Positions 1 to 64,000 of a stretch of 64,000 nt of DNA are shown in pieces. The notes under the pieces are model-generated. The model ran no database searches. It was not told the origin of the DNA and worked only from the letters and a program-made list of their open reading frames with translations. A program made the position numbers and the translations under genes. Numbering within the stretch: the first letter of the stretch is position 1; the number at the start of each line of letters is the position of its first letter. Where the stretch lies: assembly GCF_030142045.1 (NCBI RefSeq), contig NZ_CP126242.1:2542001-2606000 (forward strand), in the 5' to 3' direction. The stretch comes from Arthrobacter sp. zg-Y919 (GTDB lineage: Bacteria > Actinomycetota > Actinomycetes > Actinomycetales > Micrococcaceae).

Positions 1-271
1 AAAGGTCGCGTGCGTTGCGGACGGCCATATCGGCGTCGGGGGCGTGCAGCGAACCGGCATGGACGTGGGACAGCCCCCGGGAGGACCGGACAAAGACTTC
101 CCACAGCGGCCAGGCGGTCCGGGAAGCCCCAGCCGTGCCGGGGTCTGCGTGCTTCTCGGCCGCTTCGGTCAGGGCCGTGCCGGTTGCCGCGCCCGTTGCC
201 GGGTCCTGCGGTGCCGTGGCTGTCCCGACCGGTTTGGAACCGTCGTCGCCCGTTGTGGATCCACCGGTCAT
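1..271 (-). CDS. paaB: 1,2-phenylacetyl-CoA epoxidase subunit PaaB (partial, 3' end outside window)
   Basis: PaaB is the small structural subunit of the PaaABC(D)E monooxygenase that converts phenylacetyl-CoA to its ring-1,2-epoxide. The 90 visible codons contain the family signature WPLWEVFVRSSRGLSHVHAG from about residue 54 and the DADMAVRNARDL segment. The start ATG lies 2 nt after the paaA stop, so the two are co-transcribed and probably translationally coupled. Odd feature: a low-complexity Ala/Gly/Thr-rich stretch of about 53 residues precedes the conserved core, whereas most PaaB proteins begin close to WPLWEVF. I see no better downstream start codon, so the extension may be real. The rest of the gene and presumably paaC-paaE lie beyond the left edge. 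Confidence 0.9.
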   Translation of the reverse strand, partial: MTGGSTTGDDGSKPVGTATAPQDPATGAATGTALTEAAEKHADPGTAGASRTAWPLWEVFVRSSRGLSHVHAGSLHAPDADMAVRNARDL

Positions 272-273
272 CG

Positions 274-1236
274 CTAAGCCACCCCCGCTTCGGCCGAGCC
301 GGCACCTGCCGCTTGCCGCGCAGCATAGGCCGCCGCGGCTTCCCGCACCCAGGCGCCGTCTTCATGGGCTTCCCGCCGCCGGGCCAGCCGCTGTGAGTTG
401 CACGGCCCGCGCCCGGCGAGGACCTCGGAAAACTCGTTCCAGTCCAGCGGCCCGTGTTCCCAGCTGCCGGTCTCCCCGTTGTAGCGGATGTCCTCGTCGG
501 GAAGGGTCAGCCCGAGGACTTTCACCTGTTCCACGATCATTCCGACAAACCGGGACCGGAGTTCGTCATTGGTGAAGCGCTTGATGTTCCAGGCCATGGA
601 CTGGCGTGAGTTCGGGGAATCCTCATCCGGCGGTCCGAACATCATCAGCGACGGCGCGTACCAGCGGTTGATTGCGTCCTGGGCCATCTCGCGCTGCGCG
701 GGCGTGCCGTTGGCCAGTTCCAGCAGGATCTCGAAGCCCTGCCGCTGGTGGAAGGATTCCTCCTTGCAGATCCGCACCATGGCCCGTCCGTAGGGGCCGT
801 AGGAGGCCCGGCAGAGCGGCACCTGGTTGCAGATTGCGGCACCGTCCACGAGCCAGCCGATGGCCCCCATGTCCGCCCAGGTCAGTGTGGGGTAGTTGAA
901 GATGCTTGAGTAGCGCGCCTTGCCGGCGATGAGGTCGGCGGTCATCCGGTCCCGCGGGGTGCCCAGCGTTTCGGCGGCGGAGTACAGGTAGAGCCCGTGG
1001 CCTGCTTCATCCTGGACCTTGGCCATGAGGATCGCTTTGCGCTTCAGGGAGGGTGCACGGGTGATCCAGTTGGCTTCGGGCTGCATACCGATGATTTCCG
1101 AATGCGCATGCTGCGAGATCTGCCGCACGAGGGTCTTGCGGTAGCCCTCGGGCATCCAGTCGCGCGGCTCCACCCTGGCATCCGCCGCAATCAGCGCCTC
1201 GAAGTGCTTCTGGCCGGCTGAAGGCTCTGCACTCAT
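274..1236 (-). CDS. paaA: 1,2-phenylacetyl-CoA epoxidase catalytic subunit PaaA
   Basis: PaaA is the oxygenase subunit of phenylacetyl-CoA epoxidase, a cytoplasmic bacterial multicomponent diiron enzyme that activates the aromatic ring for the aerobic CoA-thioester pathway. At 320 residues it has the usual family length. Ferritin-like diiron-ligand motifs are visible ([17 protein letters not shown] in the first half, [16 protein letters not shown] in the middle). The ATG at 1236 is preceded by GGCGGAG at good spacing. It is first in a leftward operon with paaB. A palindrome at 1268-1287 lies 32-51 nt upstream of the start codon and resembles those upstream of paaI and paaZ, suggesting repression by the TetR protein at 8000-8812. 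Confidence 0.96.
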
Positions 1237-1267
1237 GGTTACTCCGCCATCCTGCTCATTTAATAAT

Positions 1268-1287
1268 TACTGACCGTTCGTTCAGGA
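1268..1287. promoter_or_regulatory. Putative PaaR operator upstream of paaA
   Basis: A 20-bp imperfect palindrome, TACTGACCGTTCGTTCAGGA, with 14 of 20 positions matching its own reverse complement. It starts with the same TACTGACC as the site before paaZ and shares the general form TACY(N)12RGKA with the site before paaI. It lies next to an AT-rich stretch (AGTAATTATTAA on the minus strand) that could be the paaA -10 region, so a bound repressor would block the promoter. Assignment to PaaR is inferred from shared sequence and gene context. Confidence 0.7.
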
Positions 1288-1367
1288 TATGGAGGGGTGT
1301 TGTGCCCGTCAAGGGTCCGGGCTATGGAAAACTGATGGAAAGAAGTGACGGTCTGGAGAGGATTGTG

Positions 1368-2024
1368 ATGGCTATACCCGAGCCCGGTGCCGGCCGCCGG
1401 ACCGTTCCAGCCGGCGTGCCTTCCACCAGCGGATCACCTGCAGGGCAGGCAGACGCCGGTCATGCAGAGGCGAAGCAGGCAGAGACAGCGCAGGCCGCCG
1501 CAGGGCAGGCAGAGACAGCGCAGGCAGAGCGGCCATCGGTCGCCGTCGTCATTGTGCCCACCCTTCTGGGACTGCTGGGTTTCTTTGCCGTTGCGGCCGC
1601 TGTGACCGCTGATGCCGCCACGGTCAGTGTCACCGTTCCCGGGATGCTGCTGGCCCTTACCGCCCTGGTGGTGGCCGGGGTCAGTCCGCTGTACGCCCGG
1701 AATTCCACCTGGCTGTCCCTGCGCCGCCCGGCCGTGCTGCTGGCTTTATGCCTTCTGGTGGAGGCGGCATTGTTCCTGTTCGCTCCGCAGCTGGTCCTGT
1801 TCTCGTTGCCCGCACTGCCGCTCGCGCTGGGCGGGGGTGCGGTACTGCTGGCCACGAGCCTGTGGGGACAGTTCCGCAAGGGTCCGGCAGCCGAGCCGGT
1901 GCTGCTCCCCCTGCGTGAATCGCCGCCCCGGCCCTTCACTTCGACCCTGCTGGTGGTGGCGGTGAACTGGGCGCTCTTCCTTGCGGCCGGAGCATTGTGC
2001 GCCTGGCTCCTGCTCGGAGATTAG
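1368..2024 (+). CDS. Hypothetical four-helix membrane protein with Gln/Ala-rich N-terminus
   Basis: I do not recognise a named family. The 218-residue product has a disordered N-terminus (about residues 1-60) rich in Ala, Gln and Glu, including a duplicated segment around AGQAETAQA that is also a direct repeat in the DNA near 1440-1530. Four hydrophobic helices follow, at about residues 56-80, 84-105, 115-160 (two close segments) and 195-215, separated by short basic loops. The ATG at 1368 is chosen because GGAGAGG lies at normal distance; the frame stays open upstream to 1302 but without a ribosome site. It converges on the XRE gene, and the two stop codons overlap (TTAG at 2021-2024), so neither gene has room for a separate terminator. 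Confidence 0.7.
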   Translation: MAIPEPGAGRRTVPAGVPSTSGSPAGQADAGHAEAKQAETAQAAAGQAETAQAERPSVAVVIVPTLLGLLGFFAVAAAVTADAATVSVTVPGMLLALTALVVAGVSPLYARNSTWLSLRRPAVLLALCLLVEAALFLFAPQLVLFSLPALPLALGGGAVLLATSLWGQFRKGPAAEPVLLPLRESPPRPFTSTLLVVAVNWALFLAAGALCAWLLLGD

Positions 2025-2221
2025 TTCCCTGCTTCAGGCGTAAAAATCTCCTCGATGCTCCTGCCGAAGACTGCGGCAAGACGGAAAGCCAGGGGTAGCG
2101 AAGGATCGAACCGCCCCTTCTCGATGGAGATCACGGTCTGCCGCGATACGCCGAGCAGAGCCGCCAATTGCACCTGGGATAAACCCAGCCGCTGACGCTC
2201 TACGGCCACAGTGTTCTGCAT
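2021..2221 (-). CDS. Small XRE-family helix-turn-helix regulator
   Basis: A 66-residue protein that is almost entirely a Cro/CI-type helix-turn-helix: RLGLSQVQLAALLGVSRQTV is the turn-helix core, followed by ISIEKGRFDPSLPLAFRLA and the typical ending GRSIEEIFTPE. Proteins of this size and ending (often called YozG-like) are DNA-binding regulators frequently encoded beside small membrane proteins. The ATG at 2221 is 2 nt after the stop of the membrane protein gene at 2224-2649, so they form one operon. Targets are unknown; autoregulation is plausible given the inverted repeat at 2628-2659 at the head of the operon. Confidence 0.88.
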   Translation of the reverse strand: MQNTVAVERQRLGLSQVQLAALLGVSRQTVISIEKGRFDPSLPLAFRLAAVFGRSIEEIFTPEAGN

Positions 2222-2223
2222 TC

Positions 2224-2649
2224 CTAGGAGTTGCGGCGCTTCAGGAGCGCATAACGCAGCGACCAGGCGGCCAGCCCGGCAGCGCAATAGACGGGCAGGG
2301 GAACATCCAGGTTCAGGAGGGTCTCGGCAAGGACGCCCACGGCGAGCAGGACCATGAGATCGACGAAGGCCCGGGACGACGCCGCATCGGACCAGGAGCG
2401 TTCCACGTCCGCCGCTGACTCCACCTCCACGCGGTCGGTTTCTGCGACATTGAACACCAGCAACCACAGTGCGGCCGCCAACACAGGCCCTGTCGCGGCG
2501 GCAAAGACGGCGGCGGAGACCAGCGGGCTGGCTCCGCTGGTGGCCGACGCCGCCCATCCCAGCAGCGCACCGGCTGCGGTTCCGCCGACGACGGCCCCGG
2601 CAACCCGAACGCGCTTGTCCACCGTGCGGATGCCCGCATTATTCTTCAT
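2224..2649 (-). CDS. Hypothetical membrane protein, operon partner of XRE regulator
   Basis: A 141-residue protein of unknown function with about four hydrophobic segments (GAVVGGTAAGALLGWAA; SPLVSAAVFAAATGPVLAAA running into LWLLVFNVAE; VDLMVLLAVGVLAETLL; VPLPVYCAAGLAAWSLRYAL). After the second segment comes a charged loop (DRVEVESAADVERSWSD). The layout resembles the small integral membrane proteins co-encoded with YozG-like XRE regulators in Gram-positive bacteria, where a signal may pass between the pair; that role is inferred. The start codon 2647-2649 is embedded in a perfect 12-bp inverted repeat, which is unusual and could control translation initiation. Confidence 0.72.
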   Translation of the reverse strand: MKNNAGIRTVDKRVRVAGAVVGGTAAGALLGWAASATSGASPLVSAAVFAAATGPVLAAALWLLVFNVAETDRVEVESAADVERSWSDAASSRAFVDLMVLLAVGVLAETLLNLDVPLPVYCAAGLAAWSLRYALLKRRNS

Positions 2650-2659
2650 GCGGGCATCC
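2628..2659. promoter_or_regulatory. Perfect 12-bp inverted repeat spanning a start codon
   Basis: Arms GGATGCCCGCAT (2628-2639) and ATGCGGGCATCC (2648-2659) are perfectly complementary around an 8-nt spacer. The ATG of the membrane/XRE operon (2649-2647, minus strand) lies at the edge of the upstream arm and the spacer. In RNA this would form a strong hairpin covering the initiation codon. As DNA it could be a dimeric repressor site. A TTGACT at about 2669-2674 (minus strand) could be a -35 element. Confidence 0.75.
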
Positions 2660-2794
2660 TGCTCCCTGAACGGAATTAAGTCAAGGAAGCTTTACATCCG
2701 ATCGGCGGGTGGTTCCCGCCGCCGCGGGATCAGCCGCCAGCATAAAGCCCGCGGGGTCCTTCGACGCCGCCGCAGGGGTCGATATATTCGAAGC

Positions 2795-4972
2795 ATGACT
2801 ACTCCCCAGCCCCCGGTTGCCAAGAAAGTCCCCACCGAACGCACCCGCCACGGTGACACGTTCATCGACAACTACGAATGGCTGAGGGAAAAGGAAAATC
2901 CGGAGGTGGTGGAACACCTCAAGGCGGAGAACGCCTACGCCGCAGCAATGACTGCTGACCAGGAACAGCTGCGCGGGGAAATCTTCAACGAAATCAAGAA
3001 CCGCACCGAGGAAACGGACCTCTCCGTTCCCGCACGCAAAAAGGGCTGGTGGTATTACTCCCGCACTGAGGAAGGCAAGCAGTACGCCATCCACTGCCGC
3101 ACCGCCGCGCAGGACACCGGGGACCTCGACGCCGACTGGACGCCTCCCGCCGTCGTGCCCGGAGTGGCAGTTCCGGGCGAACAGATCCTGGTGGACGGCA
3201 ACGCCGAAGCCGAAGGCAAACCGTTCTTCTCGCTCGGCGGCCTGGCCGTGACCGAGGACGGAAACCTGCTGGCGTACTCCGAAGACAACGCCGGAGACGA
3301 GCGCTTCACGCTGCGGATCAAGGACCTTCGCACCGGGGAACTGCTGCCGGACGTCATTTCCAATGTCTTTTACTCGCTGGCCTTCTCCCCCGATGGAAAC
3401 CGGGTGTTCTACACGGTGGTCGATGACTCCTGGCGCCCATACCAGGTCAAGGCCCACACGCTCGGCACCCCGGTGGAGGACGACGTCGTCATCTACCAGG
3501 AGGATGACATTGCCATGTGGACCGGATTCGACCTCTCGCCGGACCGCCGGCAGCTGCTCATCGGCATCAGCAGCTCCGAATACAGCGAATACCGGGTCCT
3601 GGACTTCGACGACCCCACCGACACCGTGCGTACCCTGATTCCGCGGAGCGAACGCATCCTCTACGAGGCCGAGCCCCTGACCCTGGACGGAACGCGGCAC
3701 TACCTGCTGACCCACAACCGGAACGCACTGAATTCCATGCTCTCCCTCGTTGCCGAGGCCGAGTTTTCGAAGCCCCTGGCGGACCAGCACTGGCAGACCG
3801 TGATCGCCCATGACGACACCGTGCGCGTCAACGGTGCCGCGGTAACCCGCAGCCATGTCCTGGTGTCCGTCCGCAAAGACACCACCGAGCGGGTCCAAAT
3901 CCTGCCCGTGGAAGGCCTCGGCACCCCGGCACAGGGCGTCCCGGTGGAACCGGCGTTCGACGAGGAGCTGTACACCGCGAATTTGGCCAACGCCGAGTTC
4001 GATTCGCCGATTGTCCGCCTGAGCTACACCTCCTTCCTCACGCCGCCGCGGGTGTACGACTACGTCCTGGCCACCGGCGAGCTGGAACTGCGGAAGGAAA
4101 CCCCCGTCAAGGGCGGCTACCGCTCCGAGGATTACGTAGCGGAGCGGGAATGGGCGACGGCGGCGGACGGCACCCGCATCCCGCTCTCCGTCATCCGCCG
4201 GGCGGACCTGCAGAAGGACGGCAGCAACCCTGCCCTTGTCTACGCGTACGGCAGCTACGAGATGAGCATGGACCCGGGGTTCAACATCGCCCGGCTGTCC
4301 CTGCTGGACCGCGGCGTGGTCTACGTCGTGGCGCACATCCGTGGCGGCGGCGAGATGGGCCGGGCCTGGTACGACGACGGCAAGAAGTTGAACAAGAAAA
4401 ACACCTTCACTGACTTCGTGGATGCCACCGACTGGGTCGCCGCCTCCGGGTGGGCGGATCCGGACCGGATCGCTGCCATGGGTGGTTCCGCCGGCGGGCT
4501 GCTGATGGGTGCCATCGCCAACCTGGCCCCCGAAAAGTACCGGGCCATCGTGGCGCAGGTGCCCTTCGTGGACGCGCTGACCACCATCCTGGATCCGGAC
4601 CTGCCCCTCTCGGCCCTGGAATGGGAGGAATGGGGCAATCCCATCACCGACCCCGAGGTCTACCGGTACATGAAGGAATACAGCCCGTACGAGAACGTCC
4701 GGGCCGTGGCCTATCCGCAGATTGCCGCAGTCACCAGTTTCAATGACACCCGCGTGCTGTATGTGGAACCGGCCAAGTGGGTGGCGCAGCTGCGCGAAAC
4801 CAGCACGGGCAGCGAACCGATCGTGCTGAAGATCGAGATGGACGGGGGCCACGGCGGCGCCTCCGGCCGGTACGAGGCCTGGAAGGACCGGGCCTGGGAC
4901 TACGCCTTCATCCTGTCCGCCCTCGGCGCACGGGAGCTGCTCCCGGCCGCCCGCACGGAGGACGCTGCCTAG
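2795..4972 (+). CDS. ptrB: Oligopeptidase B (S9 prolyl oligopeptidase family)
   Basis: A 725-residue cytoplasmic serine peptidase that cleaves short peptides, in oligopeptidase B usually after Arg or Lys. The N-terminal part (about 15-430) has repeated strand patterns typical of the seven-bladed beta-propeller that restricts access. The C-terminal alpha/beta-hydrolase domain carries the triad: Ser565 in GGSAGG, Asp651 in SFNDTRVLY and His686 in DGGHGG. YAYGSYE and HIRGGGEMGRAWYDDGK are strongly conserved family motifs. The ATG at 2795 gives the usual beginning (VAKKVPTERTRHGDTFIDNYEWL); the reading frame is open 147 codons further upstream but that sequence is antisense to the membrane protein gene. 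A strong hairpin terminator follows. The gene is monocistronic. Confidence 0.93.
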   Translation: MTTPQPPVAKKVPTERTRHGDTFIDNYEWLREKENPEVVEHLKAENAYAAAMTADQEQLRGEIFNEIKNRTEETDLSVPARKKGWWYYSRTEEGKQYAIHCRTAAQDTGDLDADWTPPAVVPGVAVPGEQILVDGNAEAEGKPFFSLGGLAVTEDGNLLAYSEDNAGDERFTLRIKDLRTGELLPDVISNVFYSLAFSPDGNRVFYTVVDDSWRPYQVKAHTLGTPVEDDVVIYQEDDIAMWTGFDLSPDRRQLLIGISSSEYSEYRVLDFDDPTDTVRTLIPRSERILYEAEPLTLDGTRHYLLTHNRNALNSMLSLVAEAEFSKPLADQHWQTVIAHDDTVRVNGAAVTRSHVLVSVRKDTTERVQILPVEGLGTPAQGVPVEPAFDEELYTANLANAEFDSPIVRLSYTSFLTPPRVYDYVLATGELELRKETPVKGGYRSEDYVAEREWATAADGTRIPLSVIRRADLQKDGSNPALVYAYGSYEMSMDPGFNIARLSLLDRGVVYVVAHIRGGGEMGRAWYDDGKKLNKKNTFTDFVDATDWVAASGWADPDRIAAMGGSAGGLLMGAIANLAPEKYRAIVAQVPFVDALTTILDPDLPLSALEWEEWGNPITDPEVYRYMKEYSPYENVRAVAYPQIAAVTSFNDTRVLYVEPAKWVAQLRETSTGSEPIVLKIEMDGGHGGASGRYEAWKDRAWDYAFILSALGARELLPAARTEDAA

Positions 4973-5008
4973 GCAGGAGACCTCGGGGCTTCCCGTTTCC
5001 CATAGACG

Positions 5009-5050
5009 AAAAGCAGGGCCGTTCCCCCACCGGGAGCGGCCCTGCTTTTT
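5009..5050. terminator. Bidirectional rho-independent terminator
   Basis: A 13-bp perfect stem (AAAAGCAGGGCCG pairing with CGGCCCTGCTTTT) with a short C/A-rich loop, ending in T5 on the plus strand and A4 at the other side. It lies between the convergent ptrB and DedA genes and can serve both. Confidence 0.9.
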
Positions 5051-5112
5051 CGAAGAAATGGTCCTACCCGCGGAACCCGAAGGACCGGGCGACCACCGGG
5101 GGAAAGCGGAAG

Positions 5113-5982
5113 TTACTCCGCTGCGCCCGCACCTTCGGCTTGGGTCTTACCGGAGGCGGTGTGCCCGGAGACAGTGTTACCGGGGGCAGGGTTCCCGGAG
5201 ACAGTGTTCCCGGCTGCAGTGTTCCCGGCGCTGCGGCGCGGCTGGGTCTCTTCCGCCGCATCATCCTTCGACTCATCGTCAGTGATGGCCTTGTGGGACT
5301 GCCGGATCACCTCAACGACGATCGGAATGACGGAGAGCACCACCACGGCCACGAAGATCAGGTCCAGGTTCTCCCGGACAAAAGGCACCCGGTCGCCCAG
5401 CACATAGCCCAGCAGGGTCACGCCCACACCCCAGACAAATGCGCCCAGGGCATTGAAGCCGACGAAGGCCTTGTATTCCATCTGCGCGACGCCGGCCACC
5501 ACGGGCGTGAACGTCCGGACCACCGGCACGAACCGGGCCAGGACCACTGCCTTGCCGCCGTGCCGGTCGAAGAAGACCTGGGCCCGTTTCACGTTTTCCC
5601 GTTTGAAGAGCCTGCTGTCGGGCCGGTTGAAAACAGCTGGTCCCGCCTTCTTGCCGATGAAGTAGCCCGTCTGGTCACCCGCGAAGGCACAAATGAAGAC
5701 AAGGACTCCCAGCAGCCAGACATTAATGTCGATGGTGCCGGTGGCGACAAGGAGACCGGCAGTGAAAAGCAGGGAGTCGCCGGGCAGGAAGAAGCCCACA
5801 AGCAGTCCGGTTTCAGCAAAGACAATGCCGCAGACCAGCAGGACCACCCACGGTCCGAGGGCTGGATCGGCAAGGAACACCTGCGGGTCCAGCCAATGAG
5901 GCAAAAGGGACGAAGTAGGAGGCCGCACAGGGCCGGCAACGGCTGTGGCCGCGGAGAGAGTCACCTCACTAGGGTACGTCAT
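5113..5982 (-). CDS. DedA family membrane protein with C-terminal repeat tail
   Basis: DedA (SNARE-associated/VTT) proteins are inner-membrane proteins linked to envelope homeostasis and polyprenyl- or phospholipid translocation. The signature FAETGLLVGFFLPGDSLLF is clear, followed by GDQTGYFIGKKAG and RFVPVVRTFTPVVAG, with several transmembrane segments. The start ATG at 5982 was preferred over upstream in-frame codons because it gives a normal DedA N-terminus; the 289-residue length is long for the family because of the tail. After the last helix comes a hydrophilic tail containing five or so imperfect five-residue units (GNTAA, GNTVS, GNPAP, GNTVS, GHTAS), mirrored by short DNA repeats at 5155-5235. 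Such tails vary quickly and are probably disordered. Confidence 0.88.
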   Translation of the reverse strand: MTYPSEVTLSAATAVAGPVRPPTSSLLPHWLDPQVFLADPALGPWVVLLVCGIVFAETGLLVGFFLPGDSLLFTAGLLVATGTIDINVWLLGVLVFICAFAGDQTGYFIGKKAGPAVFNRPDSRLFKRENVKRAQVFFDRHGGKAVVLARFVPVVRTFTPVVAGVAQMEYKAFVGFNALGAFVWGVGVTLLGYVLGDRVPFVRENLDLIFVAVVVLSVIPIVVEVIRQSHKAITDDESKDDAAEETQPRRSAGNTAAGNTVSGNPAPGNTVSGHTASGKTQAEGAGAAE

Positions 5983-6103
5983 GCCCCCGTGGGAACGACG
6001 GACCGCCCAAAAGACGGGACAGCAGCCCAGACCGGGCCATAACCGCGGCATTCCGGTCATCTTTCCCGCCTAGACCGCTCCGATGCCGCTCTTTGACCCC
6101 TCC

Positions 6104-6133
6104 TTGACAGGCGGCAGCCGCCGATATTACCTA
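6104..6133 (+). promoter_or_regulatory. Putative promoter of paaIK-paaR
   Basis: TTGACA at 6104-6109 is a perfect -35 hexamer. Candidate -10 sequences (TATTAC at 6125 or TACCTA at 6128) fall inside or at the edge of the palindrome at 6128-6147, the arrangement expected of a repressor that blocks RNA polymerase. Confidence 0.6.
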
Positions 6134-6147
6134 ATGAACATTCGGTA
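6128..6147. promoter_or_regulatory. Putative PaaR operator upstream of paaI
   Basis: The palindrome TACCTAATGAACATTCGGTA matches its own reverse complement at 16 of 20 positions, and extends outward by one more matching base pair on each side. It lies 16-35 nt before the paaI start and overlaps the likely -10 element. It resembles the sites before paaA and paaZ. Because paaR is the last gene of this operon, binding here would make PaaR autoregulated. Confidence 0.72.
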
Positions 6148-6162
6148 ATGAAATGAGGTCCA

Positions 6163-6654
6163 ATGGCTGACACCGATGTCACCCGGGATTCACACCCTGC
6201 CCACCCCCTCCTGGTCAACGATGCAGCGTCGGCATGGCTGGGGATCCAGGTTCTGGAGACCGGAGGCGGAAGGGCACGCATCTCGATGCTGCTTCGTCCC
6301 GAGATGGTGAACGGCTTCGGCATCGGCCACGGTGGGATGGTCTTCGCGTTTGCCGACACCGCCTTTGCCCTGGCCTGCAACCCCGAAGCCGGCGGCCCGG
6401 CAGTACAGCGGGAGAACATCACCGTTGCCGCAGGCGCCGATATCACTTTCCTGGCACCGGTGCAGGTGGGCGAGCTGCTGACGGCGGCCGCTGAACACCG
6501 TGCAGGCAACGGGCGCAGCGGTGTGTATGACATCGAGGTACGTTCCGAACGCCCGGACGGCACCTCCGACGTCGTCGCCCTGTTCCGGGGACGGTCGCGC
6601 ACCATGCGCAACCCCGCCCGGCCCGCTGCGGTCCCGGCAGGAAGCCGCGCATGA
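6163..6654 (+). CDS. paaI: Hydroxyphenylacetyl-CoA thioesterase PaaI
   Basis: A hotdog-fold thioesterase of 163 residues that hydrolyses aberrant or ring-hydroxylated phenylacetyl-CoA intermediates and so frees trapped CoA in the paa pathway. The active-site motif NGFGIGHGGMVFAFADTAFA is present, with His56 and the catalytic acidic residue Asp65. The ATG at 6163 is preceded by GAGGTCC and sits just downstream of the operator. Its stop overlaps the paaK start (ATGA), so the two are coupled. The C-terminal 15 residues are Ala/Pro-rich and probably not part of the fold. Confidence 0.94.
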   Translation: MADTDVTRDSHPAHPLLVNDAASAWLGIQVLETGGGRARISMLLRPEMVNGFGIGHGGMVFAFADTAFALACNPEAGGPAVQRENITVAAGADITFLAPVQVGELLTAAAEHRAGNGRSGVYDIEVRSERPDGTSDVVALFRGRSRTMRNPARPAAVPAGSRA

Positions 6655-8003
6655 AATCGACGCCCGCTCTTCTCAAGTCCACTGCCGCCGATCCCTCGAG
6701 CCTGGACCCGGAGGAACGCATGAGTCGGGATGAGCTGGAAACCCTCCAGCTCAAGCGGCTCCAGCAGACCCTCGCGTACGCGTATGAACAGGTGCCGCTG
6801 TACCGGCGCAAGTTCGACGACGCCGGCGTGCACCCGTCGGATCTGCAGGATCTGAGCGACCTTGCGCGGTTCCCGTACACCACCAAGGAGGACCTGCGCT
6901 CGACCTATCCGTTTGGCATGTTCGCCGTCCCCCAGCAGCAGGTTGCCCGCATCCATGCCTCCTCCGGAACCACCGGGCGGCCCACCGTCGTCGGGTATAC
7001 GGCAGGCGACCTGGACCGGTGGGCGTCACTGGTGGCCCGGTCGCTGCGTGCCTCCGGCGTCCAGCGTGGGTACAAGGTCCACAACGCCTACGGCTACGGG
7101 CTCTTTACCGGCGGGTTGGGAGCACACTTCGGCGCGGAGAAACTCGGCTGCACGGTCATCCCCGTCTCCGGCGGGCAGACGGAGCGGCAGGTCCAGCTCA
7201 TCCTGGACTTCGAACCGGACACCATCCTCTGCACGCCCACCTACCTGCTGGCCATTGCCGACGCCATGGCAGCCGCCGGAATCGATCCGCGCTCCACATC
7301 GTTGAAGAACGCCGTCCTCGGCGCCGAGCCCTGGACCGAGGAAATGCGGCACGAACTGGAAATGCTGATGGACCTGGACGCCTGCGACATCTACGGGCTC
7401 TCGGAGGTCATGGGTCCGGGCGTGGCCGGGGAGTGCGTGGAAAGCAAGGACGGATCCCATATCTGGGAGGACCACTTCCGGCCGGAGATCATCGACCCGT
7501 TTGATGACACCCGGGTCCTGGGCGACGGCGAACCGGGCGAGCTGGTCTTCACCTCGCTGACCAAGGAAGCGCTGCCGATCATCCGTTACCGCACCCACGA
7601 CCTCACCCGCCTGCTGCCAGGCACCGCCCGGCCGTCCATGCGCAGGATGGGACGCATCACCGGCCGCAGCGACGACATGATCATTCTGCGCGGAGTCAAC
7701 CTCTTCCCCACCCAGATCGAGGAAATCGCCCTGCGTATCCCGGCCCTAAGCCCGCATTTCCAGCTCGAAATCACCCGTCCGGGACGTCTCGACGAGCTGA
7801 CGGTGCGGATCGAGCGGCGGACAGATGCCACGACGCCGGAATCCGCCGCCGCCGCAGCTGAGCTGGAGGCACAGGTGAAAATGCACATCGGATCCTCCTG
7901 CGCTGTTCAGGTCGTCGATCCCGGGACGCTGGCACGATCCAGCGGCAAACTGCGGCGGATCCACGACCTGCGCCGCGGTCCCGACGCCGGCACCCCGCGG
8001 TGA
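6651..8003 (+). CDS. paaK: Phenylacetate-CoA ligase
   Basis: An AMP-forming ligase that makes phenylacetyl-CoA, the first and committed step of the pathway, in the cytoplasm. The 450-residue product has the phosphate-binding loop SSGTTGRPTVVGYT near residue 103, the HNAYGYGLFTGGLGAHFGAEKLG region that lines the aromatic pocket, the YGLSEVMGPGVAGEC motif and the hinge to the C-terminal domain (GRITGRSDDMIILRGVNLFP), all typical of PaaK. It overlaps paaI by 4 nt and the regulator gene by 4 nt, forming a three-gene operon. Confidence 0.96.
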   Translation: MKSTPALLKSTAADPSSLDPEERMSRDELETLQLKRLQQTLAYAYEQVPLYRRKFDDAGVHPSDLQDLSDLARFPYTTKEDLRSTYPFGMFAVPQQQVARIHASSGTTGRPTVVGYTAGDLDRWASLVARSLRASGVQRGYKVHNAYGYGLFTGGLGAHFGAEKLGCTVIPVSGGQTERQVQLILDFEPDTILCTPTYLLAIADAMAAAGIDPRSTSLKNAVLGAEPWTEEMRHELEMLMDLDACDIYGLSEVMGPGVAGECVESKDGSHIWEDHFRPEIIDPFDDTRVLGDGEPGELVFTSLTKEALPIIRYRTHDLTRLLPGTARPSMRRMGRITGRSDDMIILRGVNLFPTQIEEIALRIPALSPHFQLEITRPGRLDELTVRIERRTDATTPESAAAAAELEAQVKMHIGSSCAVQVVDPGTLARSSGKLRRIHDLRRGPDAGTPR

Positions 8004-8812
8004 ACCGACCGTTGACGTGGGAAAATGGCGCCATGCCTGCCGCCTCCCGTCCCTCCTCTTCCGCCAACTCCGCCAACTCCGCCAACTCCGCCTCCGCTGT
8101 GGACGACCGCACTGAATCCGTGGAGTCCGCAGCCGGGGCAGCTGGGACCACATCCGCCGTCGACCCCGTTCCCGCCGTCGATCCCATTTCCGCCGTGGAC
8201 GCCACCGTCGATCCCGCGTCCGGTCCGCGCCGGGGCCGGCCGGGCCATGATCAGCAGACGGTGCTGAACGTGGCCGTGGATGTCTTCAACCGGCACGGCT
8301 ACGAAGCCACGTCGATGGGGATCCTCGCCGAAAACCTGGGCATCACGAAGTCGGCGATCTATCATCACGTGCCGTCCAAGGGCGATCTGCTCCGTCTGGC
8401 ACTGGACCACGCACTGGACGGTCTTGAGGCGGTGCTGGATGATCCGCAGGCGGCATCGGGTCCTGCGGATGTGCGGCTGGAGTTTGTCCTGCGCGGCACC
8501 ATCCAGGTGCTGACAGAGCGGTTGCCGTTCGTCACCCTGCTGCTGCGGCTGCGCGGCAACACCGAGATTGAGCGCAGTGCGCTGGCCCGGCGCCGGGAAT
8601 TCGACCACCGGGTGGCCGGGCTGGTGGAGGCGGCGCGGAGCGAGGGGTCCGTGCGCAGCGACATTGATCCCCGCACCACCACCCGGCTGCTGTTCGGCAC
8701 GATCAACTCGATCGTGGAGTGGTACAAACCCGGCGGACCGCTGCCTGCCCAGAAGCTCGCGGACAACATCATCACCATGGTCTTCGACGGGCTGCATACC
8801 CGACGGCAGTAA
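8000..8812 (+). CDS. paaR: TetR-family regulator, probable PaaR
   Basis: The TetR DNA-binding domain lies at about residues 75-125: DQQTVLNVAVDVFNRHGYEA, then TSMGILAENLGITKSAIYHHVPSKGDLL. An alpha-helical ligand-binding half follows. In Actinobacteria PaaR proteins of this type repress paa operons and release DNA on binding phenylacetyl-CoA; I infer that role from position in the paaI-paaK operon and from three matching palindromes. The GTG at 8000 overlaps the paaK stop (GTGA); an ATG at 8033 is an alternative, and neither has a strong ribosome site. Unusual: a low-complexity N-terminal extension of about 70 residues containing SANSANSAN (a 9-bp tandem repeat at about 8062-8090) and a repeated VDP/AVD pattern. 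Confidence 0.88.
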   Translation: MNRPLTWENGAMPAASRPSSSANSANSANSASAVDDRTESVESAAGAAGTTSAVDPVPAVDPISAVDATVDPASGPRRGRPGHDQQTVLNVAVDVFNRHGYEATSMGILAENLGITKSAIYHHVPSKGDLLRLALDHALDGLEAVLDDPQAASGPADVRLEFVLRGTIQVLTERLPFVTLLLRLRGNTEIERSALARRREFDHRVAGLVEAARSEGSVRSDIDPRTTTRLLFGTINSIVEWYKPGGPLPAQKLADNIITMVFDGLHTRRQ

Positions 8813-8871
8813 CGCTCGCCCGGCTAGCAGGAGGCGCAGTGCCTGACCGGCTGATACTTCCCGGCGTTACT
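8808..8871. terminator. Inverted repeat joining two convergent stop codons
   Basis: Arms AGTAACGC (8808-8815) and GCGTTACT (8864-8871) are perfectly complementary; each contains the stop codon of its gene (paaR and paaZ). Inside, CCGG/CCGG and CAGG/CCTG segments can extend the pairing. It may act as a bidirectional terminator. It lacks a T-run, so confidence is modest. Confidence 0.45.
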
Positions 8872-10942
8872 TCTCGACCAGGGTCAGCACGTCGTAAGTG
8901 GCCACCAGTTCGTCGTTCTGGTTGGTTAGCACGGCGTCCCAGGCCACCTCGCCGTAGTCGTCGGTTTCCCGGGGCGTGATCTTCTTGGCAGTCAGTGTGA
9001 CGCGGATGGAGTCCCCCGCCGCCACCGGCGTCAGGAACCGCAGGTTTTCCAGGCCGTAGTTAGCAAGCACGGGACCAGGGGCCGGATCCACGAACAGGCC
9101 CGCACCCCAGGACAGCAGCAGGTACCCGTGCGCCACGATGCCGGGGAAAAACGGATTCGCCTCAGCCGCTGCCGCGTCCGTATGGGCGTAGAACGTATCC
9201 CCCGTGGTCTCCGCAAAGGCCGCAATATCCTCGAGTGCCACTTCCCGCAGGTCCGACCGCACGGCGTCGCCCACCCGCAGCTCGCTGAGCGGTTTGCGGA
9301 ACGGATGTCCGGCGTCGAACCGGCGGTCGGCCCCGGAATGCCAGATGCCGGTGAGAGCCGTGAGCATGTTGGGTGAGCCCTGCACCGCGGTGCGCTGCAT
9401 GTAGTGCCGGACGGCGCGGATGCCGCCCAGTTCCTCGCCGCCGCCTGCCCGGCCCGGGCCGCCGTGGACCAGGTGCGGCACGGGCGAGCCGTGCCCGGTG
9501 GAGGACCGTGCGTCTTCCCGGTTCAGGAACAACACCCGCCCGTGATGTCCGGCTATGCCGGTGAGCAGTTCCCGGGCCACGTCCGGATCATTGGTGCAGA
9601 CCGTGGCGACCAGGGATCCGCCGCCGCGCGCGGCGAGGCGGACGGCGTCGGTGACGTCGGTGTAGCCCACCACCGAGGCCACCGGACCGAACGCTTCGAT
9701 GCTGTGCAGCGCATCGGCGTCGCTGTCCGGCCACGTCAGCAGCAGCGGTTCCATAAAGGCACCCTCCGGCGCGGGTCCCGTGCGTCCGTCCACCAGGACG
9801 ACGTCGGGCGCGTCCAGGGATCCCAGCGCCAGTTCCGCGCCGGCAGCCAGCATCCGCTGCACGGCGTTCCGGACGCTGTCCAGCTGCTCCCGGGAGGCCA
9901 GGGCGCCCATCGTGACGTTCTCCGCGCGCGGATGACCCAGGACCACGCGGCCGCGGATGCGTTCTGCGGCAGCGGCCACCACGTCATCCACGAGGCCCGC
10001 GGGAACAATGGCCCGGCGGATCGCGGTGCACTTCTGCCCGGCCTTGGCCGTGATCTCAGTGACCAGCGACCGGATAAACGCGTCGAACTCGGGGGTTCCG
10101 GGTACCGCGTCGGGGCCGAGGATGGCTGCATTCAGCGAATCCGTTTCCGCTGTGAACCGCACCCCGCCCGTGGCGATGCGGGGGTGCGACCGCAGCCGCT
10201 CCGCCGTATCAGCCGAACCGGTGAAAGAGACCATGTCCCGGTAGTCGAGGTGGTCCGGCAGGTCCCGCGCGGAACCCGAAACCAACTGCAGGGATCCGGC
10301 GGGGAGGATGCCGGCGTCCACAATCATCCGGACGGCTGCTGCCGTGATGTATCCCGTGGGGCTGGCTGGCTTGACGATGCTGGGCACCCCGGCAAGGAAC
10401 GCCGGCGCCAGTTTTTCCAGCATGCCCCAGACCGGGAAGTTGAAGGCGTTGATCTGCACGGCGACGCCCGGGATGCGGGTGTACAGGTGCTCGCCGAGAA
10501 ATGAGCCGTCCTTGGCGAGCTGTTCCGCGGCACCGTCGATAATCACGGTCGAGTTCGGCAGTTCCCGCCGGCCTTTGGACCCGTAGGCAAACAAGACACC
10601 GATGCCGCCGTCAATGTCCACCAGCGAGTCCGTCCGGGTGGCGCCGCTGCGGGCCGATACGGCGTACAGCTCGTCGCGCTGGGCGTTGAGGCGCACCGCC
10701 AGTTCCTTTAGCATCAGGGCACGCTGGTGAAAGGTGGATTTACCCAGTTCCGTCTGGCCCACGGTCCGGGCGTAGTCGACGGCGGCGGCGGTATCCAGGC
10801 CCTCGCTGCTCACCAGGACGAGCAGTTCACCGGTGCTGGCGTCATACACTTCCGTACCGCGCGGTCCGGCAGGATCGGGGGTCCACCAGGCGTCCCGGAT
10901 ATAGCTGGGAACCGTCTCAACGTCTATGGCCGTTGCCGTCAT
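8867..10942 (-). CDS. paaZ: Bifunctional oxepin-CoA hydrolase / 3-oxo-5,6-dehydrosuberyl-CoA semialdehyde dehydrogenase
   Basis: PaaZ opens the seven-membered oxepin-CoA ring and oxidises the resulting aldehyde. The 691-residue product has an N-terminal aldehyde dehydrogenase domain (about 1-520) with Glu266 and the nucleophile Cys305 in [13 protein letters not shown]-terminal MaoC-like R-hydratase domain (about 545-691) follows, with [19 protein letters not shown] and [13 protein letters not shown]. The start ATG at 10942 has AAAGG upstream and gives the standard N-terminus. The open frame extends 47 codons further, but that segment contains the operator at 11008-11027, so it is untranslated leader. 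The gene stands alone and converges with paaR. Confidence 0.96.
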
Positions 10943-11007
10943 TTTCGGGCCTTTCGCAGCAGGGAAAGCCGCAGCCAGCCTCCGGAGGCACCCTCGCCTG
11001 CACGGAT

Positions 11008-11027
11008 TACTGACCATGCGGTCGGTA
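11008..11027. promoter_or_regulatory. Putative PaaR operator upstream of paaZ
   Basis: The palindrome TACTGACCATGCGGTCGGTA matches its reverse complement at 14 of 20 positions, with perfect TACYGACC and GGTCRGTA half-sites. It lies 66-85 nt before the paaZ start and shares TACTGACC with the paaA site. Confidence 0.72.
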
Positions 11028-11186
11028 TCTCGCCAGCGTAGCGGAAAGCTTCCCCTGCCACATCTGTCCACCCCCTGGATCATGGCCGCCTTCGTGGGCC
11101 CTGAGTGGTCGTGTGTCGTGGTTGCCGCCCGCTGCGCACTGCGACAGACTCGTGCCTAACCGCTGTACCCGCTGCAAAGGAGCACA

Positions 11187-12158
11187 ATGATGAGCCCCAT
11201 TCCCGCACTGTCCCGCCGTTTGGCCGTTCTGGTTCTGGGCAGCGCCGCCTTCTTGGCGGGCGGCGCCGCCCCGGCCGCCGCCGTCGGCCAGGGATCCGAG
11301 TCCCGTGGCGGACACTCAGCGGAACACCGCGGCGGGAACGGCCACGGGAATGGCCATGGGAATGGCAGCGGGCGGGGAAACAGCGGCGTCGATTATGTTG
11401 CGTTCGGTGATTCGTATGCCTCCGGCTACGGCGGCGGACCGGTGCTGGACGCGTGCGGCCGGACCGCCCAGGGCTACCCCGCTCTCCTGGATGCCCAAAA
11501 CCGGGTGGAGCTCGACGGCGACGTCACCTGCGCGGGCGCGACCGCCCTGACGACGCCGCCCGCAGCACCCGCCGGACCGGTGGACCTGCCCGAGCAGATT
11601 GACGACGCCGAGGCCCGCGGCCTCCTGACTAAACAGACCGACGCCGTCACCGTCACGATTGGCGGCAATGACGTGAGGTTCGGTTCCGTGGTGGCCGCCT
11701 GTGCCGGCGCACAGCTGCCGGCCACCTGCGCTCCCGCCATCGAGCAGACGGCAGCATATGCACGAAACGTCCTGGCGCCGGAGCTGGCAGAACAGTTTGC
11801 CCGGATCACTGAGCTGGCTCCGAAGGCGACCCTGGTGGTGACCGGTTACCCGTACCTGTTCGAGGCCGGCACCCCCGGACCGCTCAGTGCCCAGGCGCAG
11901 GCTCTCTTCAACGAGGGAACCGACGCCCTGAACGCGGTCCTCGAGGAGCAGGTTCCGCGTGGCGGGGTGTTCGTGGACGTGGTGGACGAGTTTGCCGGGC
12001 ACGGTGTTGGTTCCACTGATTCCTGGATCCTCTTCGAGGGTGGACAGTTCGATCTGCACCCGACGGAGACGGGTTACCGGGAGGGCTACACCGCAGCCAT
12101 CCTCGAGGACGCGGGGCGCGCATTCGGGGCGGACTGCCGTGGAGGGAACCGCCGGTAG
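11187..12158 (+). CDS. Secreted SGNH/GDSL hydrolase (lipase/esterase-like)
   Basis: A 323-residue exported esterase-like protein. Residues 1-33 form a Sec signal peptide (basic start, hydrophobic LAVLVLGSAAFLAGG, then APAAA). A Gly/His/Asn-rich linker (GGNGHGNGHGNGSGRGNSG) precedes the catalytic domain. Block I is VAFGDSYASGYG with the nucleophile Ser; VTIGGNDVRFG is block III with Gly-Asn-Asp; DLHPTETGY supplies the catalytic Asp and His. This resembles the actinobacterial SGNH lipases represented by Streptomyces enzymes, with Cys residues that may form disulfides. AAAGGAG precedes tandem ATG codons at 11187 and 11190; either could start. Substrate unknown. Confidence 0.88.
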   Translation: MMSPIPALSRRLAVLVLGSAAFLAGGAAPAAAVGQGSESRGGHSAEHRGGNGHGNGHGNGSGRGNSGVDYVAFGDSYASGYGGGPVLDACGRTAQGYPALLDAQNRVELDGDVTCAGATALTTPPAAPAGPVDLPEQIDDAEARGLLTKQTDAVTVTIGGNDVRFGSVVAACAGAQLPATCAPAIEQTAAYARNVLAPELAEQFARITELAPKATLVVTGYPYLFEAGTPGPLSAQAQALFNEGTDALNAVLEEQVPRGGVFVDVVDEFAGHGVGSTDSWILFEGGQFDLHPTETGYREGYTAAILEDAGRAFGADCRGGNRR

Positions 12159-12180
12159 CGGCCACACCGCAGAGGGCCAC

Positions 12181-12222
12181 CGGCGGCAGCCCTCAAGACG
12201 CCGGCGGCAGCCCTCAGGACAC
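12181..12222. repeat. 21-bp tandem duplication between convergent genes
   Basis: Two adjacent 21-bp copies beginning CGGCGGCAGCCCTCA (12181 and 12202) differ at two or three positions. The second runs into the 3' end of the FAD oxidase gene. No function visible. Confidence 0.5.
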
Positions 12223-13596
12223 CGGCACCGGCACCGCGTGGCCGAACCGGAACAGGTTCTGCGGATCGTAGGTGGCCTTGGCCGCCTGCAACCGCCGAAG
12301 AACCTCCGGGTCCCAGGCGGGTTGGACTCCTGACTCCGTGCGTACGTGTCCACGCAGGTTGATAAGCGCCCCTGCGGTGTACGGTTCGACGGCGGCGTCG
12401 AGCCTCTCCAAAGCCGCTGCAGTGGCGTCCGCAACCGGCGGAACGTTCAGCCCCAGGGAGTAGAGGTTAAATCCTGCCCCGCGGCCGGATACCGCGTCCT
12501 CGACCGGAGGATCCAGCGCCAGGGCACCACCCATCAGCCGGATCTCCGTCATCATCAAGGGAGTATCCGATCCCGGCCCCACCTGCTCCAGCAGGGCGTC
12601 TGCCAGGCCCTCGGGCAAGGAACCCAGCAGCGAGCCGCTGTCCAGGCTTGGCACCGGCTCATCCGGGTCCATGTGGATGCTGTCCACTGCCCCGTAGTCC
12701 ATCGGCCCGGCCGTATCCATCATCGGCTCGGATACATGCCTCATGGGTTCCAGCAGCATATTGCCGCTTTCCGGGCTGCCGAACAGCGCGAACCGCAGAT
12801 GCACCGGAGCGGTTCCGCGCAGCTCCTCGGGCAGGAACGGAACATCCGGCAGGTGCAGGAAGGCCAGGGACGCCGAGGCGTCGCTCGGCAGCTGGGCGGT
12901 CCAGGCGCGGAAGGCATCGAGGACCTCCGGACCTGAGTCTTCCGGATACATGATGCCGCCGCCGTAGAACTCCCGGAACGGGGTCAGCCCAAGCGTCATG
13001 GACGTGATGACGCCGAAATTACCCTTGCCGCCGCGCAGCGCCGCGAACAACTCGGCGTCCTCGCTGTTTCCGGCTTCGAGATGCCGCAGCGTGCCGTCGG
13101 GGGTGACCACGTCAAGGGCCTGCACGTGGTCGCTGGCGAATCCCAATGCCCGGCCCATCAGCGGCAGCCCTCCGCCGGACGCGTAGCCGACCACACCGAC
13201 CGTTCCGGAAGATCCATGCGGGCCAGTGAGCCCGAGCAGCACGGTCCGTTCCAGCACCGACCGCCAGCGCACCCCGGCACCTACGGTGACCGTGCCGGCG
13301 TCGGCGTCCACCGCCAGGTCCTGCAGCCGGGAGGTATTGATCAGCAGGCCCTCCTCCATCGCTGCCGCGGCACCGTGCCCGGTCGCCTGCATGCCCACGG
13401 GAACGCCACGCTGCGCTGCCCAGCGGACCGCATTGCGCACGTCCTCGGAGTCGACGGCACCCAGCACGGCGTCGGGCCGCTGGACCACCGAGGGGTTGAA
13501 TCCAGCGGTGCCGTCGGCGTATCCGGGGCCGCCGAGGCGGTCCAGCGGGCCATGCACCACACGGCGGAGGGCTTCAAGGTCTGCATCCTGGAGCAT
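12214..13596 (-). CDS. FAD-binding oxidoreductase, berberine-bridge-enzyme type
   Basis: A 460-residue flavoprotein with an N-terminal FAD_binding_4 (PCMH) domain and the C-terminal BBE motif (YDPQNLFRFGH). Members oxidise sugars, alcohols or alkaloid-like substrates with O2 or other acceptors. The His in ATGHGAA is the likely 8-alpha-histidyl FAD attachment site. The second attachment site of bicovalent enzymes (Cys in a GxCxTVG pattern) appears as GSSGTVGVVGYASGGG, with Ser in place of Cys, so a single covalent bond is expected. No signal peptide is seen, implying a cytoplasmic enzyme. The gene stands alone, converging with the SGNH hydrolase. The substrate cannot be deduced. Confidence 0.85.
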   Translation of the reverse strand: MLQDADLEALRRVVHGPLDRLGGPGYADGTAGFNPSVVQRPDAVLGAVDSEDVRNAVRWAAQRGVPVGMQATGHGAAAAMEEGLLINTSRLQDLAVDADAGTVTVGAGVRWRSVLERTVLLGLTGPHGSSGTVGVVGYASGGGLPLMGRALGFASDHVQALDVVTPDGTLRHLEAGNSEDAELFAALRGGKGNFGVITSMTLGLTPFREFYGGGIMYPEDSGPEVLDAFRAWTAQLPSDASASLAFLHLPDVPFLPEELRGTAPVHLRFALFGSPESGNMLLEPMRHVSEPMMDTAGPMDYGAVDSIHMDPDEPVPSLDSGSLLGSLPEGLADALLEQVGPGSDTPLMMTEIRLMGGALALDPPVEDAVSGRGAGFNLYSLGLNVPPVADATAAALERLDAAVEPYTAGALINLRGHVRTESGVQPAWDPEVLRRLQAAKATYDPQNLFRFGHAVPVPVS

Positions 13597-13757
13597 GGGA
13601 TTCTCCCGATCGACAGGGCAGGCCTGACAGGAGGCGTCGCGGCCTGCGTGGAGCTTGGGCTTAGACGTTAAGCACAGCCCGCCCGTTCCGGTCTACCCCT
13701 GCCGCGGATTTCCATATCTTCCTGCGGCAAATACCGCAGGCCGCGCGGCCGGGATTG

Positions 13758-14831
13758 TCAGGAGTCGCCGGCGAGGACTTCCTCGAGATCGAACTTCACC
13801 GGCTCCTCCAGCTGCCCGTAGGTGCAGGATTCCGGGGTGCGGTCCGGCCGCCAGCGGGAAAACTGAGCCACATGGCGGAACCGTTCCCCCTCCATATGGT
13901 CATAACGCACCTCGATTACCCGTTCCGGGCGCAGCGGGACGAAGGAGAAGTCCTTCTTCCCGTTCCAGCGGCTGCCCTCGGAGTTACGCGGGGTGCGGTT
14001 GCCCTTCTCCTGCTCCCCTTCGGCCCAGGGATGCCCTTCCTCGACGGCGACCAGAGACTGGAGCTCCTCGAACAGCTCCCGGCGCCGGTCCATGGAGAAG
14101 GAACTTGCCGCGCCCACGTTCACCAGCACGCCGTCGTCGTTGTAGAGGCCCAGCAGCAGCGAACCGATGAGGTCCGGCCCGCTTTTGTGCACCCGGTAGC
14201 CCGCGAGCACGCAGTCGGCGGTGCGCTCATGCTTGAGTTTGGCCATGGTGCGCTTGTTGGGTGAGTACGGAGCGTCCAGGGGTTTGGCCACGATCCCGTC
14301 CAGCCCGGCGCCTTCGAAGCGGGCGAACCAGTCCTGCGCGCGGTCCGCGTCGTCGGTGGCGGCGGTGACGGAGACCGGCGCCTCCGCCGTTTTCAGGGCC
14401 TGCACCAGGGCTTCCCGGCGCTCGGAAAACGGGCGGTCGCGGTAGTCGGTGTCACCCAGTGCCAGCAGGTCGAAGGCCACGAACCGGACCGGGGTTTCCT
14501 CAGCGAGCAGTTTAACCCGGCTGGCGGCGGGATGGATGCGCTGCTGGAGCAGTTCGAAATCGAGCCGCTTTCCGTCCGGGGCCACCATCACGATTTCGCC
14601 GTCCACCACGCACCGCTCGGGAAGATTCGCGCGGAGGGCGTCGACGAGTTCCGGGAAGTACCGTGTCATCGGCTTTTCGTTCCGGGAGCCGATTTCGACG
14701 TCGTCGCCGTCCCGGAAAATGATGGACCGGAACCCGTCCCACTTTGGTTCGTAGAGGTAGTCCCCGCGGGGCAGGGCACTGACGGGTTTGGCCAGCATCG
14801 GGGCAATCGGAGGCATCACCGGAAGATCCAT
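13758..14831 (-). CDS. ligC: ATP-dependent DNA ligase, LigC type
   Basis: A 357-residue nucleotidyltransferase that seals nicks using ATP, separate from the NAD-dependent replicative ligase. Motif I EPKWDGFRS carries the AMP-accepting Lys30. Further ligase motifs are VDGEIVMV, FVAFDLLALG (III), GLDGIVAKPLDAPY (IV) and KLKHERTADCVLAGYR (V). An OB-fold domain follows (about residues 225-357). No polymerase or nuclease domain is fused, which matches LigC rather than LigD; no Ku gene is present in the window. The ATG at 14831 is used because it yields the normal N-terminus MDLPVMPPIAPMLA. The upstream alpha/beta hydrolase ends 10 nt before it, so the two are probably co-transcribed. Confidence 0.9.
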   Translation of the reverse strand: MDLPVMPPIAPMLAKPVSALPRGDYLYEPKWDGFRSIIFRDGDDVEIGSRNEKPMTRYFPELVDALRANLPERCVVDGEIVMVAPDGKRLDFELLQQRIHPAASRVKLLAEETPVRFVAFDLLALGDTDYRDRPFSERREALVQALKTAEAPVSVTAATDDADRAQDWFARFEGAGLDGIVAKPLDAPYSPNKRTMAKLKHERTADCVLAGYRVHKSGPDLIGSLLLGLYNDDGVLVNVGAASSFSMDRRRELFEELQSLVAVEEGHPWAEGEQEKGNRTPRNSEGSRWNGKKDFSFVPLRPERVIEVRYDHMEGERFRHVAQFSRWRPDRTPESCTYGQLEEPVKFDLEEVLAGDS

Positions 14832-14841
14832 GTGCCCATTC

Positions 14842-15393
14842 TTATCCGATTGCGGGCCGTTCCCCCAGCCCTGCGGTGAAGGCGGTGAACAGGTCGCGGC
14901 CCTGCTGCCAGGACCCCACACCGCTCTTTTCGTTGATGTGGGCCACCTCGCCGGCATCGATGACGGGCACGTTCCAGGCTGCGGCCATGCTCCGTGCCGC
15001 GGGCAGGGCGCAATAGGGGTCGCTCTGGCTGGCAATCAGCAGGCCGGGAACGGGCAGTTCCTCCATCCGCGGATTCCGGAATGTTTCAACAACTTGCGGG
15101 AAGGAGGCAGCAACGGGATCCGGCGGGCTGACCAGGAACGCGCCGCGGGCGCCGTCGGGGTTCCGATGCAGCCATTCCACTGCGGCCAGGCAGCCGAGGC
15201 TGTGCGCAACGAGGACCGTCTGCCCGTTCCGCGCTCCGGCGGACCGGTCCAGGGCAGCCATCCAGTCCTCCAGATCGGGTTCGTCCCACGACGACGGCGA
15301 GATGCGGGTGGCATCGGGCAGCTCTGCCTCCCAGCGGCTTTGCCACTGCTCCGGCGGTGAGCCCTGGTAGCCCGGGATTATGGTGATGTGCAT
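14842..15393 (-). CDS. Alpha/beta hydrolase, RBBP9/YdeN family
   Basis: A small serine hydrolase of 183 residues. The N-terminal strand ITIIPGYQGSPPEQWQSRWE and the nucleophile elbow VAHSLGCLAAVEW (G/A-H-S-L-G) are characteristic of RBBP9/YdeN proteins. The acid lies near ASQSDPYCAL, and the His in GEVAHINEKSGVGSW completes the triad. Activity on a natural substrate is unknown. The ATG at 15393 follows AGGAAGC at acceptable spacing. It is divergent from the luciferase-like gene with 71 nt between the starts and probably forms an operon with the DNA ligase gene. Confidence 0.85.
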   Translation of the reverse strand: MHITIIPGYQGSPPEQWQSRWEAELPDATRISPSSWDEPDLEDWMAALDRSAGARNGQTVLVAHSLGCLAAVEWLHRNPDGARGAFLVSPPDPVAASFPQVVETFRNPRMEELPVPGLLIASQSDPYCALPAARSMAAAWNVPVIDAGEVAHINEKSGVGSWQQGRDLFTAFTAGLGERPAIG

Positions 15394-15464
15394 TGGAGCT
15401 GCTTCCTTTCGCTGTCCTGCATGTGAGCGGGAATACTGCCGACCGCTCCGGCGCTGGAGCTGAT

Positions 15465-16484
15465 ATGAAGAAAATAGGGTTCCTGTCCTTCGGACATTAC
15501 CGGAATGCGATTGGGTCGCTGACCCCTTCTGCGGGGGACGCACTGCGTCAGCAGGTTGAGTTGACCGTGGCTGCGGAAGAGATCGGGGTGGACGGTGCCT
15601 ATCTGCGGGTCCACCACTTCGCACCGCAGTTCTCCGCACCGTTCCCGCTGCTCGCGGCTATGGCCGCCCGGACCAGCCGGATCGAGCTGGGCACCGGCGT
15701 GATCGACATGCGTTACATGAATCCGATTGGAATGGCCGAAGATGCTGCAGCCACCGATCTGATCAGCGCCGGACGGCTGCAGCTGGGCATCAGCCGGGGA
15801 TCCCCCGAGCCGGCCCTGCGCGGTTATGAGTCCTTCGGCTACGTTCCCGGTCCGGATTCCTCCGACGCCGAGATGGCCCGGCAGCACACGGAAGTCTTCC
15901 GGGCCGCCATAGCCGGAGCAGGTGTGGCGCAGGCCGATCCGGCCATGACCGGCAGCACCGGCGCCATGGCCGTCGACCCCCTCTCCCCCGGTCTCCCCGG
16001 CCGCATCTGGTGGGGGTCCGGCACCCGGGCCACCGCCAAATGGACCGGAGAGCAGGGCATGAACCTCATGAGCTCCACCCTCCTCACCGAAGACACCGGT
16101 GTGCCGTTCGATCAGCTGCAGGCCGAGCAGATCGCCGTGTACCGGCAGGCGTGGGCCGACGCCGGGCATCAGGGCACACCGCGTGTGTCCGTCAGCCGCA
16201 GCATCATTCCCCTGGTGACCGAGGCGGACCGGCGGTACTTCGGGCTCCGTGCCCAGGCCGAAGGCCGCGACCAGGTGGGCCACCTAGACGGCGACCTGGC
16301 CCGGTTCGGCAAGAGCTACATCGGCGAACCGGACGTCATCGCCGCGGAACTGGCTGCGGATGCCGCCGTTCAGGAAGCGGATACGGTCCTGGTGACCGTG
16401 CCGAACCAGCTGGGCGTGGACTACAACGCGCAGCTGCTGGAAAGCATCGTCAAGCTCGTGGCACCGGGGGCCGGCTGGCGGTAA
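15465..16484 (+). CDS. Luciferase-like (LLM class) flavin-dependent oxidoreductase
   Basis: A 339-residue TIM-barrel monooxygenase that uses reduced flavin (FMN or F420) supplied by another enzyme. Visible family features are the N-terminal strand KKIGFLSFGHY, the region RVHHFAPQFSAPFPLLAAMAARTSRIELGTGV, and DLISAGRLQLGISRGSP. The ATG at 15465 has GGAG upstream. The substrate is not predictable. The gene is followed by the window's longest gene-free stretch. Confidence 0.87.
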   Translation: MKKIGFLSFGHYRNAIGSLTPSAGDALRQQVELTVAAEEIGVDGAYLRVHHFAPQFSAPFPLLAAMAARTSRIELGTGVIDMRYMNPIGMAEDAAATDLISAGRLQLGISRGSPEPALRGYESFGYVPGPDSSDAEMARQHTEVFRAAIAGAGVAQADPAMTGSTGAMAVDPLSPGLPGRIWWGSGTRATAKWTGEQGMNLMSSTLLTEDTGVPFDQLQAEQIAVYRQAWADAGHQGTPRVSVSRSIIPLVTEADRRYFGLRAQAEGRDQVGHLDGDLARFGKSYIGEPDVIAAELAADAAVQEADTVLVTVPNQLGVDYNAQLLESIVKLVAPGAGWR

Positions 16485-16540
16485 GCCGGTCCCGGGGGTG
16501 CCCCCCCCCAGCGGTCTGGAACCTTGGCACCTTCGGGGCC

Positions 16541-16603
16541 TGGATCCGGCGGCAACGAAATTCCCCGCTCGCAGAGCTCGTGGAGAATATTAAAGCCGCC
16601 TCC
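16541..16603. repeat. Dispersed 63-bp palindromic element, copy 1
   Basis: It matches 57 of 63 bases of the copy at 41027-41089; four of the six differences are consecutive (16581-16584). The ends GGCGGC and GCCGCC are complementary. Inside, AAATTCC can pair with the AATATT side, and GCTCGCAGAGC forms a central hairpin. It begins 57 nt after the stop codon of a rightward gene; copy 2 has the same placement, 50 nt after trkA. Confidence 0.8.
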
Positions 16604-16611
16604 TCCAGGCC

Positions 16612-16756
16612 CCTTCGTGCGTCCGGCACCTTTCGCCATGCCCTCGTGGGTCCGCTGCTTCCCGCCCGCCTTGGGGTGTGCGTCGACTCCTGCCAAACCC
16701 CTTCGTGGGTCCGTCTCCTCCCGGCGCCTTCGTGCGTCCGTCACCTTCGTGCGTCC
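16612..16756. repeat. Five degenerate CCTTCGTGCGTCC direct repeats
   Basis: Units start at 16612, 16642, 16700, 16727 and 16744. Three match CCTTCGTGCGTCC exactly and two have CGTGGGTCC. Spacing is irregular (30, 58, 27 and 17 nt). The last two units form a 17-bp tandem pair with TCA between them. No function known. Confidence 0.7.
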
Positions 16757-16944
16757 GTCATCTTCCGCAATGCCCCGGATGGTGAGGAGCGCATCCTTCG
16801 GGCCCACCTCCCGCGGGGAGTGTGCGAGGGTATTCGGCCCCGGGACCTTCCGCGGACGGAAGGCGAGCTGCGGACTATGGGCGCCGGACCGCTCACCACC
16901 GCACACCCGGGAATGGCCCCTGTCGAAATGTCGGCGGCCTCCGC

Positions 16945-17107
16945 TAAAGTAGTTTTCAGCTTCACGAGATGTGGCCTCCGCCCGGGAAACCGGGCATAAA
17001 AGCTCCGACTGGCCCCACACCAACCCCACTGTTCGGCGGGTGGTTCGGATGACGAAGCGGCCTGCTTCGTCCGTTGCAGGCAAGGACAACCTGAAAAGGA
17101 ACCCACT
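16945..17107 (+). promoter_or_regulatory. Structured 5' leader of the orphan gene at 17108
   Basis: TAAAGT at 16945-16950 is a plausible -10. Downstream are: a stem TGTGGCC (16970-16976) with GGCC-CCACA (17011-17019), enclosing a 6-bp GC stem capped by GAAA (GCCCGG/CCGGGC, 16980-16995); CCAC (17026-17029) with GTGG (17040-17043); and a perfect 8-bp hairpin GACGAAGC/GCTTCGTC (17051-17071). CAGG (17077) could pair with CCTG (17090), just before the ribosome site AAAAGGAA. This is more structure than a plain leader needs. I cannot match it to a known riboswitch class. Confidence 0.55.
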
Positions 17108-17512
17108 GTGAGCATTTCCAGTGTCAGCAAATCCGGTCTCAGCAACTGCAGCGGCTTCGCGCCGGGGCACAACATCCATTGGATCCACGGCCGCCGTCTC
17201 GAGGGCTGGGAGCAGTGGTCGGACGTCGAAGCCACGGCCGATCCGCAGCTGGACCTCATTTACCTGGTGTCCGAAGGAATCCAGCACCTGATGTGGTTCC
17301 ACAATGTTCCGGCCGTCGCCACCGCACTGGGGGCCGCCGTCGATACCCCGCAGTGGTGCCAGCGCTATTCCACGCTGATGGTGCCCGGCGGGTTCGAGTC
17401 CGATGCGCGGAGTTCTTTTTTCTACTTAGCCCGGCCGGAGCGGGTGGTTCCGTGCAACGGCTCCCTGGTCCGGGCACCGGAAACTGAGCGCATCGAAAAG
17501 GCCGGCTCCTAG
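17108..17512 (+). CDS. Orphan hypothetical protein, 134 residues
   Basis: I do not recognise this protein. It starts at GTG with AAAAGGAA 6-7 nt upstream. It is soluble and rich in aromatic residues (HNIHWIHGRRLEGWEQWSD; EGIQHLMWFHNV; WCQRYSTLMVPGGFESD; SSFFYLARPE), with three Cys (positions about 17, 90 and 120) and several His, and no signal peptide or membrane helix. The N-terminus begins with a Ser-rich MSISSVSKSGLSNCSG. The conserved-looking aromatic/His spacing suggests a small alpha/beta or beta fold, but function cannot be assigned. The long structured leader implies post-transcriptional regulation. It is bounded by repeats on both sides and has no operon partner. Confidence 0.7.
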   Translation: MSISSVSKSGLSNCSGFAPGHNIHWIHGRRLEGWEQWSDVEATADPQLDLIYLVSEGIQHLMWFHNVPAVATALGAAVDTPQWCQRYSTLMVPGGFESDARSSFFYLARPERVVPCNGSLVRAPETERIEKAGS

Positions 17513-17526
17513 CTGCCGAGGCTCAC

Positions 17527-17624
17527 CTTGTGTACAGCAGATGCGCCCTGATGGGTCCGTGGCCAGCATCAGCTGTACACAAGGCGACGGCGCCGACGCG
17601 GCAGCCAGCATCAGCTGTACAGAA
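17527..17624. repeat. Long hairpin plus a third copy of its arm
   Basis: CTTGTGTACAGC (17527-17538) and GCTGTACACAAG (17572-17583) are perfect inverted repeats. Pairing continues through AGATGC/GCATCA with one mismatch, giving an 18-bp arm and a 57-nt element. A further direct copy of the right arm, GCCAGCATCAGCTGTACA followed by GAAGG, lies at 17602-17624. The element sits between the convergent orphan gene and the CPBP gene. It lacks a T-run, so it is not a classical terminator. Confidence 0.8.
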
Positions 17625-17655
17625 GGGACCGCAGCAGCCCGCCGGAGACGTCCTG

Positions 17656-18420
17656 CTACTGCTGGAGCAGCTCCGGCGGGACCGCGTACATCACCAGCAC
17701 CCCCAGGAGGTTCTTCGCCGCGTGCACCCCGTAGGACAGCATGAAGTTGTTGCCCGCCCAGACATAGAGGCCGACCAGGGTGGCACCCATCGCCAGGTAA
17801 GGCACCAAGACCGGCAGGGTGAGGGATTCCTTGCCCACGACGTGGATGGACGCGAACAACAGGACCGACAGGATGCCGCAGGCCCAGATATTCCAGTACC
17901 GGCTGAGCTTGCCGATCAGCAGGTGCCGGAAGATGTACTCCTCCACAAAGGGCGCCAGCACCACGATCAGGGGAATGATCAGCCAGGGCGAGACGGACCC
18001 GACAAACCCCTGGACCGCTTCCTGGTTCGCTGCGGTCTGGACGTCCCCGGTCACCAGGACAGCGGCCATGGTGGCGATGAGCATGATGATGACGCCCGCG
18101 GGAATCAGGGCCAGCGTCAGCACCGGGCGGGTGGCCAGGATCTTCGTTTCCCGCACCACATACGGGCGGGCCGCAAGGAAGGCCAAAAGGCCGGCAACTG
18201 CGTAGAAGCCCAGGTTCAGGACGTAGGAGGCGGTGAGGGGATCCGGAACCACCATCACCAGCACCGGGAAAATGAGCCCCGGTGCGAAACTCAAGACCAG
18301 CAGGAACAGGACATAGAACCCGGCCGCCACGGCATCCCGCCGGGTGAAGCGGTAGGAAAGCCACGGTATCGACGCCGGTGGACGCCCCGCCGGTCCGGTC
18401 CGGTATTCGTTCGCAGTCAT
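17656..18420 (-). CDS. CPBP family intramembrane glutamic endopeptidase
   Basis: A 254-residue polytopic membrane protein of the CAAX-prenyl-protease/bacteriocin-processing (CPBP, Abi) family. The catalytic signature EExxxR is present as FVEEYIFRHLLIGK, with the second motif FASIHV and third-motif His in YGVHAAKNLLG. About seven or eight hydrophobic helices are visible. Roles in other bacteria include processing of peptides and membrane-anchored regulators; the target here is unknown. The ATG at 18420 gives a short cytoplasmic Pro/Gly-rich N-terminus. It is probably monocistronic. Confidence 0.87.
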   Translation of the reverse strand: MTANEYRTGPAGRPPASIPWLSYRFTRRDAVAAGFYVLFLLVLSFAPGLIFPVLVMVVPDPLTASYVLNLGFYAVAGLLAFLAARPYVVRETKILATRPVLTLALIPAGVIIMLIATMAAVLVTGDVQTAANQEAVQGFVGSVSPWLIIPLIVVLAPFVEEYIFRHLLIGKLSRYWNIWACGILSVLLFASIHVVGKESLTLPVLVPYLAMGATLVGLYVWAGNNFMLSYGVHAAKNLLGVLVMYAVPPELLQQ

Positions 18421-18480
18421 ACCCTCAGGATATGGGCCATCCCGGAGCTATGGGGCATCCGGCGGGGATACAGGCCTGCG

Positions 18481-19362
18481 CTAATTCAGCTCCGCGATCA
18501 CCGGAGGCATGGCCTCCAGCAATTCCCGTGCCAGGAAGCTGAGCGGCCCCCGGGAGGCGGAGAGCCGGTCCCCGCTCACGGCGTGCAGATAGGTTCCCCA
18601 ACAGGCAGCCTGTTCCGGCGTCGCCCCGCGGGCCAGGAACCCGCCTACGGCACCGGCAAGGACATCCCCGGAACCGGAAGTGCCCAGACCGGAATTTCCG
18701 GCAGGAACCTCCCAGCTCTTTCCGTCGGGAGCGGTAATAACGTTGTGTGCGCTGACCACGGCCTGGTATTTCCGCGCCACTTCCAGGGACGCCTTCGCCA
18801 GGTCCAGGGAATCTTCGTCCGCCTCCTCATCCTCGAGCAGGCGGATGAGTTCGGCGCCGTTCGGGGTCAGGACGAGGCGTCCGGCCAGGGCATCGTAAAG
18901 ATCAGGCAGTCCGGGCAGCACACCGAGGGCATACGCATCCAGCACCACCTGCGTCTTTTCCCCGAGCAGCGGCACCACTGACCGCAGCAGCGCTGCGGCC
19001 TGGTCGGGGTCGTCCAGCCCGGGGCCGATAACTACGGCCGACGCGGTCGCTAGATCGGATTCAAGCAATGCACCGGCCGCCTCGCCGTCAATCCCACCGG
19101 ATTCCTCGCGCAGTCCGACCACCCCGGATTCGGGGATGGCAACGGCCACGGCGATCGCCGCCGATTCCGCCAACCCCATGGTCAGGCGGCCGGCGCCGAC
19201 CCGCAGTCCGGCAAGCCCGGTCAGCATCACGGCGCCGGGGGTGCGGCGGGCTCCGCCGATCACCAGTACGGTGCCCCGGTCTTCCTTGCCGGAGGCCTCG
19301 GTGGACAGCCTCCAGCCGCGCAGCAGCGCAGGGGTGACGAGCTCAGCGGGGGTGGATGTCAT
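18481..19362 (-). CDS. nnrD: ADP-dependent (S)-NAD(P)H-hydrate dehydratase
   Basis: A metabolite-repair enzyme that dehydrates damaged NAD(P)HX back to NAD(P)H. The 293-residue protein is the ribokinase-like dehydratase domain alone; no epimerase domain is fused. Signatures are VLVIGGARRTPGAVMLTGLAGLRVGAGR near the N-terminus, VIGPGLDD, LVLTPNGAEL and the nucleotide-site loop NSGLGTSGSGDVLAGAVGGFLARG. The ATG at 19362 has GGAG at proper spacing; an ATG 15 nt upstream has none. The start lies inside the 3' end of the phosphatase gene (20-nt overlap), so the two are translationally coupled. Confidence 0.92.
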   Translation of the reverse strand: MTSTPAELVTPALLRGWRLSTEASGKEDRGTVLVIGGARRTPGAVMLTGLAGLRVGAGRLTMGLAESAAIAVAVAIPESGVVGLREESGGIDGEAAGALLESDLATASAVVIGPGLDDPDQAAALLRSVVPLLGEKTQVVLDAYALGVLPGLPDLYDALAGRLVLTPNGAELIRLLEDEEADEDSLDLAKASLEVARKYQAVVSAHNVITAPDGKSWEVPAGNSGLGTSGSGDVLAGAVGGFLARGATPEQAACWGTYLHAVSGDRLSASRGPLSFLARELLEAMPPVIAELN

Positions 19363-20083
19363 CAGTTTCTCCTGCATGTTCGGTTACGGGCGCTCCGCCG
19401 TCCTGCAGGTGGAGCACGTTGTTAAAGGTGTGCAGCTGCCACGGCCCGGTTCCGCTGGGACGCACCAGCCGGGTGACGGAACCGTTCCGTACGCTGTTGG
19501 CGGCGGCGGTGTCCAGCAGTTCCTGCTCGCTCATCCGTTCCAGAACGTAGCGGATCAACAGGATCACGGCGTCATGGCAGACCACAGCCACCCGCTTGCC
19601 GTCTTCCTCGTCATCCAGATCGCGGAAGACCGAGCGCAGCCGCAGTGCGACGTCGGCCCAGGACTCGCCGCCCGGCGGCCGGTATACGAACTTGCCCAGC
19701 CAGGACCGGCGTTCGGCTTCCTCCGGAAAACGTGCCGCGACGCCGGCAGAGGTCAGCAGGTCCAAAATGCCCAGTTCCCGGTCGCGCAGGCGTTCATCAA
19801 TCCGCATACCGCCGGTGATGCCGGGCAGTCCCGCCAGTTCCGCGGTCTGCCGTGCCCTCAGGTAGGGCGAGCACCAGACGGAGTCGGGCAGTTCCCCAGC
19901 GGGAAGCCCGGAAAACCAGCGGCCCAGCGCTGCGGCCTGCTGTTCGCCGTCTGCGCTCAAGGGAACGTCGGGGTCCCGCCAGGGAATGTCAATGCGTTCG
20001 GCACCCTCGCGGCCGGCGCGGGTAGCGGCCACATTGCCTGCGGATTCACCGTGGCGTACCAGAATAAGTTCAGTTGCACCCAT
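19343..20083 (-). CDS. Histidine phosphatase family protein
   Basis: A 246-residue member of the phosphoglycerate-mutase-like superfamily. The catalytic LVRHGESAGN motif is at residues 8-17; the second Arg appears in SPYLRARQTAE, the Glu in IDERLRDRELG, and the second catalytic His in VVCHDAVILL. Substrates range from phosphoglycerate to phospho-sugars and cannot be deduced. It is first in the operon with the NAD(P)HX dehydratase and divergent from menB (176 nt between starts). Confidence 0.9.
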   Translation of the reverse strand: MGATELILVRHGESAGNVAATRAGREGAERIDIPWRDPDVPLSADGEQQAAALGRWFSGLPAGELPDSVWCSPYLRARQTAELAGLPGITGGMRIDERLRDRELGILDLLTSAGVAARFPEEAERRSWLGKFVYRPPGGESWADVALRLRSVFRDLDDEEDGKRVAVVCHDAVILLIRYVLERMSEQELLDTAAANSVRNGSVTRLVRPSGTGPWQLHTFNNVLHLQDGGAPVTEHAGETDDIHPR

Positions 20084-20259
20084 GCTCCGACTCTACCTGC
20101 CGGTGCACGCAGACCAAGGGAAACAAAACAGGCCTGCCGGGCTGCGACACGCCCTGCCGTCGGTGCGGGGCCCGGATAACCACTGGGCACCAATGGAGCC
20201 GCAACCGTTCCCGGTGCGCAGTGTCCGGCGGTATTGCCCACTGGCGATAAACTCGATTC

Positions 20260-21213
20260 GTGAGCTCAGAACTTCCAGCACAGGTGTCCGATATTTTCGA
20301 CCCGCAGCAGTGGCGTCTTGTTTCCGGGTTCGAGGACCTGCAGGACATGACCTACCACCGCCAGGTGGAGCGCGGCGCCGACGGCACCGTAGTGCGTGAC
20401 CTGCCGACGGTGCGCATCGCGTTCGACCGTCCGGAAGTCCGCAACGCCTTCCGCCCCGGGACCGTGGACGAGCTGTACCGGGCCATGGACCACGCACGGA
20501 TGACGCCGGACGTTGCCACTGTGCTGCTCACCGGCAACGGCCCCTCCCCCAAGGACGGCGGCCACTCGTTCTGCTCCGGCGGGGACCAGCGGATCCGCGG
20601 CCGCGACGGCTACCGGTACGCAGAGGGCGAAACCAAAGAGACCATCGACCCGGCACGTGCGGGACGGCTGCACATCCTGGAAGTCCAGCGGCTCATGCGG
20701 ACCATGCCCAAGGTGGTCATCGCCGTCGTCAACGGCTGGGCGGCAGGCGGCGGGCACAGCCTGCATGTGGTCTCGGACCTGACCATCGCCTCACGCCAGC
20801 ACGGCAAGTTCAAGCAGACCGATGCCACCGTGGGCAGCTTCGACGCCGGCTACGGCTCGGCGCTGCTGGCCCGGCAGATCGGCCAGAAGAAGGCGCGGGA
20901 AATATTCTTCCTGGCGCGCGAGTACTCGGCCGAGGACATGGTCGCCATGGGAGCGGTCAATGAAGCCGTCGACCATGCGGACCTGGAAAAGGTGGCCCTG
21001 GAATACGCCGCAGACATTGCCCGGCAGTCCCCGCAGGCCATCCGCATGCTCAAGTTCGCCTTCAACCTGGCGGACGACGGGCTGGCCGGGCAGCAGGTCT
21101 TCGCCGGCGAAGCAACCCGCCTGGCCTACATGACGGACGAGGCGGTGGAGGGCAAGGAAGCATTCCTTGCCAAGCGTGATCCGGACTGGTCCTCCTTCCC
21201 CTACTACTTCTAG
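20260..21213 (+). CDS. menB: 1,4-dihydroxy-2-naphthoyl-CoA synthase
   Basis: A crotonase-fold enzyme that cyclises o-succinylbenzoyl-CoA to dihydroxynaphthoyl-CoA in menaquinone synthesis. At 317 residues it has the length of actinobacterial MenB. Typical segments are the oxyanion region HSFCSGGDQRIRGRDGY, VNGWAAGGGHSLHVVSDLTI, KQTDATVGSFDAGYGSALLAR and the C-terminal DPDWSSFPYYF. Translation starts at GTG 20260. It is followed 7 nt later by menE and then menA, forming a menaquinone operon. Confidence 0.96.
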   Translation: MSSELPAQVSDIFDPQQWRLVSGFEDLQDMTYHRQVERGADGTVVRDLPTVRIAFDRPEVRNAFRPGTVDELYRAMDHARMTPDVATVLLTGNGPSPKDGGHSFCSGGDQRIRGRDGYRYAEGETKETIDPARAGRLHILEVQRLMRTMPKVVIAVVNGWAAGGGHSLHVVSDLTIASRQHGKFKQTDATVGSFDAGYGSALLARQIGQKKAREIFFLAREYSAEDMVAMGAVNEAVDHADLEKVALEYAADIARQSPQAIRMLKFAFNLADDGLAGQQVFAGEATRLAYMTDEAVEGKEAFLAKRDPDWSSFPYYF

Positions 21214-21220
21214 GAGCTCC

Positions 21221-22357
21221 TTGGAACTGCTTCCAGTCCTGGTGACTCCGGGTTTCGACGCCGGAATGCTGCTCTCCCCGCTGGCCGACGCGCTGGCGGG
21301 TGAGGGACCGGCCGTCGCACCGCACACCGATCCGGCCCAGACCTTTACGGGCGAACTGCCCAACGACGACATTGCCCTGGTCGTCAGCACCTCCGGTTCC
21401 ACCGGCACCCCGAAGCAGACCATGCTCAGCACCGATGCGCTGGCCGCTTCCTCGATGGCCACCGCCGTCGCACTGAAGGCGGACGGCCAGTGGCTGTCCG
21501 CCCTGCCGGTCAACTACATTGCCGGAATCCAGGTCCTGGTCCGTTCCCTGTACGCCGGCACCCAGCCGGTCTTTATGGATTTGTCCGTGCCGTTCAGCGC
21601 CGAGGTGTTCACGCGTGCCGCAGAGGACATGACGGACCGCAACCGCTTCACGTCCCTGGTCCCCACCCAGCTGCACCGCCTGCTGCAGGACCCGGCACCC
21701 GAAACCCTCCGTGTGCTGCGCCGGTTCAACGCCATCCTGCTCGGCGGGGCACCGGCCGGTGCCGCCCTGCTGGACAAGGCCCGCGGTTACGGGCTGAACG
21801 TGGTGACCACCTACGGCATGAGCGAAACGTGCGGCGGGTGCGTTTACGATGGTGTCCCGCTGCCCGGCGTCGACGTCATCCGGTGGGAGGGGCGCCTCTG
21901 GATTGCCGGTGATGTCCTTGCGGACGGCTACATGGGCCGGCCGGATCTCACCAGCGACCGTTTCCGGTTCAACTCGGGACAACGCTGGTTCCGCACGGAT
22001 GACACCGGGACGGTCGACGACGACGGCCGGGTCAGTGTCTCCGGACGGCTGGATGACGTTATCGTCAGCGGGGGAATCAAGGTTTCCGCGCAGGCAGTGG
22101 CCGAGGCCGTGGAAACCGTCCCCGGCGTCGAGCAGGCGTTTGTGCTGGGCCTGGACGACGCCGAGTGGGGCTCCCAGGTGGGGGCCGCCGTCGTCGGCAG
22201 CGTTGACCCGGAACTGGTACGCGAAGCCGTGCGCTCCCGGCTCGGCTCGGCCGCAGTCCCCAAGGTGGTCCTGCTGCTTGAATCCCTGCCCCTGCTGCCC
22301 ACCGGCAAAGCGGACCGGATGACCCTGCTGCGGCTGCTGGCCGCTGCGCGGCACTGA
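21221..22357 (+). CDS. menE: o-succinylbenzoate-CoA ligase
   Basis: An AMP-forming ligase that activates o-succinylbenzoate for MenB. The phosphate loop is VVSTSGSTGTPKQTMLS; YGMSETCGGCVYDG and WFRTDDTGTVDDDGRVSVSGRLDDVIVSGGIKV follow, with the C-terminal catalytic Lys in LLPTGKADR. The start is TTG at 21221, with AGGAG overlapping the menB stop region; upstream in-frame codons would lie inside menB. The 378-residue product is shorter than enterobacterial MenE, as usual in Actinobacteria. Gene order menB-menE-menA places consecutive enzymes together. Confidence 0.93.
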   Translation: MELLPVLVTPGFDAGMLLSPLADALAGEGPAVAPHTDPAQTFTGELPNDDIALVVSTSGSTGTPKQTMLSTDALAASSMATAVALKADGQWLSALPVNYIAGIQVLVRSLYAGTQPVFMDLSVPFSAEVFTRAAEDMTDRNRFTSLVPTQLHRLLQDPAPETLRVLRRFNAILLGGAPAGAALLDKARGYGLNVVTTYGMSETCGGCVYDGVPLPGVDVIRWEGRLWIAGDVLADGYMGRPDLTSDRFRFNSGQRWFRTDDTGTVDDDGRVSVSGRLDDVIVSGGIKVSAQAVAEAVETVPGVEQAFVLGLDDAEWGSQVGAAVVGSVDPELVREAVRSRLGSAAVPKVVLLLESLPLLPTGKADRMTLLRLLAAARH

Positions 22358-22404
22358 ACCGCCGCTACAACACCTGTCTCGACTAAGAACTAAGGAACAA
22401 CACC

Positions 22405-23289
22405 GTGGCTACAGCCGCCCAATGGTTAGAAGGCGCCCGCCCCCGGACGCTGCCGATGGCAATCGCGCCGGTCATCATCGGATCCGCCGCCGCGTACGAC
22501 CTCGGGGCATTCCACCCCGTCCGCGCAGTGCTGGCCGCCCTCATTGCCATCCTGCTGCAGGTCGGCGTGAATTACGCCAATGACTATTCCGACGGCATCC
22601 GCGGAACCGACGACAACCGGGTGGGTCCGCTGCGGCTGACCGGTTCGCGCCTCGCCTCCCCGAAGCAGGTCAAGTACGCTGCATTCGCCTGCTTCGGCGC
22701 CGCCATGCTGGCAGGAGTCGCCCTCGTGGTCCTGGCCTCCACCTGGTCCCTGATCCTCGTGGGAATCGGCTGCGTAGCCGCCGCGTGGGGCTACACCGGA
22801 GGCAAGAATCCCTACGGCTACCTTGGCCTGGGCGATGTGTTCGTCTTCGTGTTCTTCGGACTGGTGGCCACGCTGGGCACCACCTACACCCAGGCGCTGG
22901 AAATCAATACGGCTGCTGTCCTGGGCGCCGTCGGCACCGGACTGATCGCCATGGCGCTGCTGATGGCCAACAATGTCCGGGACATCCCCACGGACCGCGA
23001 GTCCGGCAAGCGGACCCTTGCGGTCCGGCTGGGCGACGGGCCGGCACGGATCAGCTACGTCATGATGCTGGCCCTGGCCCTGCTGCTGCCGCTGTTCATT
23101 GCCGGAGACTACCCGTGGATCCTGCTGGTGCTGCTCCTGATCCCGGCATGCATCCTGCCCGCCTGGCTCATGCTGACCGGAAAGAAGCGCGGCAGCCTGA
23201 TCCCCGTGCTGAAGCACACGGGCATGATCAACCTCGGTTTCAGCGTGCTGTACGGCGCCGGGCTCGTCATCACCCGGCTGCTGGCCTAG
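22405..23289 (+). CDS. menA: 1,4-dihydroxy-2-naphthoate polyprenyltransferase
   Basis: A UbiA-family integral membrane prenyltransferase that attaches the polyprenyl chain to dihydroxynaphthoate. The first Asp-rich motif is NDYSDGIRGTDDNR and the second is DIPTDRESGKRTLAVRLG; about eight or nine transmembrane helices lie around them. The GTG start at 22405 follows AAGGAACAAC. The 294-residue length is normal. It ends the men operon and converges with the DUF4229 gene. Confidence 0.95.
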   Translation: MATAAQWLEGARPRTLPMAIAPVIIGSAAAYDLGAFHPVRAVLAALIAILLQVGVNYANDYSDGIRGTDDNRVGPLRLTGSRLASPKQVKYAAFACFGAAMLAGVALVVLASTWSLILVGIGCVAAAWGYTGGKNPYGYLGLGDVFVFVFFGLVATLGTTYTQALEINTAAVLGAVGTGLIAMALLMANNVRDIPTDRESGKRTLAVRLGDGPARISYVMMLALALLLPLFIAGDYPWILLVLLLIPACILPAWLMLTGKKRGSLIPVLKHTGMINLGFSVLYGAGLVITRLLA

Positions 23290-23331
23290 GGGCGGTCCGG
23301 CTTAGGACTCCGGGGCTAGGGCCTGCCGGGG

Positions 23332-23637
23332 CTAGGCTTCGCGGCGGCGGTCGTTGTCGACCTGCACGTCCGGGTGCTCTGCCACGAGGTTGTCCTCGGC
23401 TGCTGAGTCATCCAGCTCGCCCTGGCTGCGCTTGGGTGCGCGTTCCTCGGTGAACCGGCGCTGCACGGTGCGGGCCGCTTCGTCGCGCATGTCCCGGGCA
23501 AACAGGTACGTGACGCACCAGGCCATGACGGCGGCAGCCAGTGCCGAAAGCAGGAGGCCCAGTCCGAGCAGCATGCAGATCGCGAAGAAGACGGCCACCA
23601 AACCCAGGCGGAGTGCGGTAAATTTCCAGAAAGCCAC
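23332..23637 (-). CDS. DUF4229 domain-containing membrane protein
   Basis: A 101-residue actinobacterial protein with two transmembrane helices (LRLGLVAVFFAICMLLGLGL and LLSALAAAVMAWCVTYLFA) and a charged cytoplasmic tail (RDMRDEAARTVQRRFTEERA onward). This matches the DUF4229 pattern; the family is regularly found next to menaquinone and cytochrome c maturation genes in Actinobacteria. No function is known. Confidence 0.82.
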   Translation of the reverse strand: MAFWKFTALRLGLVAVFFAICMLLGLGLLLSALAAAVMAWCVTYLFARDMRDEAARTVQRRFTEERAPKRSQGELDDSAAEDNLVAEHPDVQVDNDRRREA

Positions 23638-23721
23638 GCCTTCATTCTATGCGCTTGGCGTCCTGGGCGTTCCTTCCCCCTGCAGGCCCCCGCGGGCAGG
23701 ACCCTCCACTACAATGGCCGT

Positions 23722-24105
23722 ATGCCCCGTCTTGTGTTGTTCGGCGTCATCATCGTCGCTGCCGTGATCATCTATGCCGCAATCGACTGCGTTATGTCCC
23801 GGGCAAACGAGGTGCGCAGCATCTCCAAGACCTCATGGCTGTTCACGATCATCCTTATTCCCGTCCTCGGCGCAGTGCTCTGGTTCCTGTTTGGCCGCCC
23901 GTCCGGCGGATCCCCGGGAGGTTCCGGACCGCGCGAGCCGCGGCGTCCGTCGGCCCCCGACGACGATCCCGAGTTCCTGCGCAACCTGGAGATCCGGCGC
24001 CGCCAGGCCCAGAAGGAAGCCGAGCTCCGGGCCCGTGAGGCCGAGCTGCGTGCCCGTGAAGAGGGCCGCGGCAAGCAGAACGACGACGGCAAGCCCGGAG
24101 CCTGA
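23722..24105 (+). CDS. PLDc_N domain membrane protein
   Basis: A 127-residue protein with two N-terminal transmembrane segments and the PLDc_N pattern (YAAIDCVMSRANEVRSISKTSW, then LIPVLGAVLWFLFGRPS), a small membrane domain found alone or ahead of phospholipase D/cardiolipin synthase domains. No catalytic HKD motif is present. The C-terminal third is a charged helix with tandem copies of REAELRA, likely a short coiled coil. Function unknown. Confidence 0.82.
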   Translation: MPRLVLFGVIIVAAVIIYAAIDCVMSRANEVRSISKTSWLFTIILIPVLGAVLWFLFGRPSGGSPGGSGPREPRRPSAPDDDPEFLRNLEIRRRQAQKEAELRAREAELRAREEGRGKQNDDGKPGA

Positions 24106-24226
24106 GACTCCTCGCCTACCCTGCGGTGCCCCCTTCGACGCCCACCGGCGGCTCGAGAAGCATCAGCTCTTGAGCCTGGCCGCCACCCGCAGGACCAGCA
24201 TCTCCCCCGCTAAGCCGGCATGATCG

Positions 24227-24276
24227 GCAGCAAAAGACCCGTCCCGGAGAGTTCCGGAACGGGTCTTTTCTGCTGC
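24227..24276. terminator. Bidirectional terminator
   Basis: The stem GCAGC-AAAAGACCCGT-CCGG pairs with CCGG-ACGGGTCTTTT-GCTGC, with T-runs in both directions. It lies between the convergent PLDc_N and ccsB genes. Confidence 0.85.
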
Positions 24277-24300
24277 TGGAGGCGTTCGGCCCCGCTGGGG

Positions 24301-25323
24301 CTAGACGCCTGAGTAGCTGTGCAGCCCGGAGAAGAACATGTTCACGATGGTGAAATTGAAGATCACGCAGAGGTAGCCGACAATCGACAGCCAGGCGGAC
24401 CGGGTCCCGGTCCAGCCGCGGGTGGCGCGGGCGTGCAGGTAGCCGGCGTAGACCACCCAGATAACGAACGTCCAGACTTCCTTGGTGTCCCAGCCCCAGT
24501 ACCGGCCCCATGCCTGTTCGGCCCAGATTGCACCGGCCATAAGGGTGAAGGTCCACAGCACGAACGCCACCGCGTTGATGCGGTAGGAAAGGTTCTCCAG
24601 GCTCTGCGCCGACGGCACGATGCGCATGAAGGGCAGCCGCTCCTTGCGTCCGGAGCGGATACGGGTTTCCCGGTCGGCCTGGAGCAGCTGCAGCGCGGAC
24701 ATGGCGAACGTGAGCGTGAACAGTGCCGACGCGATCACGGCAACGGATACGTGGATGATCAGCCAGTAGCTCTGGAGCGCCGGAACAAGGTGTGCCACCG
24801 GCGTCGGGAACCCGATGGTGGCGGCCATCATCATTACCAGCACCAGGCCAAGCACCACGGTGCCGAGGAAGCGCAGGTCACGGCGGGTCAGCACCAGCAG
24901 GAACACCACGGCGACAACGAGGGCGCCGGTGGTGCAGAACTCGTACATGTTGCCCCACGGAACCCGGTGCGCAGCCATGCCGCGGGTGACGACGCCGGCC
25001 GCATGGATGGCGGCAGCCAACACGGTCAGCGCGACGCCAACCCGTGCTGCGTTGCGGCGCGGACCGGTGTAGCCCATGGCGGAGTCAGCGGTCTGCGCTT
25101 CACGGCTGCCTTCGGCGTCCCAGTCCCGGACGGAGCCGTTGCCGGCCGGGACGGTTTCCCGCACGGCCGTCTTTTGTTCCAGCCTGCTCTCCACCGCCTT
25201 GATGGTTTTGCTGCTCTTGGCCAGGTCCCAGGTGAACGCCAGGAACGCCGCCGTGTAGGCAAATGCCGCCAGCAGCATGAAGAGCTCGCTGTAACTGGCG
25301 AGGGTGTAATCGATGGAGGGCAT
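24301..25323 (-). CDS. ccsB: Cytochrome c biogenesis protein CcsB/ResC (heme-handling subunit)
   Basis: The polytopic membrane component of the system II cytochrome c synthase. With ResB it moves heme across the membrane and attaches it to apocytochrome c. The 340-residue protein has the heme-binding Trp-rich segment RYWGWDTKEVWTFVIW, flanked by conserved His residues in helices (HAAGVVTRGMAAHRVPWGNMYEF; IIHVSVAVIAS). Its ATG shares one base with the resB stop (TAATG), so expression is coupled. It is last in a five-gene operon. Confidence 0.94.
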   Translation of the reverse strand: MPSIDYTLASYSELFMLLAAFAYTAAFLAFTWDLAKSSKTIKAVESRLEQKTAVRETVPAGNGSVRDWDAEGSREAQTADSAMGYTGPRRNAARVGVALTVLAAAIHAAGVVTRGMAAHRVPWGNMYEFCTTGALVVAVVFLLVLTRRDLRFLGTVVLGLVLVMMMAATIGFPTPVAHLVPALQSYWLIIHVSVAVIASALFTLTFAMSALQLLQADRETRIRSGRKERLPFMRIVPSAQSLENLSYRINAVAFVLWTFTLMAGAIWAEQAWGRYWGWDTKEVWTFVIWVVYAGYLHARATRGWTGTRSAWLSIVGYLCVIFNFTIVNMFFSGLHSYSGV

Positions 25324-27038
25324 TACCGGTCCTTATCTGATTCTTCTGCGGCGCTGCTGTCCGCCGGTGCGTTTGCGGGTACGGTAACCCGCCCAACATT
25401 GTGTCCTTCTGCGTCCTGCGGTGCCAACCACTTCGCGGCAAACAGGCCGCGCAGTGCTGCGGCTTCGCTGGTGAGGCGGGGATCTTCGCCCCGGGCCAGG
25501 AGCCCGTACTCGACCATGACCCGGCCATCCGGATGCTGGCCGGCCCGGACCCAGACCCGCCTGCGCGCCAGGAACAGGGACGCGGCAAGTCCGGACAGGG
25601 AGAGCACGGCGAACACGAGCACGCCGGTCTTTGCCGGGTCGTAGTGGATGTCCAGTGCAGCGTACCGTTTGAGCCCGTCGAAGGTGATCGATCCCTTGCC
25701 GTCGGGCAGCTCGTAGGTCTGGTTGGCGCCCAGGACAATACCGCCGGCGTCCAGGTCGCGGTTATTCAGCGGCGTCAGGTCTTCGGTCTCCAGCACGTAA
25801 ACGTTGGAGGGGACACCTTCGTCCAGCCCCAGGTCACCGTAGTAGGAGTTGAGGTTCAGCTGCGGGTTGATCGGGTCCGGATCGCCGGAGTAGCTGACCC
25901 CGGCCTCGTCGATCATGGCGGTGGGCAGGAAGAAGCCGACAAAGCCGAGCTGGTCGGGCTTGGCATCGGGGGCCTTGACCACGGCCAGCGAGGTGTACAT
26001 GGCATCGGTGGGCACCGCGACCACGGGGCCTTCCAGCGCCACGTTGCCCTCGCCGTCGCGCACCGTGACCACGGGAGCGTAGCCGTTGCCGACCAGGTAT
26101 ACCCGGGTTCCGCCCAGCGTCAGGGGCGAGTTGACCTTGAGGACCTGCTCCTCCGGCTCGGCGTCGGGGTCTTCCTTCACGGTCATGTGAGCGGTGAAGT
26201 CCAGGGGCTGGCCGTAGTGGGTCTCGGATTCGCGGTCGAACTCGATGTCGAACTCATCCAGCGTGAGCGAGTACGGGCTCAGCTGGCTTTCGGAGAAGTT
26301 GGAGCCCGGTGTGAAGGTGTCGTAGCTGACCAGGGTGTTAACGAAGGACTCCCCCTCCACCACGATCTTCTGTCCGCTGTAGCCAAACAATCCGCCTACG
26401 GCAACGCAGGCCAGGACACCGATGAGGCTGGTATGGAAGACCAGGTTGCCCAGTTCCTTGGCAAACCCGCGCTCCGCGCCGACGGACGGACGGTCGCTGT
26501 CCCCATCCCGGACGTCTACCCGGTAACCGCGGCGGCGGAGGATCTTCGCGGCGTCGCGCACGGCGTCCGCCGGGGTCAGGGACGCGTTGGCCGGAACCGT
26601 GAGGGTTCCGTACTCGGGCATCCGTGACAGGCGGCTGGGCGTGCGCGGAGGCTTCGAGCGCATCGCCTTGAAGTGCGCCTTGGCCCGGGGAATGACGCAG
26701 CCGATCAGGGAGATGAAGAGCAGCAGGTAAATGGCCGAGAACCAGACGGAGGAATACACGTCAAAGAGCTGGAAACGGTCAAGCCACGGACCGGTCTCGG
26801 GGTTGTCCTTGAGGTACTGCGTCACCACGGCGGGATCGGCGGGGCGCTGCGGGAACAGGGAACCGGGAACGGCGGCGACGGCGAGGAGCAGCAGCAGGAA
26901 CAGGGCCGTCTTCATGCTGGTCAGCTGGGTCCAGGCCCAACGCAGGGTGCCGAGCAGCCCCAGGGCGGGCAGCGCAACATCGTCCTTCCGGTCCTTGGCA
27001 GGGCGGGAGGGGCGGGGCGTTGTTGCTTTGTCTGTCAC
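25323..27038 (-). CDS. resB: Cytochrome c biogenesis protein ResB
   Basis: The partner of CcsB in cytochrome c assembly. The protein (571 residues from the GTG at 27038) has transmembrane helices near the N-terminus (MKTALFLLLLLAVAAVPGSLFPQRP, then WFSAIYLLLFISLIGCVIPR), a third after the first loop (FHTSLIGVLACVAVGGLFGYSG), a large extracytoplasmic domain (about 225-510) and a C-terminal helix (VLVFAVLSLSGLAASLFLARRR). A TTG at 27059 is an alternative start; neither has a strong ribosome site. It is co-transcribed with ccdA and ccsB. Confidence 0.93.
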   Translation of the reverse strand: MTDKATTPRPSRPAKDRKDDVALPALGLLGTLRWAWTQLTSMKTALFLLLLLAVAAVPGSLFPQRPADPAVVTQYLKDNPETGPWLDRFQLFDVYSSVWFSAIYLLLFISLIGCVIPRAKAHFKAMRSKPPRTPSRLSRMPEYGTLTVPANASLTPADAVRDAAKILRRRGYRVDVRDGDSDRPSVGAERGFAKELGNLVFHTSLIGVLACVAVGGLFGYSGQKIVVEGESFVNTLVSYDTFTPGSNFSESQLSPYSLTLDEFDIEFDRESETHYGQPLDFTAHMTVKEDPDAEPEEQVLKVNSPLTLGGTRVYLVGNGYAPVVTVRDGEGNVALEGPVVAVPTDAMYTSLAVVKAPDAKPDQLGFVGFFLPTAMIDEAGVSYSGDPDPINPQLNLNSYYGDLGLDEGVPSNVYVLETEDLTPLNNRDLDAGGIVLGANQTYELPDGKGSITFDGLKRYAALDIHYDPAKTGVLVFAVLSLSGLAASLFLARRRVWVRAGQHPDGRVMVEYGLLARGEDPRLTSEAAALRGLFAAKWLAPQDAEGHNVGRVTVPANAPADSSAAEESDKDR

Positions 27039-27141
27039 GTTATCCGGTCCCGGGGTCAAAGTGTTCTCATGGTTCGTCTGTTCTCATTTTGTTCGGTGGT
27101 CCGCTGTTCAGTGGTGCGCGAATCGTTCGATGCTGCGCGAA

Positions 27142-27939
27142 TCAGATCGGCAGGGACACGTTACCCAACCAACCTTGGAGCTCGTTGATCCACAGGTTCC
27201 AGACGCCGCTGACCATCAGCAGGCCGAGGACAATCAGCATGCCGCCGCCGAAGCGCTGCAGGGCCAGGCGGTGGCGGCGGAAGATGCCCAGGGCACCCAT
27301 CCCGCGCCGGAAGCCGATGGCGATGAGCAGGAAAGGCAGCCCGAGTCCAAGGCAGTACACGAACGTCAACAGCGCGCCCTTGGCGGCGCTGGCATCGCTT
27401 CCCGAAAAGGAGAGCAGCTGCACAGCGGAGAGTGTGGGACCGATGCACGGCGCCCAGCCCAAGCCGAAGGTGATGCCCAGTACCGGCGCACCCCACAGCC
27501 CGGCCGGGGGTTTCGCCTCGATTTTGCGGTCCCGCTGGAACCAGCTCATCCCGCCCATGAAAACAATGCCCAGCAGGATCACCACCACGCCGAGGGCCTG
27601 CGTGATCCATTCCTGTTCGGAGCCTTTCAGCCAGGCGCCCAGCTGTCCGATTCCGGCGCCAAGGGCCACGAAGACCACCGAGAAGCCCAGGACGAACAAT
27701 CCGATGCCCGCGAACATCCTGCCCCTGCGCTGCTTTTGCAGGTCGACGCCGGTCAGCCCGGTGACGTAGCCGAGGTACCCCGGAACCAGGGGCAGCACGC
27801 AGGGGGAAAGGAAGGACACGAGGCCGGCCAGGGCAGCCACCGGGATGGCCAGCAGCACGGACCCGTTCAGCACGGTGTCGGCAAAGGTGTTTGCAGTGGA
27901 CTCGGCCACGGGAGCCACGACGGCGGGAAGGAAGGACAC
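27142..27939 (-). CDS. ccdA: Cytochrome c biogenesis protein CcdA (thiol-electron transporter)
   Basis: A six- to seven-helix membrane protein that passes reducing equivalents from cytoplasmic thioredoxin to the extracytoplasmic TlpA/ResA protein, keeping apocytochrome CXXCH cysteines reduced. The two redox Cys are in SPCVLPLVPGYLGYV and WAPCIGPTLSA. The 265-residue length is normal. The GTG at 27939 follows the tlpA stop by 5 nt with AGGGA upstream. Confidence 0.94.
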   Translation of the reverse strand: MSFLPAVVAPVAESTANTFADTVLNGSVLLAIPVAALAGLVSFLSPCVLPLVPGYLGYVTGLTGVDLQKQRRGRMFAGIGLFVLGFSVVFVALGAGIGQLGAWLKGSEQEWITQALGVVVILLGIVFMGGMSWFQRDRKIEAKPPAGLWGAPVLGITFGLGWAPCIGPTLSAVQLLSFSGSDASAAKGALLTFVYCLGLGLPFLLIAIGFRRGMGALGIFRRHRLALQRFGGGMLIVLGLLMVSGVWNLWINELQGWLGNVSLPI

Positions 27940-27944
27940 TGTCC

Positions 27945-28580
27945 CTACGCTGCCAGCGCGTCGCTGATCAGGGCCTTCAAGGTGCCCTTGTCCGCCAGCC
28001 CGAGGATGCGGGCCGCCACGCGGCCCTGCCGGTCCAGCACCAGGGTGGTGGGCACGGCCGACGGCGGGACGAAGTTGGTCATGGCCAGCAGCACGCCGCC
28101 GTCCTTGTCCCTGAAGCTGGGGTAGGGAATGTTGAAGTTCCGCTCGAACGCCTCTGCGGTGGCCTTCTCGTCGCGGATATTCACGCCGTAGAACCGGGCA
28201 CCTTCGGAAGTGAAGTCATCATGAAGTTCCACCAGGTCCGGCGCTTCCTTCCGGCACGGAGCGCACGCTGCGTACCAGAAGTTGAGGACGACGACGTCTC
28301 CGGCCCATTCGGCGGAGGTGACTTCGGTGCCGTCAAACAGGGTTCCTGCCAGCTGCACGGCGTCGCCGCGGTCGGACGCGTCGTATTCGGTCACCGAGCC
28401 GTCACCGGCAATGTAATTCTTGTTGTCTCCTGCGTTTGCCTGTTCGGCCAAGGGGTCATCCGTGGAACAGCCGGCTGCGGCAGCGGCGAACGGGACAGCG
28501 AGGGCCAGCCCGGCACCGAGCCGAAGGAAGGAGCGGCGGCCGAAGGCTTCCCGCTCAACAGGGCTCTGACGGTTCTTCAA
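27945..28580 (-). CDS. TlpA/ResA-like thioredoxin lipoprotein
   Basis: An extracytoplasmic thiol-disulfide reductase for cytochrome c maturation. From the TTG at 28580 the 211-residue product begins with a signal containing the twin-arginine motif RRSFLRL, a hydrophobic stretch and the lipobox AAAGC, so it is probably a Tat-exported lipoprotein. The thioredoxin fold shows WYAACAPCRKEAP (CXXC active site) and the cis-Pro region AVPTTLVLDRQGRV. Other in-frame starts would place extra residues before the signal. It sits between the phosphatase gene and ccdA in the operon. Confidence 0.9.
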   Translation of the reverse strand: MKNRQSPVEREAFGRRSFLRLGAGLALAVPFAAAAAGCSTDDPLAEQANAGDNKNYIAGDGSVTEYDASDRGDAVQLAGTLFDGTEVTSAEWAGDVVVLNFWYAACAPCRKEAPDLVELHDDFTSEGARFYGVNIRDEKATAEAFERNFNIPYPSFRDKDGGVLLAMTNFVPPSAVPTTLVLDRQGRVAARILGLADKGTLKALISDALAA

Positions 28581-28639
28581 GGATTTCCAGCTTTCATCGC
28601 GGCAGGGAGGAGCCACTTCTACAACGCGTAGTAATTCTA

Positions 28640-29302
28640 TTATGCTCCCGGAACATTTGCTGCACCGGGAAGGAGGTCGGCGCTCGGCTCGGCGTAGCGC
28701 ACGCCGGTGAGCACGGCGCCGTCGAACTCCAGGGTGGTGATGGAGGTCAGGGTGCACTCACGCTGGCGCGGATCGTGCCAGAGCTTCTTGCCCTCGGCGG
28801 CAAGCCGGGTCACCCAGATGGGCAGCTGGTGGCTGACGAGGACCGCTTCGGCATTGTCCCCGCCGAGTTCCACGGCGCGCATCCGTGCGTCGTCGACGGC
28901 AGACATTACGCGGGCAACCTGCTTCGCGTAGGGCTCCCCCCAGGAGGGACGCATGGGGTTGCGCAGGAGCGGCCAGTAACGGGGATTGCGCAGCTTGCTC
29001 TTGATGCGGGACATCCCTTCAAAACGGTTTTCCGCTTCGATGATCCGCTCATCCGTAGCAATCTGCAGGTTCAGTGCAGCAGCCAAAGGAGCAGCAGTTT
29101 CCTGGGCCCGGGTCAGGGGCGAGGCCACGAGGTAGACCAGGTTGGCCCCTTTGCTGCGCTCTTCTGTGAAGTGTTCCGCCACCCGGTCCGCCATCTGGCG
29201 TCCGAGGTCGGACAGGTGGAACTCCGGAAGGCGTCCGTACAGGACCTTGTCCGGATTGAAGACTTCACCGTGGCGCACGAGGTGTATGGATGAGCGGGAC
29301 AT
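28640..29302 (-). CDS. Histidine phosphatase family protein, first gene of the ccs operon
   Basis: A 220-residue phosphoglycerate-mutase-like phosphatase. Catalytic motifs are HLVRHGEVFNPDK at the N-terminus, SPLTRAQETA, and VLVSHQLPIWV with the second His. The ATG at 29302 begins the conserved domain directly; the open frame upstream lacks a ribosome site. Its position upstream of tlpA-ccdA-resB-ccsB matches the mycobacterial order Rv0525-Rv0529, a conserved linkage whose biochemical reason is unknown. Confidence 0.9.
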   Translation of the reverse strand: MSRSSIHLVRHGEVFNPDKVLYGRLPEFHLSDLGRQMADRVAEHFTEERSKGANLVYLVASPLTRAQETAAPLAAALNLQIATDERIIEAENRFEGMSRIKSKLRNPRYWPLLRNPMRPSWGEPYAKQVARVMSAVDDARMRAVELGGDNAEAVLVSHQLPIWVTRLAAEGKKLWHDPRQRECTLTSITTLEFDGAVLTGVRYAEPSADLLPGAANVPGA

Positions 29303-29462
29303 GTGTCCCAGTTTCGCAGAGTTGGAGCCAGCAGCTAAATTCCGGAAGCCCACCTCGGGCATTTCACTTGAACCTTTAACCAAACCGTGCAACACTGTAT
29401 GCAAATGCATGAAACGTGCCGTCGGGGTCCCCCTCCGGCACCGCTACCAGAAGGAGCTCTCC

Positions 29463-30002
29463 ATGATCCCCAGCGGCCTCACCACCGGAACCTGGAATTT
29501 CGACGCATCGCACAGTGAAGTTGGCTTCACTGTCCGTCACGCGGGCATCAGCAAGGTCCGCGGCCAGTTCGAAAAGGTAGCGGCAACCCTGACCGTCGGC
29601 GAGACCATTGCGGAAACCACCGTCACTGCAGTGATGGCTGCTGACTCCTTCAACTCCAACGACGCCAACCGCGACGCCCACGTCAAGAGCGCGGACTTCT
29701 TCGACGCCGAACAGTTCCCGGAGGTGACCTTCACTGCCACGGGCATTGAAGCCTCAGGCTCCACCTACAAGGTCACGGGCGACCTGACGATCAAGGGCAT
29801 CACCCGCTCCGTGGTCCTGGACACCGAATTCAACGGTGTGGCCGTGGACCCGTTCGGCGCCACCCGCTCGGGCTTCTCCGCCAGCACAGTCATCAGCCGG
29901 AAGGACTTCGACCTGACCTGGAACGCTGCCCTGGAAACCGGCGGCGTCCTGGTGGGCGACAAGGTCACCATCAACGTTGATGCGGCGTTCGTAGCAGCGT
30001 AG
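29463..30002 (+). CDS. YceI family protein
   Basis: A 179-residue lipocalin-like beta-barrel of the YceI family, which binds isoprenoid chains or similar amphiphiles. The N-terminus TGTWNFDASHSEVGFTVRHAGISKVRGQFEKV, then SADFFDAEQFPEVTFTATGI and GDLTIKGITRSVVLDTEF, are the standard segments. No signal peptide is present, as in many actinobacterial members, so it is cytoplasmic. AAGGAG precedes the ATG at 29463. It is monocistronic with a strong terminator and lies divergent from the phosphatase of the ccs operon. Confidence 0.93.
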   Translation: MIPSGLTTGTWNFDASHSEVGFTVRHAGISKVRGQFEKVAATLTVGETIAETTVTAVMAADSFNSNDANRDAHVKSADFFDAEQFPEVTFTATGIEASGSTYKVTGDLTIKGITRSVVLDTEFNGVAVDPFGATRSGFSASTVISRKDFDLTWNAALETGGVLVGDKVTINVDAAFVAA

Positions 30003-30012
30003 CCAACCCTGG

Positions 30013-30049
30013 GCAGCCCCGGACCGACTGGTCCGGGGCTGCTTTTTTT
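30013..30049 (+). terminator. Rho-independent terminator after YceI gene
   Basis: A perfect 13-bp stem GCAGCCCCGGACC/GGTCCGGGGCTGC with a 4-nt loop and T7. Confidence 0.95.
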
Positions 30050-30192
30050 CCACCTAGTTTCCCGGAGCCCTGACTCACCCGTGCCTGCCGCGATACGCTG
30101 AACACCCGGCTGCGGAGGCGCCCACGGCCAGGTTCGACGCCGGTGGCGCACCCGCCCAGCCGCCTCACGACACCAACACTGAGCAGGCGGAC

Positions 30193-30876
30193 ATGACTAC
30201 ACCCGAGAACACACCCGAGCCAGGCCCCGGGCAGAACTACCCGACCAATCCGACCGGCCCCCTGGGCTCCGGTGGACCCATGGGCCCCGGCACCGGACCC
30301 GGCACGGGACCCGGCGCTCGTCCCGAGCCCCAGTACGGCCAGTATGCTCCAGGGCCAGACCCCTACGGCCAGCAGGCGGCCCAGCCCGCCTATGCCTATC
30401 AGCCTGGAGCAGCCAAACCGGCAAAGGGACCGGCCCCGCGCGAAGTAATCACCGGCTTCTGGCTCATTATCGCTGCGGGCGTCTTGAGCTTTATCAATAA
30501 CGTCATCACCTCGTTCAGCCTGCCTTCCCTCATGACTTCCGAGGAGCAGGAGGCCTTCTCCGGTGTAGGCGTAGACGAACAGAGCCTGAACTCCTTCCTG
30601 GTTTCCTTCGGCATTGTCGTAGCGCTGATGGGCCTGGGCGTTTACGTGCTGATTGCGTTCTTTGTCCGGCGGGGAAAGAACTGGGCCCGCGTCCTGGGAA
30701 CCGTATTCGCCGCCTTTTCATTGATTGGGATCTTCACCATGCTGGGCGCCTACTTCACGTCGCCGCTGAGCTTGATCTCCCTCGCTTCCAGCCTGGCTGG
30801 TATTGCAGGGATTGTGATGCTTTACCTGAAGCCGTCCAACCCGTACTTCCGCACGGCACCGCTGTACCCGTACTGA
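30193..30876 (+). CDS. Pro/Gly-rich N-terminus plus four-helix membrane protein
   Basis: A 227-residue protein of unknown function. Residues 1-80 are a disordered Pro/Gly/Tyr/Gln-rich cytoplasmic segment with GPGTGPGTGPG repeats and PYGQQAAQPAYAYQPG, common in actinobacterial membrane proteins. Four transmembrane helices follow (ITGFWLIIAAGVLSFINNVI; FLVSFGIVVALMGLGVYVLIAFF; ARVLGTVFAAFSLIGIFTMLGAYF; LASSLAGIAGIVMLYL), with a conserved-looking basic loop VRRGKNWARVLG and the final motif SNPYF. The C-terminal domain of the next gene is built the same way (RDRRRWARIVTAVLAG), so the two may be distant paralogues. Confidence 0.75.
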   Translation: MTTPENTPEPGPGQNYPTNPTGPLGSGGPMGPGTGPGTGPGARPEPQYGQYAPGPDPYGQQAAQPAYAYQPGAAKPAKGPAPREVITGFWLIIAAGVLSFINNVITSFSLPSLMTSEEQEAFSGVGVDEQSLNSFLVSFGIVVALMGLGVYVLIAFFVRRGKNWARVLGTVFAAFSLIGIFTMLGAYFTSPLSLISLASSLAGIAGIVMLYLKPSNPYFRTAPLYPY

Positions 30877-30898
30877 GTCGACCGCGCAGAAAATGCCC

Positions 30899-30929
30899 GA
30901 AAGTCCCGCCGGTCTCCGGCGGGACTTTC
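30899..30929 (+). terminator. Terminator-like hairpin
   Basis: GAAAGTCCCGCCGG pairs with CCGGCGGGACTTTC around a 3-nt loop. Only a short T stretch lies within the stem end. It separates the two membrane-protein genes. Confidence 0.8.
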
Positions 30930-31020
30930 CGCTTACCGGACCAGGTTCGGCACTGGAGGGGTCACACGCGGGTCCAGCCCGCGTAGCGTTGTTTTCTCGC
31001 CCGGCGGTGCTTTGATTCGC

Positions 31021-32871
31021 ATGACTGCCGGAGGGTGCCGTTCCGCCGTGAAGGGGATGACCGTGGCAGCACTGCTTCCGAACCCGCAACAACAAAAATC
31101 AGGCACGCCGTTGCAGTATCCAGAGCAGTTGACCGAACCGCCGGGATCCGGCCCACCCCTCCCGGATCCGCCGCCCTATCCGCCGTCCGCCGCCGCGGAC
31201 ATCCCATCGGTTATTGCCCCGGGCCGCACTGCTGGCACCCGGATGGCAGCCAGGCACGTTTCGGGCACCGCCCGCGGGGAGCACGCCGTCTATCTTTGGC
31301 TCCGGGCCGGTTGGGTGGGCTTCTTCCTCTGGGTTGGAACGGCAATACGCGGCGTCTATGCCTGGCTCCGGACAGGGGTGCAGGGAGTCTATGCCTGGCT
31401 GCGCGTCGGCATGCAGGGCCTTTATGGGTGGCTGCGCATCGGCGGGCAGGGCCTTTATGGGTGGCTGCGCTCCGGCATACTCAGCGCTTATCGCAGGGTC
31501 CGGGCGGGAGGGCAGGCTGCATCTGAATTCGCACGGACCCGAGCGCACGTAGCGGCCCGCAGCGTGCGGGCGGGGACCGACCGTGTCCTCTCCGGTGCAC
31601 AGACCGCTTCAGCCCGGGTCCACACCGGAGCGAGAACCACGTCCCGCCGGGCGGTGGCAGGCGCCCACGCTGTCTCCACGCAGGTCCAGACCGGTGCACA
31701 CGCCGTCTCCACCGGGGTCCAAACCGGTGCACGCGCCGTGTCCACCGGAGCCCGGACGGGCGCCCACGCCGTCTCCACCGGGGCTCAAACAGCCGCGCAA
31801 GCCGTCTCCAACGGGGTCCAAACCGGTGCACGCGCCGTGTCCACCGGAGCCCGGACGGGTGCCCACGTTGTATCCACGCAGGTCCAGACGGGCGCCCACG
31901 CCGTCTCGACCCGGGCTCAGGCCGGTGCGCGCGCCGTCTCAACCGGGGTCCAAACCGGCGCACGTGCCGTGTCCACCGGAGCCCGGACGGGTGCCCACGC
32001 CGTCTCCACGCAGGTCCAGGCAGGAGCACACGCCGTCTCCAACGGGGCTCAAACCGCCGCCCACGCTGTCTCGACCCGGGCTCAGGCCGGAGCCCACGCA
32101 GTGTCCAACGGGGCTCAAACCGCCGCGCACGCCGTCTCCAAGGGGGTCCAAACGGGAGCAAGCGCCATCTCCACTCAGGTCCAGGCCGGTGCGCACGCAG
32201 TGTCCACCCGGGTCCAGGCCGGCGCCCACGCAGTCTCCACGGCCGCCCACGCCGCGGCTGTCCGTGTCCGTCTCGGAGCCATCCGGGTTGGCGCTGCTGT
32301 GCATTCCGCGGCCGTCCGGGTCCGGTCGTTGGCTCATGCCGCTTACGTTTGGGTCCGGGCAGGGGTCCGGGCCGTACAGCGCCGGCTGCCTGCGAACACC
32401 GGCAACCCGGTGCCCTCGATCGCGACAGCGTGTACCTTCGTCGCAGGCGCCGGACTGGTGAACCTTGGAAACACTGTCTCAGTCGTTTCGCGTATGCCCG
32501 TGCCGGACGCGTTGCCGTCGTCCATTGCCCTTCTCCAGCGGTACGGAGTGACGGGAGCCCAATACGGCAAGGTCCTGGTGGGCATTCAGATTGCTTATGC
32601 CCTGGTGGTCCTGGGAATCGCGCTCCTGCTTGCCGTCACTCTCCGCGACAGACGCCGCTGGGCACGGATAGTCACCGCGGTATTGGCGGGCACAGCACTG
32701 TTCTACGCCTTGAATGCAGGCACGGGAATGCAGGCCGCTGCGGCCGCCTTGGGAGCGGCAGGAGCGGCCATTACCTTCACGAAGGGGGCGGCTCCCTGGT
32801 TCCGCCCACGGCAACGCCTCCAGCCGCTTCCCGTGGACCCGGTCCAGGCCGATTCACCCCAGGACGCTTGA
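31021..32871 (+). CDS. Membrane protein with long 11-residue (hendecad) repeat domain
   Basis: I recognise no named family. The product is 616 residues from the ATG at 31021. Its start is uncertain: GTG 31048 lies 12 nt after GGAGGG and ATG 31057 is also possible. Layout: a Pro-rich N-terminus (about 1-60); six 11-residue units of the form Y-x-W-L-R-x-G-x-x-G-x (about 91-157); a transitional basic stretch; eighteen units of the form (V/A)-Q-T-G-A-H-A-V-S-T-G (residues 211-408); four Ala/Val/Arg units ending in YVWVRAGVRAV; then a membrane domain (about 464-600) with three or four helices and the loop RDRRRWARIV. A strict 11-residue period gives a straight amphipathic helix, as in phasins, perilipins or synuclein, which coat membranes or granules. 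That role is inference. A terminator-like hairpin precedes it and rex converges on it. Confidence 0.72.
   Translation: MTAGGCRSAVKGMTVAALLPNPQQQKSGTPLQYPEQLTEPPGSGPPLPDPPPYPPSAAADIPSVIAPGRTAGTRMAARHVSGTARGEHAVYLWLRAGWVGFFLWVGTAIRGVYAWLRTGVQGVYAWLRVGMQGLYGWLRIGGQGLYGWLRSGILSAYRRVRAGGQAASEFARTRAHVAARSVRAGTDRVLSGAQTASARVHTGARTTSRRAVAGAHAVSTQVQTGAHAVSTGVQTGARAVSTGARTGAHAVSTGAQTAAQAVSNGVQTGARAVSTGARTGAHVVSTQVQTGAHAVSTRAQAGARAVSTGVQTGARAVSTGARTGAHAVSTQVQAGAHAVSNGAQTAAHAVSTRAQAGAHAVSNGAQTAAHAVSKGVQTGASAISTQVQAGAHAVSTRVQAGAHAVSTAAHAAAVRVRLGAIRVGAAVHSAAVRVRSLAHAAYVWVRAGVRAVQRRLPANTGNPVPSIATACTFVAGAGLVNLGNTVSVVSRMPVPDALPSSIALLQRYGVTGAQYGKVLVGIQIAYALVVLGIALLLAVTLRDRRRWARIVTAVLAGTALFYALNAGTGMQAAAAALGAAGAAITFTKGAAPWFRPRQRLQPLPVDPVQADSPQDA
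31651..32244 (+). repeat. Eighteen tandem 33-bp coding repeats
   Basis: Each 33-bp unit encodes one 11-residue repeat of the gene at 31021. A two-unit block (VQTGARAVSTG followed by ARTGAHAVSTG or a close variant) occurs three times, at units 3-4, 6-7 and 10-11, with nearly identical DNA, indicating recent higher-order duplication or gene conversion. Confidence 0.92.
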
Positions 32872-32882
32872 GCGGAGCCCTC

Positions 32883-33641
32883 CTAGCGGGGCAGGCGGGC
32901 GCGGGCTGCGATGTCCGAGACCTGGGAGCGCTGTGCGTGGTAGGCAAGGATCTGCAGTTCGGTTGCCATGTCGACCTTCCGGATCTGGACATTCTCCGGG
33001 GCCTGGAGCACCACCGGGGCAAAGCTGAGAATACTGGTGATACCGGATGCCACCAGCCGGTCACAGAGATCCTGGGCAACTTCGGCGGGCACCGAAAGTA
33101 CCGCCATGTTCGTCTTCGTCTTCGTCAGCACCGTTTCAAGGGACTCCACCGGGCTGATCTTCAACCAACCGACTTCCTGGCCGATCACCATCGGGTCCGC
33201 GTCGAACAGTGCCACTACTTCGAATCCCCGGGAGCCGAAACCGGGGTACCCGGCCAGGGCACGGCCCAGGTTGCCGGCACCTACTATGGCCACGCGCCAG
33301 TTCTGGGTCAGGCCAAGCGCCGCGGAAATCTGCCCGCTCAAATACAGCACGTCGTACCCCACGCCGCGGGTTCCGTAGGACCCGAGGTAGGACAGATCCT
33401 TCCGCAGCTTGGGGGAATTCACGCCGGCCGCTTCGGCCAGTTCGTCCGATGACACCCGCTCGACGCCGTCGGAGAGTAAGGCGGACAGCGCGCGCAGGTA
33501 AATGGTCAGACGGGCCAGCGACGCCGGCGGTATATGCCGCTGGGCACCGGTCCCGGACGACGGCGTTCGGGGTGGCTGGGTGCTGTTTTCGGTTTCCCGT
33601 TCCGGCGCGGTGCGCTCCGAACCGGCTCCTTCGGGTGCCAT
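32883..33641 (-). CDS. rex: Redox-sensing transcriptional repressor Rex
   Basis: Rex senses the NADH/NAD+ ratio and represses respiratory and fermentative genes until NADH accumulates. The 252-residue protein has an N-terminal winged helix (IPPASLARLTIYLRALSALL; VNSPKLRKDLSYLGSYGTRG) and a Rossmann domain with VAIVGAGNLGRALAGYPGF and a C-terminal swapped helix. A variable N-terminal extension of about 38 residues precedes it. The ATG at 33641 shares its A with the stop of the glutaredoxin gene (TGATG), so the pair is coupled; a GTG one codon upstream is possible. I did not find a clear Rex-box palindrome in the window. Confidence 0.95.
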   Translation of the reverse strand: MAPEGAGSERTAPERETENSTQPPRTPSSGTGAQRHIPPASLARLTIYLRALSALLSDGVERVSSDELAEAAGVNSPKLRKDLSYLGSYGTRGVGYDVLYLSGQISAALGLTQNWRVAIVGAGNLGRALAGYPGFGSRGFEVVALFDADPMVIGQEVGWLKISPVESLETVLTKTKTNMAVLSVPAEVAQDLCDRLVASGITSILSFAPVVLQAPENVQIRKVDMATELQILAYHAQRSQVSDIAARARLPR

Positions 33642-33892
33642 CACGCTCCCAACAGGCGCCGCAGCCGGGTTTCGTCGATTGTCCAGAAGTCCCGCTGAAC
33701 TCCGTCAATGAACAACACCGGGATCTCCTCCCCAAAGCGCGCGGCAAGATCCGGGTGATCTTCGGCGCTGCGCTCCTGCCAGACCATTCCGAGCTCCTCC
33801 CCCACACGGTTGAGCACCAGCCGTGCGTCCTCACACAGGTGGCATCCCTGTCGGGTAAGAAGGACAACTTCCGGTCCGGCGGATTCACTCAT
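33641..33892 (-). CDS. Glutaredoxin-like thiol-disulfide protein
   Basis: An 83-residue glutaredoxin-family (DUF836-type) protein with the redox motif TRQGCHLCEDARLVL (CXXC), the cis-Pro segment EIPVLFIDGVQRDFW and a short C-terminal helix. It probably reduces protein disulfides or mixed thiols in the cytosol. Translation starts at ATG 33892, and it shares an operon with rex; the pairing links thiol and NADH redox sensing. Only 66 nt separate it from the divergent HAD gene. Confidence 0.88.
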   Translation of the reverse strand: MSESAGPEVVLLTRQGCHLCEDARLVLNRVGEELGMVWQERSAEDHPDLAARFGEEIPVLFIDGVQRDFWTIDETRLRRLLGA

Positions 33893-33958
33893 AGGTCCAA
33901 AGTATCCCCAATATGACGGATTTCCGCGCTCGGACCGGGTTTTGCGTAGACTCGGACC

Positions 33959-34771
33959 ATGCCCCGAGCCACTGCAGTGCGAGCCTCCGGAACTCCGGAC
34001 GCAGAGGGCAAACCCGGAGAAGCTGCGTTTTTCGACGTCGACAATACGCTGATGCGCGGCGCGAGCCTGTTCCACGTGGGCCGGAAGATGTACCAGCGAA
34101 AAGTCTTCACGATCCGTGAGGCGGCCGGATTCGCACGCAAGCAGCTGAGGTTCATGCTGCAGGGCGAGAACCTCAAGGATGTCCACTCGGTCCGGGACGC
34201 CGCGTTGGCCTTCGCCACCGGGCTCTCTTCGGAGGATGTGCGCACGTTGGGCGAAGAGGTCTATGACGAAATGATCGTGTCAAAGATCTGGCCCGGCACC
34301 CGCGCCCTCACCCAACAGCATATGAAATCCGGCCGGCCCGTCTGGCTGGTGACCGGGACCCCGATCGAAGTGGCGTCCGTGATCGCCAGCCGGCTGGAGC
34401 TCACCGGTGCCCTCGGCACGGTCAGTGAGGTTACGGACGGCATGTACACCGGACGGCTGGTAGGCGAGTTCCTACACGGACCGGCCAAGGCCGCCGGTGT
34501 CCGGGCGCTGGCCGAAAAGGAAGGCCTGGACCTGCAAAGCTGCTGGGCCTACAGCGATTCGTACAACGATGTGCCGCTGCTCAGCCTGGTGGGGCATCCG
34601 GTGGCGATCAATCCGGATGGACGGCTGCGCCGGCATGCCCGTGAGCGCAACTGGCCCGTCTACGACTTCCGGTCCGGGCGGAGGGCGGCCACGCTGGGCC
34701 TGAAGTCCGCTTCAGCTGCAGGTGCCGCCTACGGCCTGTGGCGGGGATTCACCTGGGTCCGGGCACGCTGA
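33959..34771 (+). CDS. HAD-IB family hydrolase (SerB1-like)
   Basis: A 270-residue phosphatase of HAD subfamily IB. The nucleophile motif is FFDVDNTLMRG (DxDxT), the Thr motif is WLVTGTPIEVAS, and the acidic motif is CWAYSDSYNDVPLLSLVGHPVAINPD. Such proteins are annotated as phosphoserine phosphatase-like, but many act on other phosphomonoesters, including lipid phosphates. A C-terminal Arg-rich segment (FRSGRRAATLGLKSA) may touch membrane. A short hairpin terminator follows. Confidence 0.9.
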   Translation: MPRATAVRASGTPDAEGKPGEAAFFDVDNTLMRGASLFHVGRKMYQRKVFTIREAAGFARKQLRFMLQGENLKDVHSVRDAALAFATGLSSEDVRTLGEEVYDEMIVSKIWPGTRALTQQHMKSGRPVWLVTGTPIEVASVIASRLELTGALGTVSEVTDGMYTGRLVGEFLHGPAKAAGVRALAEKEGLDLQSCWAYSDSYNDVPLLSLVGHPVAINPDGRLRRHARERNWPVYDFRSGRRAATLGLKSASAAGAAYGLWRGFTWVRAR

Positions 34772-34797
34772 CAACAGGGACGCATTCTTAAATACCG

Positions 34798-34829
34798 GAG
34801 CCCGCCTATCCGTGAGGACTGGCGGGCTC
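34798..34829 (+). terminator. Weak terminator hairpin after HAD gene
   Basis: GAGCCCGCC and GGCGGGCTC form a perfect 9-bp stem with a 14-nt loop; there is no long T-run after it. Confidence 0.6.
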
Positions 34830-34888
34830 TGCCGTAGCGGGACCGGGCGTACAGCCGGGGCCCGCTGGCAACGGTCGCTGAGAAGAAG

Positions 34889-34987
34889 TTACTTCTTATT
34901 GCGACGCTGGTGACGGGTCTTGCGAAGCAGCTTGCGGTGCTTCTTCTTGGCCATACGCTTGCGGCGCTTCTTGATTACTGAACCCAC
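34889..34987 (-). CDS. Small ribosomal protein bS22 (AURKAIP1/COX24-type), 32 residues
   Basis: A very short gene below usual calling limits. It starts at GTG 34987 with GAGGAC upstream and encodes MGSVIKKRRKRMAKKKHRKL continuing to a Lys-rich end (RRNKK). This matches the actinobacterial 30S protein bS22 found in mycobacterial ribosome structures: 32-33 residues, about half Lys/Arg. Its place just downstream of a BldC-like gene matches the mycobacterial pair Rv0500A-Rv0500B. Confidence 0.93.
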   Translation of the reverse strand: MGSVIKKRRKRMAKKKHRKLLRKTRHQRRNKK

Positions 34988-35176
34988 AGAGTCCTCACAA
35001 ACTTATTAGGAGTCACCGGCGCCCATCCCCTGCTGCCGTGGGCACAGGGGCTGCATGCCGGTAGTTACTGGCGACGATTAAAACGTTCCTTAACAGGGTA
35101 CAGCTTCGGCGCTGTGGAAATTGACAGCTTCCAACCCGCAGGAATCAAGGGACGCTGCTGCTGCCCCTCCAGAGGT

Positions 35177-35389
35177 TTAAGCGGTGTCCGAACGCCGGTC
35201 GATGACGGCGTCCCGGAGCACTTTCTGAACGGCCGATTCCGGCACACGGTAGGACCGTCCGAAGCGGACCGCCGGCAGTTCGCCGGAGTGGACCAGCCGG
35301 TAAACGGTCATTTTGGAGACGCGCATGACGTCGGCGACTTCCGACACCGTCAGAAACCGCACATCCGAGAAGTTTCCCTCGTCTGCCAT
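35177..35389 (-). CDS. BldC-like helix-turn-helix (MerR/excisionase-type) DNA-binding protein
   Basis: A 70-residue regulator consisting of one winged helix: FLTVSEVADVMRVSKMTVYR, then LVHSGELPAVRFGRSYRVPE. BldC-type proteins bind direct repeats cooperatively and control development and growth-stage genes in Streptomyces. The gene is strongly linked with bS22 in Actinobacteria. Start ATG 35389 follows GGAACGGGAATAA. Targets here are unknown; the palindrome at 35504-35537 upstream could be an autoregulatory site. Confidence 0.85.
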   Translation of the reverse strand: MADEGNFSDVRFLTVSEVADVMRVSKMTVYRLVHSGELPAVRFGRSYRVPESAVQKVLRDAVIDRRSDTA

Positions 35390-35503
35390 TTATTCCCGTT
35401 CCTTTGCTCATTGCCGCCGCTCCCGCAGCATGGCAGTTAGGAGCACCTGGCTGAAGGACATCGCGTCACCGGCCTCCTGCGACGTGCGTCACTTATGGCC
35501 CCG

Positions 35504-35537
35504 TATGGTCCCTACTGTAGTGGCAGGAGTAACCATA
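35504..35537. promoter_or_regulatory. Nested palindrome between BldC-like gene and gdhA
   Basis: Outer arms TATGGT (35504-35509) and ACCATA (35532-35537) enclose the 9-bp palindrome CTACTGTAG (35512-35520). It lies 115-148 nt upstream of the BldC-like start, in a 195-nt gap. It may be an operator or part of the promoter. Confidence 0.4.
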
Positions 35538-35584
35538 GTGGAAGTTCTTTCTGCCGCTGCAGGCCCGGCAGGGCAAGGCAGCCC

Positions 35585-36967
<1,383 letters not shown>

Positions 36968-37030
36968 CTAGCCCCGCCGGTACCCGGGAGGCGATGCATG
37001 ACCGGACCTATGCAGCTGCAGACCGTATTC

Positions 37031-37516
37031 CTAGGGCCGGCGGCGGCGGAATTTGGGCAGCTGCCCGAACAGGTCCGCCGCACGTTCGGCGGCACGTCCC
37101 ACCGTGCGGCCGAGGTTCTGCACGCCGGCGTCCACGGGCAGGGGCCGGGTCTCGACGGCGCCAGGCACCAGGGTGCCGGCGGCGACGGCAGCCGCGGTGG
37201 CGAGCGGAGGGCCGGCGGAAACGGAAGCCAGCCGGGGCGCGGACTCCGTGAAGGACGGGAGGTCGAACGCCCGCAGCCACAGGACCAGTTCCTCCAGCGG
37301 TGCGGTTTCCAGGGAGTAGTAGCGGCGCTGGCCGTCGGCGCGCATGGAGACGAGGCCTGCTTCGCGCAGCACCTTGAGGTGTTTGGAGACCGTGGGCTGA
37401 CTGACCTCGAGCTCCTCCACCAGTGTCCCTACGGACTTGTCGCCGGTACGTAGAGCGCCGAGGATCTCACGCCGCGTACCTTCCGCGATTACTGCAAACA
37501 CATCGTCAAAGACCAT
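37031..37516 (-). CDS. ArsR-family winged-helix regulator
   Basis: A 161-residue protein whose first 90 residues are an ArsR domain: FDDVFAVIAEGTRREILGAL, LEVSQPTVSKHLKVLREAGL and VSMRADGQRRYYSLETAPLEELVLWLRAF. No metal-binding ELCVCDL motif is present, so it is probably not a metal sensor. The C-terminal half is Ala/Pro/Arg-rich and unstructured (VGRAAERAADLFGQLPKFRRRRP). The ATG at 37516 gives the usual start; the frame upstream has no ribosome site. Target genes unknown. Confidence 0.86.
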   Translation of the reverse strand: MVFDDVFAVIAEGTRREILGALRTGDKSVGTLVEELEVSQPTVSKHLKVLREAGLVSMRADGQRRYYSLETAPLEELVLWLRAFDLPSFTESAPRLASVSAGPPLATAAAVAAGTLVPGAVETRPLPVDAGVQNLGRTVGRAAERAADLFGQLPKFRRRRP

Positions 37517-37568
37517 GGGAATTACCCTATCCGCATATGCGACCGGGAGCATCCCGGCCACACGGGGA

Positions 37569-38777
37569 TCAGTCGAACCACGGGTCGAGCCCGTGCAGCG
37601 GGAAAAGCTCCTTGCGGGTGGCCATGACCGTCCGGTCGATTTCGTCGTTCGGGTCGTAGCCCACTTCCCAGGACCGCCACCAGAGGTCGGCACCGTCACC
37701 CAGGGTCTCGCCACACTTCACGCCGTGCTTTTCCAGCACATAGTCCCGCCAGGCCGAAGGCAGCGGGGTGGAGGGACGGACCCGCCCGTTGGCAGCCACG
37801 GACATCAGCAGGGCCCAGGACCGCGGAACCACGGAGGCCACGTTGTAGCCGCCCCCGCCGGTGGCTATCCAGCGGCCTTCGCACAGCCGTCCTGCCAGGT
37901 CACTGATCGTGAGGGCAGCCTGCCGCTGGGCCTCCACGGAAAGCCGCAGGCTGGTCATCGGATCGTCCTTGTGGCTGTCGCAGCCGTGCTGGCTGACGAT
38001 GACTTCCGGGGCGAAGGCCTCGGTCAGCTGGGGAACCACCGCATGGAACGCCCTCAGCCAGCCGGCGTCGGAGGTGCGTGCCGGCACGGCAACGTTGACA
38101 GCAGTACCTTCGGCCTCCTTGCCGCCGGTCTCATTGGCAAACCCCGTCCCGGGAAACAGGGTCAGCCCGCTTTCATGGATGGAAATGGTCATGACCCGCG
38201 GGTCGTCCCAGAATATGTTCTGTGTTCCGTCGCCGTGGTGGGCGTCGACGTCGATGTACACCACCCGCTGCACCCCGTTGGCGAGGAGCCGCGCGACGGC
38301 GGCCGCGGCGTCGTTGTACACGCAGAATCCGGACGCTTTCTCGTAGCCGGCGTGATGCATGCCGCCGGCGAAGTTCACTGCGTGCGTCGCCTTGCCGGAC
38401 AGGATGGCGTCCGCCGCGGCCAGGGAGCCGCCGACCAGCCGGGCACTGGCCTCGTGCATGCCGGCGAAGGCAGGGGTGTCCTCCGTGCCCAGTCCCAGCA
38501 GTGTGTTGCAGTTCGAGGGGTCGGCACCGGCGGCCTGCACGGCACTGATGTATTCGTAACCATGGACGGTCAGGAGGTCCGCCGCAGAGGCAACATAGGG
38601 CTCGGTCAAACGGACGCCTTCGAGCTCGAAGAGCCCCAGTTCGCGTGCCAGCCGGGCCGTCAGATCCAGGCGTGCCGGGCTCATCGGATGCCCTTTGCCA
38701 AAGTCGTAAGCCAGCATGGATTCATCCCAGACAATGCACGTCGGCATAATAGGAAGGCTTAGCCCGGAACTGATCAT
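37569..38777 (-). CDS. acuC: Acetoin utilization protein AcuC (class I/II histone-deacetylase-like)
   Basis: A 402-residue zinc deacetylase of the HDAC superfamily. AcuC in Bacillus deacetylates and so activates acetyl-CoA synthetase. Active-site segments are HPMSPARLDLT, NFAGGMHHAGYEKASGFCVYND, RVVYIDVDAHHGDGTQ (zinc ligands D and H), ISIHESGLTLFPGTG, VSQHGCDSHKDDP and the catalytic Tyr in ATGGGGYNV. The start may be ATG 38777 or the ATG ten codons downstream. It is divergent from trkH. Confidence 0.93.
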   Translation of the reverse strand: MISSGLSLPIMPTCIVWDESMLAYDFGKGHPMSPARLDLTARLARELGLFELEGVRLTEPYVASAADLLTVHGYEYISAVQAAGADPSNCNTLLGLGTEDTPAFAGMHEASARLVGGSLAAADAILSGKATHAVNFAGGMHHAGYEKASGFCVYNDAAAAVARLLANGVQRVVYIDVDAHHGDGTQNIFWDDPRVMTISIHESGLTLFPGTGFANETGGKEAEGTAVNVAVPARTSDAGWLRAFHAVVPQLTEAFAPEVIVSQHGCDSHKDDPMTSLRLSVEAQRQAALTISDLAGRLCEGRWIATGGGGYNVASVVPRSWALLMSVAANGRVRPSTPLPSAWRDYVLEKHGVKCGETLGDGADLWWRSWEVGYDPNDEIDRTVMATRKELFPLHGLDPWFD

Positions 38778-38888
38778 GCAGACAGGCTACGTGATGCGGG
38801 CGCTACTCTGATATTGGTGTCCGCGCCCCTCAGCCGGATAAGTGCTACTACTGTGCGGAACCACCGCGGAAAAGAACTGGAACCATCC

Positions 38889-40316
38889 ATGGCATTCCCC
38901 CGGCAATCCATGCTCGAGAAGGAGCATAGCGGTCCCGCCATTGTTGCCGGGATCCGCGGCGCCGTGGGCGGAATCCGTGGCGCCGTGGGCGGAGTGGTCA
39001 GCGGCCGGCCGGCCCGGCTGGCGCTTTTCGTCTTTAGTCTCGTCATCCTGCTTTTCACCGCTTTGCTGAGCCTTCCGGCGGCGTCCAGCAGCGGCGAAGT
39101 CACGCCGCTGCACGACGCCTTCTTTACTGCTGTTTCGGCGGTCTGCGTCACCGGCCTGACGGTGGTTTCCACGGCCACGTACTGGTCTACGTTCGGGCAG
39201 GTGCTGATCCTGATCGCCATCCAGGTCGGCGGCCTGGGCATCCTGACCCTGGCCTCGCTGCTGGCCCTGGCCGTGAACAAGCGCCTCGGCGTCCGCGGCA
39301 AGCTCATGGCGCAGGAAGGCATGAACACCGGCCGCCTCGGCGAAGTGGGCCACCTGCTGCGCATTGTCTTCAGCACCGCCGTCGTGATTGAGCTGGCCCT
39401 GGCCCTGGTCATGGCACCGCGTTTCATGATCCTGGGCGAGTCCCCCGGCCAGGCGGTGTGGCACGCGGTCTTCTATTCCATTTCCGCGTTCAACAACGCC
39501 GGTTTCACGCCGCACTCCGACGGTCTGGTGCCGTACGAGGAGGACCTGTGGATCCTGGTGCCGCTCATGTTCGGCGTCTTCATCGGGTCCCTCGGTTTCC
39601 CCGTCATCATGGTCCTCCTGCAGACCCGTGCCATGGTCAGCAAATGGAACCTGCACACCAAGCTCACGGTGCTGGTATCCAGCATCCTGCTGGTGGCCGG
39701 AGCCGTACTCTGGGGCGCCTTCGAGTGGTTCAACAGCAGCACCATCGGGGACCTGTCCGTGGGGGACAAAATCATCCACTCCATCTTTGCCTCGGTCATG
39801 ACCCGGTCCGGCGGCTTCAACCTCGTCTCCATGACGGACCTGGACTCCAGCACCCTGCTCATCACCGACATGCTGATGTTCGCCGGCGGCGGCTCCGCCT
39901 CCACGGCCGGCGGTATCAAGGTCACCACCATCGCCGTCCTGTTCCTGGCCGTGGTCGCCGAAGCCCGCGGCGACGCCGATGTCCGGGCCTTCGGCCGCAC
40001 CATCCCCCAAGGCGCCATGCGGGTGGCCATCTCGGTGACCATCCTGGGTGCCACCCTCGTCGCCGTCGCCACCTCCGCGCTCCTGGTCATCACCGATGAA
40101 TCCCTGGAGCCGGTCCTGTTCGAGGTCATTTCGGCCTTCGCCACAGTGGGACTGAGCACCGGGCTCAGCGAGGCCCTGCCGCCGTCGGGCAAATATGTCC
40201 TGTCAATGCTGATGTTCGCCGGACGCGTGGGCACCATTACTCTTGCCGCGGCCCTGGCCGTGCGGCACCGCAACACCCTCTACCACTACCCCGAAGAAAG
40301 GCCGATCATTGGCTGA
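38889..40316 (+). CDS. TrkH family potassium uptake channel
   Basis: The membrane-spanning subunit of a KtrAB/TrkAH-type K+ uptake system. The 475-residue protein has four pore-loop repeats with selectivity-filter segments SAVCVTGLTVVST, SAFNNAGFTPHSD, MTRSGGFNLV and AFATVGLSTGLSE. The N-terminal 40 residues are cytoplasmic and contain a duplicated GIRGAVGG unit (a 21-bp DNA repeat at about 38951-38993). ATG 38889 was chosen because upstream in-frame codons lack ribosome sites. It overlaps the TrkA gene by 8 nt. Confidence 0.93.
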   Translation: MAFPRQSMLEKEHSGPAIVAGIRGAVGGIRGAVGGVVSGRPARLALFVFSLVILLFTALLSLPAASSSGEVTPLHDAFFTAVSAVCVTGLTVVSTATYWSTFGQVLILIAIQVGGLGILTLASLLALAVNKRLGVRGKLMAQEGMNTGRLGEVGHLLRIVFSTAVVIELALALVMAPRFMILGESPGQAVWHAVFYSISAFNNAGFTPHSDGLVPYEEDLWILVPLMFGVFIGSLGFPVIMVLLQTRAMVSKWNLHTKLTVLVSSILLVAGAVLWGAFEWFNSSTIGDLSVGDKIIHSIFASVMTRSGGFNLVSMTDLDSSTLLITDMLMFAGGGSASTAGGIKVTTIAVLFLAVVAEARGDADVRAFGRTIPQGAMRVAISVTILGATLVAVATSALLVITDESLEPVLFEVISAFATVGLSTGLSEALPPSGKYVLSMLMFAGRVGTITLAAALAVRHRNTLYHYPEERPIIG

Positions 40317-40977
40317 CAGACCCCCACACAACGCACCGGTCCTGGTTATCGGGCTGGGCCGCTTCGGTGCGGCCACCGCCGAGCAGCTGGTCCGGCAGGG
40401 CCGCGAGGTCCTGGCCGTGGAACGCGATCCGGAACTCGTGCAGAAGGCCTCGGGCATCCTCACGCACGTGATCCAGGCCGACGCGACCAATATCGAGGCG
40501 CTCAAGCAGCTCGGCGCCGAAGACTTCTCCGCCGCCGTCGTGGGCGTGGGAACCTCGATCGAATCCAGCGTGCTGATCACCGTGAACCTCGTGGACCTGG
40601 GCATCGAGCACCTGTGGGTCAAGGCCATCACCCCGGCACACGGCAAGATCCTCACCCGCATCGGCGCGAACCACGTGATCTATCCGGAGGCCGACGCCGG
40701 CCGGCGGGCAGCGCACCTGGTGGGCGGGCGGATGCTGGACTTCATCGAGTTCGACGACGGTTTCGCGATCGTGAAGATGTACCCGCCCAAGGAGACGCAG
40801 GGCTTCACCCTGGGTGAGTCCAATGTGCGTGCCAAGTACGGCGTCACCGTGGTGGGCGTGAAGTCCCCGGGCGAGGACTTCACCTACGCTCAGCCGGACA
40901 CCAAGGTCTCCAGCCGGGACACGCTGATCGTGTCCGGGCACGTGGATCTGCTGGAACGGTTTGCGGCGCGGCCGTAG
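40309..40977 (+). CDS. TrkA family potassium uptake regulatory subunit
   Basis: The cytoplasmic RCK ring that gates the preceding channel. The 222-residue protein has an RCK_N Rossmann domain (VLVIGLGRFGAATAEQLVRQ; EVLAVERDPELVQKA; DATNIEALKQLGA) that binds NAD or ATP, and a C-terminal RCK_C domain with GVKSPGEDFTYAQPDTKVSS. Translation begins at TTG 40309 inside the trkH stop region with AGAAAGG upstream, giving coupled synthesis. A palindromic repeat (41027-41089) follows 50 nt after the stop. Confidence 0.93.
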   Translation: MADRPPHNAPVLVIGLGRFGAATAEQLVRQGREVLAVERDPELVQKASGILTHVIQADATNIEALKQLGAEDFSAAVVGVGTSIESSVLITVNLVDLGIEHLWVKAITPAHGKILTRIGANHVIYPEADAGRRAAHLVGGRMLDFIEFDDGFAIVKMYPPKETQGFTLGESNVRAKYGVTVVGVKSPGEDFTYAQPDTKVSSRDTLIVSGHVDLLERFAARP

Positions 40978-41026
40978 GGTTTCGGCTCCGGGGCTTTCCG
41001 GGTCGCCTGTGGGTCGCCTCCAGGTG

Positions 41027-41089
41027 TGGCTCCGGCGGCAACGAAATTCCTCGCTCGCAGAGCTCGCTTGGAATATTAAAGCCGCCTCC
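41027..41089. repeat. Dispersed 63-bp palindromic element, copy 2
   Basis: 57 of 63 bases match the copy at 16541-16603, in the same orientation and again just downstream of a rightward gene. The predicted hairpin uses GGCGGC/GCCGCC, AAATTCC with GGAATATT, and the central GCTC-GCA-GAGC. The rest of this 264-nt gap up to proC shows nothing else recognisable. Confidence 0.8.
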
Positions 41090-41241
41090 GCCACGCCTTA
41101 CGGCGATTCGCACCTGGACGCTTCGTCAGCAGCGGCGAGACGGAGCTGGTGCGGTCAGCCGCCGTCGGCCAGACGCAATAGCGCGCGGGACGGGTGCTAC
41201 GCCCGGCTGGACGCAAGAGTGGGCCGGTTAGGTCCGTATGC

Positions 41242-42087
41242 CTACGCGGTCAGCTGCTCGGTGATTTCCTGTGCCCGGGCCGCAGCCGCACGGGCGCCGG
41301 ATTCGATAATGCCCGGCAGGTTGAGTTCGTCGAAGGTGCGGATGGCCGCTTCGGTGGTGCCGTTCGGGCTGGTCACGCTGCGCCGGAGGGTGGGAGCGTC
41401 GGCGTCGGGCTCGGCCAGCATGTATCCGGCTCCGGCCACCGTCTCGCGGGCCAGCAGGGCCGAGAGGTCCGGGTCCAGGCCCAGTTCCACGCCGGCACGG
41501 GCCATGGCCTCGGCCATGTAGAACGCGTACGCGGGGCCGGAGCCGCTGACGGCGGAAACGGCGTCGACCTGTTCCTCGGGTACCTCCACCACGGTGCCCG
41601 TTGCCGAGAGGATCCGGCGAGCCAGGTCCATGGCTTCCGGTCCCGCAGAGTGTCCGGCGGAAATGGACGTGACGCCGCGGCCCAGGCGGGACGGGGTGTT
41701 CGGCATCGAGCGGATCACGGGCTGGCCTTCGGGCAGCAGCGATTCCATCAGGGCCAGCGGTACGGCTGCCGCCACGCTGAGCACCACGGCGCCGCGGGGC
41801 AGGTCCGCCGCGATTTCCCGCAGCAGGTCCGCAACTCCCACGGGCTTGACGCCTACGATGACGAGGTCGGCACCGGCCACCGCTTTCCGGTTGGCCTCCG
41901 GGTCCGCGTTCCCGGCCAGGACGGTAATCCCGTGGGCTGCGCGGAGTTCTTCGGCCCGCTCGGTGCGCCGGACGGTGGCGGTAACCTGCCCGGGCTCAAG
42001 GCCGCCAGCGAGGATCCCGCCAAGGATCGCTTCGTTCATCGAGCCGCAGCCAAGGAAAGTCAGTCGGGGATTCTGTGCCGTGTCCAT
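41242..42087 (-). CDS. proC: Pyrroline-5-carboxylate reductase
   Basis: The last step of proline synthesis, NAD(P)H-dependent reduction of pyrroline-5-carboxylate. The 281-residue protein has the Rossmann start LTFLGCGSMNEAILGGIL (Cys within the glycine loop rather than Ala), VKPVGVADLL, IRSMPNTPSRLGRGVTS, and the C-terminal signature VSAVSGSGPAYAFYMAEAM with TVAGAGYML and SPNGTTEAAI. It is followed by the trkA convergent gap and lies downstream of the isomerase/ppx genes, in the order also found in mycobacteria. Confidence 0.95.
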   Translation of the reverse strand: MDTAQNPRLTFLGCGSMNEAILGGILAGGLEPGQVTATVRRTERAEELRAAHGITVLAGNADPEANRKAVAGADLVIVGVKPVGVADLLREIAADLPRGAVVLSVAAAVPLALMESLLPEGQPVIRSMPNTPSRLGRGVTSISAGHSAGPEAMDLARRILSATGTVVEVPEEQVDAVSAVSGSGPAYAFYMAEAMARAGVELGLDPDLSALLARETVAGAGYMLAEPDADAPTLRRSVTSPNGTTEAAIRTFDELNLPGIIESGARAAAARAQEITEQLTA

Positions 42088-42144
42088 GATTTCGATTCTG
42101 TCATGCTGTGCATGCGGATGGTCCGGCGGGCCTGCCAGGACCCT

Positions 42145-42990
42145 TTACTGGACGTCGCGGCCCGACAGCACAGCCTTGGGCCGCAGATGCTCCCGTGCGA
42201 ATTCCAGGGTCTGCTTCAGCTGCTCCTCGCGCTCCCCCGCTCCCCGTGCCTTCCGGGTGCTGACCTCCACGGCCACCACCCCGCTGAAACCGGAATCAAC
42301 CAGGTAGGAGAGCGCCTCGCCGCACCGCTGGGTGCCTTCACCCGGAAGCAGGTGTTCGTCCTTGCCGTTCGGGGTGCCGTCGGTCAGGTGGACGTGGCGG
42401 AGCCGTGGCCCGAGCTTGCGGATCTGTTCAAAGGAATCCATGCCGGCGATGGCGGCATGGGAAAAGTCCCAGGTGATGTTTTCGTAGGGTTGCGGCACCG
42501 GGTCCCAGTGCGGCAGGTAGGCCTTCGCCTCACGTCCGCGGACCCGCCACGGGTACATGTTCTCCACCGCAATGGTGACCCCGTACTGTTCAGCGATGTC
42601 CTCCACGCCCTCGGCGAAGTTCTCCGCGTAACCGGTCTGCCAGCGGAACGGCGGGTGCGTGACGACGGTGGAGGCTCCCACCTCAGCAGCCATCGCCGCG
42701 GACAACTCAATCTTCGTCCAGGCCTTGCCCCAGACCTGCTGGGTCAGGAGCAGGGTGGGAGCGTGGATGGCGAGGATCGGCTGCTGATACCGGTCGCTCA
42801 GGTCCTTCAAGGCATCCGGGTCCTGGCTGACCTGGCTGTTGGTCACCATGACTTCCACGCCGTCATACCCCAGGTCATGGGCCATGGCGAAGGTGTCGTG
42901 AACGGACAGTGGGTACACGGAGGAACTGGACAGCGCCACCGGGATGGCGGCGGAATGTCCGGTCTGCGGCTCTGATAGGGACGTCGACAT
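42145..42990 (-). CDS. Sugar phosphate isomerase/epimerase family protein
   Basis: A 281-residue xylose-isomerase-like TIM barrel (AP_endonuc_2). Segments: ALSSSSVYPLSVHDTFAMAHDLGYDGVEVM, VVTHPPFRWQ, TIAVENMYPW, WDFSHAAIAGMD, RHVHLTDGTPNGKDEHLLPGEGT. His, Asp and Glu residues at strand ends are suited to bind a divalent metal. The substrate is unknown; the mycobacterial homologue (Rv0498 position) is also uncharacterised. The ATG at 42990 lies 1 nt after the ppx stop, with GGAAG before it. Confidence 0.9.
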   Translation of the reverse strand: MSTSLSEPQTGHSAAIPVALSSSSVYPLSVHDTFAMAHDLGYDGVEVMVTNSQVSQDPDALKDLSDRYQQPILAIHAPTLLLTQQVWGKAWTKIELSAAMAAEVGASTVVTHPPFRWQTGYAENFAEGVEDIAEQYGVTIAVENMYPWRVRGREAKAYLPHWDPVPQPYENITWDFSHAAIAGMDSFEQIRKLGPRLRHVHLTDGTPNGKDEHLLPGEGTQRCGEALSYLVDSGFSGVVAVEVSTRKARGAGEREEQLKQTLEFAREHLRPKAVLSGRDVQ

Positions 42991-42991
42991 G

Positions 42992-44002
42992 TCAGCTTCC
43001 ATTGAGGGAGGGACCCGCTTCCACGAGGAATTCTTCCCCCTCGACGGGACCGCGGGGCAGGTCACCGGTTGTCTCAAAACGCAGGGTATCGAATCGGCGC
43101 AGGATCAAGCCCTCACGCAGCGCCCAGGGGCAGATCTTCAGGACCGGCACGTCGAAGGCCTCCATGGCAGCCTGCGCCACCAGGGCTCCCGCAAGCATCT
43201 GCGGAGCCCGCAGCGCCGAGACGCCGTCCAGGTCGGCGCGGTCCCGTGCACTCATGGCGCCCAGCCGCTTGGTCCAGAGGGAAAGGTCCTCCAGGGTCAG
43301 CACGCGGGGCACGAACGGACCGGCGGCCGACGGCGCGGCGCCGGCAATGCGGGCCAGGGAACGGAAGGTCTTGGACGTGCCCGTGACGAGGTCCGGCCGG
43401 CCAAAGGCAGCAAACTCCCCGGCTACTTCCTCCACCATGCCGCGGATGTACTTGCGCAGCTTCTTGATGCTCTTGGGCGTGGGTGGGTCCCCGGGGAGCC
43501 AGTCCCGGGTCAGCCGCCCCGCACCCAGCGGCAGGGAGCGGGCGATTTCCGGAAGCTCGTCCTGGCCCAGGGCCATTTCGAAGGAGCCTCCGCCAATGTC
43601 CAGGTCCAGAATGGAGCCGGCACCCCAGCCGTACCAGCGGCGGGCGGCAAGGAACGTCATTGCGGCTTCGTCCCCGCCGGAGAGTTCCTCCAGCCGCACC
43701 GGGGTTTCCCGGTGTACCCGGGCCAGCACCTCGGCGCCGTTGGCCGATTCCCGGATCGCCGACGTCGAGAACGCGAGCAGGTCCTGGGCACCGTGGCGGC
43801 GGGCGAAATCCCAGGCTTCGTTGATGAAGCCGATCAGCTCGTCCTGCCCGGCCCGGCTTACCCCGCCGTCGGCGTCCAAATACGACACCAGCTGCAGCGG
43901 CCGCTTGTGCGAGGCAAAAGGAGCCGGGCGGGCACCGGGGTGCGCGTCCACCAGCAGGAGGTGGACGGTGTTGGACCCGATGTCGAGGACGCCTAGGCGC
44001 AT
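42992..44002 (-). CDS. Ppx/GppA phosphatase (exopolyphosphatase)
   Basis: A 336-residue ASKHA-fold enzyme that removes terminal phosphate from polyphosphate (or hydrolyses pppGpp). Phosphate-binding loops are VLDIGSNTVHLLLVD and LDIGGGSFEMALG; the conserved acidic residue lies in STSAIRESANGAEVL, and LPLGAGRLT follows. Compared with long E. coli GppA it lacks the C-terminal HD domain, as in the short mycobacterial Rv0496 type. It is first in an operon with the isomerase-family gene and downstream of topA by 25 nt. Confidence 0.92.
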   Translation of the reverse strand: MRLGVLDIGSNTVHLLLVDAHPGARPAPFASHKRPLQLVSYLDADGGVSRAGQDELIGFINEAWDFARRHGAQDLLAFSTSAIRESANGAEVLARVHRETPVRLEELSGGDEAAMTFLAARRWYGWGAGSILDLDIGGGSFEMALGQDELPEIARSLPLGAGRLTRDWLPGDPPTPKSIKKLRKYIRGMVEEVAGEFAAFGRPDLVTGTSKTFRSLARIAGAAPSAAGPFVPRVLTLEDLSLWTKRLGAMSARDRADLDGVSALRAPQMLAGALVAQAAMEAFDVPVLKICPWALREGLILRRFDTLRFETTGDLPRGPVEGEEFLVEAGPSLNGS

Positions 44003-44027
44003 GGTTCCATTATCGCTCTACCGGCTC

Positions 44028-46760
44028 CTACTTCTTTGCCGCGGCTTTACGGGGTGCAGCACGCTTCTTCACGGGTTTCTTGGCCGGACCCTTCTCGCGC
44101 TTCTCCGCCAGCAGTTCGATTGCCTGCTCGCGGGTCAGCTCCTCGATGGCCGTGGAACGCGGCACCGTGATGTTGGTGATGCCGTCCGTGATGTACGGGC
44201 CGAAGCGGCCGTCCTTGACCACAATCGGCTTCTCCGAAACGGGGTCGGCACCGAACTCCGCCAGCGGCGCCGCCGCCTGCCGGCCGCCGCGCTGCTTGGG
44301 CTGGGAGTAGATCTCCAGCGCCTGCTCCAGCGTGATCGTGAAGATTTCCTCTTCGGAACCGATGGAGCGCGAGTCCGTTCCCTTCTTCAGGTACGGACCG
44401 AACCGGCCGTTCTGCACCGTGATTTCGTTGCCCTCGGCGTCGGTACCCAGGACGCGCGGCAGCTTCATCAGCTTCAGCGCTTCGTCCAGGGTCACGGTTT
44501 CCACGCTCATGGACTTGAACAGCGAACCGGTGCGCGGCTTGGCCTTCACCGGCTTCTTCGGTGGCTTGGGCTTGCCGTTCTTGTAGTACTCCACCGGCTG
44601 GTTCGCCAGCTCTTCCTCGGTGATCTCCGGAATCAGTTCGATCACGTAGGGACCATAGCGGCCGTTGCGGGCCACGATCGTCCGGCCGGTCTCGGGATCG
44701 GTGCCGAGCACGCGCTCCTCGGGGGCGGCGGTCTCCATCAGTTCCAGGGCCTTGGCGGCGGTGAGCTCGTCAGGGGCCAGATCCTCGGGGACGTTCGCCC
44801 GCTCGGGCTCGGTCCCTTCGGGGGCGTCGGCGGGCAGCGGCCGCTCCAGGTACGGGCCGAACTTGCCCACGCGCAGCACGATGCCGTCGGCAATCTCGAT
44901 GGAGTTGATCGCCTTGGCATCGATCTCGCCAAGGTCGTTCACGATGGTGTGGAGGCCGGTTTCCACCCGGTCGCCGTAGTAGAACTGGTTCAGCCACTCC
45001 ACACGGCCGGCTTCGCCGCGGGAAATGCGGTCCAGGTCCTCTTCGAGCTCGGCAGTGAAGTCGTAATCCACGTAGTCCGTGAAGTGTTCCTCCAGCAGGC
45101 GGACCACGGAGAACGCGATCCAGCTCGGCACCAGCGCCTGTCCGCGGCTGGTGACATAGCCGCGGTCCATGATGGTGGAGATGGTGGCAGCGTAGGTGGA
45201 GGGGCGGCCGATGCCGAGTTCTTCGAGCATCTTCACCAGCGACGCTTCAGTGAACCGGGGCGGCGGGGAGGTCTCATGGCCGCCGGCGGCGATGTCCGCA
45301 GCGGTCAGGGCGTCCTGGGCCTTCAGCACCGGCAGGCGGGCGCCTTCGGTGCCCTCGGCCTCGTCGTCCTCGCGGACGGCGTCGCGGCCCTCCTCGTAGG
45401 CAGCCATGAAGCCGCGGAAGGTGATGACGGTACCGGAGGCCGAGAACTCGGCGTCGCGGCCGTCAGTGGACACCCCGCCGATGCGCACGGAAGCGGTGGA
45501 ACCCTTGGCGTCGGCCATCTGGGAGGCGACGGTGCGCTTCCAGATCAGCTCGTAAAGCCGGAACTCGTCGCCGCGCAGCGACGACGCGACCTGCGCCGGG
45601 GTCCGGAAGGAGTCGCCGGCGGGGCGGATGGCCTCGTGCGCTTCCTGGGCGTTCTTGGACTTGCCCTTGTACACGCGGCGGGCTTCGGGGACGTATTCGG
45701 GACCGTAAAGCTCCGAAGCCTGGCGGCGGGCCGCGTTGATGGCCTGGTCCGACAGCGCCGGGGAATCCGTACGCATATAGGTGATGTAACCGTTTTCATA
45801 CAGCCGCTGGGCCACCTGCATGGTCACCCGCGAGGAGAAGCGCAGCTTGCGGCCGGCCTCCTGCTGCAGGGTGGAGGTGGTGAACGGGGCGGCCGGACGG
45901 CGGGTGTACGGCTTGGTGTCCACGGAACGGACGCTGAACGCGGCCGATTCCAGGCCGGCGGCAAGCGATACGGCCGCCGCTTCGTCCAGGTGCACGGCGG
46001 TCTTGGACTTCAGCTCACCGCGGTCGGTGAAATCCTTGCCGGTGGCCACGCGGGCGCCGTCGACGGCGACCAGGCGGGCCTTGAATTTCTCGGCGGCTTC
46101 GGTGGCGAAGGTTCCCACCAGGTCCCAGTACGACGCCGCGCGGAACGCCATGCGCTCCCGCTCGCGTTCCACCACGAGGCGGGTGGCGACGGACTGCACG
46201 CGCCCGGCGGACAGGCCGCGGGCGACCTTGCGCCAGAGCACCGGGGAAATCTCGTACCCGTACAACCGGTCAAGGATGCGCCGGGTTTCCTGGGCGTCCA
46301 CCATGGCCACGTCAACGTCGCGCATTTCCAGCAGGGCACGCTGGATGGCTTCGCGGGTGATTTCCGGGAAGGTCAGCCGGTGGACCGGGACCTTGGGCTT
46401 GAGCACCTGCAGCAGGTGCCACGCAATGGCTTCACCTTCGCGGTCACCGTCAGTTGCGAGATAGAGCTCATCGGCGTCCTTCAGTGCGGCCTTGAGCTCA
46501 GCCACCTTCTTCCGCTTATCTGCGGACACCACGTAATACGGCTCGAAGTCGTTGTCGAGGTCGACGGCGAACTTGCCGACACCCGTCTTCTTCAGCTCGG
46601 CGGGCAGATCGGAGGGCTGCGGAAGATCGCGGATGTGACCCATCGATGCCGTCACCTCGAAGCCTTCGCCCAAGTACCCGGCGATGGTCTTGCCCTTGGC
46701 CGGAGACTCGACAATTACAAGCTTCTTGCCGGTCTTCTTGTCCGTTGCCTTAACTGGCAC
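44028..46760 (-). CDS. topA: DNA topoisomerase I
   Basis: A type IA topoisomerase that relaxes negative supercoils. The 910-residue protein has an N-terminal Toprim domain (KLVIVESPAKGKTIAGYLG; LATDGDREGEAIAWHL) and the strand-cleaving Tyr328 in YITYMRTDSPALS. The C-terminus has four zinc-free repeats with GRFGPYxxxG-type motifs and ends in a Lys/Ala/Pro tail (KKPVKKRAAPRKAAAKK), the mycobacterial type. The start is GTG 46760 with AGGAG 5 nt upstream; in-frame upstream ATGs have none. The gene is essential in related species. Confidence 0.96.
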   Translation of the reverse strand: MPVKATDKKTGKKLVIVESPAKGKTIAGYLGEGFEVTASMGHIRDLPQPSDLPAELKKTGVGKFAVDLDNDFEPYYVVSADKRKKVAELKAALKDADELYLATDGDREGEAIAWHLLQVLKPKVPVHRLTFPEITREAIQRALLEMRDVDVAMVDAQETRRILDRLYGYEISPVLWRKVARGLSAGRVQSVATRLVVERERERMAFRAASYWDLVGTFATEAAEKFKARLVAVDGARVATGKDFTDRGELKSKTAVHLDEAAAVSLAAGLESAAFSVRSVDTKPYTRRPAAPFTTSTLQQEAGRKLRFSSRVTMQVAQRLYENGYITYMRTDSPALSDQAINAARRQASELYGPEYVPEARRVYKGKSKNAQEAHEAIRPAGDSFRTPAQVASSLRGDEFRLYELIWKRTVASQMADAKGSTASVRIGGVSTDGRDAEFSASGTVITFRGFMAAYEEGRDAVREDDEAEGTEGARLPVLKAQDALTAADIAAGGHETSPPPRFTEASLVKMLEELGIGRPSTYAATISTIMDRGYVTSRGQALVPSWIAFSVVRLLEEHFTDYVDYDFTAELEEDLDRISRGEAGRVEWLNQFYYGDRVETGLHTIVNDLGEIDAKAINSIEIADGIVLRVGKFGPYLERPLPADAPEGTEPERANVPEDLAPDELTAAKALELMETAAPEERVLGTDPETGRTIVARNGRYGPYVIELIPEITEEELANQPVEYYKNGKPKPPKKPVKAKPRTGSLFKSMSVETVTLDEALKLMKLPRVLGTDAEGNEITVQNGRFGPYLKKGTDSRSIGSEEEIFTITLEQALEIYSQPKQRGGRQAAAPLAEFGADPVSEKPIVVKDGRFGPYITDGITNITVPRSTAIEELTREQAIELLAEKREKGPAKKPVKKRAAPRKAAAKK

Positions 46761-46929
46761 TGTTCTCCTACGTAACAAAGGTGGTTCAAATGAGTTTAGG
46801 GGCGCTTCGTTCCGGCGCTTTGGTGCATCCGCAGTCCGGTTCATCCACAGACAGTATGCGCGATGCCCCAGCACTAGGGTAACTGGAAAGCACCGCAGGC
46901 ACTGACCTGCCCGGGGACAGGTGCGCCGC

Positions 46930-48552
46930 CTACCAGCGGTCCGGAACGAGGAACCCGTCCAACACCAGATTACGCACTTCCGCGATCAGCTCCCGGCCAA
47001 ACTCAGGATCCGGACGGTCCAGCAGGGCGGCCAGCGCCGAGATGATCTGCCCCGCGGACAGTTCGCCGTCGCACGCGGACACGAATCCGGTGAGCTCAGT
47101 GCTCATGAGGTTGGTGCGCCGCAGCCCGGCACCCTGGCGGAGCAGGATCACCCCGGGATGCTCGGCTCCGGGACGCTGGTGGCGCTCCTCCGTGACGTCG
47201 TCGGCCACCAGGAGGTGCACGTCGGTGAGGTCGCCGCGGGCGCTGACCCAGTCGAACCGGCGGACAGCGGCGTCGAGGTGCGGCCCCATGGGCTGCTCGA
47301 TGGGATGGGTGATCTCTTCGAACCGGCGCAGCGGCTCAGCCCCGGGCTTCCGTCGCCGGCGCAGCCAGAATGAGCCGAATCCCACAGTCCCGACACTCCG
47401 GGAGGCGAAGTCCTCCAGGTAGCCGGCGTACGCCGCAGCGTACTCTTCACGGTCGCGGCCCTGCGCGGAGTCACGGAGCCACATTTCGGCGTATTCGGAC
47501 GGGGTGAGGGTCTCCCGCTGGATGACCCAGGCATCCGTCCCCTCCGGAAGCCACTCTTCGACCCGGGCTGACCAGTCCTGCTCCCGGTCCTCCGGGATCT
47601 CCCAGTTGCCCAGCATCTGCGCGGTGCCGCCCGGGCGCAGGACGTCCTGCAGTCCGGAGACCAGCGCGGCAACAATGCCGTCCCCGGCCAGGCCGCCGTC
47701 ACGGTAGGTGTACCGGTCGCTGTCCTCACCGGTGCGCGGGGTGATGACGAACGGCGGGTTGGAGACCACGAGGTCGAATTTCTCCTCCGCCACCGGTTCC
47801 AGCAGGCTTCCCAGCCGAAGGGTGAAGCGTTCCCCGGGCTGGTCCGGATCGATGTCCAGCTGCGACGAGTTGAGCATCAGGTTGAACCGGGTGAAGGCGA
47901 GCGCACGCTCGGAAACATCGGTGGCCGTGACGTGGTCCGCGTGCCGGAGCAGGTGGAAAGTCTGGATACCGCAGCCGGTCCCGAGGTCCAGGGCGCGGCC
48001 CACGGGTGCGCGCACGGTGAGCTGGGCCAGGCTCAGGGAGGCCTGCCCGATACCCAGGACATGGTCGCGGCGGAGCACTCCGGGGCGCTGGTGGCTGCCC
48101 AAGTCGCTGGCCACCCAAAGGTCGCCGTCCGGGTTCCCGTCGGACCCTGTGCCGCCGTCGTCCGTGCCGTAGGGGCGAAGGTCCACCGCGGCGCGGAAGG
48201 TGCCGAACACGCGGCCGCGTTCAATCAGCCCGAGTTCCAGTAGGCCTTCCGTGCCTGTGCGGGGCAGCGCGCCGTCGAGTTCGGCGCGCTCCGCCGTTTC
48301 GCCCAGAAGCCAGAGCTGGACGGGAACGGCCACCCGGCGGGGGGAGGCAGCCTCGGCTTCCGCCCGGCAGGCCAGCAGCGCAGGGACCAACTGGTCGCGC
48401 TGCAGGGCCGCCGATGCGTCCTCTCCGAGGAATTCGGCCACACCGTTCACGGTGTATCCGGCCTCCTCCAGATCGGCGGCGAGCGCCTTGAGGAGCCAGG
48501 TGTCGCGGCTGCGGGGTGCGGAAGGAACGAAAGAGAAATCACTCACATCCAC
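46930..48552 (-). CDS. Class I SAM-dependent methyltransferase (NPPF type)
   Basis: A 540-residue protein with a central Rossmann methyltransferase domain: motif I ALDLGTGCGIQTFHLL at about residue 165, and LVVSNPPFVITP, the NPP(F/Y) signature of enzymes that methylate exocyclic or side-chain nitrogens (PrmC/RsmC-like). An N-terminal domain of about 150 residues and a long C-terminal domain (about 360-540) are specific to an actinobacterial group usually located next to topA. The target (rRNA or a protein) is unknown. Confidence 0.87.
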   Translation of the reverse strand: MDVSDFSFVPSAPRSRDTWLLKALAADLEEAGYTVNGVAEFLGEDASAALQRDQLVPALLACRAEAEAASPRRVAVPVQLWLLGETAERAELDGALPRTGTEGLLELGLIERGRVFGTFRAAVDLRPYGTDDGGTGSDGNPDGDLWVASDLGSHQRPGVLRRDHVLGIGQASLSLAQLTVRAPVGRALDLGTGCGIQTFHLLRHADHVTATDVSERALAFTRFNLMLNSSQLDIDPDQPGERFTLRLGSLLEPVAEEKFDLVVSNPPFVITPRTGEDSDRYTYRDGGLAGDGIVAALVSGLQDVLRPGGTAQMLGNWEIPEDREQDWSARVEEWLPEGTDAWVIQRETLTPSEYAEMWLRDSAQGRDREEYAAAYAGYLEDFASRSVGTVGFGSFWLRRRRKPGAEPLRRFEEITHPIEQPMGPHLDAAVRRFDWVSARGDLTDVHLLVADDVTEERHQRPGAEHPGVILLRQGAGLRRTNLMSTELTGFVSACDGELSAGQIISALAALLDRPDPEFGRELIAEVRNLVLDGFLVPDRW

Positions 48553-48619
48553 AGTCTATGGCCGGGTAATCAGTGGTCTGTACCGCACCCCGTTCCGACT
48601 CCCCGAGGCATGGTGCGGC

Positions 48620-50455
48620 CTACCCTGCCGTGGCCTGCACCGGCAGCTCGGCAGGAGCCGCGGCGGCCACCGCGGGTGCGGCGGCGGTTCCGGCCGCTGC
48701 GGCACCGTAGGCGGCGGCGTGCCGGGCGGCGCGGTAGCCGAAGACAACCGCCGGGGCTATGGTTGCCCCGGCCCCGGGGTAGGTGCGGCCCATGACCGAC
48801 GCAGTGGTGTTTCCCGCCGCGTACAGGCCCGGGATGACGCTGCCGTCCTCGCGGAGCACGCGGGCATCGGCATCCGTCACCAGTCCACCCTTGGTTCCCA
48901 GGTCACCCGGGTACAGGCGTACGGCGGAAAACGGTCCCTGCTCCAACGGGCCCAGATTCGGATTCGGCTTCACCCGTGGGTCGCTGTAGTAGTTGTCATA
49001 CACGGTGTCGCCCCGGTGGAAATCTTCATCGATTCCGGTCCGGGCAAAACCGTTGAACCGTTCCACGGTGGCTTCGAGCGCGGCCGGCGGAACACCCATC
49101 TTTCCGGCGAGGCCGGCCAGTGTGCCGTCCCGGACAAGCAGGCCCTGGCGCTGCCACTCCCGGCGCCCCTGCAGCAGGGCATTAAACAGGTAGCGGCGGG
49201 CATGGCGGGATTCGAACACCAGCCACGCGGGATCCCCCGGCACTTTCTTGTTGTTCTCCAGCATGTGGTGGCCGAAGTCCACATAGGATTCCGACTCGTT
49301 CAGGAACCGTTTGCCCGCCGCGTCGACCACCAGGGAGAAGGGCATGGACCGTTCCGCGAGCGTAAAGGTGACCTTGCCCTTGGGCCCGACGGCGGTGGGA
49401 CCCCACCACGCGTCATCCATCAGTGCCAGCGCACCGCCGCGGGCAGCCACGATGTCGATAGCCTGGCCCAGATCACCTTCCGGCGCCGAGGAATACTCCT
49501 TTTCCAGGCCCTGGTACTTTTCCCGCCATGCCGCGTTCCGGGCAAATCCTCCGGCACCCAGGACGACGCCGCGGCGGGCTTTGATCCTCACATCCCGGCC
49601 CTGCCGGCGGACGACGGCGCCCAGCACCGCGCCGTCGTCGTCCTGGATCAGGTCCGTCAGCGGCGCGGAAAGCCAGACGGGGGTCTGCTGGTTGCGGACG
49701 ATGTACATCAGCGAGGATGAGAGGGCACCGCCCAGACCGTACAGGCGTTTGCCCCGGAGCAGGCCGCCAAGGGTGCGGAAGACAAAACGCGCTCCGCGGA
49801 CGAAGCCGCTCGGCGTGGACCAGGCCCGGGAGAGCTCCCAGACATCGTCGGTGGCCAGCGGAGCGGGGATGCCCGACGCGGCTGCTCGGGACTGCTTAAA
49901 CCAGGGGCCCAGCAGCTTGGTGTCGAAGGCCCTGACCTCCAGGGAACGCCCCACCATGCCGCCGGGCCGGTCCGGGTAATAGTCGGGGTAGTCCTTGGAA
50001 CGCATCCACTGCACGCCGAGTCCGCCCAGGAACGTCACGACCTCGGGGATGGACTGCAGGAAGGCGAGTTTGCGTTCGCGTGAGGAGACGGGGCCGACGT
50101 CGGCAATCACCTCCTCCATATAGGTGAGGGCATTCTGCAGGCTGTCCTGCACCCCCGCCTTTTTCATCAGGGGGTTGTCCGGCATCCACAGGCCACCGCC
50201 GGAAATGGCCGTGGTGCCGCCCCAGAGCCGGGTGCTTTCCACCACCAGCACGTCCAGGCCGTCGTCGGCTGCCGTGATGGCCGCCGTTAGCGCGGCCGCT
50301 CCCGATCCAACCACGAGGACGTCGACTATCCGGTCCCACTCCCCGGCTGCCGCCGATCCGGCGCCGGGGTCCGCTTCCGTGTCGGGGACCTGCCTGTCTG
50401 GCCCGTTCCCGACTGCTCCTCCTGCGGCATCCAGCGCTGTGTCAACCGTTTCCAT
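48620..50455 (-). CDS. FAD-dependent dehydrogenase, 3-ketosteroid-delta1-dehydrogenase-like
   Basis: A 611-residue flavoprotein of the fumarate reductase/KstD group. Features: an Ala-rich leader, dinucleotide motif VLVVGSGAAALTAAITAADD, GGTTAISGGGLWMPDN, GVVLGAGGFARNAAWRE and the C-terminal FAD motif GLYAAGNTTASVMGRTYPGAGATIAPAVVFGY. These regions resemble KstD and related CoA- or steroid-active dehydrogenases, but no other steroid-catabolism gene is in the window, so the substrate is unassigned. The C-terminus is a low-complexity Ala-rich tail of about 25 residues. Confidence 0.87.
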   Translation of the reverse strand: METVDTALDAAGGAVGNGPDRQVPDTEADPGAGSAAAGEWDRIVDVLVVGSGAAALTAAITAADDGLDVLVVESTRLWGGTTAISGGGLWMPDNPLMKKAGVQDSLQNALTYMEEVIADVGPVSSRERKLAFLQSIPEVVTFLGGLGVQWMRSKDYPDYYPDRPGGMVGRSLEVRAFDTKLLGPWFKQSRAAASGIPAPLATDDVWELSRAWSTPSGFVRGARFVFRTLGGLLRGKRLYGLGGALSSSLMYIVRNQQTPVWLSAPLTDLIQDDDGAVLGAVVRRQGRDVRIKARRGVVLGAGGFARNAAWREKYQGLEKEYSSAPEGDLGQAIDIVAARGGALALMDDAWWGPTAVGPKGKVTFTLAERSMPFSLVVDAAGKRFLNESESYVDFGHHMLENNKKVPGDPAWLVFESRHARRYLFNALLQGRREWQRQGLLVRDGTLAGLAGKMGVPPAALEATVERFNGFARTGIDEDFHRGDTVYDNYYSDPRVKPNPNLGPLEQGPFSAVRLYPGDLGTKGGLVTDADARVLREDGSVIPGLYAAGNTTASVMGRTYPGAGATIAPAVVFGYRAARHAAAYGAAAAGTAAAPAVAAAAPAELPVQATAG

Positions 50456-50623
50456 GTTCCCCCGCCTTCGGGCCAGGCCGAGCCCGGTGCGCCGGCTGTC
50501 ACCGGGCCCGGGCCGGACTCCTCACGGGCATCGCCGCCCGTGCGGGGGATGCTAACAACGCCGGTTGGGGAAGTACATGGGAAGTACACAGGCAGTGCAT
50601 AGGCGCCCAAGTGGTTCCGGGTG

Positions 50624-51517
50624 TCAGCCGTCGCAGCCGTCGGGGCAGCGGAGTGTGGCGGGGTCGGAGGCGCAGTCCGCGCAGTAGAGGGTCAATTTCC
50701 GGCACGAGGGGTTGGAGCAGTTCTCGAACTTGCTCGTGGGCGCGTGGCAGCGGACGCACTCGCCGATGGTCACGGCGTCGTCCGTGAACTCGGTATGCAT
50801 CCGCTTGTCGAAGACATACAGCGAGCCTTCCCACAGGCCCTTGTCTCCGTAGGTTTCCCCGTAGCGGACAATGCCGCCCTTCATTTGGTAGACCTCGGAG
50901 AACCCGCGGTTCACCATCAGGCTGGAGAGCACCTCGCAGCGGATGCCGCCGGTGCAGTACGTGACGACGGGCTTGTCCTTGAGGTCGTCGTATTTGCCGG
51001 ATTCAAGTTCCTTGATGAAGTCGTGGGTGGTGGCTACATCGGGGACCACGGCGCCCTTGAACTTGCCGATCTGCGCTTCGAAGGCATTGCGCCCGTCGAA
51101 GAAGACCACTTCCTCACCGGCTTTTTCCTTCTCTTCAACCAGCTGGTGGAGTTCCTCGGGGCGCAGGTGGGTTCCGCCGCCGACCACACCGTTCTCGTCG
51201 ACCTTCAGTTCGCCCGGTGCGCCGAAGCTCACAATTTCGTCGCGGACCTTCACGCTCAGCCGCGGGAAGTCCTCCGCCGACCCTTCGGAATACTTGATGT
51301 CCATCTTCTTGAATGGAGGGTATTCCCGGGTCGCTTTGACGTAGGCCTTGATGGCGTCGAGCTCCCCGCCGACGGTGCCGTTAATGCCGTCCTTGGAGAT
51401 CAGGATCCGCCCGCGCAGGCCCAGCTTTTCGCAGAGGGCGCGCTGCCAGAGGCGGATCGCGTCCGGGTCCGGAAGAGGAGTGAAAGCGTAATACAGTGCA
51501 ATTCGGTTCAATGCCAC
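50624..51517 (-). CDS. trhO: tRNA uridine(34) hydroxylase TrhO (rhodanese domain)
   Basis: TrhO makes 5-hydroxyuridine at position 34 of tRNAs. The 297-residue product has an acylphosphatase-like N-terminal domain ([19 protein letters not shown]), a rhodanese domain with [18 protein letters not shown] and active-site loop [15 protein letters not shown], and a Cys-rich C-terminus ([20 protein letters not shown] and CADC) likely to bind zinc. The start is GTG 51517; the upstream frame overlaps the divergent gene region. It is divergent from the GNAT gene (83 nt between starts). Confidence 0.93.
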
Positions 51518-51600
51518 TAGACAAGGGTAGACCGAGCCGGTGGACCGCTTTTCATCTCCCATCCATACCGTTCCCCTCGGACGGCCGCTAATGTGCATCT

Positions 51601-52254
51601 ATGAGAGCGCTGGATGACGATTTACTTGAGACCTGGGTCTCCGGGTGGGCACAGGCGAGGGGCTACCAGACCCGCCACGAGGGGCGTTTCCCTGCGGCCC
51701 TGCTGCACGACCGGACCAATGACTGGGAGTATTTCGCGCTGGAGCCCTCCCCCGACGAGTTCGCAGCCCTCGCCTCCTCCGCACGGCACAGTCCCTCCCG
51801 GCTGTTCACCATCGTGACGACCCGGGTCCGTGAAATGCACGGGGCAGCCTCGGTGTACGGGCTGCAGATCCGTTCAACCGATGAAGTGCTGATGGTCGCG
51901 GAAATGGAGGGCCAGGACATCGAGGCCCCCGTGCTGCCGTGGGACACCTTCAACGCCGAAAGCACCCATGAGGACCGGGTGGGTGCCGTGACCGTGTTCG
52001 ACGACGGTCAGCCGATAGCCCAGGGGCGAATGGCCGTTGTGGACGGCTACGCAGTGTTTGACCGGATCATCACCGAGCCGGGCTACCGACGGCGCGGGCT
52101 GGGCAGCTACGTGATGCGGGCCTTGACCGCCCAGGCGCTGGAGGACGACGCCGAGTCCGGGCTGCTCATCGCGTCCCTCGACGGCCAGGAACTCTACCGG
52201 TACCTGGGCTGGGAGTCCCTGGCGGCCGTGGTGATGTTCGAGCCCCGGCTCTGA
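51601..52254 (+). CDS. GNAT family N-acetyltransferase
   Basis: A 217-residue acetyltransferase. The N-terminal half is diverged (ARGYQTRHEGRFPAALLHDR), and the C-terminal half has the acetyl-CoA site IITEPGYRRRGLGSYVMRAL (Q/R-x-x-G-x-G) and ESGLLIASLDGQELYRYLGWE. The substrate is unknown. It starts at ATG 51601 and is probably transcribed with the helicase that begins 93 nt downstream. Confidence 0.85.
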   Translation: MRALDDDLLETWVSGWAQARGYQTRHEGRFPAALLHDRTNDWEYFALEPSPDEFAALASSARHSPSRLFTIVTTRVREMHGAASVYGLQIRSTDEVLMVAEMEGQDIEAPVLPWDTFNAESTHEDRVGAVTVFDDGQPIAQGRMAVVDGYAVFDRIITEPGYRRRGLGSYVMRALTAQALEDDAESGLLIASLDGQELYRYLGWESLAAVVMFEPRL

Positions 52255-52347
52255 TTTTCCCTGTGGGTTTCCCCGGCGGTTTCCCGGGCTGGTTTCCCCC
52301 GCAGTGAACATGCGCCGCCGCGGATTTCCGGATGGGACAATGAGCAC

Positions 52348-54687
52348 GTGGCTCTTCATGATTCCCTGATTCCGCTGCTCGGCGGCGGCGCCGAGCCCGA
52401 GCAGCTGATGCACGTGCATCAGATTCCTGCGCGCCTGGCCGTCACTGCGCCATGGCCCGCCTGGGCACACCCCGACGTCGTTGCCGCCTATCAGGGGCTC
52501 GGCATCCAGGAGCCGTGGGCCCACCAGATGGAAGCCGCCGAAGCTGCGCACGCCGGCCAGCACACGATCATCGCCACCGGCACCGCATCCGGCAAGTCAC
52601 TGGCCTACCAGCTGCCCGTCCTCGATGCCATCCACCGCACCTCCCTGGATGACCGCGCCACCCTCGAGCCCTCCGGCGCCGTCGCCCTGTACCTGGCACC
52701 CACCAAAGCACTGGCCGCTGATCAGCTGGCCGCCGTGAAATCGCTGCGCCTTCCCACCGTCCGCGCCGAGACGTACGACGGCGACACGGACACCGGTGCC
52801 CGCCGCTGGATCCGGGACCACGCCAATCTCGTGCTCGCGAATCCGGACATGCTGCACTTCGGGGTGCTGCCGAACCACGCGTGGTGGGCCCGGTTCTTCC
52901 GTCGCCTGAAATACGTGATCATCGACGAGGCGCACAGCTACCGCGGGGTCTTCGGCTCCAATGTCGCGAACCTGCTCCGGCGGCTGCGGCGGATCTGCCG
53001 GTATTACGGTGCCGATCCGGTGTTCATTGGCGCCTCTGCCACGTCCGCCGAACCCTCGGAGTCCTTCAGCCGGCTCATTGGCGCGCCGGTCACCGCCGTG
53101 ACGCACGACCGTTCGCCGCACGGATCCACGACGGTGGCCCTGTGGGAGCCGCAGCTGACCGAGCTCAAGGGAGAGAACGGCGCCCGTTCGCGGCGCACGG
53201 TCGTGGCGGAGACCGCCGATCTGCTGGCCAACCTGGTGGCGGCACAGGTACGCACCATTGCCTTCATCAAGTCCCGCCGTGGGGCCGAAACGATTGCGAC
53301 CATTACCCGGCGGCTGCTGGATGAGGTGCATCCTTCGCTTCCGGACCGGGTGGCGGCGTACCGTTCCGGCTATTTGCCGGAGGAACGCCGGGAGCTGGAA
53401 CGGCGGCTGCGCAGCGGCGAGCTACTGGGCATCGCCAGTACCTCCGCCCTGGAGCTGGGCATCGACATTTCCGGCCTGGACGCGGTGCTGGTGGCCGGGT
53501 GGCCCGGTACCCGCGCCTCGTTGTTCCAGCAGATCGGCCGGGCCGGACGGTCGGGGCAGGACGCCCTGGCGGCCTTCGTGGCCAGCGACGATCCGCTCGA
53601 CACCTATCTGGTGCATCATCCGGAAGCCATCTTTGATATTTCCGTGGAGGCGACGGTCTTTGATCCGTCCAACCCGTATGTCCTCGGACCGCACCTGTGC
53701 GCTGCCGCGGCGGAGCTGCCGTTGACTCCCGATGAGCGGGAGCTGTTCGGCACCACTGCCGGCGGGCTGCTGGAGCAGTTGGTGGACCAGGGCTATCTGC
53801 GGCGCCGGCCCTCCGGCTGGTTCTGGACGCACCCGGAAAGCGCCGCGTCCATGGTCAACCTGCGGGCGGCAGGCGGTGGTCCGATCAATATTGTGGAGAC
53901 GGATACGGGCATGCTGCTGGGCACCATGGACTCTCCGCAGGCGCAGTACCAGGCGCACACCGGGGCGGTTTACGTTCATCAGGGACAGACGTTCCTGGTG
54001 GACGAGCTCAATGAAGCCGACCACTGCGCCATGGTGACCCGGACCAACCCGGAGTTCTACACCCAGGCCCGGGACATCACCCAGGTCGAGGTGCTGGAAA
54101 CCGACCGGACCTCGGAGTGGAACGGCATCCAGGTCTGCTTCGGCACGGTCAAGGTGACGACGCAGGTGGTGTCCTACCAGCGCAAGGCCCTGATCTCGAA
54201 CGAAATCCTCGGCGAGGAACCGTTGGAGCTGGAAGCCAAGGAGCTGTTCACCAAGGCCGTCTGGTTCGTCATCGACGAGAAGTTCCTGGTCTCGGCCGGA
54301 CTGGCGCCTGCCGATTTCCCCGGTTCCCTGCATGCCGCAGAACACGCGTCCATCGGGATGCTGCCGCTGGTGGCGACCAGCGACCGGTGGGACATCGGCG
54401 GGGTGTCCACGGCCCTGCATGCCGATACCGAGAAGCCGACCATCTTCGTCTACGACGGGCATCCCGGCGGTGCCGGCTTCGCCGAGCGCGGTTATGAGGC
54501 TGCCCGGATCTGGCTCACCGCGACCCGCGATGCCATCCGGGCCTGCGAGTGCGACGGCGGCTGCCCCTCCTGCGTGCAGTCCCCCAAATGCGGCAACAAG
54601 AACAACCCGCTGGATAAGAAGGGTGCCGTCACGCTCCTGGACGTGCTGTTGGATCATGCGCCGGACGCGCTGGTGCTGACCCCCTAG
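52348..54687 (+). CDS. DEAD/DEAH-box helicase with C-terminal zinc-binding DUF1998 domain (MrfA/Rv3649-like)
   Basis: A 779-residue superfamily 2 helicase. Walker A is ATGTASGKSLAYQLP, motif II is VIIDEAHSYRGVFGSN, motif III is FIGASATSA, motifs IV-VI include FIKSRRGAETI, SALELGIDISGLDAVLVAGW and QQIGRAGRSGQDA. The C-terminal MZB/DUF1998 domain has four Cys (ACECDGGCPSCVQSPKCG) as in Bacillus MrfA, a 3'-5' DNA repair helicase. GTG 52348 is used. The neighbouring leftward Tad locus gives the familiar helicase/secretion neighbourhood of Actinobacteria. Confidence 0.93.
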   Translation: MALHDSLIPLLGGGAEPEQLMHVHQIPARLAVTAPWPAWAHPDVVAAYQGLGIQEPWAHQMEAAEAAHAGQHTIIATGTASGKSLAYQLPVLDAIHRTSLDDRATLEPSGAVALYLAPTKALAADQLAAVKSLRLPTVRAETYDGDTDTGARRWIRDHANLVLANPDMLHFGVLPNHAWWARFFRRLKYVIIDEAHSYRGVFGSNVANLLRRLRRICRYYGADPVFIGASATSAEPSESFSRLIGAPVTAVTHDRSPHGSTTVALWEPQLTELKGENGARSRRTVVAETADLLANLVAAQVRTIAFIKSRRGAETIATITRRLLDEVHPSLPDRVAAYRSGYLPEERRELERRLRSGELLGIASTSALELGIDISGLDAVLVAGWPGTRASLFQQIGRAGRSGQDALAAFVASDDPLDTYLVHHPEAIFDISVEATVFDPSNPYVLGPHLCAAAAELPLTPDERELFGTTAGGLLEQLVDQGYLRRRPSGWFWTHPESAASMVNLRAAGGGPINIVETDTGMLLGTMDSPQAQYQAHTGAVYVHQGQTFLVDELNEADHCAMVTRTNPEFYTQARDITQVEVLETDRTSEWNGIQVCFGTVKVTTQVVSYQRKALISNEILGEEPLELEAKELFTKAVWFVIDEKFLVSAGLAPADFPGSLHAAEHASIGMLPLVATSDRWDIGGVSTALHADTEKPTIFVYDGHPGGAGFAERGYEAARIWLTATRDAIRACECDGGCPSCVQSPKCGNKNNPLDKKGAVTLLDVLLDHAPDALVLTP

Positions 54688-54770
54688 CCTCGGCTTCCTG
54701 GCGCCGAGGGCCGGGAACTCGCCACCTCTGGCGCCGGCGTCCTGGCCCTGGCTTCCTCCGTGCAGTTTTC

Positions 54771-55361
54771 TTAGCCGGGAGGCCCGGCACGTGCCGTGGC
54801 CGTGGCGGGATACGGCAGTGCAGGAACCCGCACCTGCGCTTCCACGGTGAGGATTCCCGCTTCGGGGTCCGCGGTGCACTTCCGCAGTGCTGCGTTGTTC
54901 CTTGCAGCCACTTCCCCCGCCACCCCGCAGGCGCCCCCTGGACCGGGACCGGCAGCGGCGTCGGATGCGGACCCGGCGACGGGTCCGGACCTTTGGCCCG
55001 TTGGCTGCAGACCACGCAGGGCATCGGCGCCGGCGAGCGCCGCCAGATCCGCAGCGGTGGCGGCCTGGACAGCACCCACCGATGCCTGCACCAGTACCAA
55101 GGCAGCTACCGAGAACCCCAGCAAGATGAGGCAGATACCGATCGCGGCAATCGTTCCGGCACCCCTGTCCTTCGTGTCGGAACTCCTGATCGTCGGGTCG
55201 GTGCCGTGCCGGTCGGTGTCATGTAGGTCAGTGCCGCGTCGGTCGGTGCCGCTGACGTCCATGCAGCTCCGGACACTCCGCGGGCGACAATCAGACCTAA
55301 CCGTCGCCTGGCCCGTTGTGCGGGGCGGCGGGACGGTTTCAGCGCTCAGGTCTGGCCCCAT
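54771..55361 (-). CDS. TadE-like minor pilin / secretion-neighbourhood protein (Rv3654c type)
   Basis: A 196-residue product, last in the Tad operon. One hydrophobic helix is preceded by the pilin-like pattern DRGAGTIAAIGICLILLGFSVAALV, but the Glu at +5 found in true TadE is absent. The following ATAADLAALAGADALRG segment (Ala-rich, DLAALAGA) is typical of the group annotated as helicase/secretion neighbourhood TadE-like. Before the helix is a low-complexity segment with four DTDR/GTD-type units. The start is uncertain: ATG 55361 has GGGGG upstream and overlaps the TadE gene; ATG 55376 and ATG 55262 are alternatives. Confidence 0.78.
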   Translation of the reverse strand: MGPDLSAETVPPPRTTGQATVRSDCRPRSVRSCMDVSGTDRRGTDLHDTDRHGTDPTIRSSDTKDRGAGTIAAIGICLILLGFSVAALVLVQASVGAVQAATAADLAALAGADALRGLQPTGQRSGPVAGSASDAAAGPGPGGACGVAGEVAARNNAALRKCTADPEAGILTVEAQVRVPALPYPATATARAGPPG

Positions 55362-55764
55362 CAGGCAGACCCCCATCCCCGGGAAAGGCGACGGCGTCGG
55401 CGGAGAGTTCCAGCGGCAGCAGGCTCAGCACTGGAAGGGACAAAGCCCTGCGGACCTCCACTACTGTCCACTGATCCTCTTCCGAAAGCACCAACTGAGC
55501 CGGGCTGCCCGCCAACCGCTCCACGGCAGCCTCTGCTGCTTCCCGGTCCGCACGCATGATCTCCCTTGCTGCTGCCCGGGCTGCCTCCTCCAGCCGCAGC
55601 TGTGTAACTCCCGCTGCAATGCCCGTTAACCCGCCTACAAGCACCAGCACAATGGCCGGCAGCGCCACGGCGAACTCTGCGGTGACGGCGCCCCGGTCCC
55701 GCCCACCCCTCGGATCCCCCGCGGCGGTTCCCGGCATCGCCATTCCTTTCATCCGTCCTTTCAT
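55339..55764 (-). CDS. TadE family pilus assembly protein
   Basis: A 141-residue pseudopilin-like protein. DRGAVTAEFAVALPAIVLVLVGGLTGIA has the prepilin-like Gly followed by Glu at +5 and a hydrophobic helix; the C-terminal domain (residues 45-141) is extracytoplasmic. It probably incorporates into or assembles Flp-like fibres made by the Tad machine. The start ATG overlaps the DUF4244 stop (ATGA), and the 3' end overlaps the next gene. Confidence 0.86.
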   Translation of the reverse strand: MKGRMKGMAMPGTAAGDPRGGRDRGAVTAEFAVALPAIVLVLVGGLTGIAAGVTQLRLEEAARAAAREIMRADREAAEAAVERLAGSPAQLVLSEEDQWTVVEVRRALSLPVLSLLPLELSADAVAFPGDGGLPDGARPER

Positions 55765-56405
55765 CCGAGGGTCAGCGCGGACCGGATCAGGGACACCAGC
55801 ATCGACCGGACTTCATCGCTTCCCAAGACCACAGCAAGGAGCCCGGCAAAGGCCACGGCAGCCAACGTGGCGATTGCATATTCCGCTGTAGCCATTCCCG
55901 CTTCCCGGTCGGACCAGGCCGGAGCGGAAAGCTCCGCGGCGGTAGTTCGGCGCCTTACAGCGGGTTTTGCCGCCAGGCCTGCTGCAGGGTCATCTTCCGG
56001 GTGTCCTCCTGAGCCGCCTTCGCGGGGAGAACCCATGACCGGTTTAACCAGCGTGAGCCTCCGGGTAACAGGAGCAGCCCGCCCGGACAGGCTGTGCAGT
56101 CCGTGGCGTCCGTCAGTCAAAGGATTGGGGCAGATACTGCGGACAGCGGCATTTTCGTCGGTCCGCAGAGCCGCACCGACCGGCGCAATGCTGACCGCGG
56201 ACCCCGCCATGCCGGCGGAATCCACACCGTCGGAGCGCCCAGCAACGCCGGAGGAGGCAACGTTTCTCTCGGGCATCACAACGGCACCAGATCCAACGCT
56301 GCCAGCGGGCTTCCCACCGGCGTCACCGGGGACGGCAAGCGGCAGAAGGTGATGAGGCATGGCCGGGGACGGACGGCTGGAGATGGATGCGGGGATCGGT
56401 GCCAT
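55761..56405 (-). CDS. DUF4244 protein, Flp-pilin-like, with long N-terminal extension
   Basis: The last 44 residues are a pilin-like segment: SDREAG then MATAEYAIATLAAVAFAGLL, with Gly before Met and Glu at +5, as in Flp prepilins cleaved by a prepilin peptidase, ending in SMLVSLIRSALTLG. That matches DUF4244 (Rv3656c type), usually under 110 residues. Here a strong AGGAGG ribosome site before ATG 56405 predicts 214 residues, with a leader of 170 Gly/Pro/Ala/Arg-rich residues. An internal ATG at 56036 is possible but has a poor ribosome site. By my reading the extension has somewhat lower GC at third codon positions than its neighbours. No prepilin peptidase gene is in the window. Confidence 0.8.
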   Translation of the reverse strand: MAPIPASISSRPSPAMPHHLLPLAVPGDAGGKPAGSVGSGAVVMPERNVASSGVAGRSDGVDSAGMAGSAVSIAPVGAALRTDENAAVRSICPNPLTDGRHGLHSLSGRAAPVTRRLTLVKPVMGSPREGGSGGHPEDDPAAGLAAKPAVRRRTTAAELSAPAWSDREAGMATAEYAIATLAAVAFAGLLAVVLGSDEVRSMLVSLIRSALTLG

Positions 56406-56576
56406 GGTATTTCCTCCTAGTGGAAAGTTTCTGAGGAACTCGATCCTGTTGCTGACCGGTTCGCGATAGATGCTCATGGTGTGCTGTTTGGAACAACCGG
56501 GCGCCGGCAGAGGGCTGTGGAGGAGGACACCGTTTCCTCCCCGCCGGCCGGGGCCCAGTGCCCTGCTGGAAACCCG

Positions 56577-57266
56577 TCATAAACCGCCGGGCAGCAGCGA
56601 CAGCAGCAGCGGCACCACCGTCAGCGCGACGAAAGCGGGAAGGGAACACAATCCGAGCGGCACGACAAGACGCACCCCAAGAGCTGCCGCCCGGCGCCTA
56701 CTCTCGGCTTGTCTGCGCCGTCGAAGGGAGTCGGCCTGTGAATAGAGGACGGCAGCTGACGGGGCTCCGATGGTTGCCGTAAAGCGCAGCGCCGGCCCAA
56801 GGGCCTCGAGCGCCGAGGAGGGTTGCACGAAGGGACCTGTCTGCGCGGAGGGACCTCTCTGCCCAGCCGGCACCGTTCCCGGCGAAGCCTTGGTCTGTCC
56901 CGGGGAGCGCTTGGTCCCCCGCTGCTTTATCCGGGCGGTCCGCTGTCCGGACGCGCCGCCGCCAGCTGAAAGCTGCCATGCGGTTTCCCAGGGAACACCG
57001 AGCTCCAGTGCCCCCAAAAGACGGGTAAGGTCCCGGCGGGTTGCCGGGTCCACCCCGTCGGCCAGTATCGCCAGCGCGGAGGTCAGAGGTTGCCCGGCTT
57101 CCAACATTGCCGCTATGAGGTCAAGCATCAGGGCGGGATCGCTGATCCAACCGCTCTGAGAATGTATAGAAGCCCTGCTGCGTTCCCGCGGCACCGGGCG
57201 CCTGCCCTCCGGCAGCAGGAGAAGTGCCGCCGCAGCCAGACACACAAAGACCACCAGGCCGCTCAC
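56577..57266 (-). CDS. Type II secretion F-domain protein, TadC-like
   Basis: A 229-residue inner-membrane platform protein. The T2SSF pattern is visible at ALMLDLIAAMLEAGQPLTSALAILADGVD, with an N-terminal helix (LVVFVCLAAAALLLLP) and a C-terminal pair (ALGVRLVVPLGLCSLPAFVALTVVPLLLSLL). A Gly/Ser/Lys/Gln-rich insert of about 45 residues lies in the middle. The start is GTG 57266, overlapping the TadB stop (GTGA); the longer open frame upstream is antisense noise within tadB. Confidence 0.85.
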   Translation of the reverse strand: MSGLVVFVCLAAAALLLLPEGRRPVPRERSRASIHSQSGWISDPALMLDLIAAMLEAGQPLTSALAILADGVDPATRRDLTRLLGALELGVPWETAWQLSAGGGASGQRTARIKQRGTKRSPGQTKASPGTVPAGQRGPSAQTGPFVQPSSALEALGPALRFTATIGAPSAAVLYSQADSLRRRRQAESRRRAAALGVRLVVPLGLCSLPAFVALTVVPLLLSLLPGGL

Positions 57267-58057
57267 CCCGGCCCCACCGAGGAGGGGCTTTGTGCCTCCC
57301 GCACCAGTCTCGCGGACCAGAGCCGCCCGGCCAACCAGAAGCCGCCGCCCGCCACGGCTGCCGCCCATCCCAGTGGTGTGGCCGCGAGTACGTGAAGCGG
57401 GTTGCCTCCCAGCAGGTAGCCCAGCAGCATTCCGCCCGCAGGAAGCCACGTCAGCAGCCGCACGGTTGCGCGGGGACCAGCAAGGGCCGCGTCGCGGTCG
57501 GCGGACGCATCCCGGGCGGCATCCAGTTGTCCGGCATAACGGGCGAGTACTGCAGACAGCGGGGCACCGCTGCGTTCGGACACCCGGATGCATACGGCAA
57601 GTCCTGCCCACAGCTCACGGAGCAGCTGCTCATGTGGCGAGCGGGCGTGGGAACGGGGAGGTGCAGGTCCGGACTGCCCGGCGCGACCCGATTGGCTTGC
57701 GGCGGCCAGAACAGGAACAGGACTGAACCCCATGGAAGCAGTGGCCGCTGCCGCCTGCAGCACGGGAGTGAACGGGTGAACAACGCCTCCGTTAGCGCTT
57801 TCCGCATCGTAAAGTGTGGCCGCGTCGGCCCAGATGCGGTGCGCCGGCCGTCCCGCCGCGAGGAGCCCAGCCAATTCGCGGACCAGCAGGGCAGGGGCGT
57901 CCCCCTCCACCCCGGCCCGGTTCCGCAGCCGCGACAAGGGCCGGGGCGATTGGCGCGGGCGCCGGTCCCCTGGAGGAATCAGCACCCGTCTTCGATCCGG
58001 CACCGTCCAAAACAGCACTGCCACTGCAAGCAGCACCGAGGCCGTCAGCCCGTCCAT
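57263..58057 (-). CDS. Type II secretion F-domain protein, TadB-like
   Basis: A 264-residue membrane protein. The T2SSF-like stretch is LLVRELAGLLAAGRPAHRIWADAATLYDAE, then ELWAGLAVCIRVSERSGAPLSAVLARYAGQLDA. Helices: N-terminal TASVLLAVAVLFWTVP, and C-terminal LLTWLPAGGMLLGYLLGG and LGWAAAVAGGGFWLAGRLW. It partners with TadC to form the platform. It starts 121 nt after the TadA stop; that gap holds nothing I recognise. Confidence 0.85.
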   Translation of the reverse strand: MDGLTASVLLAVAVLFWTVPDRRRVLIPPGDRRPRQSPRPLSRLRNRAGVEGDAPALLVRELAGLLAAGRPAHRIWADAATLYDAESANGGVVHPFTPVLQAAAATASMGFSPVPVLAAASQSGRAGQSGPAPPRSHARSPHEQLLRELWAGLAVCIRVSERSGAPLSAVLARYAGQLDAARDASADRDAALAGPRATVRLLTWLPAGGMLLGYLLGGNPLHVLAATPLGWAAAVAGGGFWLAGRLWSARLVREAQSPSSVGPG

Positions 58058-58178
58058 AGTTCCGCCGCCCTACCCACCACAGCCAATCGAGCGAATGGAA
58101 CAGCCGGTGAAGCCAGTGAAGAGACCGTCGAAGCCGTAGTCAATGGAGCCACCACCGGACGGGTACGTGTCGCCATGG

Positions 58179-59381
58179 TCAGGCAGCCCCGTCCACACCA
58201 TGTGCCGCCAATCGGCGCTCCAGTTCCGCCCACCCAGCACGCCGCTGATAACCGGTACCTGTTCGGACGAGCGCCGGAATGGCTGTCAGCCGGCCGCCCG
58301 CCATGCCCAGGACGGCAACTTCGGAAACAATGCGGCCACCCGCAGCACGGTTCAGGTGGACCACCACGTCCAAGGCAGCCGCCGCCTGCAGCTCCACAGC
58401 GTCCGGCGTCATCCCGGCGAGCGCGCCTAGAGCGGCCAGCCGGGCAGGGACGTCCGCTGCCGAGTTGGCATGGATGGTTCCACCCGCACCGTCGTGCCCG
58501 GTATTCAGGGCAGCCAGCAACTCCCGCACCTCTGCTCCGCGGCACTCCCCCACCACCAACCGGTCCGGGCGCATGCGCAGCGCCTGCCGGACCAGTTCCG
58601 CCTGGTCCAGAATCCCCGTGCCCTCCACATTTCCGTGTCTGCTCTGCAACCCGACCACGTGCGGGTGCACCGGGTTCAGTTCCGCGGCGTCCTCGACCAG
58701 CACCACCCTCTCCTGAGGCCCGCTCAGGGACAGCAAGGCTGAAAGCAATGTTGTCTTCCCGGTACCGGTTGCCCCGCTGACCAGCAAGTTCAGACGCTGG
58801 CGAACAATGTTCCGCAGTACGGTTTCGCACTGCTCGTCCAGGGTTCCGCCGCGCGCCAGCTCGCCAAGGGTGAAGGTCCGGTTCCGGTGGATACGGATCG
58901 ACAGGAGCGTTGAACCCGTGGAAACGGGAGCAAGGACGGCGTGTACCCGGTAGCCCTGCAGCTGGACGTCGACGCAGGGGCAGGAATCGTCAAGCCGCCG
59001 CCCGCCGGCAATCACCAGCCGGGTGGCCAGCGCCTGTACATCGGAGTCCGCTGCGAAGCGCACCCCGGTCAGTTCCAGTCCCCGCCCGGCGTCCACCCAG
59101 ACCCGGTCCGGTCCGTTCACCAGAATGTCGCTGACCCCGGGCAGCGCTGCCAGCGGCTGCAGGACGCCCAGTCCCTGGACTTCCGCTCGGACCCGGTCGA
59201 CCGCGTGCAGGGCTCCCTCCGATCCCAGCAGCCGCCCGCTGGCCTGCACCGCCGCTGCGAGCCGCGCGCCGGTGACTGGCTCGGGATGGGCCAGCATCCG
59301 GTCCCGCACCCGCGCCAGCAACGGATCGGGGCCAATGGCCGGTGCGTAGCTGCCGGGAAAGGTGCCTCCGGTGGCACTCAC
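58179..59381 (-). CDS. Tad secretion ATPase, TadA/CpaF family
   Basis: A 400-residue hexameric secretion ATPase that powers fibre assembly. Walker A is VSGATGTGKTTLLSALLSL, the Asp box is RVVLVEDAAELNPVHPHVVGLQSR, Walker B is RPDRLVVGECRGAEVRELLAALNTGHDGAGGTIHANS (acidic Glu and His box). The N-terminal domain (about 1-140) matches CpaF-type ATPases. Its ATG overlaps the CpaE-like stop (ATGA). It corresponds to mycobacterial Rv3659c. Confidence 0.93.
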   Translation of the reverse strand: MSATGGTFPGSYAPAIGPDPLLARVRDRMLAHPEPVTGARLAAAVQASGRLLGSEGALHAVDRVRAEVQGLGVLQPLAALPGVSDILVNGPDRVWVDAGRGLELTGVRFAADSDVQALATRLVIAGGRRLDDSCPCVDVQLQGYRVHAVLAPVSTGSTLLSIRIHRNRTFTLGELARGGTLDEQCETVLRNIVRQRLNLLVSGATGTGKTTLLSALLSLSGPQERVVLVEDAAELNPVHPHVVGLQSRHGNVEGTGILDQAELVRQALRMRPDRLVVGECRGAEVRELLAALNTGHDGAGGTIHANSAADVPARLAALGALAGMTPDAVELQAAAALDVVVHLNRAAGGRIVSEVAVLGMAGGRLTAIPALVRTGTGYQRRAGWAELERRLAAHGVDGAA

Positions 59382-60583
59382 GGGTGTGCCCCGGCTGGAC
59401 GGGGCAGAACCTGGTCCAGTATCCGTCGGACGCCGCGCCTGATCCCGGGCCGCCCCAGACAGGACAGCACCCGCCCGGTGTCCATGGCCCGGTCCATCCC
59501 CTTCAATGAGGGAACATACCCCGCCAACGGGAGCCCGAGGGCCTCAGCGGTCCGCAGCTCATCAAGTCCGTCGCCGAGAGAACCACGGACCACAACTTGG
59601 ACGGGAACCGGCCCCAGATACGGCAGCAGCGTACGTGCGGCCAAGATACCGGCGGCCCTGCCCGGAACCACCAGAAGCACCTGGTCACAGAACGGCAGCA
59701 GGCAATCCGGACCCATTGCACGGCCAAGATCCACCAGAGTCAGTCCATACCCGCTACGGGCCGCGTCCATGACCGCCCGGATCACCCCTACATCCGGGGA
59801 AGGTTGACCGCCGCCCCGTGCCAGCAAGGAAAAACCTGCCAGCGCCGGCAGCCCTGCTGCCAGCTGCACCGGGTTCAGGCTGCCGCTCAATTCCACCAGG
59901 TCCGGCCAGCGGATGCCCTCCAGCTCCCCGGCCCCCAGCACCCATTCGAGGCCGGCACCCCATGGATCCCCTTCCACGAGCAGCACGGGTTCGCCCCGGT
60001 CCGCCGCTCCGGCGCTCAGCCAACACGCGACGGCGGAAGCCCCGGCCCCGCCGCAGCCGCCCAGCACGCCCAGCACCACCCCGCCGGAAACACTCCGCTG
60101 CCTGCTCAAGTAACCGGCGAGCCACCCCGCGGCGGCGGGCAGGATGGCCACCCGCGCCGCAGAACTCGCAGCAGCAACATCCCAAATGCCGGTGTCCGGT
60201 GCCAGCCCCACCACAATGACCTCGGTTTTCCCTGCCCCCGGAGGTAAAGCACCCGGACTGGAAGCCGCCCGGACTCCCGGAATGCCGCGCTCGCCGCCCC
60301 CACGCTCGGCCAGTGACCGCACATGGTCACTGCCCAGCAGCAGCACCTCAGGTTCCAGTGCCAGGGCATCTGCGACGCCCGCGGCCACGGAGATTTCAAC
60401 ACCGGCTGCGGCAGCCAGGCGTGCCACTTCGTCCCGCAGCCCTTGGTCTTCGGCTACCAGCACCACGACGGCGCCCTCGCCAGGCATAGTCCCGCGCAAC
60501 CGTCTGCCGCGCCTGCCGTCAGGCTCCGGCAGCGGCCCGGCGCGTCCCGACGCATAGGCTTGGGTGCCTTGTTCCTCGTTCAT
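59378..60583 (-). CDS. CpaE/Ssd-like protein with degenerate Walker A
   Basis: A 401-residue MinD/ParA-like protein of the secretion-neighbourhood CpaE-like group (Rv3660c, septum-site-determining-like). An N-terminal receiver-like domain (VVVLVAEDQGLRDEVARLAAAAG) precedes the P-loop region GVLGGCGGAGASAVACWLS, where the usual KGGxGKT/S lysines are absent, so ATP hydrolysis is doubtful. VLLVEGDPWGAGLEWVLG and LTLVDLGRAMG follow. The ATG at 60583 follows GGAAGGGTGGGCGC. It is first in the seven-gene leftward Tad operon and probably guides fibre localisation. Confidence 0.88.
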   Translation of the reverse strand: MNEEQGTQAYASGRAGPLPEPDGRRGRRLRGTMPGEGAVVVLVAEDQGLRDEVARLAAAAGVEISVAAGVADALALEPEVLLLGSDHVRSLAERGGGERGIPGVRAASSPGALPPGAGKTEVIVVGLAPDTGIWDVAAASSAARVAILPAAAGWLAGYLSRQRSVSGGVVLGVLGGCGGAGASAVACWLSAGAADRGEPVLLVEGDPWGAGLEWVLGAGELEGIRWPDLVELSGSLNPVQLAAGLPALAGFSLLARGGGQPSPDVGVIRAVMDAARSGYGLTLVDLGRAMGPDCLLPFCDQVLLVVPGRAAGILAARTLLPYLGPVPVQVVVRGSLGDGLDELRTAEALGLPLAGYVPSLKGMDRAMDTGRVLSCLGRPGIRRGVRRILDQVLPRPAGAHP

Positions 60584-60740
60584 GCGCCCACCCTTCCGGG
60601 CGGGCTGCCTATCCATACATCCACAGCGCGGTCACTGGGGAAACCGACCAACCGTCAAGGACGTGTGGAGGGGAAGCTTCCGTGCAGAAGTCCTCTTTCA
60701 GTCCTACCGGGACTGCAGGGATTTATCGCCCCGGAGGACG

Positions 60741-61013
60741 CTAGGCCTTCTCCCCGAGACCCGGGGACACCGGGATGTAGTCGATCTTGTTACCGCCGCC
60801 GAAGGCCTTTTTCGGCACCCGGGAGAACCCCTTGGCGTCCAGGCCGTTTTTCGCCCGGAAAACTGCCAGCGCGTCGTCGTACGCCTGGTTAAGGACGGCA
60901 CCGGACACCACTTCGCTGGTGCCGTCGGTGAACGTGATGCTGACGGAAATGGAGCCGGGGAAATGCCGGTCCATCCGGATGAAGCCGTCGGTGTCCTGCA
61001 TAAGAGTGATCAA
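60741..61013 (-). CDS. Hypothetical protein, 90 residues
   Basis: I do not recognise this protein. It starts at TTG 61013, with GGCGG 6 nt upstream (ATG 61001 is the alternative), and continues MQDTDGFIRMDRHFPGSISV, SITFTDGTSEVVSGAVLNQA, then a Lys-rich C-terminal half (AVFRAKNGLDAKGFSRVPKK). It is soluble with a likely beta-sheet first half and a helical second half. It is leftward, upstream of the Tad operon by 157 nt and divergent from the polymerase gene (118 nt between starts). Confidence 0.65.
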   Translation of the reverse strand: MITLMQDTDGFIRMDRHFPGSISVSITFTDGTSEVVSGAVLNQAYDDALAVFRAKNGLDAKGFSRVPKKAFGGGNKIDYIPVSPGLGEKA

Positions 61014-61131
61014 GTGGTTCCGCCTTTGGTGATGGTGAACCTCCAGTCTTCCCTATCCGGGCCGGCGGCGCGTGCGGAAGGCACGCAGCGCCCGTCCCCG
61101 GCCCGGGCCGCTTCCGGGTGAGAATAGAAGC

Positions 61132-62844
61132 ATGTACATCGTCCTCGCCCCCGGCATCGGCGCTGCGCAGGCGGAGGACGAGACCTGGACCCTGCAGGAA
61201 ACCGACGACGCCGGCGCGCCGTCCGCACCCGCCGTCGTCGTGACCCGCGACCGGCTGCCTGCCGCCGTCCGGCACTACGAGCAAACACCCGTCCGCTGGG
61301 TCTGGGAGACGGCGCGCGGCGTGTATTCACGGTTGCTGGCGGACGGAATCACCGTGGAACGCTGCCATGACCTCGCGCTGGTACGGGGCATCCTGCGGTT
61401 TGCCGAGTCGGTGCCCCCGACCCCGTACATCGAAAAGCTGCGTACGGCGGAAGAGCCCACCGACGCCGCACCCCGGCAGCTGCTGCCGGTCCGGCATTCC
61501 CCCGACCAGACCTCGATCTTCGATACCCTCGACGCCCCCGCCGGGACGGCAGGCGGACCGCAGCAGAGCACGGCCGCGGAACTCGCCGCCGAACTCGCGG
61601 ACCAGCTGGACGCGGTGGCCCGGTCTGCATCCCCGGCGAAACTGAACCTGCTGGCCGTCGCGGAGTCCACGGGCGGGATGATCGCGGTGGAAATGGAAAA
61701 CTCCGGCATTCCGTGGCGCCGGGACATCCATGAGGCCATGCTCGCCGAGGAGCTCGGCCCCCGCCCGCCCGAAGGCCAGCGGCCGGAGAAACTCGAGCAG
61801 CTCGTGGCGGAGCTGCGCCGGCTGCTGGGTAACCCCGGCTTCAACCCGGATTCCCCGCAGGAGCTCCTGCGCGCCCTGCACCGTGCCGGCATCGAGGTAC
61901 GCAGCACCCGCTCCTGGGAGCTGCAGCAACATCACCATCCGGCCATCGAGCCGCTGCTGCAGTACAAGAAATTGTCCCGGCTCCTGACCGCCAACGGCTG
62001 GGCGTGGCTGGACGCCTGGGTGGACCGCGGCCGTTTCCGCCCCGAATACGTGGTGGGCGGCGTAGTGTCCGGGCGCTGGGCCTCGCGCGGCGGAGGCGCA
62101 CTGCAGATCCCCAAGACCGTGCGGGACGCTGTCCGCCCGGATCCGGGCCACCGGCTGATCGTGGCCGACGCCGCGCAGCTGGAACCCCGCGTCCTCGCCG
62201 CCCTGGGGCAGGACTCCGCACTGGCCGCGGCGGCCCGCGGCAAGGACCTCTACCAAGGCATCGCCGACCGGAATTTCGAGGGTGACCGGGCGAAGGCCAA
62301 ACTGGCGATGCTCGGAGCAATGTACGGCGCCACCAGCGGCGAATCCGGCCGGCTGATGCCGGTGCTGACCCGCGCCTACCCGCAGGCCATCGGCGTCGTG
62401 GAACGCGGCGCCCGGGCAGGTGAAGCAGGACAGGTGGTCAGCAGCCATCTGGGCCGCAGCTCGCCGCCGGTGTCGGAACGCTGGCTCCGCGCCCAGCAAA
62501 GCACGAGCGCCGAGGAACAGCGCCGGGCAGACTCCCTCGCCCGCGCCCAGGGCCGGTTCACGCGTAACTTCGTGGTGCAGGCGACGGCGGCGGAATGGGC
62601 CCTGTGCTGGCTGGCGGACATACGACGGCGGCTGCGGGCGGCGTCGTCGGCCTCCCCCGCGGGGGAACTGGTGTTTTTCCTGCACGACGAGGTGATGCTC
62701 CACGTTCCCGCCGGACGGGTCGAAGAGGTCAGCACCCTGGTGACCGAGGCAGCGGCTGCCGCCACGAGACTGCTGTTCGGGGATATCCCGCTGGAGTTCC
62801 CGGTGGTTGCGGTTGCCGTGGACTCCTACGCGGACGCCAAGTAG
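61132..62844 (+). CDS. Family A DNA polymerase-like protein (bifunctional 3'-5' exonuclease/polymerase annotation)
   Basis: A 570-residue actinobacterial protein related to DNA polymerase I without the 5' nuclease domain. Motif A is LIVADAAQLEPRVLAAL (Asp kept, but the usual DYSQIELR is altered), motif B is DRAKAKLAMLGAMYGATSG (Phe of the O helix replaced by Leu) and motif C is FFLHDEVMLHVP with catalytic Asp-Glu. The N-terminal part (1-190), annotated as exonuclease in such proteins, shows no obvious DxE exonuclease motif here. ATG 61132 is preceded by AGAATAGAAGC, a weak site. Its role is probably repair or accessory synthesis. Confidence 0.87.
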   Translation: MYIVLAPGIGAAQAEDETWTLQETDDAGAPSAPAVVVTRDRLPAAVRHYEQTPVRWVWETARGVYSRLLADGITVERCHDLALVRGILRFAESVPPTPYIEKLRTAEEPTDAAPRQLLPVRHSPDQTSIFDTLDAPAGTAGGPQQSTAAELAAELADQLDAVARSASPAKLNLLAVAESTGGMIAVEMENSGIPWRRDIHEAMLAEELGPRPPEGQRPEKLEQLVAELRRLLGNPGFNPDSPQELLRALHRAGIEVRSTRSWELQQHHHPAIEPLLQYKKLSRLLTANGWAWLDAWVDRGRFRPEYVVGGVVSGRWASRGGGALQIPKTVRDAVRPDPGHRLIVADAAQLEPRVLAALGQDSALAAAARGKDLYQGIADRNFEGDRAKAKLAMLGAMYGATSGESGRLMPVLTRAYPQAIGVVERGARAGEAGQVVSSHLGRSSPPVSERWLRAQQSTSAEEQRRADSLARAQGRFTRNFVVQATAAEWALCWLADIRRRLRAASSASPAGELVFFLHDEVMLHVPAGRVEEVSTLVTEAAAAATRLLFGDIPLEFPVVAVAVDSYADAK

Positions 62845-62863
62845 CTCCGGCTCAGAGATCCGG

Positions 62864-63547
62864 CTAGAGCTTGGGAACGATTTCCCGGCCCTCATCCCAC
62901 GGCTGGGTCCAGCCCAGCTCGTCGAGCAGGCTCGAAAGGATAATGCCGGTGAATCCCCACACCAGCACCCCGTTGACCAGGAAGGCAGGGGTCCGGGGAG
63001 CACCCTTACGGCCCGGCAGGACGGCAGTGCGGCGGTTCTCCGGGTTAAGCAGGTCCGCCACCGGGACCCGGAACACCGACGCGGACTCGCCGTAGTCGAC
63101 GACGTCCACCGGCGTCGGTTTATCCCACCAGCCCAGGACGGGGGTGACCAGGAAGTTGCTGACCGGCAGCCCTACCGGCGGCAGCGCACCGAGGACCCGG
63201 ACACCGGCGGGATCCAGTCCGGTCTCTTCCTCCGCTTCGCGCAGGGCAGCGGCCACCACCGAGGCGTCCGAGGCATCCACGGACCCGCCGGGGAAGGCGA
63301 CCTGGCCGGGATGGTCGTTGAGCGTGGCTGCACGTTCAACCAGCAGCACGTCGACGTCGCCGGGGACGGCCTCGGCAGAGAAGTCAGCGGGCCGGCTGTC
63401 CAGGACGCCGAAGAGGATCAGCACCGCCGCCGCACGCGCCGTGGCGGGGTCCACGCTGCTGCGCAGCTGGTCAATGTGGACGTTGAACTGCGTCGTGCCG
63501 GCGGCAGCCCCGGCGGCCAGCGCTTCAAGGTCCGTGAGAACGCTCAT
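62864..63547 (-). CDS. Nudix hydrolase, CoA pyrophosphatase type
   Basis: A 227-residue Nudix enzyme. The CoA-pyrophosphatase signature [27 protein letters not shown] precedes the Nudix box [25 protein letters not shown] (G-x5-E replaced by a D at the first acidic site, then REAEEETGL). LLxER and [12 protein letters not shown] are diagnostic of the CoA/acyl-CoA type. It overlaps the nth start by 4 nt (ATGA), and nth is next downstream on the left strand, a pair also seen in mycobacteria. Confidence 0.9.
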
Positions 63548-64000
63548 GCTTCCAGTCCGAAGCCCGCGGCCCGCAGCTGCGCACGGGTTTCCGCGGCCAT
63601 CATCCGGGCATGCAGTTCCTCGCGTCCTGGGGCGAGCTCATACTTCAGCAGTTTCCGGGCCTTCACGGGATCAGTCTCTCCCTCCCCGTAGGACGGGCAC
63701 AGCTGCGCGACGGGGCAGGCCCCGCAGGCGGGCTTCTTGGCATGGCAGACACGGCGGCCATGGAACACCACCCGGTTGGAGAGCGGCGTCCAGTCCCGGG
63801 GCTCGAACAGCGCCGCGACCTCTTCCTCGACCTTGACCGGGTCCGTGGCGGTGGTCCAGCCGAACCGGCGGGAGAGACGCCCAAAGTGCGTGTCGACAGT
63901 GATACCGGGAATGCCGAAGGCATTGCCGAGCACCACGTTCGCGGTCTTGCGCCCGACGCCGGGCAGGGTGACCAGGTCTTCGAGCCGGTCCGGCACCTGG
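63544..64000 (-). CDS. nth: Endonuclease III (partial, 5' end outside window)
   Basis: A DNA glycosylase/AP lyase for oxidised pyrimidines. The visible 151 residues are the C-terminal two-thirds, beginning in the helix-hairpin-helix [20 protein letters not shown] with the catalytic Lys in GRKTAN and Asp in [11 protein letters not shown]. The [4Fe-4S] cluster Cys pattern C-x6-C-x2-C-x5-C is intact ([19 protein letters not shown]). A C-terminal tail of about 45 residues follows. The upstream part runs past the right edge, so the start is not seen. Confidence 0.95.

Follow-up and report, generated by a model that had tools for sequence, protein, structure and literature searches.

A 602-residue protein encoded in the genome of Arthrobacter sp. 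zg-Y919, within a stretch of 64,000 nucleotides (contig NZ_CP126242.1; hereafter the window), combines 33 uninterrupted eleven-residue units (hendecads) with a C-terminal membrane domain. The array is likely to be an alpha helix, and it is suggested here, at slightly less than an even chance, that the gene product is a giant amphipathic helix tethered to the cell membrane and lying flat against its inner face in a manner similar to perilipin-4 (Plin4).

The features described in the initial annotation of this DNA were all confirmed: the reading frame, W-type units resembling YAWLRTGVQGV, A-type units resembling VQTGAHAVSTG, Ala/Val/Arg units at the end of the array and, after them, a membrane domain (Table 1). 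Behind the N-terminal motif MAALLPNPQQQK come a Pro-rich segment and the 33 units, and about 160 amino acids make up the C-terminal domain. Translation had been placed at ATG 31021, a start that is unlikely because the codon aligned with GTG 31063 is ATG in 11 of 11 orthologs, 3' of the conserved GTGAAGGGG ribosome site in the upstream DNA alignment; GTG 31063 is the most likely start. The array runs without a phase break over 362-363 residues (77 to 438-439), so that the original count of about 24 repeats has to be raised to 33 and the length of about 300 angstroms to about 540 angstroms (1.5 angstroms per residue). Periods of 33, 99 and 132 bp were reported by Tandem Repeats Finder. The window protein keeps strictly to the 11-residue period, whereas the translations of three orthologs read as units of 40 residues (G016 and G026) or 29 residues (G025).

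Table 1. Features of the PAR - array gene - rex region; positions are those of the window, and the sorting of the hendecads into four types is our own.
Feature	Position	Strand	Details
PAR, paralogous small membrane protein	30193..30876	+	N-terminus Pro/Gly/Gln-rich (Pro 24% of first 88 aa)
G+C-rich hairpin 3' of PAR, perhaps transcription end	30900..30928	+	Seen by eye; absent from terminator scan list
Promoter-like element GTCACA-N17-TAGCGT	30961..30989	+	Found via ortholog alignment
Shine-Dalgarno AAGGGG	31051..31056	+	Conserved GTGAAGGGG block, 12-way upstream alignment
Hendecad-array membrane protein gene	31063..32871	+	602 aa, GTG start
Conserved N-terminal MAALLPNP motif and Pro-rich segment	31063..31290	+	Residues 1-76
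W-type hendecads (6)	31291..31488	+	Residues 77-142; hydrophobic, aromatic 21%
Transitional hendecads (5)	31489..31653	+	Residues 143-197
A-type hendecads (18)	31654..32247	+	Residues 198-395; without aromatic, acidic or Pro residues
Ala/Val/Arg hendecads (4)	32248..32379	+	Residues 396-439; last unit YVWVRAGVRAVQ
C-terminal membrane domain	32377..32868	+	AlphaFold (low confidence), Kyte-Doolittle scan, family alignment
Modelled helices of C-terminal domain	32410-32490, 32554-32640, 32659-32715, 32725-32778	+	AlphaFold, low confidence
rex, redox-sensing repressor; convergent neighbour, synteny anchor	32883..33644	-	NCBIfam NF003992, 346.9 bits (cut-off 226)

Across the 12 array-bearing orthologs, 4,051 array positions include no proline and 14 acidic residues, and each array has a net charge of +25 to +36. 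Proline makes up 172 of 976 residues (17.6%) in the N-terminal parts of the same proteins and 11-22% when the window's array DNA is translated in its five alternative frames. An 11-residue periodicity free of proline over long stretches, as in 11-mer lipid-surface helices, was thus found over all 33 units. The A-type units contain about two Gly each, have small core residues and a narrow Val/Ala stripe, and in the window protein they carry a charge of about 1.1 per 18 residues. His accounts for 5-11% of the array past its first 66 residues in all 12 arrays and occupies one A-unit position in 12 of the 18 units of the window protein, which suggests a pH-sensitive polar face.

The helical character of the array was explored by periodicity analysis, structure modelling and the lengths of alignment gaps. 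Hydrophobicity over the whole array peaks at 98.4-98.7 degrees in 10 of the 12 orthologs and at 162 degrees in G026 and G016. Past the first 77 array residues, Arg and Lys are located opposite the hydrophobic face at 98 degrees in every ortholog (mean cosine -0.19 to -0.71 vs about -0.08 for shuffles, sd about 0.12), as is His in 10 of 12. For Arg, segregation at the helix angle is just about 1-2 sd off shuffles in G017, G026, G009 and G010, and the beta angle fits better in G017 and G026. When the 11 positions were permuted within units, the helical hydrophobic moment was unexceptional for the W units (P 0.28) and the A units (P 0.16), and exceptional for the mean over all 33 units only (P 0.034). 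A beta-like (5/11-like) harmonic exceeds the helical one past the first 66 array residues in five of the 12 proteins (slightly in the window protein, and in G021, G017, G026 and G016), and in windows of 36 residues it wins about as often (25 vs 24 in the window protein). Taken alone, the amphipathicity statistics are weak; the 98-degree peak was dropped as sole proof of a helix, since the beta-like harmonic competes. In the helical-wheel analysis that had been proposed to confirm the hendecad phase, charge lies opposite the hydrophobic face in 12 of 12 orthologs, but single unit types are not significant and the beta-like harmonic competes.

Structure prediction, to which the choice between helix and disorder had been left, returned helix at low confidence for the window protein and one ortholog. 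AlphaFold models of the window protein contain helices at residues 74-234, 242-309, 316-395 and 413-442, and those of the G017 ortholog at 93-276 and 284-423, with no strands in either (mean pLDDT 48 and 44, respectively; 36-58 for the window protein's A part). G017 is among the orthologs with the most beta-like spectrum.

In MAFFT alignments of eight ortholog pairs, which were chosen by us and are not independent, all 23 array gaps measure 4, 7, 11, 22, 29, 40 or 44 residues, gap placement in repeats being uncertain, above all for G016/G026. Gaps in the N- and C-terminal parts of the same pairs measure 4, 7 and 40 too, but also 1, 2, 3, 5, 10, 19 and 36. Over the compared part, the A. zhangbolii protein P0003 and G026 (L040:1575-3101) differ by 102 array residues and are otherwise identical; this difference of 28.0 helical turns possibly represents either real variation in unit number or a short-read assembly collapse. 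These 102 residues, the array gap lengths and the unit lengths all fall within about 0.1 of whole turns (3.64 residues per turn). Gaps that are multiples of 11 are a trivial consequence of the repeat unit, which does not account for the other gap lengths.

A lipid-facing amphipathic helix is the leading but unproved use of such a structure. Hendecads are a standard coiled-coil period, and it is conceivable, if unlikely, that the array is instead a coiled coil or helical-bundle rod, copies of which would pack through the Val/Ala stripe into a membrane-anchored spacer or filament off the lipid. The narrowness of that stripe and the long helices of the AlphaFold models agree with such packing, and the near-whole-turn gaps suit a coiled coil and a membrane helix equally. 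Array helices placed side by side would, however, repel each other, because they are like-charged (25-36 net positive charges) with hardly any acidic residue to balance; moreover, a core of small residues with about two Gly per A unit speaks against it, and the W units (mean H 0.67-0.83 in the first four 33-residue windows of the window protein) are rather hydrophobic for a soluble rod.

The C-terminal domain is modelled by AlphaFold with four membrane helices at low confidence, and a 19-residue Kyte-Doolittle scan detects three hydrophobic segments for the window protein, while each of the 11 orthologs has three or four. The loop that follows segment two has a charge of +2 to +4, and no other loop is as positive in 10 of the 12 proteins (a tie in G026; not so in G016), although the loop charges differ little (+2, +2, +4 and +1 in the window protein). 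More positive loops face the cytoplasm according to the positive-inside rule, by which the array and both ends of the protein would be cytoplasmic, the contrasts being small. Within the first 88 array residues, the W-type start reaches a Kyte-Doolittle mean over 19 residues of 1.24 in the window protein, and for G028 and G026 the figures are 1.54 and 1.68, values that leave room for a transmembrane role in the latter two. Thirteen Pfam models match the C-terminal domain at E values up to 0.1, each from 1-6 of 19 members (best COX1, 9.7e-5 in two), and the domain appears to have no consistent Pfam family.

In all 29 genomes of the genus, the slot flanked by PAR and rex contains a gene with this C-terminal domain. 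The concern that it might be absent or frame-broken in relatives was not substantiated as far as the gene is concerned, which is open through the array in the 12 genomes that have one; the array itself is missing from the other 17. In the 12, a long array is located between a proline-rich N-terminal part of 70-98 residues and the membrane domain. In 13 of the 17 array-less genes, a soluble N-terminal part of 76-307 residues with 16-24% Pro leads straight into the membrane domain; of the other four, two (G006 and G011) were read by eye, one (G014) is divergent and one, G022 (L045:2444-2995), is out of frame before the domain and may be frame-broken or misassembled. The array-less slot gene of G018 (L046:1803-3143) has its own acidic Pro/Glu/Thr repeat expansion, with a net charge of -23 over 307 residues, opposite to that of the hendecad arrays.

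Since the proline-rich part occurs both with and without the array, the latter is an addition and does not replace that part. A tree of Rex plus PAR groups the 12 array bearers in one clade (support 98/95) in which one change suffices, and a single gain is thus the simplest reading; with Rex alone the fork between the 12 and the other genomes stays open. Gain would also be the simpler direction because none of eight loci read in other genera of the family, picked for long frames or good scores among the matches listed, contains an array; only Pro/Gln/Gly-rich relatives were found there. Weak array-only matches in five genomes of the order (G400, G404, G407, G416 and G526) were taken as low-complexity chance, a verdict based on translations in the match frame at four of the five loci (G400, G404, G416 and G526).

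The neighboring PAR protein was matched by the C-terminal domain query in its own genome (E 1.7e-5), with cross-matches in most same-genus loci, and in Pfam it matches only below cut-off (DUF7144, E 9.9e-5). Upstream of the slot gene, by about 100 nucleotides, the exact element GTCACA-N17-TAGCGT with its 17-nucleotide spacer was found in 27 of the 29 genus genomes (missing in G014 and G011), ahead of genes with and without an array and with a diverged spacer sequence; it was seen in none of the eight loci of other genera. It occurs once in the genome of the window protein against 1.1 expected, that is, about chance, and a sigma-70 promoter scan of positions 30050-33900 gave no hit. Conservation of the element in these 27 genomes contrasts with the protein encoded downstream, which in 12 of them has gained an entire domain. 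No Rex operator was detected near the gene, the window containing eight matches with up to two mismatches compared with 14.7 expected.

Among the 12 orthologs the array spans 244-395 residues, or 22 to 36 unit lengths, in agreement with the conserved architecture and variable unit number that had been expected. The 18 A-type units differ by 0.12, 0.23 and 0.48 at codon positions 1, 2 and 3, and mean dN and dS between them are 0.20 and 1.01 (143 of 153 unit pairs that gave values). As the third position differs most, the array is the product of neither chance nor DNA slippage alone. In the eight ortholog pairs, dN/dS is 0.19-0.50 for the array, 0.14-0.74 for the C-terminal domain and 0.33-1.07 for the N-terminal part, and these ratios indicate that the array is under purifying selection.

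That the array is a nearly neutral spacer grown by slippage, for which any proline-free filler of variable length would suffice, is distinctly unlikely in our view. The differences in length between orthologs, perhaps the 102 residues that separate members of one species (short-read collapse being possible) and the 17 of 29 genus genomes that manage without an array would all be expected of such filler. They are opposed by the low array dN/dS, by a protein motif kept between units at dS of about 1, by the complete lack of Pro in all array positions and by the retention of the array in each of the clade's 12 members.

The lipid-binding potential of the array was evaluated with the Heliquest discriminant, for which the accessible part of the source gives a line of D 0.68, applied to the best window (PMC3189734). 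On this scale, the W part of the window protein has a mean D of 0.92, with 80% of its 18-residue windows above the line (37-100% across the 12 proteins), and the A-type units have a mean D of 0.54, below the line, with 28% of windows above it. The A part is rich in Val, Thr, Gly, Ser and Ala (muH 0.19, hydrophobic fraction 0.42, aromatic 0, charged 0.06). In the proposed mechanism, the array would fold into a single long 3-11-type alpha helix upon membrane contact; the Trp-rich hendecads at its start would insert deep into the membrane interface, and the 18 Ala/Val/Thr/Gly A-type units would provide weak binding repeated many times. On the cytoplasmic side, Arg and His of the polar face would contact the head groups of anionic phospholipids, with the other end pinned by the membrane domain at the C-terminus. 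The rod would then lie flat along the membrane's inner face and, like a bacterial Plin4, may tune local packing or curvature or exclude other proteins. A more specific reading, tentative and clearly less assured, is that the protein represents a new class: a once-gained, self-extending helix with a His/Arg face, pinned at both ends, that may coat the cytoplasmic membrane in a Plin4-like manner and change its length by whole turns.

A basic array could alternatively bind DNA or RNA and tether the nucleoid or ribosomes to the membrane, much as is reported for the Rhodococcus protein MLDS and lipid droplets, although MLDS is a protein in which we know of no hendecad array. This explanation ranks slightly below the spacer in probability. 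The net charge, the His content past the W units and a membrane anchor on the same chain would be appropriate for it. The charge density of the window's A-type units is nevertheless modest, the hydrophobic W units require a lipid or protein partner, and Pfam searches to E 1 retrieved no DNA-binding domain. MLDS provides the precedent of a lipid-surface DNA tether: the source, as far as available, describes an actinobacterial lipid-droplet protein that binds DNA and joins it to lipid droplets (PMC5504291). The array protein is set beside this droplet protein by description.

The full protein matched no Pfam model over cut-off and none in NCBIfam, and the claim that no family with this architecture is known holds for named families in these two collections. 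The gene had no match to E 0.1 in PHROGs and PADLOC, nor did PDB sequences give any to E 1. Protein searches with the full sequence, the C-terminal domain alone and a profile, each of which scored just the 8,000 candidates sharing most words, found only P0001, P0002 and P0003, one of them added by the profile. These public gene models (367, 379 and 363 residues) start inside the gene when judged against G021, G009 and G026; the first residue falls within the array in P0001 and P0002 and just ahead of it in P0003. No description of this protein was found among the literature matches listed (titles and abstract starts of open-licence papers).

The sole Pfam model that matches the full protein to E 1 is the apolipoprotein A1/A4/E domain (PF01442; E 0.32), with which it shares an 11-residue amphipathic periodicity, but the 11.1 bits are far below the gathering cut-off of 90, and apolipoproteins are secreted and rich in acidic residues, unlike the array protein. 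PAR and some slot or PAR-like genes match the small membrane proteins DUF7144/DUF6264 below cut-off; none exceeds it, and the PAR-like proteins read have no array. PARCEL repeats, tandem amphipathic repeats of microbial membrane proteins including one on an Arthrobacter plasmid, correspond in the text available to DUF285/TIGR02167 and have palindromic coding units (PMC2996958). The window protein gave no match to either model to E 1 in Pfam and NCBIfam, and just four imperfect inverted pairs of 15-20 nucleotides were found here.

A close parallel is Plin4, for which a partial text reports muH 0.257, hydrophobic fraction 0.35, aromatic 0.002 and charged 0.15, better binding by longer helices, and localization of a 12-unit construct also at the yeast cell periphery, tied by its authors to net positive charge (PMC5889406). 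As far as that text goes, both proteins have a very long, repetitive, net positive 11-mer-based helix whose long part is rich in Val, Thr and Gly, very poor in aromatics and weak in hydrophobic moment (PMC5889406). Plin4 is built of 33-mers, whereas the units here have 11 residues (in three orthologs 29 or 40); it also has a lower hydrophobic fraction and a higher charged fraction than the A part, and acidic residues that the array almost lacks. The present protein is, in addition, bacterial, with a Trp-rich start and a membrane domain; perilipin models gave no Pfam match to E 1, and WS/DGAT and PHA synthase were not found in the genus. A coat on storage granules (lipid droplets or PHA), as formed by phasins or perilipins, is very improbable despite the Plin4-like composition: the two storage enzymes sought were detected in 0 of 29 genus genomes (WS/DGAT, PF03007, vs 46 of 60 genomes drawn from the class, the named control genomes also being without it; PHA synthase, PF07167, with the Caulobacter control found), which favors the cytoplasmic membrane, and a bilayer would accommodate the C-terminal membrane domain better than a droplet would. 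Of the initially proposed membrane- or granule-surface helix, the long helix-like hendecad domain joined to a membrane domain is retained and the granule version is disfavored.

To our knowledge, giant amphipathic helices of 11-mer repeats are known chiefly from eukaryotes. If the proposal of a membrane-lying helix is true, one clade of Arthrobacter would possess a bacterial, membrane-tethered counterpart with a traceable birth, as sister genomes retain the array-less short form in the same slot and behind the same promoter-like element. This would constitute a natural experiment on the origin of a very large helical domain and on the small number of rules that bind it, namely no proline, no acid and whole turns. 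The modular array could allow the effects of length and charge on membrane packing, curvature and protein exclusion to be probed in a genetically simple setting.
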